Source: an uncultured Geobacteraceae bacterium
GTDB taxonomy: Bacteria; Desulfobacterota; Desulfuromonadia; Geobacterales; Pseudopelobacteraceae
Direction of reading: 5' to 3'
Assembly: GCA_903862245.1 (NCBI GenBank)
Contig: CAIOXL010000008.1
Span: 1-35,359, forward strand
Length of the DNA stretch: 35,359 nt
Shown: positions 1-35,359 of the stretch, piece after piece
Position numbering within the stretch: position 1 is the first letter of the stretch
Layout: the number at the start of each line of letters is the position of its first letter
Program-made: the position numbers and the translations under genes
The notes under the pieces: generated by a model
The model's input: only the letters and a program-made list of their open reading frames with translations
What the model was told of the DNA's origin: nothing
The model's database searches: none

Positions 1-153
1 CCGGAAGCACCACAAACACAGGAAAGTTGCGTTCATGTCACCATAAAATGGCTAAAAAACCACCAGAATAAACCAAAAAGCTAAGTCAGGCTTTCAACGC
101 AGCCTGTTCAAACTGATGGAAAAACGTTTTGCAAGAACCTCCCTTTTTTATGA

Positions 154-181
154 TTGAAATAATCTGGAATAACGATATAGT
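154..181 (+). promoter_or_regulatory. Candidate sigma-70 promoter for the CheB-CheR gene
   Basis: TTGAAA at 154-159 and TATAGT at 176-181 are separated by 16 nt, each one mismatch from the sigma-70 consensus. It would give a leader of about 200 nt before the ATG at 388. Nothing else recognisable as a gene was seen in 1-387, which otherwise holds only AT-rich sequence and the hairpin at 330-364. The call rests on pattern match alone. Confidence 0.4.
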
Positions 182-329
182 CTATACAACCATTCTGCCC
201 ATGACGATGTGCATTTTGTAAACCGGATTTAAAAGGTGTCTAAAGTGGCGATTATTTTGCGCAGACAGACAGAAAAATCTCCGCATGACAAATAAATCTG
301 TTAACGATTATTTTAACTGAACCCGATGC

Positions 330-364
330 AAGCCGGCGTTGCGGATTTTTCCGTGCGCCGGCTT
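330..364 (+). terminator. Terminator-like hairpin in the leader of the CheB-CheR gene
   Basis: A perfect 9-bp GC-rich stem (AAGCCGGCG / CGCCGGCTT) encloses a 17-nt loop and is followed by a short T-rich tract (TTCGTTGTT). It ends only about 23 nt before the ATG at 388. It may terminate transcription from a gene upstream of the window. If the promoter at 154-181 is used, it would instead sit inside the leader as an attenuator. Confidence 0.5.
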
Positions 365-387
365 TTCGTTGTTAAACGGAGCCAACC

Positions 388-3300
388 ATGACTACCAGAA
401 CAAAGAAAACTGTCGTAACACCAAAAACAGCAGCAGCACCGGCAGCAATTGTCGCTGATGCTCCCCCCAAGACCCACTTCCCCATTGTCGGTATCGGCGC
501 TTCAGCAGGCGGGCTGTCTGCTTTCGAAGCCTTCTTTTCCGGTATGCCGACCGACGAAGATCCGGGCATGGCCTTCGTGCTGGTGCAGCACCTCGCCCCG
601 GATCATAAAAGCATTCTGTCCGACCTGATCCGACGCTATACCCGCATGCAGGTGTTTGAAGTGGTGGATGGTGTCGAGGTGCAGCCCAACTGTGCCTACA
701 TCATCCCGCCCAACTGTGACATGGCCTTTTTAAACGGTGCATTGCACCTGATGGAACCGGTGTCGCCGCGTGGTCAGCGGCTGCCGATTGATTTTTTCTT
801 CCGCTCGCTGGCGCAGGATCTGCACGAACTGGCCATCTGCATTGTGCTTTCCGGCACCGGCAGCGACGGCACCCTGGGGCTGCTGGCGGTCAAAGGGGAA
901 GGGGGCATGGCGATGGCTCAGACCCCCGAATCCACCGTGTATGACGGCATGCCGCGCAGCGCCATCAATGCCGGGTTGGTGGATTACGTGCTGCCACCCG
1001 CTGATATGCCGGCCCAGCTGATTGCCTACGCCGCACACGCCTTTGGCAGCGGCAACCGCCTTGTTGCCGTCCCAGAGCCCAAAACAGAGAGCAATCTGAA
1101 AAAAATATTCATACTGTTGCGCGCCCAGACCGGCCACGATTTTTCCCTGTACAAGTCAAGCACCATCCACCGACGCATCGAGCGGCGCATGGCCGTCAAC
1201 CAGATCAAGCGGCTGGACGACTACGTCAAATATCTTCAGCAGACCCCCCAGGAGGTTGTGGCGCTTTTTCGCGATCTGCTGATCGGCGTCACCAACTTTT
1301 TCCGTGACCCTGATGCCTTTGCCGAGCTTGAAGCGAAGGTCATCCCCCGTATTTTCGCTGGCAAGCCGTCGGGCAGCATCATCCGGATCTGGATCTGCGG
1401 CTGCTCCACCGGTGAAGAAGCCTATTCCATCGCTATTTTGCTTCAGGAACAAATTGAAATGTTGAGAGAGAACTTCATCATTCAGCTCTTTGCCACCGAC
1501 ATCGACAAGGAGTCCATTGACCAGGCCCGCAAAGGCTTCTTTCCAGCCAGCATCGCCGCCGATATCACCCCGGAACGACTGGCACGCTTCTTCATTCTGG
1601 AGCCTGACGGCAAAACCTACCGTATTCACAAAGGGATACGCGACATGCTGGTATTTTCCGAGCAGAGCGTGACCAAAGATCCCCCCTTTTCCAAACTTGA
1701 TCTGATCAGTTGCCGTAACCTGTTGATCTATCTGGGGGGAGAGCTGCAAAAGAAAGTTATCCCGCTGTTCCACTATGCGCTCAGTCCGGGGGGCTTTCTC
1801 TTTCTGGGCACCTCCGAGACCATTGGCGAGTTTGGTGCTCTGTTTACCACGCTGGATCGCAGACAGAAACTCTATCAGCGCAAGGGTGAGGAGCGTACTG
1901 ATCAGCGCGGCGTATCCCTGTCCACCGTATTTCCGCCCATGGCGGTTAAAGATGCGGTGATGCCGCGGGTACCAGTCAAGAAGTCCTTCCCGCCGAGTAT
2001 TCCTCTGCAGGAGCTGGCTGAAAAGGCGCTGCTGCAGCAGGTGATCCAGGCCGGCGTGCTCGTCAACAGAGAAGGCGATATCCTGTATCTGCATGGCCGC
2101 ACCGGGATGTATCTGGAACCGGCAGCAGGCGGAGCCGCCAACTTCAATATTCTGAAGATGGCCCGCGAGGGGCTGCGTCCCGATTTGACCATCGCTCTGC
2201 ACAATGCCGCTTTGAACAATGAGACCGTGCACCGTCCGGGGCTGAGCGTCAGAACCAACGGCCATTATACCACGGTCAACCTGAGCGTCAGTCCGGTGGC
2301 CGCCGATTCCGGCTCTCTGTCTGAAACGTCGCTCTTCATGGTCGTTCTTGAGGAGGCGCCTGTCCAAACGGCCGATGCTCCTGAAATGGCGCAACAGGTG
2401 GGTGTGTCAGCCGCCGCAGACGCCCCGACAGCAGAAGCAGAGAGTCGGCTGGCGGCACTCCTGCAGGAATTGCAGGCTAAGGATGAATACATAAACGCTG
2501 CCAACGAGGAACGGGAAGCGTCCAGCGAAGAGCTTAAGTCCGCAAATGAGGAGCTTAAGTCCGCAAATGAGGAGCTGCAGTCGATCAATGAAGAGATGCA
2601 GTCTACCAATGAAGAGCTGGAAACCTCCAAGGAAGAGCTGCAATCGGTCAACGAAGAACTGGCGACGATCAACGTTGAACTGCAGACTAGAGTTCATGAT
2701 CTGTCACGGGTAAATAACGACATGAACAACCTGCTGGCCGGAACCGGCATCGGCACTGTTTTCGTGGATTTTCAGCTGCGTGTCATGCGTTTTACCCCTG
2801 CCGTGACCCGGATCATCAACCTGATCCAGAGCGATATCGGGCGGCCTGTGACGCACTTCACCTCCAATCTGGTCGGCTATGACAACTTTTTGACAGATGT
2901 GCAGACGGTGCTGATCACGCTCATTCCCAAAGAGGTGGAGGTACAGACCACCGACGATACCAGTTATGTAATGCGTATTTTGCCGTACCGCACCATTGAC
3001 AACATAATCGAGGGGGCGGTGATCAATTTTGTCAATATCACCGAAATAAAGCAGATTCGGGAAGAGCTCAGGAAAGCCAACGATCTGGGCCGGATGGCGG
3101 TGGTGGTGCGCGATTCCCACGATGCGGTGGTTCTGCAGGATATGAAGGGGCGCATCATTGCCTGGAATCCTGCGGCGGGCAGGATGTACGGCTTGAGTGA
3201 GTCAGAAGCGTTACGGCGTAACATTCGTGAACTGATACCGGAAGAGCGGCGCAGTGAAGAAATAGTGCGTGTTCGACAATTGAGCCGGAACGAAACGGTG

Positions 3301-3438
3301 GAACCGTATCGCACCCAGCGGTTCACCAATGATGGCGCGGTCGTGGAGGTGTGGCTGACCGCCTCCGCCCTGTTGAATGAGGCGGGAGAAGTGTATGCGA
3401 TTGCAACGACGGAGCGGGCGAGCGGGATCGGGGAGTAA
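388..3438 (+). CDS. CheB-CheR fusion with coiled coil and two PAS domains
   Basis: Cytoplasmic signalling protein of 1016 aa fusing a protein-glutamate methylesterase (CheB type) to a glutamate O-methyltransferase (CheR type). The CheB domain, about residues 30-215, keeps the catalytic Ser39 (GASAGG), His68 (VQHLAPDH) and Asp160 (GTGSDG), but has no N-terminal receiver. CheR spans about 235-490, with SAM-binding GCSTGEE at 338-344 and a conserved SCRNLLIYL segment. A heptad-repeat coiled coil (EELxSxNEEL pattern) follows at about 710-770, then PAS domains at about 775-890 and 905-1010. It stops without a kinase domain, but the next gene, 12 nt downstream, is a hybrid kinase, so the two probably form one signalling unit. 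An upstream CGGAG supports the ATG. Such fusions are known and are usually not part of the core chemotaxis operon. The actual methylation target is unknown. Confidence 0.93.
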   Translation: MTTRTKKTVVTPKTAAAPAAIVADAPPKTHFPIVGIGASAGGLSAFEAFFSGMPTDEDPGMAFVLVQHLAPDHKSILSDLIRRYTRMQVFEVVDGVEVQPNCAYIIPPNCDMAFLNGALHLMEPVSPRGQRLPIDFFFRSLAQDLHELAICIVLSGTGSDGTLGLLAVKGEGGMAMAQTPESTVYDGMPRSAINAGLVDYVLPPADMPAQLIAYAAHAFGSGNRLVAVPEPKTESNLKKIFILLRAQTGHDFSLYKSSTIHRRIERRMAVNQIKRLDDYVKYLQQTPQEVVALFRDLLIGVTNFFRDPDAFAELEAKVIPRIFAGKPSGSIIRIWICGCSTGEEAYSIAILLQEQIEMLRENFIIQLFATDIDKESIDQARKGFFPASIAADITPERLARFFILEPDGKTYRIHKGIRDMLVFSEQSVTKDPPFSKLDLISCRNLLIYLGGELQKKVIPLFHYALSPGGFLFLGTSETIGEFGALFTTLDRRQKLYQRKGEERTDQRGVSLSTVFPPMAVKDAVMPRVPVKKSFPPSIPLQELAEKALLQQVIQAGVLVNREGDILYLHGRTGMYLEPAAGGAANFNILKMAREGLRPDLTIALHNAALNNETVHRPGLSVRTNGHYTTVNLSVSPVAADSGSLSETSLFMVVLEEAPVQTADAPEMAQQVGVSAAADAPTAEAESRLAALLQELQAKDEYINAANEEREASSEELKSANEELKSANEELQSINEEMQSTNEELETSKEELQSVNEELATINVELQTRVHDLSRVNNDMNNLLAGTGIGTVFVDFQLRVMRFTPAVTRIINLIQSDIGRPVTHFTSNLVGYDNFLTDVQTVLITLIPKEVEVQTTDDTSYVMRILPYRTIDNIIEGAVINFVNITEIKQIREELRKANDLGRMAVVVRDSHDAVVLQDMKGRIIAWNPAAGRMYGLSESEALRRNIRELIPEERRSEEIVRVRQLSRNETVEPYRTQRFTNDGAVVEVWLTASALLNEAGEVYAIATTERASGIGE
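2530..2571 (+). repeat. Two perfect tandem 21-nt units inside the coiled coil
   Basis: Positions 2530-2550 and 2551-2571 are identical 21-nt units, each encoding one seven-residue heptad (E-L-K-S-A-N-E). The surrounding heptads are the same at protein level but diverged at DNA level. This suggests a recent in-frame duplication or slippage that lengthens the coiled coil by one heptad. Confidence 0.85.
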
Positions 3439-3450
3439 ACGGGGGGCACC

Positions 3451-5553
3451 ATGAAAACCAAACCACCAGTATCACCGCGGGATCTCCGTCAGCGTGCGGA
3501 AAAAATGCTCCGGGAGAGCGGATCGTTGCCCCCGGAAGCGAGTTCACCTGAGGAAATACAACTGCTCCTCCACGAACTGCGGGTGCATCAGATTCAGCTG
3601 GAGATGCAGAACGAAGAGCTGCGCCATGCTCACACCGACCTGGATGCTTCACAGGCCCGATACTTCGATCTGTATGATCTGGCGCCGGTCGGGTATTTGA
3701 CGCTCAGTAAGACCGGACTGATTCAGGAAGCAAATTTTGCTGCTGCCACCATGTTCGGCCTTTCCAGAGAACAGCTGATACACCTGCCGATCAGGCAGTT
3801 TATCTGTAAGGACGATCAGGATCTGTTCTATCTGTTCCATCAACAGGTCATCAGGTCGAATGAGCCGCAGAAATCTGAACTGCGGCTCCAGCGGGCTGAC
3901 GGTTCGTTTTTCTGGGCGCATATCGGGGCGACCCCGGCAACGGGGGGTGAATACTGGATGACCTTGAGCGACATATCTGAGCGGATACATGCGGAGGAAG
4001 TTCTGCGCATGAGCAGGGAAAAGTACAAGGCGATTGTTGATAACTCGTTTGATGTAATTTTTGCGCTTACCGCCAAGGGGGAGTTCCAGTTTCTCTCCCG
4101 TGCCTGGGAGCGGCATTTCGGGTATGCCATCGGTGAAGTTCTCGGGAAGAGTTCTCGCCATTTCATCCATCCGGATGATCTTGATCCCTGGACCGTATAT
4201 CTTCAGGGCATACTTCTCAGCGGAGTAAGCATGACGAGCCCGCCGTTTCGGGTTAAACACAGTGATGGCAGCTGGCGCGGCTTTATTGCCAACGGTGCCC
4301 GATATACAAATACAGATAATGAGCGGCTGTTTATTGGTGTCGCTCATGATATGACCGTGCAGCGTGAGGCAGAGCAGAAGTTATTCGAGGCCAAAGCCGC
4401 TGCCGAAACCGCCAACAGCGCCAAGAGCCGTTTTCTCTCAACCATGAGCCACGAAATCCGTACGCCCATGAATGGCGTAATCGGCATGCTCCAACTGCTG
4501 CAATATACCGAACTGACACCGGAACAGCAGGAATACATTGAAAGCGCCGAAAACGCCGGCCTTGAACTGGTGCATATTCTCAACGATATCCTCGATATTG
4601 CCAAAATCGAAGCGGGCAAGATCGAACTTGAACGCTATGATTTTGATCTGCGCCAGGTGATTGCCGAAACCATCAACCATCAGGCGCTTTTGGCCCGGGA
4701 AAAAGGTGTGGAACTTGCCGTGTCGATTAATGGCGACGTGCCATCTGCCCTGAAAGGTGACCCGCTCCGCGTGCGTCAGATCATCAGGAACCTGGTCCAT
4801 AACGCCATCAAGTTTACCCCGAAAGGCACCGTAACGCTGCATGTCCGGAAAAACGACGAGAATGAGCAGAGCTATACTCTCCGCTTCCTGGTGCAAGACA
4901 GTGGAATCGGCATTGCAGCCGAAAAGCTGGCACATATTTTTGAGCCGTTCACCCAGGCGGACGGCTCCACAACCCGCACCTATGGCGGCAGCGGCTTGGG
5001 GCTGACCATCAGTAAACGACTGGCGGAACTGATGGGGGGGAGTATCGGTGTGGAAAGTGTTGAAGGGAAAGGGTCAACCTTCTGGTTTACCGTCGTGCTG
5101 GAGAAGGGGGATATCATCCCAGTCGCTCCCGAGCTCACCATTGAACGGGGAGTGATGAAAAGCTCAACCCCCATTCGCATCCTGTTGGCTGAAGATGACC
5201 CGAAAGCCCAGTTAATTGTGCCCAAGCTGCTGAAGAACCATGGATATCAGGCCGACGTTGCGGTTGACGGCAACGCGGTGCTGCAGGCACTGGCGGCGGA
5301 GGACTACGCGCTGGTACTGATGGATTGCATGATGCCCGGCATGAGTGGTTATGAGGCCACCGCCGTCATCCGCGATCCGGATTCAGCCGTGCGCAGGCAC
5401 GATATCCCGGTAATTGCGCTCACCGGCAACGCCATGAAACAGGATATTGAGCACTGCCTTGCCGCCGGGATGGATGATCATCTCCCCAAACCGCTGATTA
5501 TTGACGATCTGCTGGCAAAGCTGGAAAAGTGGCTGGCAGGGGGGAGCAGATAG
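3451..5553 (+). CDS. PAS-PAS hybrid histidine kinase with C-terminal receiver
   Basis: Soluble hybrid sensor kinase of 700 aa with no visible transmembrane segment. A short helical N-terminus leads into PAS domains at about 70-180 and 190-310. HisKA follows with the phospho-acceptor His334 in [10 protein letters not shown], then HATPase_c with N-box Asn451 and a GSGLGL lid at 513-518. A complete receiver at about 575-690 has acidic residues near 581-583, phospho-acceptor Asp625 and Lys680. All key residues are present, so it should autophosphorylate and pass phosphate to its own receiver. No HPt or output domain is attached, so a partner must carry the signal on. It starts 12 nt after the CheB-CheR stop and is almost certainly cotranscribed. 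The ligands of the PAS domains cannot be read from the sequence. Confidence 0.93.
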   Translation: MKTKPPVSPRDLRQRAEKMLRESGSLPPEASSPEEIQLLLHELRVHQIQLEMQNEELRHAHTDLDASQARYFDLYDLAPVGYLTLSKTGLIQEANFAAATMFGLSREQLIHLPIRQFICKDDQDLFYLFHQQVIRSNEPQKSELRLQRADGSFFWAHIGATPATGGEYWMTLSDISERIHAEEVLRMSREKYKAIVDNSFDVIFALTAKGEFQFLSRAWERHFGYAIGEVLGKSSRHFIHPDDLDPWTVYLQGILLSGVSMTSPPFRVKHSDGSWRGFIANGARYTNTDNERLFIGVAHDMTVQREAEQKLFEAKAAAETANSAKSRFLSTMSHEIRTPMNGVIGMLQLLQYTELTPEQQEYIESAENAGLELVHILNDILDIAKIEAGKIELERYDFDLRQVIAETINHQALLAREKGVELAVSINGDVPSALKGDPLRVRQIIRNLVHNAIKFTPKGTVTLHVRKNDENEQSYTLRFLVQDSGIGIAAEKLAHIFEPFTQADGSTTRTYGGSGLGLTISKRLAELMGGSIGVESVEGKGSTFWFTVVLEKGDIIPVAPELTIERGVMKSSTPIRILLAEDDPKAQLIVPKLLKNHGYQADVAVDGNAVLQALAAEDYALVLMDCMMPGMSGYEATAVIRDPDSAVRRHDIPVIALTGNAMKQDIEHCLAAGMDDHLPKPLIIDDLLAKLEKWLAGGSR

Positions 5554-5580
5554 ATTCCTGCAGCCGCACCACCAGCAGGG

Positions 5581-6873
5581 CTAATCGGAATATTCCCGCC
5601 ACAGTAATCCGGACGCGGTGTTAAATTTTGTGACCCCTTCCGAGTCCTCAAGAGACCCGGAAAAGGCGGCTGCATCATCCCAGTAAATTCCTTCCGGCAT
5701 TAAAATCCTGAAAACGACCTTTCTGCTGGTTATGGCAATTCTACCCAGATCTTTTGTGGTCGCCCTTGGGGTGCCTTCGTACAACCGTATTACAACACCT
5801 ACGCTGGACGCTTCTTTTGCCGGTTCAAGTGCGATGGCATAAATCCCCTGACCGGTTTTAGCAATGAAGAGCTCGCGGACTGAATCCTGGCTGTTTGTTA
5901 TCAGTGGGATAATTTTCTGACGTTGTCGTGATTCAATCCTGCTGAGCGGTCTGTTCCGGCGAGACAGAGCGAACTTTGTGAATGTAACTGTTGTCTCAGG
6001 AAATACGGCCCCCGTAAGTACAATCTTCAGATCCCCCGTAACCAGCGGCAGACTCAATGATTTTTTGTTATCCGACGGCTGTGGAGGATCATTCTGACGA
6101 GCGGTATTCGTCGGTTTGACAGCTTCTGCCTTCGTTAGTGCGGCAGCTCTTGACGCTTCCTTACGCGCAGGATCTTCGGCTTTTACCTGTGTATGCGATT
6201 CTTTTTTTATGGTGGTTTGTCCCTGATCGCTTCTGTTTGCCACTATCGGCACATCCTTGCCTTGAACTGTAACTCCCGGAGGCTGACTCCGCACTGTTGT
6301 CGGCACTGCCGGTTCCTGAACTTTAAGAGTCGGCTGCACGTCCGGTTCAGCCTTGAGTGGCACGGCAAAGCTTTTTACCGGAACCGCCTTAGGCACAGGA
6401 TCATTGGAAATGGAAACAGGCGGATTATTTATCAAGGCCGCTGTTTTGATCTTCTTTAGTGTCGATGGAGGTGTGGCAATAGTTAGTGCCGCTGCGTCAG
6501 TGGTAGGTGGCGTTTCAGGTGTGATATGTACTGACTCTGTTTGATCCGGTGGGTTACCTGACTGGAGTGGAGGCTGTAGCAGATCTGCTGTTTTCTCTGT
6601 CGTATCGTCCCTGCTGTCGGGAAACGATGTCAGGGAAAACCATAAAACGGCCGGTGTCTGGCTGCTGATAATTTCCGGATAGTTGAAGATCGGCTGGAAA
6701 AACAGCACGAACAGTGCGGAATGCAGAGCAAAGGAGCCAAAAAACGGCCAGGATCTGTCGGTAAGGTATTCACGTCGCGGAGGTACAGAGGTGTCGCCGG
6801 ATGAGATACGGGGAAATGTTTCCTCATGACGTCCGTGCGCTCTGCGAAGGCTTGGATTTGAATTTGTCCCCAT
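5581..6873 (-). CDS. Proline-rich single-pass membrane protein with TonB-like N-terminus
   Basis: Not assigned to a known family. The 430-aa protein has a basic cytoplasmic N-terminus, then a single hydrophobic segment at about residues 45-65. That segment begins Ser47-Phe-Ala-Leu-His51, matching the S-x3-H signature by which TonB transmembrane helices engage ExbB/ExbD. A long low-complexity stretch rich in Pro, Lys, Thr and Ala (about 75-285) resembles the periplasm-spanning part of TonB. The C-terminal 130 residues look folded but show no recognisable TonB C-terminal motif. They contain a phrase like AKTGQGIYAIAL and end in SGLLWREYSD. No exbB, exbD or TonB-dependent receptor is in the window. 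The gene is convergent with the hybrid kinase (27 nt apart). The ATG at 6873 has GGGAG and AGGT upstream. It could be a TonB-like energiser or simply an anchored periplasmic protein. Confidence 0.7.
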   Translation of the reverse strand: MGTNSNPSLRRAHGRHEETFPRISSGDTSVPPRREYLTDRSWPFFGSFALHSALFVLFFQPIFNYPEIISSQTPAVLWFSLTSFPDSRDDTTEKTADLLQPPLQSGNPPDQTESVHITPETPPTTDAAALTIATPPSTLKKIKTAALINNPPVSISNDPVPKAVPVKSFAVPLKAEPDVQPTLKVQEPAVPTTVRSQPPGVTVQGKDVPIVANRSDQGQTTIKKESHTQVKAEDPARKEASRAAALTKAEAVKPTNTARQNDPPQPSDNKKSLSLPLVTGDLKIVLTGAVFPETTVTFTKFALSRRNRPLSRIESRQRQKIIPLITNSQDSVRELFIAKTGQGIYAIALEPAKEASSVGVVIRLYEGTPRATTKDLGRIAITSRKVVFRILMPEGIYWDDAAAFSGSLEDSEGVTKFNTASGLLWREYSD

Positions 6874-6959
6874 CTACCTGCTCCCGATGCGAGACTCGAC
6901 TGTTTCCTGATGAGGTATTGTCTCTACCCGAGGTGATCGAATATCCTGTCTACAATCCA

Positions 6960-7066
6960 TTCTCCCTGAGGGAGAGGACAGGGTGAGGGGGGGGTGTGCT
7001 GGATTATGCAGCATCGTTGCCCCCTCAACCGGCCTTTGGCCACCTTCTCCCTCAGGAAGAAGGGAT
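6960..7066 (-). repeat. REP-like paired inverted repeats
   Basis: Two related arms face each other across about 40 nt. The left arm (6960-6992) begins with a TCTCCCTGAGGGAGA hairpin and runs into TGAGGGGGGG. The right arm (about 7021-7066), read on the other strand, has CCTGAGGGAGAAGG followed later by TTGAGGGGG. A small GGCC...GGCC hairpin lies between them. This is the layout of dispersed intergenic REP/BIME elements. It fills most of the 242-nt gap between the DUF192 gene and the TonB-like gene; copy number elsewhere cannot be judged here. Confidence 0.6.
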
Positions 7067-7115
7067 AGTCGGTAGATCAAGTATACTATCCTGATGTTTT
7101 ACCACTGGTATCGCT

Positions 7116-7457
7116 CTATGTGATGACAATGGAATCTCCGATTACCGTGTCTGTCTGTTCTGCCTTGCCGGACGGCAGCTCCAGTACGCTTGCGGCACGA
7201 AAAAACAGGGGGGTCAGGCGGTTTGGCGGCAATGACGCAATAACGGCAATGACACACTGTTGCCGGTCAAGAAACACAACATCAATCGGAAACTTCATCC
7301 CGAAGCTATGCACCGCTTTGCACGGTTTTATCCAAAGCCCCTCACCGTAGCAAAAGGCTTTTCTGCCAAGCAGACCTTTCATGCGGCGCACAACGGAGTC
7401 GGCAGGAGTCAAGTCGTTAGCCAATGCCTTACCGGAGCTACGGTTGGTGGCCTTCAT
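7116..7457 (-). CDS. DUF192 family protein
   Basis: A 113-aa protein that matches the small DUF192 (COG1430) family along its whole length. Recognisable features are GLLGR at about residues 29-33, the EGLWIKPC segment, the VHSFGMKFPIDVVFLD core, and the late VLELPSGKA motif. Its biochemical role is not established. Stand-alone DUF192 proteins are often encoded beside Tad pilus or secretion genes. This copy has no signal peptide, unlike many periplasmic family members. Its ATG lies 2 nt after the stop of the outer-membrane barrel gene, so translation is probably coupled. It appears to be the last gene of the minus-strand Tad block. Confidence 0.85.
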   Translation of the reverse strand: MKATNRSSGKALANDLTPADSVVRRMKGLLGRKAFCYGEGLWIKPCKAVHSFGMKFPIDVVFLDRQQCVIAVIASLPPNRLTPLFFRAASVLELPSGKAEQTDTVIGDSIVIT

Positions 7458-7459
7458 CC

Positions 7460-8074
7460 CTACTTGAAGGCGTTTTCAGGTAGAAATAATCGGAAGCCGA
7501 CTGTGCCGATGAAACTCATGGGATTGTATTCCCCGACTTTGATATTATTTTTTGTAATGTCCCCACTGGGGGCGAAGACTCCTTTGAAGTCGGCAAGAAT
7601 GGCAATCCCGTTGGTGATGAAATAGTCGATTCCGGCAGTGACATGCCCCCCGACGATCCATTCCAGGTTATACTTTGCGCCCGCAACAGAGCTAAGGTCA
7701 CCCTGGATGAAGTCAACGCCGGCTCCCAGATAGGGAACGAGCTGCTTTTCCGGAGTAAAGCGGTACTGGAGCCCCAGCGAGAAATCTGTCAGTGACATGT
7801 CAAACGCCCTGGCTCCTGAGATAGTTACATCCATCCTGGGAACATGGGTCACATCCCCTTCCGCAGAAAAATTTCTGCTTATTCCGTAGATGAAGGAGCC
7901 CCCCACAGCAACACCCGGTTTTGTTTCTGTTGTGTCGCTGATGTAATTGTCCGTTAACGGGACGAGCCCTCCCACTTTTCCGCTCAGCCCGAATCGGCCG
8001 TCAATATCTGCAGCCCTGGCCTGTACGGAACATAACGTGATTGCGGTGATTATTACGAGAATACCTCTGCGCAT
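7460..8074 (-). CDS. Outer-membrane beta-barrel protein (OmpW/opacity-like)
   Basis: A small barrel of about 204 aa. A Sec signal peptide ends in VQARA|AD at about residue 22, followed by alternating amphipathic strands rich in Gly and aromatics (FIYGIS, LGLQYRF, YLGAGVDF, GTVGFRLFL), as in 8-stranded OmpW or opacity-type porins. The open frame extends upstream to 8167, but the ATG at 8074 is chosen because GGGGAGG lies 5 nt before it and the signal peptide starts there. It does not end in the usual C-terminal Phe, since a short ENAFK tail follows the last strand. It sits between the lipoprotein and DUF192 genes in the Tad block and may help the secretin or pilus at the outer membrane, but that role is only inferred from position. 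Confidence 0.78.
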   Translation of the reverse strand: MRRGILVIITAITLCSVQARAADIDGRFGLSGKVGGLVPLTDNYISDTTETKPGVAVGGSFIYGISRNFSAEGDVTHVPRMDVTISGARAFDMSLTDFSLGLQYRFTPEKQLVPYLGAGVDFIQGDLSSVAGAKYNLEWIVGGHVTAGIDYFITNGIAILADFKGVFAPSGDITKNNIKVGEYNPMSFIGTVGFRLFLPENAFK

Positions 8075-8174
8075 AGTACCTCCCCTGTGCCTGCCCGGTT
8101 GTTGTTCTGTTGATTTGCATAAACCTGTGAGAACCGTTTCTTTCCTGGAAGATCGATAGTGAACCATTGTCTGC

Positions 8175-8762
8175 TCAGGGTAATTTTTTTGCGGTTAGCG
8201 AATACGATCCGCCCACATATGCGGTCACCGGAGCGGGGTCATTGGTAATTGCTTTAAAAACCACCGATGAGGATGTGAACGAGCCGATAGGAGGTGATTT
8301 AAGCACCACAGCAATGTTGAATATTCCCATTCCTGCGGAATCTGTCGTAATGGTTCGCTGATTAGGCTCTGTAACCGGCGGAACCAGAAAATCTATCGAG
8401 ACATCATCCGGATTCAGGCTGGTGATGCTGTAGACTGACAGTGTGATGGGCACCCCTTTCCGTGGTTTGCCTTCGGAATCGGTTACTTTGAATGGCAGTA
8501 ATTGCAGTGCGGCAACACTCGGAGTAATGGCAGGGTCCACATCCTCAATTGTCCACGCTTTCAGCATGTTAGATTGACCACCTTCCACCAGTCCGGCACT
8601 ATCGGTGAACATGATGCTTCCGTTTGCCTGCACAGGGCTGGGAACACCCCCGGAAAACGGGTCATTTGGTGCTGCTGATCCATTAGAACTGCTTCCACAA
8701 CCGGGCATTGCCATCATTACTGCCGGTAGGATAATGAGTGCCATCTTCTGCAGGTATCGCAT
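8175..8762 (-). CDS. Lipoprotein with Ig-like (Big-1-type) domain
   Basis: A 195-aa predicted lipoprotein. The signal peptide ends in a lipobox-like AMPGC with the lipidated Cys at residue 22, followed by a Ser/Gly/Asn linker. The rest resembles a bacterial Ig-like fold: FKVTDSEGKPRKGVPITLSV, a later TTDSAGMGIFNI turn, and a terminal GGSYSL strand are typical of invasin/Big-1 domains. CCAAGGGAGG just upstream of the ATG at 8762 is a strong ribosome-binding site. It begins 35 nt after tadC ends and is probably in the same operon. A role as a pilotin-like or surface accessory of the Tad machine is plausible. The family assignment of the domain is by pattern only. Confidence 0.72.
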   Translation of the reverse strand: MRYLQKMALIILPAVMMAMPGCGSSSNGSAAPNDPFSGGVPSPVQANGSIMFTDSAGLVEGGQSNMLKAWTIEDVDPAITPSVAALQLLPFKVTDSEGKPRKGVPITLSVYSITSLNPDDVSIDFLVPPVTEPNQRTITTDSAGMGIFNIAVVLKSPPIGSFTSSSVVFKAITNDPAPVTAYVGGSYSLTAKKLP

Positions 8763-8797
8763 ACCGCCTCCCTTGGAAAACTGAATGTAGTATTCTG

Positions 8798-9709
8798 TTA
8801 AAACTTGCTGAATAACCCAAGTATCTTAAAGATTGCCGGTACAAGTATGACCACAAGTAACGAGGGGAAAACGCAAAAAGTAAGCGGGAAAAGCATCTTG
8901 ATTCCCGTTTTTGCCGCCTGTTCTTCTGCTAATTGTTTCCGTTTTGTGCGCAGGGAGTCCGAAAACGTGCGCAGGGTTTTGCCGAGGCTGGTACCGAATT
9001 TTTCGGTTTGTATCAACATGGCGACAAATGATTTTATGTCATCAACCATTGTTCGTTCGGCAAGACTTTTTAAAGCCTCAGTCCGCGGTTTGCCGACGCG
9101 GATTTCCTGCGTCACTCGATTTATTTCCTTAATGAGCGGATTGTCTCGCTGCTGAAAATTTTCAGCGGTTTTTATCAGAGCCGAATCCAGGCTAAGGCCC
9201 GCTTCCACGCAAACAGTCAGCAAGTCAAGAACGTCTGGAAGTGAGTGGAAAATGTCTGTTTTTCGCTTTTCTGCCAGTCGACTCAGCAGGATGGTCGGCA
9301 GGAGATATCCGCTGATTGCGCAAGCCGCCGCTACCAGTAATGAATTGTTATCCACCTTGCCATGTGGAAGGACAAACAGAGTCAGGTAGACCGCCGGGAA
9401 TGCCGTAGTCAAGAGCAGCTTGCTCCCAAGAAACAGATAGACACTGTCGGATTTAAAACCGGAAGCCGTAACCATTTCCTTGAAGATACGCATGTCTGCA
9501 GGCTTCACCCGTAATTTGCCACCCATTTCAGAAATATAGTGCTGCCATTTGGTGGGGGCCGAGACCAGTTTTGGCTGCACCATCTTGCGCGGCATCATCT
9601 TTGCCATTCTTTCCTTGATGATGTCTCTCCTGCTTAGCAGTGGGTAGAGTGCTGCTCCGGTGAGCAGTGCGACACAGGCGAAGATGGACACAATGATAAG
9701 TGTAAGCAT
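8798..9709 (-). CDS. tadC: Tad pilus inner-membrane protein TadC
   Basis: About 303 aa with a type II secretion F (GspF) domain. An N-terminal membrane helix is followed by a cytoplasmic region, a central membrane pair around the LLLTTAFPAVYLTLFVL stretch, and the conserved core LPDVLDLLTVCVEAGLSLDSAL. A final membrane helix lies near the C-terminus (LTFCVFPSLLVVILVPAIF). TadC and TadB form the inner-membrane platform that couples the CpaF ATPase to Flp assembly. The open frame could begin at 9769, overlapping tadB, but the ATG at 9709 has GGGGGAAA directly upstream and starts at the membrane helix. It lies 11 nt after the tadB stop. Confidence 0.92.
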   Translation of the reverse strand: MLTLIIVSIFACVALLTGAALYPLLSRRDIIKERMAKMMPRKMVQPKLVSAPTKWQHYISEMGGKLRVKPADMRIFKEMVTASGFKSDSVYLFLGSKLLLTTAFPAVYLTLFVLPHGKVDNNSLLVAAACAISGYLLPTILLSRLAEKRKTDIFHSLPDVLDLLTVCVEAGLSLDSALIKTAENFQQRDNPLIKEINRVTQEIRVGKPRTEALKSLAERTMVDDIKSFVAMLIQTEKFGTSLGKTLRTFSDSLRTKRKQLAEEQAAKTGIKMLFPLTFCVFPSLLVVILVPAIFKILGLFSKF

Positions 9710-9720
9710 GTTTCCCCCAA

Positions 9721-10673
9721 CTATATCCGGATATTGACAATCTTTCTGATCATAAGGTAGCCGGCGCATTGTGCGATAAACGCTGCCCCTAGACTGATCC
9801 GGCAGATTCGTTCCGTGACAAAAACATTCATGTAATCCGGTTTGACAATATAAAACGCGATGAATACAGCTACCGGCAGCGCCGTAAGAACATAGCCGGA
9901 CATGCGCCCCTCCGCAGTGTACACCTTGACTTGTCTCCGTATCTGCAGCCTGGATCTGACCGTATCTGCAAGTTTATCCAGAATTTCGGCAAGATTCCCC
10001 CCCGCCTCATTGTTTATTCTGATGATCGTGACAAAGAAATGCAGATCCATGCTTTCAATCTTATTCAGCAAGCTTGCCAAAGAATCGGTCATTCTCATGC
10101 CGAGCTGCTGCTGTTCGAAGGCGATTCTGCATAGCTCTCCTGTTGGATCCGGCATCTCCTGGCTAATCAGCTCAATGGCTCCGGACAGTGAATGTCCGGC
10201 CCGGAGTGAGCGGGCTATCATTGTCAGTGCATCCGGCAACTGTTCATCAAACAACTTCTTTCTCAGCTGTTTCTGATGGCCAAGGTATAAAAACGGGACA
10301 CAAGAGGTCAGCAGGGCAGACAGTAACGCCAGAAGCAGACTGCTTCGTACTACGTAGATGGTGACAAATACTGAGGCGGCAGCCACACCTGTCAGACTCA
10401 AAAAATGCAGGTGGCTGATATGTACACCGGACTGCTCGATCAGTGCCGTTACTCTGTTCATTAGCGGCAGTTTGAAAACAAACTGTTCTGTAGAGGTCGT
10501 CTTGCGAAAGAGCTCACCTGCGAATACTTCAGGCGAGGATGTTTCGTCACTTACGGCCAACGTCTGCAGCCGACGTTTTAAAATCTTCTCCGGGGATTGT
10601 CGGGCTGCGGACAGGTAGAGCGTCAGTGCGATTACGGCCAGGAACACAGCTGCGAATAACAAGATCAGAGCGA

Positions 10674-10680
<7 letters not shown>
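9721..10680 (-). CDS. tadB: Tad pilus inner-membrane protein TadB
   Basis: A 319-aa platform protein with one N-terminal membrane helix (LIALILLFAAVFLAVIALTL), two central helices around residues 95-130, a GspF core (LPDALTMIARSLRAGHSLSGAIEL, then NNEAGGNLAEILDKLADTVR), and two C-terminal helices. It pairs with TadC as the inner-membrane base for pilus assembly. Its ATG overlaps the end of cpaF by 7 nt, and the ribosome site GGAGGG lies within cpaF's last codons, so the two are translationally coupled. Length and topology are normal for the family. Confidence 0.93.
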
Positions 10681-12002
<1,322 letters not shown>

Positions 12003-12069
12003 TTCAGTGTTTCTCCTGTTTTGACAATGAGAGGGATACCGCCCACCGGAACCATCTATACAAAGGAAG

Positions 12070-12083
12070 GATCATGCATGATC
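12070..12083. promoter_or_regulatory. Perfect 14-bp palindrome between cpaE and cpaF
   Basis: GATCATGCATGATC is a perfect palindrome about 68 nt before the cpaF start. Its size and position fit an operator for a dimeric regulator. It is also built from overlapping common restriction-type words (GATC, ATGCAT), so chance is possible. No clear promoter elements were seen with it. Confidence 0.35.
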
Positions 12084-12126
12084 TTGTATGCTGGTTTACC
12101 GGGCCGAACTGACAATATTTCAGAAA

Positions 12127-13284
12127 TTATCTGCTCCCGCCCGCAGCTTCCTGGACCACCTGGCGTGCCAGGTTCTCCATCGCTTTCGCAACCGGTGACC
12201 GTGGGTTACTGGTAACCAACGGTTCCCCCTTGTTGATGGACGTTTTGACATCTAAATACGCGTTCGGTACGCTCAGGTACGCCTTGCAGCCGAGAACTTT
12301 TTCGGCATCTGCCACCTTGATGTCATCTTTGGGGGTCTGCCGGTTGATAATCAGTTTAACTTTATCAGGACCCAGTCCCTCGTTATTCATGGCGGCAAGA
12401 TATTTTTTGGCATTTCTGAGGGCTGGAAGATTAAGGACTGTCACAAACAGGATCCGTTCAGAACTGCCGAATGCAGCCAGGTTGCAGCCGAAAAGCTCGC
12501 CGCCTGTATCAATGATGATGTACGTAAATATTTTCTTGAGCACAGCAATAACTTCCCGAATCTGTCCCGGTGTTATCTCGTCAGCTTCTCCGATATCTAT
12601 CGGTGCGCTCAGTATTTGCAGGCCGGAAGGGTGCATAACAATAACGCTTCTGAGAAAACTGGCGTCGATATGCCCCTGTCTGTATGTGACGCTTGACAGG
12701 GTATAGCGCGGAGTAAGGTCAAGGAAGGCCGTAACGTCACCGTTAAAAAGGTTGAGATCAACCAGGACCACGTTATTACCCGAGGCGGCCAGTGTTGCTG
12801 CCAGGTTGACGGCTATTGTTGTCGTTCCAACACCTCCGGAGGGGTTATACATGGAGATGACGGTTCCATTTGTACTGGCCGGCTCACTATTATTCTGCAT
12901 TCGAAGTCTGGTGACGTTTTTGATGGCATCGGTCAGCTCAGCCGCAATGACCGGCTTTGTCAGGTATTCACTGGCACCGGCTCGTATAAGACGGAGAATC
13001 CAGTCGGGAGTCTTTTCACTCGCGATGACTATTACGGTGGTCTGCGGAAACTGTGAAATAAGAAAATCGGTATCCTTTACCCCCTGTTCGATCTCTTTGA
13101 CCTCAAGCAAGACAATGTGCGGTTCGCCGGACGGTATGACTCTGACCAACTCCTGAATTTCTGCCGCCACCCTGATCATGCCGATGGCGTCGCCGAGTGT
13201 CTTGAGAATCGTGACAATTTCACCTGCGGTGCGGGTATCGCTCTCAAGCAGGATTATGGATAAGGTATTCGCCATAATAAACAT
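12127..13284 (-). CDS. cpaE: Tad localisation protein CpaE/TadZ (ParA-like, degenerate receiver)
   Basis: A 385-aa protein with an N-terminal receiver-like domain (about 5-125) joined to a ParA/MinD-type ATPase domain (about 140-375). The family positions the Tad machine, often at a pole. In the receiver the phospho-acceptor position is Glu61 (VLLEV) rather than Asp, while Lys110 is kept, so it probably is not phosphorylated. The P-loop is SGGVGTTT at 149-156. It lacks both the signature lysine of MinD/ParA proteins and the ordinary Walker lysine, more extreme than the KGGVGTTT found in many CpaE proteins. VLVDLNLFNGDVTAFLDL and IIIDTGGEL mark later ParA motifs. AGGA upstream supports the ATG at 13284; an ATG nine bases inside is the alternative. 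Confidence 0.92.
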   Translation of the reverse strand: MFIMANTLSIILLESDTRTAGEIVTILKTLGDAIGMIRVAAEIQELVRVIPSGEPHIVLLEVKEIEQGVKDTDFLISQFPQTTVIVIASEKTPDWILRLIRAGASEYLTKPVIAAELTDAIKNVTRLRMQNNSEPASTNGTVISMYNPSGGVGTTTIAVNLAATLAASGNNVVLVDLNLFNGDVTAFLDLTPRYTLSSVTYRQGHIDASFLRSVIVMHPSGLQILSAPIDIGEADEITPGQIREVIAVLKKIFTYIIIDTGGELFGCNLAAFGSSERILFVTVLNLPALRNAKKYLAAMNNEGLGPDKVKLIINRQTPKDDIKVADAEKVLGCKAYLSVPNAYLDVKTSINKGEPLVTSNPRSPVAKAMENLARQVVQEAAGGSR

Positions 13285-13426
13285 TCCGTTTCCTGTGCTG
13301 CGTTAGGTACAAAAAGCAGGGTAACCAGTCACCCCGAACTCCGGATGAACGTATCGTGTACGCTACTATTCTGTAACATCTATTCTTTCGCAGTGTTGTC
13401 CTGTCGACCAGGCTTTGTAGTAAGCT

Positions 13427-13452
13427 TTCCCTCCCGCAAGGGGTGGGGGAAC
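13427..13452. repeat. G/C-rich hairpin after the secretin gene
   Basis: TTTCCCTCCC and GGGGTGGGGGA pair imperfectly around GCAA, about 31 nt past the cpaC stop. No T-tract follows on the minus strand, so it is more likely an RNA-processing or REP-like hairpin than a strong terminator. It resembles the CCCTCCCCC/GGGGGAGGG hairpin near 17011-17033. Confidence 0.4.
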
Positions 13453-13483
13453 TTTAAAGACTGCAAGGTACAACGGTCTGCCA

Positions 13484-14902
13484 CTAATTCACCGGCATCC
13501 ACCGCAACTCCTTTTCCTGCTCAGGAGTCGACGCTTTGTCGGACGGCAACGTTAAAACGGTACCGGGTGCATTTGCTTTGACAATCTTCGGTGTTATGAA
13601 AAAGACCAGCTCTTTTGATTTAAGGTCATCTTGTGTTGAGCGGAACAGTGCGCCGAGGATCGGGATATCTCCAAGAAGCGGCACCTTGGACATGGTCTTG
13701 ATCGTCTCTTCCTGGAGAAGTCCGGCAAGCACCAGGCTTTCTTCAGGCTTCAATTGCACTTCAGTCCTGATTTCACGGGTATCAATTATGGGATAGCCAT
13801 TGACGGCCAGTGTCCCCGATACACTGCTGACTTCTGCTGGATCTATCTTCAGAGAGATCAGGCCGTTTTCCATAACAACCGGCTTGAAATTTATCTTAAC
13901 CCCCACATCAATGAACTGGATAGACGTCCCTGAAATTGCGCCAACCCCCGATACAACCTGAATCGGAATCTTGCTGCCGGCCATGAATTTCCCTTCCTGA
14001 CCGCTCTTGACCAACAGATTCGGTTCGGCAAGTACCTTGGCAAGGTTTTTTGTAACCAGGGCGTTTATCACAACACCGATCCCGGCTTTATATAACGACC
14101 CTCCCAGCTGATAGGTCGAGAGCGGGCTGATTGCGCCCATCCACGGGGAATCACCGGCGATGCCGGTTCCGGGAGTATCACTCCCCTGGCTTCTGCCGTC
14201 AGGCGCACCTATCGTGTTGTAAAAGCCTTCTCCGCTTTTTCCTTTAGCAAATGCGCTGATGCCGAGCGATTTTAGAGCGTTTTTGTCAACCTGCGCGACC
14301 TTTACCTCCAGAAGCACCTGCTGCGGTTCGTCAACCGCGATGTGATTGAGGACTTTCAGCGCTGATCCGCTATCAGATTTTTTGTCACTGGCATCATTTT
14401 GTTGGGGGAAAGCGGACGCCCCGCCGGCATTTCCGGGGGCAGCTGCAACTTTTGCGGCATATGCTGTGGCAATCTCCACCGCTTTGGCAATTGTCTGGTC
14501 GTTGGCGGCCTTGCCTGCAAGAACGATCGTGTCGTTAGCATAGTCCACGGTAATGCTGTCATGGGGTGCTATTTCCTGAATTTGCCTTTCCAGGTTGCTG
14601 ATATCACCCTTAACCCTGATATCAAAAAAAGAGGTTTTCCCGCCTCTTTCCCAGATAATTAGCGAGGTTGTTCCGATTTTTGTTCCATTTATCTGCATTT
14701 GGGTCGGAGAGATAACGATCAATTCCGCAATTGCGGGTGTGGCTATTGACACTCTTTCTGATGGATTCTGCAGGTTGATGAGTACACTTTTATTGACGAC
14801 AATCTCGGTGGTAACCCCGGCGGTTGCGAGCCCTGGGCAAAGGAGGCTTATGAACAGCGCCAGTAATGAACAGTAACGTTTGTCGATTTTTAATAGTCCC
14901 AT
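13484..14902 (-). CDS. cpaC: Tad outer-membrane secretin CpaC/RcpA
   Basis: A secretin of about 472 aa that forms the outer-membrane channel for Flp pili. A signal peptide (about 1-29, ending GLATA) leads into the pilus/BON-like N-terminal domain (NPSERVSIATPAIAELIVISP), a short N-domain to about residue 160, and a Gly/Ser-rich linker. The secretin domain closes with PEESLVLAGLL and VPLLGDIPILGALFRS, which are diagnostic. The frame is open to 14920, but the ATG at 14902 is preferred because GAGGGGACAGG precedes it, while nothing precedes the earlier ATG. It lies 25 nt after cpaB and is cotranscribed with it. Confidence 0.94.
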   Translation of the reverse strand: MGLLKIDKRYCSLLALFISLLCPGLATAGVTTEIVVNKSVLINLQNPSERVSIATPAIAELIVISPTQMQINGTKIGTTSLIIWERGGKTSFFDIRVKGDISNLERQIQEIAPHDSITVDYANDTIVLAGKAANDQTIAKAVEIATAYAAKVAAAPGNAGGASAFPQQNDASDKKSDSGSALKVLNHIAVDEPQQVLLEVKVAQVDKNALKSLGISAFAKGKSGEGFYNTIGAPDGRSQGSDTPGTGIAGDSPWMGAISPLSTYQLGGSLYKAGIGVVINALVTKNLAKVLAEPNLLVKSGQEGKFMAGSKIPIQVVSGVGAISGTSIQFIDVGVKINFKPVVMENGLISLKIDPAEVSSVSGTLAVNGYPIIDTREIRTEVQLKPEESLVLAGLLQEETIKTMSKVPLLGDIPILGALFRSTQDDLKSKELVFFITPKIVKANAPGTVLTLPSDKASTPEQEKELRWMPVN

Positions 14903-14927
14903 CCTGTCCCCTCTTTTCATGCAATAA

Positions 14928-15785
14928 TTAATCTGTCGGGAATTCCCTGGTTGATTTGCTGCTCCCCTTGATTACTTCAACGGTATATTTTGCTGCTGTG
15001 TGCACCGGTATTCCCGGGTGATATACCCTTTTCGGTGCTCCCCGTTTTTCAGGCACGACGCTCTGGTCACGGCCGAGTACGTTGGTAATGGTTGCGCCGT
15101 GGGTAGAGATGGCTGTTGTATCGACGATGTTTCTCAATAACAGCTGAAGGGAGCCTTTTTTTGTGCCGACAATCAGTTTTTCAGAATCATCAGGAGTAAG
15201 ATCCAGCGTGACGGTTGGAACAACGACCGGTTGCCCACCTTTCTGTTCCGTCACCTGACCGGTTGCCAGCACAGGAACATTTTGCAGGACAATTTTACTT
15301 ATGTTGTCATCCTTGCCATTTCCACTCGTGAGTTCCGAGGTCAACACAATGTCAACGCGGCTGTTGGGGGTAATAAAGCCGGCCACACCTGCCACCTCAT
15401 TGACTGCAACAGTTACTGCCCGGTGCCCCTGAGGCACTATGTAGGTCATAATTCCGCCGCTTGACGCTGCATTGAGCGGCATGAGTTTCTGTTCGGTGAC
15501 GATATCACCAGTGCTAAGGGGGCGGACGACTATCCTGCCAAGTGGTGCCCCGGCATCCGTATAAATTCCTGGAGGAAGATTTTCTTTTGGCCATGTAGCC
15601 ATCTTGACATGGGTTGCATCCAACTTCGTTCCGATCGGAATATCTGCGGCTGCCGAGACTACAGCGACCCCCTTAAACGCATTCTTACCCTGTTTTTTCA
15701 GGTAATTGTAGGCTAACAGGGAAGCAACTCCGGCAAATGCAAATGCTAAAACTCCCGTAATTATAACTGATTTGGGTAGTTTCAT
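14928..15785 (-). CDS. cpaB: Tad pilus assembly protein CpaB/RcpC
   Basis: A 285-aa periplasmic protein with one N-terminal membrane anchor (about residues 8-28) and a SAF domain beginning near residue 42 (VVSAAADIPIGTKLDATHVKMATWP). The RcpC-type domain then follows (GHRAVTVAVNEVAGVAGFITPNSRVDIVLT). CpaB proteins support secretin stability and pilus assembly. GGAGG lies 5 nt before the ATG at 15785. Upstream is a 414-nt gap to flp with a candidate sigma-54 site and the flp hairpin, so cpaB may be expressed both by read-through and from its own promoter. Confidence 0.92.
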   Translation of the reverse strand: MKLPKSVIITGVLAFAFAGVASLLAYNYLKKQGKNAFKGVAVVSAAADIPIGTKLDATHVKMATWPKENLPPGIYTDAGAPLGRIVVRPLSTGDIVTEQKLMPLNAASSGGIMTYIVPQGHRAVTVAVNEVAGVAGFITPNSRVDIVLTSELTSGNGKDDNISKIVLQNVPVLATGQVTEQKGGQPVVVPTVTLDLTPDDSEKLIVGTKKGSLQLLLRNIVDTTAISTHGATITNVLGRDQSVVPEKRGAPKRVYHPGIPVHTAAKYTVEVIKGSSKSTREFPTD

Positions 15786-16152
15786 CGTTCCTCCAATAGT
15801 CAGACAGGTTTCTATAAAATGTGTATATATGGCAATCTGGTACGAGACACATGCAACTCACTGCTCATACCACTATTTTGAACTGACATAGTGAAGCCGC
15901 AGGAGTAATTACATTTTATGTGCCAAGCGATGTCTAATAAAAACAGCATGTTGCCGATTGTTGTGGGTCGTTTTGTTGTTGGGATTAATTGTAGCTGACG
16001 GGGATATACGAGCTTAGATTGCTGTACGGTCGGGAAATGCGGGAATTGTAAAAATATAGCGGGCTGTTACATTTATTGCGGGCAGGTTCAGACGTTCAGA
16101 GTTGCGTTCATCAGAATCTATTGTATCGAGCAGGCAAATATGGTGAATACCG
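15786..16152. other. Non-coding stretch between cpaB and the flp hairpin
   Basis: This part of the 414-nt cpaB-flp gap is AT-rich with no credible ORF. The only signal seen is the sigma-54-like element at 15910-15926, which faces cpaB. The rest, about 15927-16152, shows nothing recognisable. Confidence 0.5.
15910..15926 (-). promoter_or_regulatory. Weak sigma-54-like promoter for cpaB
   Basis: On the minus strand, TTGGCACATAAAATGTA has a perfect -24 element (TTGGCAC) but GT instead of GC after the N10 spacer. Transcription would start about 115 nt before cpaB. The element closely matches the one before tadE (16931-16947). Confidence 0.35.
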
Positions 16153-16180
16153 GGGGGAAAGGCTGCCGAGCCTTTCCCCC
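16153..16180 (-). terminator. Strong 12-bp hairpin just after flp
   Basis: GGGGGAAAGGCT and AGCCTTTCCCCC form a perfect 12-bp stem with a 4-nt loop, 20 nt past the flp stop. No T-tract follows on the minus strand. It is therefore likely a partial terminator or a 3' stabiliser that lets the abundant pilin mRNA exceed the downstream cpa message. Confidence 0.6.
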
Positions 16181-16199
16181 AAAGTGATACGTCGGGACA

Positions 16200-16388
16200 T
16201 CAGGGTGTTGCTACTTTCGTTGCGACAGCGCCAAATTGGGTGTTGATATTGCCACCAAGAGTTTTCGCTCCTACCGCAGCTACAATTGCGATCAGGGCGA
16301 TCATAAGGGCATATTCCACCATTGTCGCCCCCCTTTTATTTTTCAGCGTTGACTGCATCTTGCTAAATATTTCCTTCATCTTTTTCAT
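16200..16388 (-). CDS. flp: Flp-type major pilin
   Basis: A 62-aa Flp/Fap prepilin, the structural subunit of the Tad pilus. A Lys-rich leader ends in KNKRG20, followed by the mature N-terminus A21-TMVEYALMIALIAIVAAVGA. Glu25 (position +5) and the adjacent Tyr26 are the family hallmark and mark the processing site for a TadV/CpaA-type peptidase. The mature chain is about 42 residues, normal for Flp. AGGGGAG precedes the ATG. A well-formed sigma-54-like site lies about 180 nt upstream and a strong hairpin directly downstream. Only one flp copy is in the window. The peptidase is not here. Confidence 0.96.
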   Translation of the reverse strand: MKKMKEIFSKMQSTLKNKRGATMVEYALMIALIAIVAAVGAKTLGGNINTQFGAVATKVATP

Positions 16389-16565
16389 GATTGAGTCTCC
16401 CCTAAGTCATTATTCTGTCAGTAAAATATGTTAAATCACCTTCCTCTGTTTCTCCTCTGCCGGTACCGCAAGCAATAGGCATCACCGCCTTCCGTTTTGA
16501 ATAGCTTACGCTGTATGCCCATGGGATGAGCACACAGCTAAGGTGAGCTGTATAGCCAGAGCTTT

Positions 16566-16582
16566 AGCATCTATGATGCCAA
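16566..16582 (-). promoter_or_regulatory. Sigma-54 promoter for flp
   Basis: On the minus strand, TTGGCATCATAGATGCT has the invariant GG and GC at the required 10-nt spacing and a good -24 box. It would yield a leader of about 165 nt before flp, which contains several short hairpins such as CAGCT-N6-AGCTG. PrsR, encoded close by, belongs to the activator class such promoters need. Confidence 0.55.
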
Positions 16583-16930
16583 CTCGTAACTATTCAAAAT
16601 ATAAGGTAAAACATGGTGGTGTACGCGGATAGGTACTAAATTTTACGGAAATCTTTACACAACCGTCGGATCTATTGACAGTTCCCAGGAGGAAACTATT
16701 TCGTCGTGATCGGTAGACCGGTGCTGCGTCTTCAGGTGCAACGATGGGATAGGCATTGATAAGAGGAATGTTAGTTACAATCTGACCCGCCGGATAAAAT
16801 GAATATACGTTTTAACTAGCGGTAATACGGCATGTTTGATGCTGTGGACTCAACTTTTCAACCCGGCTGGGAGAAGATTGCCACGGTCCAAGGGGCGCAG
16901 GATACAGTGATGAACAAATATATTTATAAA
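16583..16930. other. Divergent flp/tadE control region
   Basis: About 350 nt without a credible ORF separates the flp and tadE promoter-like sites, which point away from each other. This is where enhancer sites for a sigma-54 activator would be expected. Short dyads such as CGGT-AG-ACCG (near 16710) occur, but no clearly repeated site was found. Confidence 0.4.
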
Positions 16931-16947
16931 TTGGCACAGCCTATGTA
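16931..16947 (+). promoter_or_regulatory. Sigma-54-like promoter for tadE operon
   Basis: TTGGCACAGCCTATGTA carries a perfect -24 element, with GT in place of GC at the -12 end after a 10-nt spacer. It lies about 150 nt before the tadE ATG and faces it. Confidence 0.4.
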
Positions 16948-16988
16948 TTACCAAAGCCTGATTACAAAATGCAGTAACAAATGAGGTT

Positions 16989-17060
16989 CTTGCAATAGTC
17001 CAAAAGGGTCCCCTCCCCCCTGGCGGGGGAGGGAGAATGTTTTTAAGACTTTTGCATGAG
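16989..17060. repeat. REP-like extended hairpin in tadE leader
   Basis: A perfect 9-bp stem (CCCTCCCCC at 17011-17019, GGGGGAGGG at 17025-17033) sits at the centre of a longer imperfect inverted repeat. Its outer arms are TTGCAATAGTC (near 16990) and GACTTTTGCA (near 17047). TGTTTTT follows the inner stem, so it could also act as an intrinsic terminator on the plus strand between the tadE promoter and its ATG. The overall form suggests a dispersed intergenic repeat. Confidence 0.6.
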
Positions 17061-17097
17061 TCTCAAAATACCTGTCAATACGTTTTGAGGTAGTCAA

Positions 17098-17559
17098 ATG
17101 CTCATGCAGAATAAGGGACAGTCCATGGTTGAGTTTGCATTGGTGATGGTTCTGTTTCTGTCCGTTGTCTTTACCATAATGGATTTCGCCATCATGTTCT
17201 TTGTCAATCAGACCATGCAGCATGCTGTACGGGAAGGCGCTCGTCTTGCTGTGACCGGGAAGACCGTTTCCGGGGCTGATCGCCTGTCAACAATGACGAC
17301 TAAAATCAAGGAGCAGTCCATGGGCTTTTATGACAAAAATTCTCCGGTGAGAGCCCCGGTGGTAAGTAAGCAGAAACTCGGCGTTTTCGATAATATATCC
17401 GGGACTCCTGTCACCGGCAGCCCCGGTGCTTCCCAGGATTTGATCACGGTCCGTTTGGACTACTCCTGGCCTCTGATGACTCCGTTTATCAGGCCGTTTT
17501 TCACTGGCGGCAAGTACAGTTTTACGGTCAAGTCAACGGTGGTGAATGAACCTTTCTGA
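17098..17559 (+). CDS. tadE: TadE-family pseudopilin-like protein
   Basis: A 153-aa protein with the TadE signature: a short polar start, KGQSMVEFALVMVLFL as the N-terminal membrane helix with a Glu at the TadE position, and then QTMQHAVREGARLAVTG. The remaining periplasmic part is Ser/Thr/Gly-rich. TadE proteins are minor pseudopilins processed by the Tad prepilin peptidase and needed for pilus formation. GAGG lies 7-8 nt before the ATG at 17098. It is the first of three related plus-strand genes, divergent from flp. Confidence 0.87.
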   Translation: MLMQNKGQSMVEFALVMVLFLSVVFTIMDFAIMFFVNQTMQHAVREGARLAVTGKTVSGADRLSTMTTKIKEQSMGFYDKNSPVRAPVVSKQKLGVFDNISGTPVTGSPGASQDLITVRLDYSWPLMTPFIRPFFTGGKYSFTVKSTVVNEPF

Positions 17560-17566
17560 GGCGGCT

Positions 17567-18121
17567 ATGGAAGCGAATCGTACAGACGTAACAGGCGGGA
17601 AATCGTGCAAAAAGGGACAGGCGTATATTGAGCTGGTGGTCGTGCTGCCGCTTCTTATACTCCTGCTCTTGGGGCTGTTTGACTATTCCAGGGTTGTCCA
17701 TGCAAAAAGTATCATTACAAATATGAGCCGGGAAGCGGCAAATCTTATCGCGAGAGCAAATATGAATCTTTCCGGAGATGAAGCGAAAGACTTTCAGGAC
17801 GTCCTGGACCTCATCGGAAAAACGGCTCAGCCGCTCGATATGGTTCATCAGGGAATGATGTATATCAGCAAGGTAGAATTTGCCAATAACGCGAACAAGA
17901 TCACTAGGACGCTTTCCTGGAACAGGAGCACACTTTCACCAACGCCATCCAGTAAAATTATTGTTTCGGGGCAATATCCAAACGTTCCGGCGCAGAATCT
18001 GGGCGGGTTGACACTCTCCTCAGGAAAAACGACCTATGTAGTAGAGGTATTCTATAAGTACGAGAGCCTTTTTCCGGCAAACGCCATCTCACCGACACTG
18101 TACTCAGTCTCGATTTATTGA
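17567..18121 (+). CDS. TadE/TadF-like minor pseudopilin
   Basis: About 184 aa. KKGQAYIELVVVLPLLILLLLGLFDYSRVVHAKSII marks a TadE-like membrane helix with the expected Glu, and SREAANLIARA follows as in family members. The rest is extracytoplasmic with no further recognised motif. The frame is open from 17546, but the ATG at 17567 is preferred because TGAGGCGG, overlapping the tadE stop, gives a well-spaced ribosome site. The arrangement points to translational coupling with tadE. Whether it is best called TadE or TadF cannot be settled from sequence alone. Confidence 0.82.
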   Translation: MEANRTDVTGGKSCKKGQAYIELVVVLPLLILLLLGLFDYSRVVHAKSIITNMSREAANLIARANMNLSGDEAKDFQDVLDLIGKTAQPLDMVHQGMMYISKVEFANNANKITRTLSWNRSTLSPTPSSKIIVSGQYPNVPAQNLGGLTLSSGKTTYVVEVFYKYESLFPANAISPTLYSVSIY

Positions 18122-18151
18122 CAGTGATGCGCAAGAAACAGGGTGAATAGA

Positions 18152-19498
18152 ATGAAGCTCAAGCAGACAATTGACAATTCCAAAGGACAAGTTCTGATTT
18201 TAACGGTGGTAGCTATCTTTGCTCTGGTTGGGCTCTCCGCCCTTGCAATTGATCTTGGGATGGCGTATGCCGTCAAAGCCAAACTTACTTCTGCCGTTGA
18301 CGCTGCTTCTTTGGCTGCAGGGAAGGCCATAAAGACAGGCGCCGATGATGCCACGCGGAAGCAGAATGCACTGGCAGCTGCCAACAGTTATTTTGCAGCT
18401 AATTTCCCGACAAATTACATGGGATCCTCCAGTACAAGCTTTAGCGTGGACAAAATCGTCAATGATGCCGGCACCTGGACAGTCAATGTCTCGGCGTCAT
18501 CGGCCGCCCCGATATTTTTCAGCAAGGTAATTAATGCTCCGATTACTGCAAGCGCTTCGGCAGAAACGACTGTCAGGTCTATTGACATGATGCTTGTGCT
18601 TGATTGTTCGGGGTCTCTGGGCTCAAGTTTTTCCGCTTTGCAGCAGGCGGCCATTCTTTTTATCAACGGGTTTCAGGAGGGGGCAGGGGGGGACCGGGTC
18701 GGCCTTGTGACCTTCGCTTCCGGTGCGGTGCTGAACGATGCGATCAATAAGGACGCCAATCGTGGTTTCACCAGGTTAGACCTGATTGCGCACATAAACT
18801 CTGCGGCCTCGAATGGAGCAACGAATGCGGAAGAGGCCATGAGGATTGCTAAAGCCGAGATGGATGCAATCCCTTCAGGCATCCGTTCAACTCTCAGGGT
18901 AATTGTGCTTTTTAGCGACGGTGCGCCGAATATCGTGTCTGGCAACTTTGTCAATTCGGGGACCACCCGTACGGGTGGATTGTGGTCGCAGGGTTCAAGT
19001 CCTGCACAGCCAACAGACCTGTATACGATTAACAAAGTAACCAGTTCCGGCGATCCGAAAACGTACAGCAGTATTCTGAAACTGCCGACACAAGACTACA
19101 CAGGCACTGTTAACCTGGCCAGTTTTAACAATGCACGAACTCTTACCAGTTCCGGCACCCCGGCCACTGTGAATAACACAGGGTGTAATGTCAACAAAGC
19201 CGCCAGAAATATGGTGGAAAATATTGCTAACAGCGCACGCAGCGGGGCGGGGAATTCTGCGATCACCATCTATTCCATTGGACTCGGCTCGCAGTTGAAA
19301 AGCAATGAAGTTACATCCTGTAGCTACGGGTCACAAGAGTATGGTGAAAACATTATGAAACGGCTTGCGAACACAACTGATTCGGACAAGTACCAGTCGG
19401 CGCAGCCGTCAGGCATGTATGTGTATGCCGCAGACGCGACCCAGTTGAACTCGGCTTTTCAGAAGGTGAGGAGCCTGATCCTCAGGCTCAGCAAGTAG
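18152..19498 (+). CDS. tadG: TadG-like protein with von Willebrand A domain
   Basis: About 448 aa. The N-terminus (KGQVLILTVVAIFALVGLSALAIDLGMAYAVKAKLTSAVDAASLAAGKA) is the classic TadG/Flp-type membrane segment. A von Willebrand A domain begins at about residue 145 with an intact metal-site motif D151-C-S-G-S, continues with VGLVTFASGA and VIVLFSDGAPN, and carries a large Ser/Thr/Asn-rich insertion at about 260-360. TadG-type proteins are thought to be cell-envelope or surface-exposed adhesin-like parts of the Tad system. The ATG at 18152 is favoured over the GTG at 18143 because AGGGTGA precedes it. It is the last gene of the plus-strand tad operon. Confidence 0.88.
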   Translation: MKLKQTIDNSKGQVLILTVVAIFALVGLSALAIDLGMAYAVKAKLTSAVDAASLAAGKAIKTGADDATRKQNALAAANSYFAANFPTNYMGSSSTSFSVDKIVNDAGTWTVNVSASSAAPIFFSKVINAPITASASAETTVRSIDMMLVLDCSGSLGSSFSALQQAAILFINGFQEGAGGDRVGLVTFASGAVLNDAINKDANRGFTRLDLIAHINSAASNGATNAEEAMRIAKAEMDAIPSGIRSTLRVIVLFSDGAPNIVSGNFVNSGTTRTGGLWSQGSSPAQPTDLYTINKVTSSGDPKTYSSILKLPTQDYTGTVNLASFNNARTLTSSGTPATVNNTGCNVNKAARNMVENIANSARSGAGNSAITIYSIGLGSQLKSNEVTSCSYGSQEYGENIMKRLANTTDSDKYQSAQPSGMYVYAADATQLNSAFQKVRSLILRLSK

Positions 19499-19560
19499 CC
19501 CTGTTCCTGGCAGCGTTCGCGGACGAGCTCGTCAGAGTCTGAAAAGCGGCGGAAGTAATC

Positions 19561-20940
19561 CTACTCCAGCGACTTCATCAGGTTGTATTTTTTTACCAGG
19601 TCGTACAGCGTCGGTCTGCTGATGCCCAGTGCCTCAGCCGTTTTGGCCATATTATTGTTCTTGCTTTCCATGGCAGCAACCACCATTTCCCGCTCGATCA
19701 TCTCCCGGGCATCTTTCAGGGTCAGTTTTGAGGGCCTGAAGAACTTTTCCTTCGTTGTCCCGGGAGAAAATATCAAGGCTTCCGGTTCAATTATGGTTTC
19801 GTCAGACATGATTACGGCACGCTGCACCGTGTTTTCCAGCTCCCGAACATTCCCGGGCCATTCATAGGATTCGAGCAGTTTCACGGCGGCGGCGCTGAAC
19901 CGTCGCGCTTTCTTCCGTAAATCAGTACCAAATCTGCGGAGAAAGAAGTTTGCCATCAGCATGATGTCACCATCCCGTTCCCGCAGCGGGGGGAGATGTA
20001 TGTGAATCACCGATATCCGATAGTACAGATCCTCACGAAAGCTGCCGGTCTCAATTTCCTTCGTGATGTCCCTGTTGGTTGCAGCAATGATACGGGCATC
20101 AACGGAGATGTCTTCTCTTCCGCCAACACGCTGGATTGTTTTTTCCTGGAGAAAACGGAGCAGTTTTACCTGAAGAGTGAGTGGCAGTTCACCGATCTCA
20201 TCGAGGAACAGCGTCCCCTTGTTGGCGTATTCCACTTTCCCCTGCACGCGGTTGTTGGCGCCAGTGAAAGCTCCTCGTTCGTGGCCGAACAGCTCAGATT
20301 CAAGCAGGTTTTCAGGGATAGCTCCGCAATTTATTGCTATGAAATCCCTTGTTTTTCTGGTGCTCAGATCATGAACCGCCCTGGCGACCAATTCTTTGCC
20401 GGTACCGCTTTCGCCGGTAATCAGTACTGCCGCACTCGATGAGGCAACCTTGCGGATAGAAGAAAATACCTCCAGCATGCGCGGTGATCCGCCGATAAGC
20501 CTTCCCGCGTTGAATCCGTGCTGATCCAGGCTGCTCTGTTGCAGGCGGATGTTATCCTTTTCAATTGCCGCCAGATGAAATGCTCGCGCGAGAATAACTT
20601 TCAACTCCGCGAGATCAAAGGGCTTGCTGTAATAATCGTAGGCACCGTTCTGCACGGCTCTTAAGGCATTATTGCGATCTCCATTACCGGTGATCATGAC
20701 TATTTTTGTAGCCGGAGCTCTGCGGAGGATCTCGTCAAGACAGTGAAAACCTTCTTCACAGCCGCTTGCATCAGGCGGCAGCCCAAGGTCAAGCGTCACA
20801 ACTTTGGGGACATGTTTGTGTATGAGCTGGAGCGCATCCTGGCGGTTGCCGGCAACGAAAACCTCATAATCATGTGCGAGACCCCAGCGCAGCTGGCTGC
20901 TTATTGTCTGGTCGTCTTCTATTATAACGAGCTTTTCCAT
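19561..20940 (-). CDS. prsR: PEP-CTERM-type response regulator PrsR (sigma-54 activator)
   Basis: An NtrC-type activator of 459 aa. The receiver (1-125) has Asp9-Asp10, phospho-acceptor Asp51 and Lys106. The AAA+ domain (about 145-380) has Walker A GESGTGKE, the sigma-54 contact loop GAFTGA at 223-228, and FLDEIGEL. A Fis-type helix-turn-helix ends the protein ([22 protein letters not shown]). The inserted [13 protein letters not shown] segment after Asp51 is typical of PrsR proteins, which act with PrsK on sigma-54 promoters for exopolysaccharide and PEP-CTERM genes. The frame is open to 21168, but the ATG at 20940 begins the receiver and has AAAGG before it. It lies 26 nt after prsK. Confidence 0.93.
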
Positions 20941-20966
20941 GAAGAACCTTTCCACACCTGCCGGAG

Positions 20967-23033
20967 TCAGGCCGCCTCCGCCTGAATTCTGGGGAGCCAG
21001 ACAGTAAATTCCGATCCTTGGCCGATGGTGCTTACAACTTCGATCCTGCCGCCGTGTGCCTCGATAATCTGCCTGCTCTGGTAGAGGCCTATTCCCATAC
21101 CCTGTTCCTTCGTGCTGGTGAACGGTTTGAAAAGTGTATGCTGCACAAACGCTTCCGCTATGCCGCACCCTTCGTCTGTAACACGAAAGAACAGACTGCC
21201 GTTTTCTCCCACCTCGACCTTTACCGGCTTGGTTCCGTTGGTCGCCTCGACCGCATTCAACATGAGGTTGAGTGCCACCTTCTGCAGCTCTTCCCGGTCC
21301 GCTTCGGCAATGACGTGGTCTCCTGTGACGTTCAGTAACGCACCATTTACCAGCGCTGCTGTTTCGTGTGCCATCTGGAAAAGATCTACCGTAGCCAAAT
21401 GGAGGGAATTTTTCTCCGGCAGCTGTTTCAAACGGAGGATCAGGGCATTCATTCTGGTCACAATGTTTTTCAGTGACACGAGCAGATCGCTTTGAAATGC
21501 CGGCAGACCGATGTGCTCTTGTGCGTTTTCAAGCATGAGGGAGAGGGCGGCAATAAGGTTTTTCAGGTCATGCATTACAAAGGTGGATACCTTGCCTACG
21601 GCTGCCAACTCCCGCGAGCAGGTCAGTTGATCCGAAAGCCTGAGATTCAGAAGTGCTGAAGCTGCCTGTTTTGCCAGAGTTCTCATCAGGTCGAAATCTT
21701 CATGAATATAGTTTTCATCTGAGCTGCGCGGCATTCCCAGCACAATAAAGCCATCTACAGAGCCGTTCATGAAAAGCGGTATGATAAAGCAGGCGGCGGC
21801 TTCGCTGAAATACGTCTTGTGCCGGTCGCTTTCAGGACATATGGCGACATTATCCCTGAGGTCCAGAATCCATTTGCACCCGGTTAACGATTCGATAATG
21901 GGATCGTTGATGGTGAAGGTTACATCACAGGTTTCCAGCGCAATATCTGCTGCCTGTCGATAGACGTCGCGCTCCTGGCTTATGATGAACAGCGCTCCTT
22001 TTCCCATGCCGAAGGTGTCACAGAATTCAGAAACTATAGAATGGAGAAGGCTGTCACTTGTCTGTGCTGCAGAAAGGCGGTCGGTAAACTGAAGCCACTG
22101 GTTACGATAGTCGTACTTGTGCTGGTAGAAGTTTTTCTGAATGAATATCCTTACTTTGCGCTTGACGGATTCTGAAAGAATGACAATGAACAGCCCCAAA
22201 CCGACAAAAATGGCGAGCGTGATGATCATGGCATGCTGAAAACCATTGCCGAAATACTTCAGCCCCTCACCGACAAGCCCGAGGCAGATGATGTAGATAC
22301 CGACGGCGAGAAGTACCACCGATTTGTATGCAAACTGAGGCGAAACGTGGACTGTGACCCCGCTGCCGCGTTTCAGGCGGGAATAGAATATTATTACTAC
22401 GGATACAATCAATACGGCAGACCGCATCGGTACCAGCTGCATATTAATTGTGCGGAATAACAGACCCTGACTGTAGTAAATCAACAGTGCTGAAAGGTAT
22501 GCTCCGGCACCGAGCAGCTCTAACTTGATTTTCCACCGTGAAGTCAGGGTTGTGTGCGCCAGGGTCCGTTCCAGCTGAATCAGGGCTGCAACCAGATACA
22601 CAAGAATAACAAGAAAAAATGCAAATCCGCTGTTGCTGAGGAAAAGGATTTTTTCAGTAAAAAAATCCGGTGAGTAGACAAATGAATGGGTGGGAAGCGC
22701 GACCGCTGCGATTAACAGGAGCGGCGATGCTGCCAGGAGAAACCGTACATGTGCCGGAAGGGCTTTGTAAGTAACGCTCTGCCGGCCGGCCGTCATGGCA
22801 TAGATGAGCCAGGCAGGGAGCAGTATCGCTTCAGTCGTAAGAGAGAACTTCTTCCATACGTTAAGCTGTTCCGGATTGCACAATGTTAGCAGGTCAAAAA
22901 ACTCTAGAAATGCGGCCAGCAAAACGGCACATGCAAGAGCCGCAGGCAGGGATAGAGCGCCATTCCTGAGTTTGAAGTAGAGCGGAAACAGTACCGCAAC
23001 AGTTATTGCAGTGATCGAAATTAACGTTAGCAT
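20967..23033 (-). CDS. prsK: PEP-CTERM-type sensor histidine kinase PrsK
   Basis: A membrane kinase of 688 aa. About eight to nine hydrophobic segments fill residues 1-290, a GAF-like domain follows at about 325-465 (GMGKGALFIIS, ACFIIPLFMNGSVDGFIVLG), then a dimerisation region with the probable phospho-acceptor His488 in MHDLKNLIAAL. HATPase_c has the Asn box LNLMLNAVEATNG, DEGCGI and GMGIGLYQSRQI. The HDLKN form of the H-box and the many-helix N-terminus are hallmarks of PrsK, partner of PrsR. The ATG follows the epimerase stop by 11 nt and lacks a strong ribosome site, suggesting coupling. The stimulus is unknown. Confidence 0.93.
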   Translation of the reverse strand: MLTLISITAITVAVLFPLYFKLRNGALSLPAALACAVLLAAFLEFFDLLTLCNPEQLNVWKKFSLTTEAILLPAWLIYAMTAGRQSVTYKALPAHVRFLLAASPLLLIAAVALPTHSFVYSPDFFTEKILFLSNSGFAFFLVILVYLVAALIQLERTLAHTTLTSRWKIKLELLGAGAYLSALLIYYSQGLLFRTINMQLVPMRSAVLIVSVVIIFYSRLKRGSGVTVHVSPQFAYKSVVLLAVGIYIICLGLVGEGLKYFGNGFQHAMIITLAIFVGLGLFIVILSESVKRKVRIFIQKNFYQHKYDYRNQWLQFTDRLSAAQTSDSLLHSIVSEFCDTFGMGKGALFIISQERDVYRQAADIALETCDVTFTINDPIIESLTGCKWILDLRDNVAICPESDRHKTYFSEAAACFIIPLFMNGSVDGFIVLGMPRSSDENYIHEDFDLMRTLAKQAASALLNLRLSDQLTCSRELAAVGKVSTFVMHDLKNLIAALSLMLENAQEHIGLPAFQSDLLVSLKNIVTRMNALILRLKQLPEKNSLHLATVDLFQMAHETAALVNGALLNVTGDHVIAEADREELQKVALNLMLNAVEATNGTKPVKVEVGENGSLFFRVTDEGCGIAEAFVQHTLFKPFTSTKEQGMGIGLYQSRQIIEAHGGRIEVVSTIGQGSEFTVWLPRIQAEAA

Positions 23034-23044
23034 GGTGACTGAAT

Positions 23045-24082
23045 CTATCTCGTATGCACAAGTTTCTGTAAGTACCAGCCCATAGCCGATTCCAGGCCCT
23101 CTTCAACGGAATGGGTCGGGGAATAGCCGAGTAACCGCTGTGCCTTACTGATATCCGCCTGTGAGTGGAGGACATCCCCAGAACGAAAATCACGGTACTG
23201 AGGGGTAGTCTTTCCCCCGGCCGCGTGGTCTGGCGGCATGTTTTTCTGCAGTAACTGATATAGTTCATTTAGCGAAATACGATTGTTGAGTGCAACGTTG
23301 TAGACCTGATTGACCGCTTCAGGGTTGCTTGTTACTGCCGCCAGAAGATTGGCCTGCACCACATTCTCAATGTAGCAGAAGTCCCGGCTCGTTTCGCCAG
23401 TGCCGTTGATGTACACGGTTTCACCGCTGCACAGTGCTGAGATCCAGTGAGGGATGACCGCTGCGTACGCACCGTTCGGATCCTGGCGTGGGCCGAACAC
23501 ATTGAAATAGCGGAGCCCGATTGTTTCCATCTTGTACAGGTGCGAGAACACATGAGCATACATCTCGGTGACCTTTTTGCTGACGGCATACGGGGAGAGT
23601 GGGTTGCCCGTGATGTTTTCGACTTTCGGCAGATCCGGCTGATCTCCGTATACCGCGCTGCTGCTGGCGTACACTACGCGTTTAACCTGGTTGTCACAGG
23701 CTGCCTTAAAGATAGCAAGGGTTCCGTTTACGTTGTTATCATTGCAGTTCAGCGGGTCTTCTATTGATCGGGGCACCGAGCCGAGCGCAGCCTGATGAAG
23801 GACAAGATCGATCCCCCTGCAAGCGGACAGGCACGTTGCAAAATTTCGTATATCTCCTTCAATAAGGCGGAATCTCTGCCACCGTTTCGCTCCGACCAGT
23901 TCATGAACATCCCGGATATTGCTCCGCTTTCCGGTTGAAAAATTATCAAGTCCGATCACGTGCTGATCAAGCTGGAGCAGCTGTTCAATAAGGTTGGAGC
24001 CGATAAATCCGGCTGCACCGGTAATCAGCCATCGTTTCGGTTTAGCCTGTATTTCCTTCCGTATGTCATCGTAGGCGGTCAT
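23045..24082 (-). CDS. tviC: UDP-GlcNAc/UDP-GlcNAcA 4-epimerase (TviC/WbpP type)
   Basis: A 345-aa extended short-chain dehydrogenase. The NAD-binding GAAGFIG is at 22-28, and the catalytic triad is Ser141/142 in SSSAVYG, Tyr165 and Lys169 in YAVSK. The start (about MTAYDDIRKEIQAKPKRWLITG) and the LDNFSTGKRSNI segment match WbpP/TviC closely. These enzymes interconvert the gluco and galacto forms of UDP-N-acetylated sugars or their uronic acids. With the dehydrogenase 16 nt upstream, the likely product is UDP-GalNAcA. The frame is open to 24163, but the ATG at 24082 has GGGGGAAA before it and matches family N-termini. Confidence 0.9.
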   Translation of the reverse strand: MTAYDDIRKEIQAKPKRWLITGAAGFIGSNLIEQLLQLDQHVIGLDNFSTGKRSNIRDVHELVGAKRWQRFRLIEGDIRNFATCLSACRGIDLVLHQAALGSVPRSIEDPLNCNDNNVNGTLAIFKAACDNQVKRVVYASSSAVYGDQPDLPKVENITGNPLSPYAVSKKVTEMYAHVFSHLYKMETIGLRYFNVFGPRQDPNGAYAAVIPHWISALCSGETVYINGTGETSRDFCYIENVVQANLLAAVTSNPEAVNQVYNVALNNRISLNELYQLLQKNMPPDHAAGGKTTPQYRDFRSGDVLHSQADISKAQRLLGYSPTHSVEEGLESAMGWYLQKLVHTR

Positions 24083-24098
24083 AATTTCCCCCAATATT

Positions 24099-25388
24099 TT
24101 ATAGTCTCCACACCCGAATTCCCGCATCATGCAGGGCCGTCTGATCAAATATTCCCTTGACATCTATCAGTACCGGATTGCCCGTAATCATCAGTGTCGA
24201 CAACTCTGCAATTGACCAGTTCCGGTACGCATTATGGGCCACAGCGGATATTACGGCCGCAGCAGGCTTCAATTCATCCAGCCCGAAAAGCGGGATACCA
24301 TACTCCCGAAGCGCCTCGGCAGGGTCTGCCAAATGGTCATACACCTGTACTGTGAGCCCGTATTCCTGAAGTTCCCGAATAATATCAACGACCTTCGAGT
24401 TGCGCAGGTCCGGGCAATCCTCCTTAAAGGTAAGCCCCAGGACGGTGACCGTGCTGCCGGAAATGAAGTGCCCGGCGTGAATCATCTCTTTTATGGCGTG
24501 CTGGGCAATGAATTTGCCCATGCCGTCATTGATCCGACGCCCGGCTAAAATCACCTGTGGTATGTAGCCGATCCGCTCAGCTTTATGGGTAAGATAATAC
24601 GGATCGACTCCGATACAGTGGCCACCAACCAAGCCCGGTTTGAACGGAAGGAAGTTCCATTTAGATCCGGCAGCTTCCAGCACATCTCCGGTATCGATCC
24701 CTAACCTTCGGAATATGAGGGCAAGTTCGTTCATGAGGGCGATATTCAGATCACGCTGGGTGTTTTCGATTACCTTTGCCGCTTCTGCCACCATGATACT
24801 CGGCGCACGGTGAACACCGGCAGTAACCACCCGTTCATAGGTTTGTGCGATTATTTCCAGCGATTCCTTATCCTGCCCTGCAACAACCTTTTTAATTTTG
24901 GTGAAAGAATGTTCCTTGTCACCCGGATTAATCCGCTCCGGGCTGTACCCGATTTTGAAATCACGCCCGCAGACCAGTCCCGATTCCTTTTCCAGAACCG
25001 GAAGGCACTCCTCTTCGGTCGCGCCGGGGTAAACCGTTGATTCGTACACCACGATGTCTCCGATCTTCAGCGCTTTACCGGCAGTGACCGAAGCCCTGAT
25101 AAGAAGAGAAAGATCCGGCTGATTGGCATCATTGACCGGTGTCGGCACGGCGATGATGTGGAAATCGGCATTTTTCAGTTCATTAATGCTTGAGGTGTAG
25201 AGAATATCTGAGGCACTCAGCTCATCAGGAGCAATTTCCCCTGTGCGATCATGGTTGCGCTGAAGTTCTGCAATGCGGGTCGGGTTGATATCAAAGCCGA
25301 TGGTTTTTGCGCCGGTGCCGAAGGCGACTGCGACCGGAAGACCGACATAGCCAAGCCCGATAACGGAAACATTTCTTAAAGTATTCAA
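24099..25388 (-). CDS. tviB: UDP-N-acetylglucosamine 6-dehydrogenase (TviB/WbpO type)
   Basis: A 429-aa nucleotide-sugar dehydrogenase that makes a UDP-N-acetyl uronic acid using two NAD+. GLGYVGLP at 11-18 binds NAD, YESTVYPGATEEECLPVLE and GYSPERINPGDKEH are WbpO/TviB-type signatures, Lys205 lies in AEAAKVIENTQRDLNIA, and the catalytic Cys258 is in GGHCIGVDPYYL. It is the first gene of the operon tviB-tviC-prsK-prsR, so a sugar-precursor pathway and its likely regulators are made together. A 486-nt divergent gap lies upstream. The precise substrate (GlcNAc versus GalNAc) cannot be fixed by sequence reading. Confidence 0.92.
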   Translation of the reverse strand: MNTLRNVSVIGLGYVGLPVAVAFGTGAKTIGFDINPTRIAELQRNHDRTGEIAPDELSASDILYTSSINELKNADFHIIAVPTPVNDANQPDLSLLIRASVTAGKALKIGDIVVYESTVYPGATEEECLPVLEKESGLVCGRDFKIGYSPERINPGDKEHSFTKIKKVVAGQDKESLEIIAQTYERVVTAGVHRAPSIMVAEAAKVIENTQRDLNIALMNELALIFRRLGIDTGDVLEAAGSKWNFLPFKPGLVGGHCIGVDPYYLTHKAERIGYIPQVILAGRRINDGMGKFIAQHAIKEMIHAGHFISGSTVTVLGLTFKEDCPDLRNSKVVDIIRELQEYGLTVQVYDHLADPAEALREYGIPLFGLDELKPAAAVISAVAHNAYRNWSIAELSTLMITGNPVLIDVKGIFDQTALHDAGIRVWRL

Positions 25389-25750
25389 GGTACGTCCTCT
25401 TTACACATGGTCCGGTTATGTGGATGACATGCCGGGTTGAAAACCGGCACAGACCGGAGGTGATTCTTCATGGATTAACAATCTACCCCATGCGGGATAT
25501 CACATTCCATGCCAGATAGTGTTCTGATTAAAAACGTTGTAATGATGGGTGGTTGAGCGAAGTTGTCGGCTTTTGACAGTGAGTGGTGAATGTTACCGCA
25601 ATGCATGGACTCTCGGACACGGTACTGGGAATGTGAGCTTGGAAGCCGTTCGCAGCAGCTCGTAAAATATTAGTGCCGCTGTTACTATTGGAGCATGGAT
25701 TTAGTATATGTATTAAAATTACAGTAGGTAAAATTTTTTACGCACTCGAC
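25389..25750. other. Divergent intergenic region upstream of tviB
   Basis: About 360 nt without a credible ORF, the larger part of the 486-nt gap between tviB and the first tandem activator. It holds a weak sigma-54-like site facing tviB (25497-25515) and a small CCGGGTTGAAAACCGG hairpin near 25430-25450. Otherwise nothing was recognised. Confidence 0.5.
25497..25515 (-). promoter_or_regulatory. Marginal sigma-54-like element facing tviB
   Basis: On the minus strand, CTGGCATGGAATGTGATAT has a TGGCA -24 box, but the position that should be GC reads GA. It would start transcription about 100 nt before tviB. Weak on its own and listed because related elements precede flp, cpaB, tadE and glmS. 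Confidence 0.2.
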
Positions 25751-25778
25751 TTGACAATGAATATTTATGCGCTACAAC
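25751..25778 (+). promoter_or_regulatory. Sigma-70 promoter for the tandem regulators
   Basis: A perfect TTGACA (25751-25756), a 16-nt spacer and TACAAC (25773-25778). Predicted transcription start falls at or next to the palindrome at 25781-25796, as expected for a repressible promoter. The gene begins about 90 nt further on. Confidence 0.5.
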
Positions 25779-25780
25779 TG

Positions 25781-25796
25781 ATTGAACATGTTCAAT
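25781..25796. promoter_or_regulatory. Perfect 16-bp palindrome, probable operator
   Basis: ATTGAACATGTTCAAT is a perfect palindrome immediately after the candidate -10 box. Its half-site ATTGAAC/GTTCAAT recurs before glmS (28815-28835) and before the last hybrid kinase (31121-31138). The site is well placed to block or control transcription initiation. Confidence 0.55.
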
Positions 25797-25874
25797 AGTA
25801 AATATAATCTAAGCGCTATGTATCAGATAAATTTCAGCGTTTTGTACGCCTAGTGGTGAGAGTGAGGGTGAATT

Positions 25875-27299
25875 ATGACGGAAGTATCCCCTGAAAATAC
25901 ATGTGCGGTTTTGCTGGTCAGTGAAGATTCTCGGATTTTGGAGCAGACCAGGTCGCTGTTTTATGATGCCGGAATCAGTTCCGTCATCGCACTTGCAGAT
26001 AGCCGCGCCACACTGCCGTTTCTCCAGCAGCATGTCGTTTCACTGGTGGTTCTTGACATGACTTCCGGCATGAAACAGTCTGAATTACTTGAAAAAATCT
26101 GCAGGGATTACCCGGATCTTCCTGTTATTGTTGAATCAGAGTCCAATGACGCGAAGATGGCTGTGTACTGCATGAAGGCTGGAGCTGTTGATTATGTAGT
26201 CATTCCTGAGGAATCCGGCCGGTTGATAGCGGCGGCTGAAGATGCTTTGAACAATAATTATCCTCTGCAGGAAGCATCCTCTTTAAAGGATTATCTGCTT
26301 AATGACCGCTTGGTTCACGCCGAGGCTTTTGCCGAAATACGGACCGTTTGCAGAAAGATGCGTTCAATCTTTCAGTATACCGAAGTTGTCGCCTGTTCAC
26401 CGCAGGCGGTACTGATAACCGGAGAGACCGGAGTCGGCAAGGAGCTGTTTGCGCGTGCTATTCACCGGATAAGCAGATTACGGGGGCAGTTTGTCAGCAT
26501 AAATGTCGCCGGTCTTGATGACACAATGTTTTCGGATACTCTGTTCGGTCATAAGAAAGGAGCTTTTACCGGAGCGGACCAATACCGGGATGGTTTGGTC
26601 AGCAAGGCGGCGATGGGTACACTGTTTCTTGATGAAATAGGAGATCTGAATGAGTTGTCACAGGTCAAACTTTTGCGGCTGCTTCAGGAGCGCGAGTACT
26701 ATCCTGTCGGCTCTGACCAGGTCAAGGCAAGTTCCGCACGAATTGTTCTGGCGACAAATGTAAATCTTCAGGAGCGCATTAAAGAAGGGCGTTTTCGTCG
26801 GGATCTTTATTACCGGCTTTGCAGCCATCAAATCCACATACCGGCGCTCCGGGAGCGGCGTGAGGATATTCCGCTTCTGCTCGCAAGTTTCATTGCAGAG
26901 TCTGCCCGTCACTTTGGCAAAGATGCACCCGCCGTTTCTCCGGAGCTGAAGCAGGCGCTTTCAGAATATGATTTTCCGGGAAATGTCAGGGAACTTCAGG
27001 CCAGGGTGAGCGATGCGGTAGCCCGCAACGAAGCGGGCACGCAGCTCTCTCTTGATGATTTTTCAGGGATTTTGACTGCAGCACAACCACGATCATTCGC
27101 CCCCTCTGCTGTTCCGGTTTCCGTTACGGCGGGGGTCTACGGTCTTTTTGGCCGCCTGCCGACGTTTCGTGAAATCGAAAATTACCTGATAGTAGAGGCG
27201 TTGAAGGTGTCTGAAGGGAGTTATGCGGTCGCCGCCTCCATATTGGGGGTGACGCGTCAAACTATCAGTAAACGTCTGAAATCAATTGAATCTGTTTGA
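25875..27299 (+). CDS. Sigma-54 activator with degenerate receiver (tandem paralog 1)
   Basis: An NtrC-like protein of 474 aa. The receiver (about 10-125) keeps phospho-acceptor Asp61 and acidic residues Glu17-Asp18. However, the near-invariant lysine before the cis-proline is Ile110 (YVVIPEE), so phosphorylation-driven switching may be lost or altered. The AAA+ domain is complete, with ITGETGVGKE, the sigma-54 loop [16 protein letters not shown] and an arginine-rich LRERREDIPLLL. A Fis-type helix-turn-helix closes it (AVAASILGVTRQTISKRL). It is clearly paralogous over its full length to the next gene, including the unusual KDYLLNDRLVHAEAF linker, and is likely cotranscribed with it. GAGGGTGA precedes the ATG. 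Confidence 0.9.
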   Translation: MTEVSPENTCAVLLVSEDSRILEQTRSLFYDAGISSVIALADSRATLPFLQQHVVSLVVLDMTSGMKQSELLEKICRDYPDLPVIVESESNDAKMAVYCMKAGAVDYVVIPEESGRLIAAAEDALNNNYPLQEASSLKDYLLNDRLVHAEAFAEIRTVCRKMRSIFQYTEVVACSPQAVLITGETGVGKELFARAIHRISRLRGQFVSINVAGLDDTMFSDTLFGHKKGAFTGADQYRDGLVSKAAMGTLFLDEIGDLNELSQVKLLRLLQEREYYPVGSDQVKASSARIVLATNVNLQERIKEGRFRRDLYYRLCSHQIHIPALRERREDIPLLLASFIAESARHFGKDAPAVSPELKQALSEYDFPGNVRELQARVSDAVARNEAGTQLSLDDFSGILTAAQPRSFAPSAVPVSVTAGVYGLFGRLPTFREIENYLIVEALKVSEGSYAVAASILGVTRQTISKRLKSIESV

Positions 27300-27339
27300 A
27301 CATGCTGTCTTACCACCACATTCTGGAAAGGGTATTGCA

Positions 27340-28758
27340 ATGAAATCCAAGATAAACTCACAGCTGCCGATTCTGTTAATCGATGATGACCCTGTTGTGC
27401 TCGAAATACATGTTACTTCCCTTATGAGTGAGGGGGTCAGTAATGTTCTCACACTTTCTGACAGTAGAAAAACCCTGCAATTTCTTGAAGATAATCCGGT
27501 CTCAATTATTGTTCTTGATCTGATGATGCCGCATGTTTCCGGCCTGGAACTCCTCCCGATTCTGATTCGGAGCTTTCCCCAGATACCGGTTATCGTTATG
27601 ACGTCATCCGATGATATTGAAACAGCTGTCAGTTGTATAAAAGCGGGTGCCGTTGATTTTCTGACCAAACCGGTTGAAGTTGAACGGCTGCTGCTCAGCG
27701 TTGAGAATGCACTGCATATTAATGAATTATCCATGGAAAACCGCAGCTTGCGGGAATATCTGCTGAATGACCGTTTGGAGCACCCTGCCGCGTTTGATGC
27801 GATTATCACAACCAGCAAAAAAATGCGGGGCATCTTTCAGTACATCGAGGTGATTGCAAAATCGGACCAGCCGATTCTGGTAACGGGAGAAACCGGTGTC
27901 GGCAAGGAGCTGATTGCACGGGCGATCGGAGCACTAAGTGGGCGAAAAGGGGCCTTTGTTACGGTCAACGCTGCCGGACTTGATGATAATATGTTTTCAG
28001 ATACCCTGTTTGGACACAAAAAGGGGGCGTTTACCGGTGCCGACCAGGCACGTGACGGGCTGATAAGCACCGCTGCCGGCGGTACCCTGTTTCTGGATGA
28101 GATAGGTGATTTGAACGAGGCATCCCAGATTAAGCTGCTCAGGCTCATTCAGGAACAGGAGTACTACCCGGTCGGGTCGGACATATTAAAACGGACGGAT
28201 GCACGTTTGATTGTAGCCACCAACCACGATCTTACCAATCTTATTGCGACCAACAAATTCCGCAAAGATCTCTACTACCGCCTCTGTGCCCATCACATCC
28301 AGATACCTCCGCTCAGGGAACGTCGCGAAGATATTCCTTTTCTGTTGGACCATTTTCTCGATAACGCATCGAAGTCTTTCCGCAAACCAAAGCCGGTCCC
28401 TTCGCGTGAAGTCACCGCACTGCTGTCAACCTATCATTTTGAAGGAAATGTACGCGAACTTCATGCCATGATTTTCGATGCCGTCGCTCGATATACATCC
28501 GGCCTGCTGACGCTTGACTGTTTCACCGGTCTGGCAGGCAACGACTGCAGTCAGGGCAACAGAGCATTACTGGCTCCCAGTAAAGAGGTGGATGATGTGC
28601 TGTACAGTTTTTTCGGTCGGTTTCCGACCATAAAGGAGATGGAAGACTATTTGACTTCGTCCGCCATGAATCTGACCAGCAGTAACCAGAGATCCGCTGC
28701 TCTGCTGCTTGGTATAGCCCGTCAGACACTCAGCAAGCGCCTTGGTGTCGCAGGGTGA
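27340..28758 (+). CDS. Sigma-54-dependent response regulator (tandem paralog 2)
   Basis: A 472-aa NtrC-type activator with an intact receiver: Asp15-17, phospho-acceptor Asp60 (IIVLDLMMP), Thr87 and Lys109 (FLTKP). The AAA+ domain carries VTGETGVGKE, GAFTGA and [10 protein letters not shown], and a Fis-type helix-turn-helix ends the protein (SAALLLGIARQTLSKRL). The frame is open from a TTG at 27286, but the ATG at 27340 is preferred because AAAGGG precedes it and the receiver starts shortly after. It differs from its upstream twin mainly in the repaired receiver chemistry, which suggests the pair could form heteromers. No cognate kinase is adjacent on the same strand upstream; the hybrid kinase at 31219 is a possible partner. 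Confidence 0.91.
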   Translation: MKSKINSQLPILLIDDDPVVLEIHVTSLMSEGVSNVLTLSDSRKTLQFLEDNPVSIIVLDLMMPHVSGLELLPILIRSFPQIPVIVMTSSDDIETAVSCIKAGAVDFLTKPVEVERLLLSVENALHINELSMENRSLREYLLNDRLEHPAAFDAIITTSKKMRGIFQYIEVIAKSDQPILVTGETGVGKELIARAIGALSGRKGAFVTVNAAGLDDNMFSDTLFGHKKGAFTGADQARDGLISTAAGGTLFLDEIGDLNEASQIKLLRLIQEQEYYPVGSDILKRTDARLIVATNHDLTNLIATNKFRKDLYYRLCAHHIQIPPLRERREDIPFLLDHFLDNASKSFRKPKPVPSREVTALLSTYHFEGNVRELHAMIFDAVARYTSGLLTLDCFTGLAGNDCSQGNRALLAPSKEVDDVLYSFFGRFPTIKEMEDYLTSSAMNLTSSNQRSAALLLGIARQTLSKRLGVAG

Positions 28759-28814
28759 GTAAAGGAGTTTTAGTTATTTCTGTGCCACCTTTGTAACAGC
28801 AGTAAAATTATTAC

Positions 28815-28835
28815 ATTGAACAGTTTACGTTCAAT
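28815..28835. promoter_or_regulatory. ATTGAAC-N7-GTTCAAT inverted repeat upstream of glmS
   Basis: Perfect 7-bp inverted half-sites separated by 7 nt, in the 295-nt gap between the second activator and glmS. The same half-sites form the palindrome at 25781-25796 with a 2-nt spacer. The 5-nt difference equals about half a helical turn. Confidence 0.45.
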
Positions 28836-28957
28836 TATCGCTACTTTCAGTATTTGGTCATCAACAGCTTCACGTATTCATTTCTTCTCTGTTCCGGTCG
28901 AAACAGCTACCGTGTTTGTAACAGTTTGATAATACGGCATAATATTCTCTCCTCCTG

Positions 28958-28974
28958 CTGGCACAGAATGTGTA
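28958..28974 (+). promoter_or_regulatory. Sigma-54-like promoter for glmS
   Basis: CTGGCACAGAATGTGTA has a perfect TGGCAC -24 box with GT at the -12 end after a 10-nt spacer, about 80 nt before the glmS ATG. Two sigma-54 activators are encoded directly upstream. Confidence 0.35.
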
Positions 28975-29053
28975 TTTGTTCTTCTGTGACAGCAGTATAT
29001 TTTTGTTGTACCAGCGGTTTCGAATATACCGTGGAACAAAAGGGGAGAAATAT

Positions 29054-30883
29054 ATGTGTGGTATCGTTGGGTATATGGGAAATCATGACGCCATGCCGGT
29101 TATTATGAGCGGGCTTAAGATGCTTGAATACCGTGGCTATGATTCTGCAGGAATCTGCACCATCGATGCAGGAGCTGTCGAGATCCGTCGCAGTTCCGGC
29201 AAGTTGATTAATCTGGAACAACTCATCAAGGATAAGCCGTTGTCCGGCACCATCGGCATTGGGCATACCCGGTGGGCGACACACGGTAAACCAACGGTAG
29301 CTAATGCCCATCCCCATAAAGGGGGGGGGGTCGTGATTGTCCATAACGGGATCATAGAAAATTATTTGACCCTGAAGGATGAGTTAATCACCAAAGGCCA
29401 TGAATTTACGTCTGAAACGGATTCAGAGGTTGTCTCGCATCTTATTGATGAACATCTGAAAACGTCGGAATCTCTTGAAGAGGCGGTGCAGCAGGCGCTA
29501 AAGCATCTGAAAGGGGCGTACGCACTCTGCATTCTGAGCCAGAAAGACGATAAAACGTTGATCGCGGCCAAATTGGGCTCCCCAATGGTTATCGGTATCA
29601 AGGGGGACGAATATTTTGTTGCATCCGACATGCCTGCTATCATTTCACATACACGGGAAATTGTGGTTATGGAAGATGGTGAGATGGCGATTTTCAGGAA
29701 CGGCGGTGTAAAATTCTGCACCACCGACGGCTCTGAAATCACCAAGGCTTCCCGCTTTGTTGACTGGTCTCCGTTGAAGGCTGAAAAAAACGGCTACCCA
29801 AACTTTATGCTGAAAGAAATTAATGAGCAGCCCCAGGCTGTCAGAAATGTGATCGCGGGTCGCCTGCTGGAAGAGATTGGTGACGTGTATCTTGAAGGTA
29901 TGAATGCTGATGACAGTAAACTGAACACATTTGAAAGAATTTGTCTGGTCGCCTGCGGCACGTCGTGGCATGCGGCGCTGGTTGGTAAATACTTGATTGA
30001 GGAACAGTGCAGGATACCGGTCGATGTGGAGATTGCATCGGAGTTCCGCTACAGGGACCCACTTGTTTCAGCAAAAACGCTCGTTATCCCGGTTTCCCAG
30101 TCAGGGGAAACGGCAGACACGCTGGCTGCATTACGTGAAGCCAGGGGCAAGGATGCATATATAGTGTCGATCTGCAATGTTGTTGATTCGTCAATCGCCC
30201 GTGAATCAGACGGGGTAATCTATACGCACGCCGGCCTGGAAATAGGAGTCGCTTCTACAAAAGCCTTTGTCACCCAGCTTGTGGCGCTCTATCTGCTGAC
30301 AATTCGTCTCGGGCGGGCAAACGGCACCATTGATCTGGCCAAAGGGCAACAAATGATCGTAGCACTGGGTGAACTTCCGGAACTGGTGAAAAAAACTCTG
30401 GAACTTGATCCGCAGATAGAAGAGATCGCCTGTGAGTATCTTACCTCCTGCGATGCCATCTATCTTGGACGAGGCATCAGCTACCCTATCGCTCTTGAAG
30501 GGGCTCTCAAATTGAAGGAAATTTCGTATATCCATGCAGACGGATATCCGGCCGGAGAGATGAAACATGGGCCGATTGCCCTGATCGACAGGGATATGCC
30601 GGTATTCGTTCTCGCTCCAAATGACCGGCACCTTGTCAAGGTCAGGTCCAATATGGAGGAGGTTATTACCCGAGGCGGCAAAGTCATTGCCCTCTGCTCG
30701 GAGGGAGATTCTGAAACAGGTCGGAGAGCGAACTTCACTCTTACTGTCCCATGGGCTGGAGAACTCCTGAATCCGGTCCTGTATTCGGTGGCACTTCAAT
30801 TACTGGCATATAACTTTGCTATTCTAAAAGGTAAAAATGTTGATCAGCCACGAAATCTGGCCAAAAGTGTTACGGTTGAGTGA
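29054..30883 (+). CDS. glmS: Glucosamine-6-phosphate synthase GlmS
   Basis: A 609-aa glutamine:fructose-6-phosphate amidotransferase, the first committed step to UDP-GlcNAc. The start MCGIVGY gives the N-terminal nucleophile Cys2 after Met removal. YRGYDSAGI and GHTRWATHG mark the glutaminase domain. Two SIS sugar-isomerase domains follow, with [29 protein letters not shown] and the C-terminal [13 protein letters not shown]. The frame extends upstream to 28970, but MCGIV must be the start, and AGGGGAG precedes it. Length is normal. An uninterrupted run of ten G at 29321-29330 lies in the glutaminase coding sequence. It supplies the amino sugar pathway used by TviB/TviC as well as the cell wall. 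Confidence 0.97.
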
Positions 30884-30912
30884 TGCAGGCTGATACCGGA
30901 ATGGGGGGGAGT

Positions 30913-31116
30913 ATGTTGAACAGAGCATGTGAAATACCATCAAGCGAACTCATCGTAGCCTCCAGTTATCGTGGGCTGCAGTACGCGGTTAGCGCACTGA
31001 CCGGAGATGTGCAGCCTCCCTGCTGTTTCTGCACGGACCGGCAGATATTTGTCTGTTCCGAGTCAGGTCAGGAATGCGACAAATTCATGAGATACTATTC
31101 AAATTATGAAGCATAA
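30913..31116 (+). CDS. Small Cys-rich hypothetical protein downstream of glmS
   Basis: Not recognised. The preferred start at 30913 gives 67 aa, with GGGGGGAG just before the ATG. The frame is also open from an ATG at 30883 that overlaps the glmS stop. The protein has no signal peptide or membrane segment. Its C-terminal half holds five cysteines in PPCCFCTDRQIFVCSESGQEC, which could suggest a small metal-binding or redox knuckle, and it ends in KFMRYYSNYEA. It is probably cotranscribed with glmS, 29 nt away. It may be a real small protein; no family can be named. Confidence 0.5.
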   Translation: MLNRACEIPSSELIVASSYRGLQYAVSALTGDVQPPCCFCTDRQIFVCSESGQECDKFMRYYSNYEA

Positions 31117-31120
31117 TACC

Positions 31121-31138
31121 ATTGCATTTTTGTTCAAT
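31121..31138. promoter_or_regulatory. Degenerate ATTGAAC/GTTCAAT site upstream of hybrid kinase
   Basis: ATTGCAT-TTTT-GTTCAAT: the right half-site is perfect and the left half is partial. The right half and what follows (GTTCAATAGTA) are identical to the flank of the palindrome at 25781-25796. Confidence 0.35.
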
Positions 31139-31218
31139 AGTATTTATAAGCCATCCCGAATATCTGATTAGCTTGTCATTGAATATCTGGTGTCCACTCT
31201 ATACTTGGGAGTCCTGAT

Positions 31219-34083
31219 TTGACGCGTATATACAGGATATTGATTGTCGATGATGAACTTGCCGCCGCCAACGCACTCAGCAAGTCGCTGCTGAGATTCG
31301 GCTACGATGTCGTCGCCATAATCGACAACGGGGACGAAGCTGTTGCGACGGCATCTGCCTTGCTTCCCGATCTGATACTCATGGATGTGTCGCTCAAGGG
31401 AACCATGGATGGTATTACCGCCGCCAGCCGGATCTCAGCAGAATTGGACGTACCGATAATTTTCCTGACCGCTTATGGAGATGACGCAACATTTTCCCGC
31501 TCCAAAATATCAAACGCGTCTGCTTTTCTTGAAAAACCGGTCAATCTCAGCCATCTCAAGCACTGTATCGAGATGGCTATTTACAAGCAGTCCCAGCAGC
31601 GTATTCAGAAACAGATGGAAAAAGAGCTTCGTCAGAGCGAGCTGCAAACGCTTGCCCTGTTAAAGACGATTCCTGACCTTATCCTCCGCTGCCGGAATGA
31701 CGGCACCATACTGTTCTGCCAAAAACCTGCCTCCGGCGATTTTTCGTTTATTTCAGATGACCTGATCGGAAAAAAAATCAGCGACGTCCTGATATCCGGT
31801 CCGGACTCCGCCTATTGTTACGACATAAAAGAGGGCTTCAGAACAGAGGATCTGCAGCTCAGTTTTAACTTTTCTGTTCAGCGTGTTCCACGGTATCTGG
31901 AAATGCGCTCAGTCCGGAGCGGGCCGGACGAAAATATTGTCATTGTGCGCGATATAACCGAGCGCAAGCTGTCGAACGATAAAATATTGCGCTATATGAG
32001 CGAGCTCAAGACTTCTCAGGACCTGACGCTCCAACAGTCCAAAGAACTCACTGTCGCACATAATCAGGCGGAAAAGGCCAACCGGGCGAAAAGTGACTTC
32101 CTGGCAACCATGAGCCATGAAATCCGCACTCCGATGAACAGTGTCATCGGTATGTCAGAACTGCTGCTTAAAACCAGTCTATCGGAACAGCAGCAGCTTT
32201 TTGCCAATGGTATTCTTGATTCTGCAACTATTCTGCTTGATATCATCAACGATATACTGGACTTTTCAAAGATAGAGTCGGGAACAGTTGAATTGAAAGC
32301 CGAATCCTTTGATTTGCGCTCGGTATGTGAAAACGTGGGGGAACTTCTCGCACAACGAGCAGTTGCCAGGAATGTGGAGTTGATAATCGGTTGTTCACCG
32401 GAGGTGCCGCCGCGTTTTGTCGGCGATGCCGGGCGGATCAGGCAGGTTCTGGTAAATCTTGTTGGAAATGCGATCAAATTTACCAGCTGCGGCCATATAA
32501 TTATTGACGTTGAATGCAGTGGAAAAAGCGACATGGATGCCTGTGTCAAGGTAAAGGTTAAAGATACCGGCATAGGTATTCCAGATCAGGCAATCTCCCA
32601 GCTGTTCCAGAAGTTTTATCAGTCAGATTCTCCGCAGCATCACGTTCAGGGCGGCACCGGTCTTGGTCTTGCCATCTGCAAGAACCTGGTTGAGTTGATG
32701 GGGGGCACCATCGGTGTTAAAAGCAGTGAGGGGAAAGGCTCAACATTCTGGTTTACCATGACGCTCCCACTTGATACCTCCTACCGGGAAAAACCGGTTG
32801 AAAATTGTGATTTAGCCGGTATTCGTGTTCTGATTGTGGATGATATCCGCCAAAATCGTCTGATACTCTCCAGATACTTTTCCTTCTACGGTTTGCGCTG
32901 CAGTATGGCATCATCCGGAGATAAGGCTCTGGAAATGTTGAGTGGAGCCCAAAGTACTGACGATCCTTACCGGATTGTTCTCATAGACCAGAATATGCCG
33001 GACATGGACGGAGTGACGCTCGGCAGAAGAATTAAGACGGAAAAAAAACTTGCCAACATAAAATTGATACTCCTGTCGTCTGCTTCTCCGGTTATTGATA
33101 CTTCTCCGGACTTTCCGAACACGGTGTTTTCAGCGTATTTATCCAAACCGTTTTATCGCTCTCGTGTACTGAATGCGCTCAGGGTCGTTTTACTCTGCTC
33201 TCTGCCGCAAAGCAGCTGCAATTATGCCGCAAAAGACGATGTCCAGTCATTTGGTCCGACGGCGGATCTCCGTACTCCGGATGTATCAGAGAAGCTTCTT
33301 GTACTTGTGGCTGAGGACAACCCTTCCAGCCAGATTGTGGCGGTCAGCATGCTGCAACTTATCGGCTGCAGGGTTGATGTGGTGTCAAGCGGAAGGGACG
33401 CTGTTAAGATGGTCTGTCAGCATCAGTATGATCTGGTGCTCATGGATTGCAATATGCCGGATATGAATGGTTTTGAGGCTACCAAGGAAATCCGGCGGCT
33501 GGAGGGGAGAAAGAAACACACTAAAATTGTTGCACTAACTGCGAATGCCATAAAGGGCTTCCGGGAAAAATGTCTCGCAGCCGGAATGGATGATTACCTG
33601 AGCAAGCCGATCCGCACCAGTACATTGGAGGAAGTTGTAACCCGCTGGGCGACACCTCTCCGGCAACTACCCCCCGGAAAGCAGCTACACCAAGCTGAGG
33701 ATAAATACCTGGAATCAGTTCCAGGCACGGTGTTTAATGCGGCACGGCTGCAAAAACTGCTGCGGACATTCAAAAAAACAGGCAAGGATTTTGTGCCGGC
33801 TGTGGTTGAGCCGTATTTGAAAAATGTTGAAAAACATATACCCTGGCTGTATGCAGCGGTTGACGAAAAGAATTTTACGGGAGTGTGCGATACGGCGCAT
33901 TTTCTTCTCGGCGGGAGCAGAAATCTGGGGCTGGAGAAGATTTCTGAAATCTGCACCGGCCTTCAAGACAGTGCAAATCATGACAATCAGGATATAGTAA
34001 AAGAGCTGGTCATCGCCCTTGAACGGGAATTGCCGCTTGTTAATATACACGTGAATGACTTGCGGGAGAAGGGGCTTATTTAA
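31219..34083 (+). CDS. Hybrid histidine kinase: REC-PAS-HisKA-HATPase-REC-REC-HPt
   Basis: A soluble phosphorelay kinase of 954 aa. An N-terminal receiver (about 5-120; Asp56, Lys106) is followed by a PAS-like domain (about 140-250), a short coiled coil, and HisKA with His300 ([10 protein letters not shown]). HATPase_c has [16 protein letters not shown] and GTGLGL. Receiver two has Asp590, receiver three Asp743, and the C-terminal HPt carries His894 ([17 protein letters not shown]). All phospho-sites are present, so an internal His-Asp-His relay is possible. The start is a TTG at 31219, supported by GGGAG 8 nt before and by the receiver starting at once; no ATG lies nearby. It could be the phosphodonor to the tandem activators. 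Confidence 0.93.
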
Positions 34084-34108
34084 GGATAACTTTTCCTGAC
34101 CGGGCGCT

Positions 34109-34801
34109 TTATTTCCCATCAAAAAAAGCCGGTTTGAGGATGATATTTTTACTGCCTATAATTTCAATATCTCCGGACTGGCTAAGCCGCATCAGCAGCC
34201 TGCTTACCGTTTCTCTGGCCAGCGACGCAAAATCGGCCAACTCTTTATGAGTCAGTTTGAACGGAATGATGACGCCTCTATTATCCCTGATGCCGTAAAC
34301 TGAGCTGATGTGAGCCAGGACGGCTCGCACTCTGGCCTCCGCATCCGGTTGACCGAGTACCCGCAGCATGACCCATGACTCTCTCAGCCGTTCGCAGAGC
34401 AAGGAAATTATCTGTTTGAGCACCTTTTCATCTTTCATAAAGTACTGTTCGAAATCATTCTTCGAGATCAACCCCACGGTAGCATCCTCCATAGCCACAA
34501 TAGTTGCCGGCTGAGCTTTTCCATCAAGCAGAGTCATCTCGCCAAAAAAATCACCCTTTTTGCGGATGACCAGAATCTGCTCCTTCCCATCCAGATTTAT
34601 CCGAATGACCTTAATTTTCCCGGAAAAAACCACATACATAAAGTTTTTGGATTCGTCCTCCATAAGGATGACGGAATTCTTTCTGAAGTGCTTTTCCGAG
34701 ATAATCTGGCTGAGCCGCAGTTTATCCTCCGGGAGCAGGCAGGAAAATATGGGGATATGCTCAAGCGTTTTAAGGTGGCTGTGTCTTCCGGTTTCATTCA
34801 T
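34109..34801 (-). CDS. Crp/Fnr-family transcription regulator
   Basis: About 230 aa. The cyclic-nucleotide-binding-like domain (about 15-130) contains GDFFGEMTLLDGKAQPATIVA, followed by a dimer helix (KQIISLLCERLRESWVMLRVLG) and a winged helix-turn-helix (LTHKELADFASLARETVSRLLMRL). There is no cluster of cysteines for an FNR iron-sulfur centre. The ligand pocket lacks the strict cAMP-type arginine-serine pair in place (QPAT instead of RAAT/S), so the effector may not be cAMP. The ATG at 34801 has GAGG upstream and is favoured over 34813. It is convergent with the hybrid kinase and lies 24 nt after the GGDEF gene, probably in the same operon. Confidence 0.88.
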   Translation of the reverse strand: MNETGRHSHLKTLEHIPIFSCLLPEDKLRLSQIISEKHFRKNSVILMEDESKNFMYVVFSGKIKVIRINLDGKEQILVIRKKGDFFGEMTLLDGKAQPATIVAMEDATVGLISKNDFEQYFMKDEKVLKQIISLLCERLRESWVMLRVLGQPDAEARVRAVLAHISSVYGIRDNRGVIIPFKLTHKELADFASLARETVSRLLMRLSQSGDIEIIGSKNIILKPAFFDGK

Positions 34802-34825
34802 TGCAAACCTCATGTGTGGCAGTTG

Positions 34826-35359
34826 TTAATGTGCCAATGGGTCCTTATTGTTTTTTTGGGTAATGTGCGAATGAAAGCCATCTGTAGCATGAGTCTTTTC
34901 TTCCATCTGGGATATACGCCGCCTCGTCCTCATGCCGTGCTGCAGCTCTTTGTCAGTTATGTCCATTGAATCCGAAAAAAATCTGAATGTATTTCGACCC
35001 TCTTTTTTTGCAACATACATGGCCATGTCGGCTTTTTTCAGGAGAGTTTCAATTGTTGAACCATGGAGCGGATACACAGCTATTCCGATACTTGTGGTCA
35101 CATACGTCGGTCGGCCAAGGATATCGAACGGTTCCTTGAAAATTGTCTGAACCTTTTCGGCAAATGATATGATGTCCTGTATTGTATCGGCATCGTTTAT
35201 GATGATAACAAACTCGTCCCCTCCAAGCCGCCCGACGGTGTCATACTGGCGCATGCATTTTTGCAGCCCCAGCGCTATTTTTTTGAGAAGAATATCGCCG
35301 GAAAGGTGCCCCATGGAGTCGTTGATGTTTTTAAAATTATCCAGATCAAGGATCATCAG
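34826..35359 (-). CDS. GGDEF-domain protein, 5' part beyond window
   Basis: Partial: the frame remains open through the window end at 35359, so the N-terminus is missing. What is seen is the C-terminal part of a diguanylate cyclase domain: DLDNFKNINDSMGHLSGD, then the active-site GRLGGDEFV (intact GGDEF), then TSIGIAVYP and ADMAMYVAKKEGRN. After the domain there is a short hydrophilic tail of about 50 residues without any EAL domain. The active site looks competent for making c-di-GMP. Sensor domains upstream of GGDEF cannot be seen. The Crp-type gene follows 24 nt downstream. Confidence 0.9.
   Translation of the reverse strand: MMILDLDNFKNINDSMGHLSGDILLKKIALGLQKCMRQYDTVGRLGGDEFVIIINDADTIQDIISFAEKVQTIFKEPFDILGRPTYVTTSIGIAVYPLHGSTIETLLKKADMAMYVAKKEGRNTFRFFSDSMDITDKELQHGMRTRRRISQMEEKTHATDGFHSHITQKNNKDPLAH

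Follow-up and report, generated by a model that had tools for sequence, protein, structure and literature searches.

A small four-cysteine protein gene before a hybrid histidine kinase in Geobacteraceae, and its likeness to phage proteins

What does a short frame wedged between a glmS gene and a hybrid histidine kinase gene encode, and to which of these neighbours, if to either, is it functionally tied? The question is raised by a stretch of 35,359 nucleotides from an uncultured Geobacteraceae bacterium (contig CAIOXL010000008.1), here termed the window. The initial annotation, made from the letters of the sequence alone, described a 67-77-aa open reading frame that follows glmS, has a strong ribosome site and five cysteines in about 20 residues, resembles no known family and could be a metal- or redox-sensing partner of GlmS or of the next kinase. 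The features of the locus are listed in Table 1. The two sigma-54 response regulators that precede glmS are tandem paralogs, with cross-matches of about 51-57% in same-genus relatives, and no membrane sensor domain was found in the kinase by Pfam.

Table 1. Features of the locus and related upstream elements in the window
Feature	Position	Strand	Basis or remark
Small Cys4 protein gene	30913..31116	+	67 aa; core PPCxxC-x7-C-x6-C-x2-F-x2-Y; homologs and selection
Cys4 core	31021..31077	+	C37 31021-31023, C40 31030-31032, C48 31054-31056, C55 31075-31077; alignments
Hybrid histidine kinase	31219..34083	+	Pfam: three REC, HisKA, HATPase, Hpt; PAS only at E 0.1
glmS paralog	29054..30883	+	NCBIfam TIGR01135; start set by MCGIVGY motif
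Sigma-54-activating response regulator (REC-AAA+)	27286..28758	+	Pfam; orthologs 71-88% identity
Paralogous sigma-54-activating response regulator	25875..27299	+	Pfam
TGGCACAGAATGTGTA, conserved element upstream of glmS	28959..28974	+	sigma-54 -24-like; -12 half non-canonical
TGGCACA-N5-TGTA element	15910-15925	-	before cpaB
TGGCACA-N5-TGTA element	16932-16947	+	before pilus-like gene (our reading; no NCBIfam match)

The frame opens with an ATG at 30913 and closes with a TAA at 31114-31116; its start lies 29 bases past the glmS stop (TGA, 30881-30883), so that it does follow glmS, and its end lies 102 bases before the kinase start. Alternative GTG or ATG starts further 5′ would give products of 78 or 77 aa. 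The ATG has the same position in all seven same-genus copies (the window's included), each of which has 67 codons, and these align without gaps or indels. The 67-aa start is thereby supported, and within the size range first proposed this is the favoured length. In the two copies from a sister genus (G045 and G052) the most plausible start, by our choice, is a TTG, which yields 71 and 79 aa. The ribosome site, previously called strong, is moderate in the window, where a run of G is followed by GGAG near the ATG; in three relatives (G018, G029 and G028) it is a clear GGAGG.

Differences among the seven same-genus copies fall mainly at third codon positions; between the small genes of G020 and G028 there are 7/13/34 differences at positions 1/2/3. 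The dN/dS ratio is 0.04-0.28 in 13 of the 21 same-genus pairs, and is undefined in the other eight, where dS is saturated. By comparison of sequences, the frame is confirmed as a real gene, far beyond chance, with its same-genus copies under purifying selection. A decaying or chance frame of no function, to which the patchy presence and apparent loss in several lineages might point, has a near-negligible probability and is already refuted by frames that are open in nine of nine genomes, with invariant cysteines and purifying selection, unless all copies spread recently, which is itself unlikely because they are 39-57% identical to the window's copy.

The cysteines of the 67-aa protein are at positions 6, 37, 38, 40, 48 and 55, and the last five do lie close together, within 19 residues. 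C37, C40, C48 and C55 are invariant in nine of nine homologs and display the spacing CxxC-x7-C-x6-C. The fifth, C38 (31024-31026), is variable and is C, Y or S among the homologs. The initial annotation had made its case depend on conservation of the frame and cysteines in relatives; it survives, since relatives retain the frame and all of the five cysteines but C38. In the alignment, sixteen columns, counting that of the start, are invariant; besides the four cysteines these comprise, among others, P35, P36 and G52.

Neither Pfam (six of the nine homologs), NCBIfam (four of nine) nor PHROGs (six of nine) gave a match that passed the cut-off or had a convincing E-value, the best E being about 0.1, and for the copies compared with these models the earlier statement that the protein belongs to no known family is borne out. 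One model, phrog_4674, was set aside; its E was only 0.19, and a search in 138 genomes gave three matches. A PDB sequence search with the small protein returned E values of 2 or more only. Proteins of the DksA/TraR type and zinc-ribbon proteins share the small size, the four cysteines and the single metal that is proposed below, but are expected to have two CxxC pairs, whereas the protein here has one CxxC and two lone cysteines; there was no Pfam match above cut-off. A literature search, which covered part of the literature, found no publication on the gene.

An all-helical protein is predicted. An AlphaFold model from seven rows has a mean pLDDT of 65, and one with four viral rows added has a mean of 83, a gain that might come from the extra rows alone; both place helices at residues 10-30, 36-39, 42-51 and 56-66. 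In fold searches the first model gave a single match in PDB (E 8.9) and 20 viral ones (E 2.7 or more), none of them convincing, and the second model gave no PDB match. This failure provides no evidence for a new fold, because small helical chains match poorly.

Searches by tblastn of 98 related genomes, each searched singly, revealed eight clear homologs besides that of the window (E 3.5e-10 to 8.4e-22). Six belong to the same genus, with E 8.4e-22 to 1.3e-16; the other two come from a sister genus of the family (G045 and G052, E 1.5e-13 and 3.5e-10), one of these two loci being that of Pelotalea chapellei. Weak matches, with E above about 1e-3, were treated as chance, and part of them were inspected. 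A profile built from the nine homologs, the window's included (A1), found the same nine carriers among 76 family genomes, with only weak matches (E 0.004 or worse) in ten others. Among 141 genomes of the order it added three at E below 0.001, of which G078 alone was judged convincing, and among 395 genomes sampled from the phylum, with at most 15 candidates scored per genome, at least two more, both weak. Six loci from a profile scan of genome contigs, assigned to Geobacter sp., to Deltaproteobacteria, Desulfuromonadaceae and Proteobacteria MAGs and to Pelotalea chapellei DSM 13688, coincide with G018, G029, G020, G027, G030 and G045. Thus, with carriers in nine of 76 family genomes and no convincing orthologous gene elsewhere in the order and phylum samples, the small gene is not general in the wider group.

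All seven loci from the same genus share the gene order regulator, glmS, small gene, kinase. The second regulator is found upstream in six of the seven; the other, G027, is on a 3-kb contig that covers no more of the regulator and kinase than their ends. The order in G045 and G052 is regulator, small gene, kinase, with glmS absent from the 14-kb regions read and the second regulator not seen beside the small gene. The small gene has a fixed place before the kinase, which is the next gene downstream in all nine loci (the G027 contig ends inside it), and is directly 3′ of glmS in seven. Its distance from the kinase is 79-129 bases in the same-genus loci, 313 in G045 and 0 in G052, where the TGA of the small gene abuts the GTG of the kinase and an AGGAG is found inside the 3′ end of the small gene.

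Orthologs of the regulator are present in 18 of the 76 family genomes, that of the window included. All nine carriers of the small gene are among these 18 and none is among the remaining 58, a co-occurrence with a chance of 3.4e-7 if the genomes are assumed to be independent, which they are not. In the other nine loci (G013, G006, G034, G037, G098, G019, G106, G039 and G049) the kinase comes after glmS at a distance of 3 to 256 bases, and none of the three forward frames of these gaps displays the Cys4 pattern. The kinase of G049 aligned over just its first 168 residues (48%), and regulator and glmS are separated there by other genes. As nine loci with the regulator, G013 among them, lack the small gene, it is accessory, and the system functions in its absence. 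Carriers and non-carriers (six against six) are separated by no kinase residue column, a comparison that has no power because random splits average 0.03 columns.

A kinase and regulator tree, which we rooted on G106 and G039, comprises 16 genomes, as G027 and G049 had no usable protein and were omitted. Carriers occupy the deep branches of G045 and G052 and are otherwise scattered, and the non-carrier G013 is sister to the carrier G028 with a support of 100; six inner supports are 17 to 74. The simplest reading of these sequences would be an old gain of the small gene with several losses. Transfer of the gene between loci is possible.

The genome of the window has two glmS copies that are 63% identical, the other being at 15016-16842 of contig C195 (genome G000). 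Six genomes were examined in this respect: G000, G013, G018 and G039 have two glmS each, and G045 and G052 have one (at E below 1e-100), elsewhere in the genome and 64-65% identical to that of the window. The window's glmS is therefore a second paralog. It is the copy that is embedded among two-component genes.

The idea that the small protein serves GlmS, the product of the upstream gene, as partner or regulator goes back to the initial annotation. The short distance to glmS in the window and the directly downstream position in seven of nine loci are in its favour, as is the adjoining glmS being a second paralog with a setting of its own. Nevertheless, G045 and G052 keep the small gene with no glmS adjacent, their one copy being elsewhere, and nine loci have glmS at this place but no small gene. 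Homologs are found beside glmS in the same genus and without it in the sister genus, and the small gene is not general in the wider group. A glmS partnership is unlikely, to the point that little weight can be given to it, and a linkage to the kinase is better supported.

Upstream sequences bear on how the locus may be transcribed. Of the 18 upstream regions, 17 contain the sequence TGGCA[CT]A-N5-TG; sixteen loci have it between -94 and -106 relative to the start, and G019 has it at -65. In G045 a TGGCACA element is found upstream of the small gene itself, and G052 is without it. Of the two halves of a sigma-54 promoter, the element resembles the -24 one; a canonical promoter is not claimed, because the -12 half is GT or GA and not GC. 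The strict pattern of a canonical sigma-54 site was found in none of the 18 upstream regions, and a loose GG-N10-GC in five, the window's not among them. The pattern TGGCAYRNNNNNTGYA, written after the window's own site had been seen, occurs three times in the window against 0.23 expected, that site being one of the three. Genome-wide it occurs 13 times against 14 for a reversed control. As the genome total is no higher than that of the control, only the clustering (three of 13 in the window, Poisson 6e-4) is unusual. Two TGGCACA-N5-TGTA occurrences precede cpaB and the pilus-like gene listed in Table 1 and the third is the element before glmS itself; perhaps these represent a shared sigma-54-like promoter.

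Other features of the window were noted. TAACA...GTAAAAAT...TAACA-like repeats, at about 28793-28816 in the gap between regulator and glmS, are by eye conserved in many relatives, and are possible candidates for enhancer sites. Rfam at gathering scores showed no match in the window. At 19561-23033 on the minus strand are the genes of PrsK and PrsR, which belong to the XrtA/PEP-CTERM system and both score above their NCBIfam cut-offs; they are adjoined by nucleotide-sugar genes at 23045-25388.

The leading inference is a metal- or redox-related role near the downstream kinase. In its specific form, which we hold tentatively, the protein would be small and helical, bind metal and serve the neighbouring phosphorelay as an accessory. 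Transcription would come from the promoter region that follows the genes of the sigma-54 response regulators, and the small gene is probably co-transcribed with the kinase as one operon. In the model of the protein, the N-terminal helix spans about residues 10-30 and the four-cysteine core comes after it; the core would probably hold one metal, presumably Zn2+ and less likely an Fe-S cluster. The protein would bind the kinase, or else its regulator, and tune its activity up or down. This reading draws on four cysteines at fixed spacing in nine genomes, on the kinase as the next gene in each, on the co-occurrence with the regulator, on the low dN/dS and on the all-helical model. The kinase link is favoured further by G052, where the two genes touch, and by G045, with its TGGCACA element before the small gene. 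On the other hand, the accessory reading is weakened by the nine loci that have the regulator and lack the gene, and by the zero gap to the kinase being confined to G052; the lack of a kinase around the phage relatives and of a convincing fold match also count against it.

Might the protein be an Fe-S redox sensor that feeds back on the kinase? We consider this doubtful. The four conserved cysteines, and the anaerobic, metal-reducing life of relatives, would suit such a sensor, but we know of no Fe-S class with CxxC-x7-C-x6-C spacing, and the viral relatives discussed below would make a plain zinc site more likely. A precedent exists in FixT of Caulobacter, an Fe-S-binding single-domain receiver and a feedback inhibitor of FixL (PMC7078487). 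FixT shows that a single-domain protein with a four-cysteine Fe-S site is able to inhibit a kinase and may itself be a product of the system under its control (PMC7078487). As a single domain with a 4-Cys motif in a two-component regulon, FixT offers a possible model for the small Cys4 protein. FixT is a receiver domain, whereas the protein here has 67 aa and an all-helical prediction, and none of the four homologs compared with Pfam Response_reg had a match.

The same core is met in phage surroundings. The G078 frame matched by the A1 profile (E 1.2e-6) has prophage-like surroundings, with integrase- and KilA-like frames by our reading. A further profile, A3, which includes the G078 protein, matched G639 (E 5.1e-7) between what we read as replication-like genes on one side and a gene resembling ssb on the other. 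In viral contigs, three scans by DNA pattern yielded 4, 3 and 9 stretches, overlapping, for a total of ten loci (L139-L148), where by our rough calculation chance would give about one match in the collection; the frames include, for example, PPCMGCSDLTVAFCDDSGLECREFHSYCCNYK. Scans of the viral contigs with the A1 alignment and with the G078 protein confirmed no relative. Phage and plasmid records searched with a homolog, and phage records searched with prophage proteins and a viral protein, gave no convincing match. Twenty-two phage records had a best E of 0.5 and were rejected; the one inspected, from a Vibrio phage, matched on the strand opposite to a capsid gene.

Spacing within the core is identical in the chromosomal and the prophage or viral-contig proteins. 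The phage-type rows have PCxxC-x7-C-x6-C with a G four residues past the third cysteine, a pattern by which the viral rows were chosen; the prophage rows L040 and L131 were chosen by profile. More fully, the unnamed phage and prophage proteins (L139-L148, L131 and L040) share PPCxxC-x7-C-x6-C-x2-[FY] with the chromosomal protein, L147 having E for the first P. A T or S before the G, not required by the search patterns, is found in nine of ten rows, as it is here. In contrast, the N-terminal halves differ from that of the chromosomal protein and are hard to align with it, the proteins sit among phage genes, and some are longer with extra domains: L139 fuses the core to DUF4406 and L140 has an HNH-like part. 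In a BLOSUM comparison with shuffled sequences, pattern positions being fixed, seven of ten rows have a z of 2 or more; the weaker ones are L145 (0.75), L147 (-0.03) and L143 (-2.24, worse than shuffled). The combined Stouffer z over ten rows is 5.4, or 4.1 with E also fixed, in which the scores of L040 and L131 are not independent of resemblance because these rows were found by profile. The link of the Cys4 core to the prophage and viral-contig proteins is a moderate one on these alignments, and the chromosomal and phage cores probably share a common ancestor.

By our reading, the Cys4 proteins or domains of L134, L145, L147, L139 and L141 are near replication- or nucleotide-like genes.

A serious rival arises here, although we think it unlikely: that the protein came from phages, is a Cys4 (zinc) protein related to nucleic acids and does the same job as its phage relatives, perhaps DNA or RNA binding in or near replication, its adjacency to the kinase being historical. 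It is consistent with the shared core and spacing in prophage-like G078 and G639 and in the viral contigs, with the position of some relatives near ssb-, rusA-, DnaB- or DNA polymerase-like genes (our reading), and with the DUF4406 fusion. No kinase was noticed by eye around the phage relatives in the stretches read, and the ancestral role may therefore concern nucleic acids. Against this, the chromosomal copies are at one locus in nine of nine genomes, and no phage genes were noticed in the window, the regions of the relatives having been compared by blast with window proteins. The poorly alignable N-terminal halves also argue against it, as do the two of ten rows that show little likeness beyond the pattern (z 0.75 and 0) and the one that is worse than shuffled (z -2.2).

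A broader proposal joins the two: Geobacteraceae would have co-opted a small Cys4 protein from the phage replication region, and this protein would respond to metal or redox state and modulate a sigma-54 phosphorelay. The phosphorelay would drive the second glmS and, through the promoter element common to them, perhaps also the adjacent Flp pilus operons. This proposal is speculative, and we regard it as improbable in its entirety. The phage connection is nonetheless a worthwhile lead. The small proteins constitute a family without a model, with a clear four-cysteine signature, that is apparently common to a bacterial signalling operon and to phages. If the phosphorelay role is true, the protein would be one more small metal protein acting on a hybrid kinase; if a phage role is primary, it would provide a handle on an unnamed phage gene.
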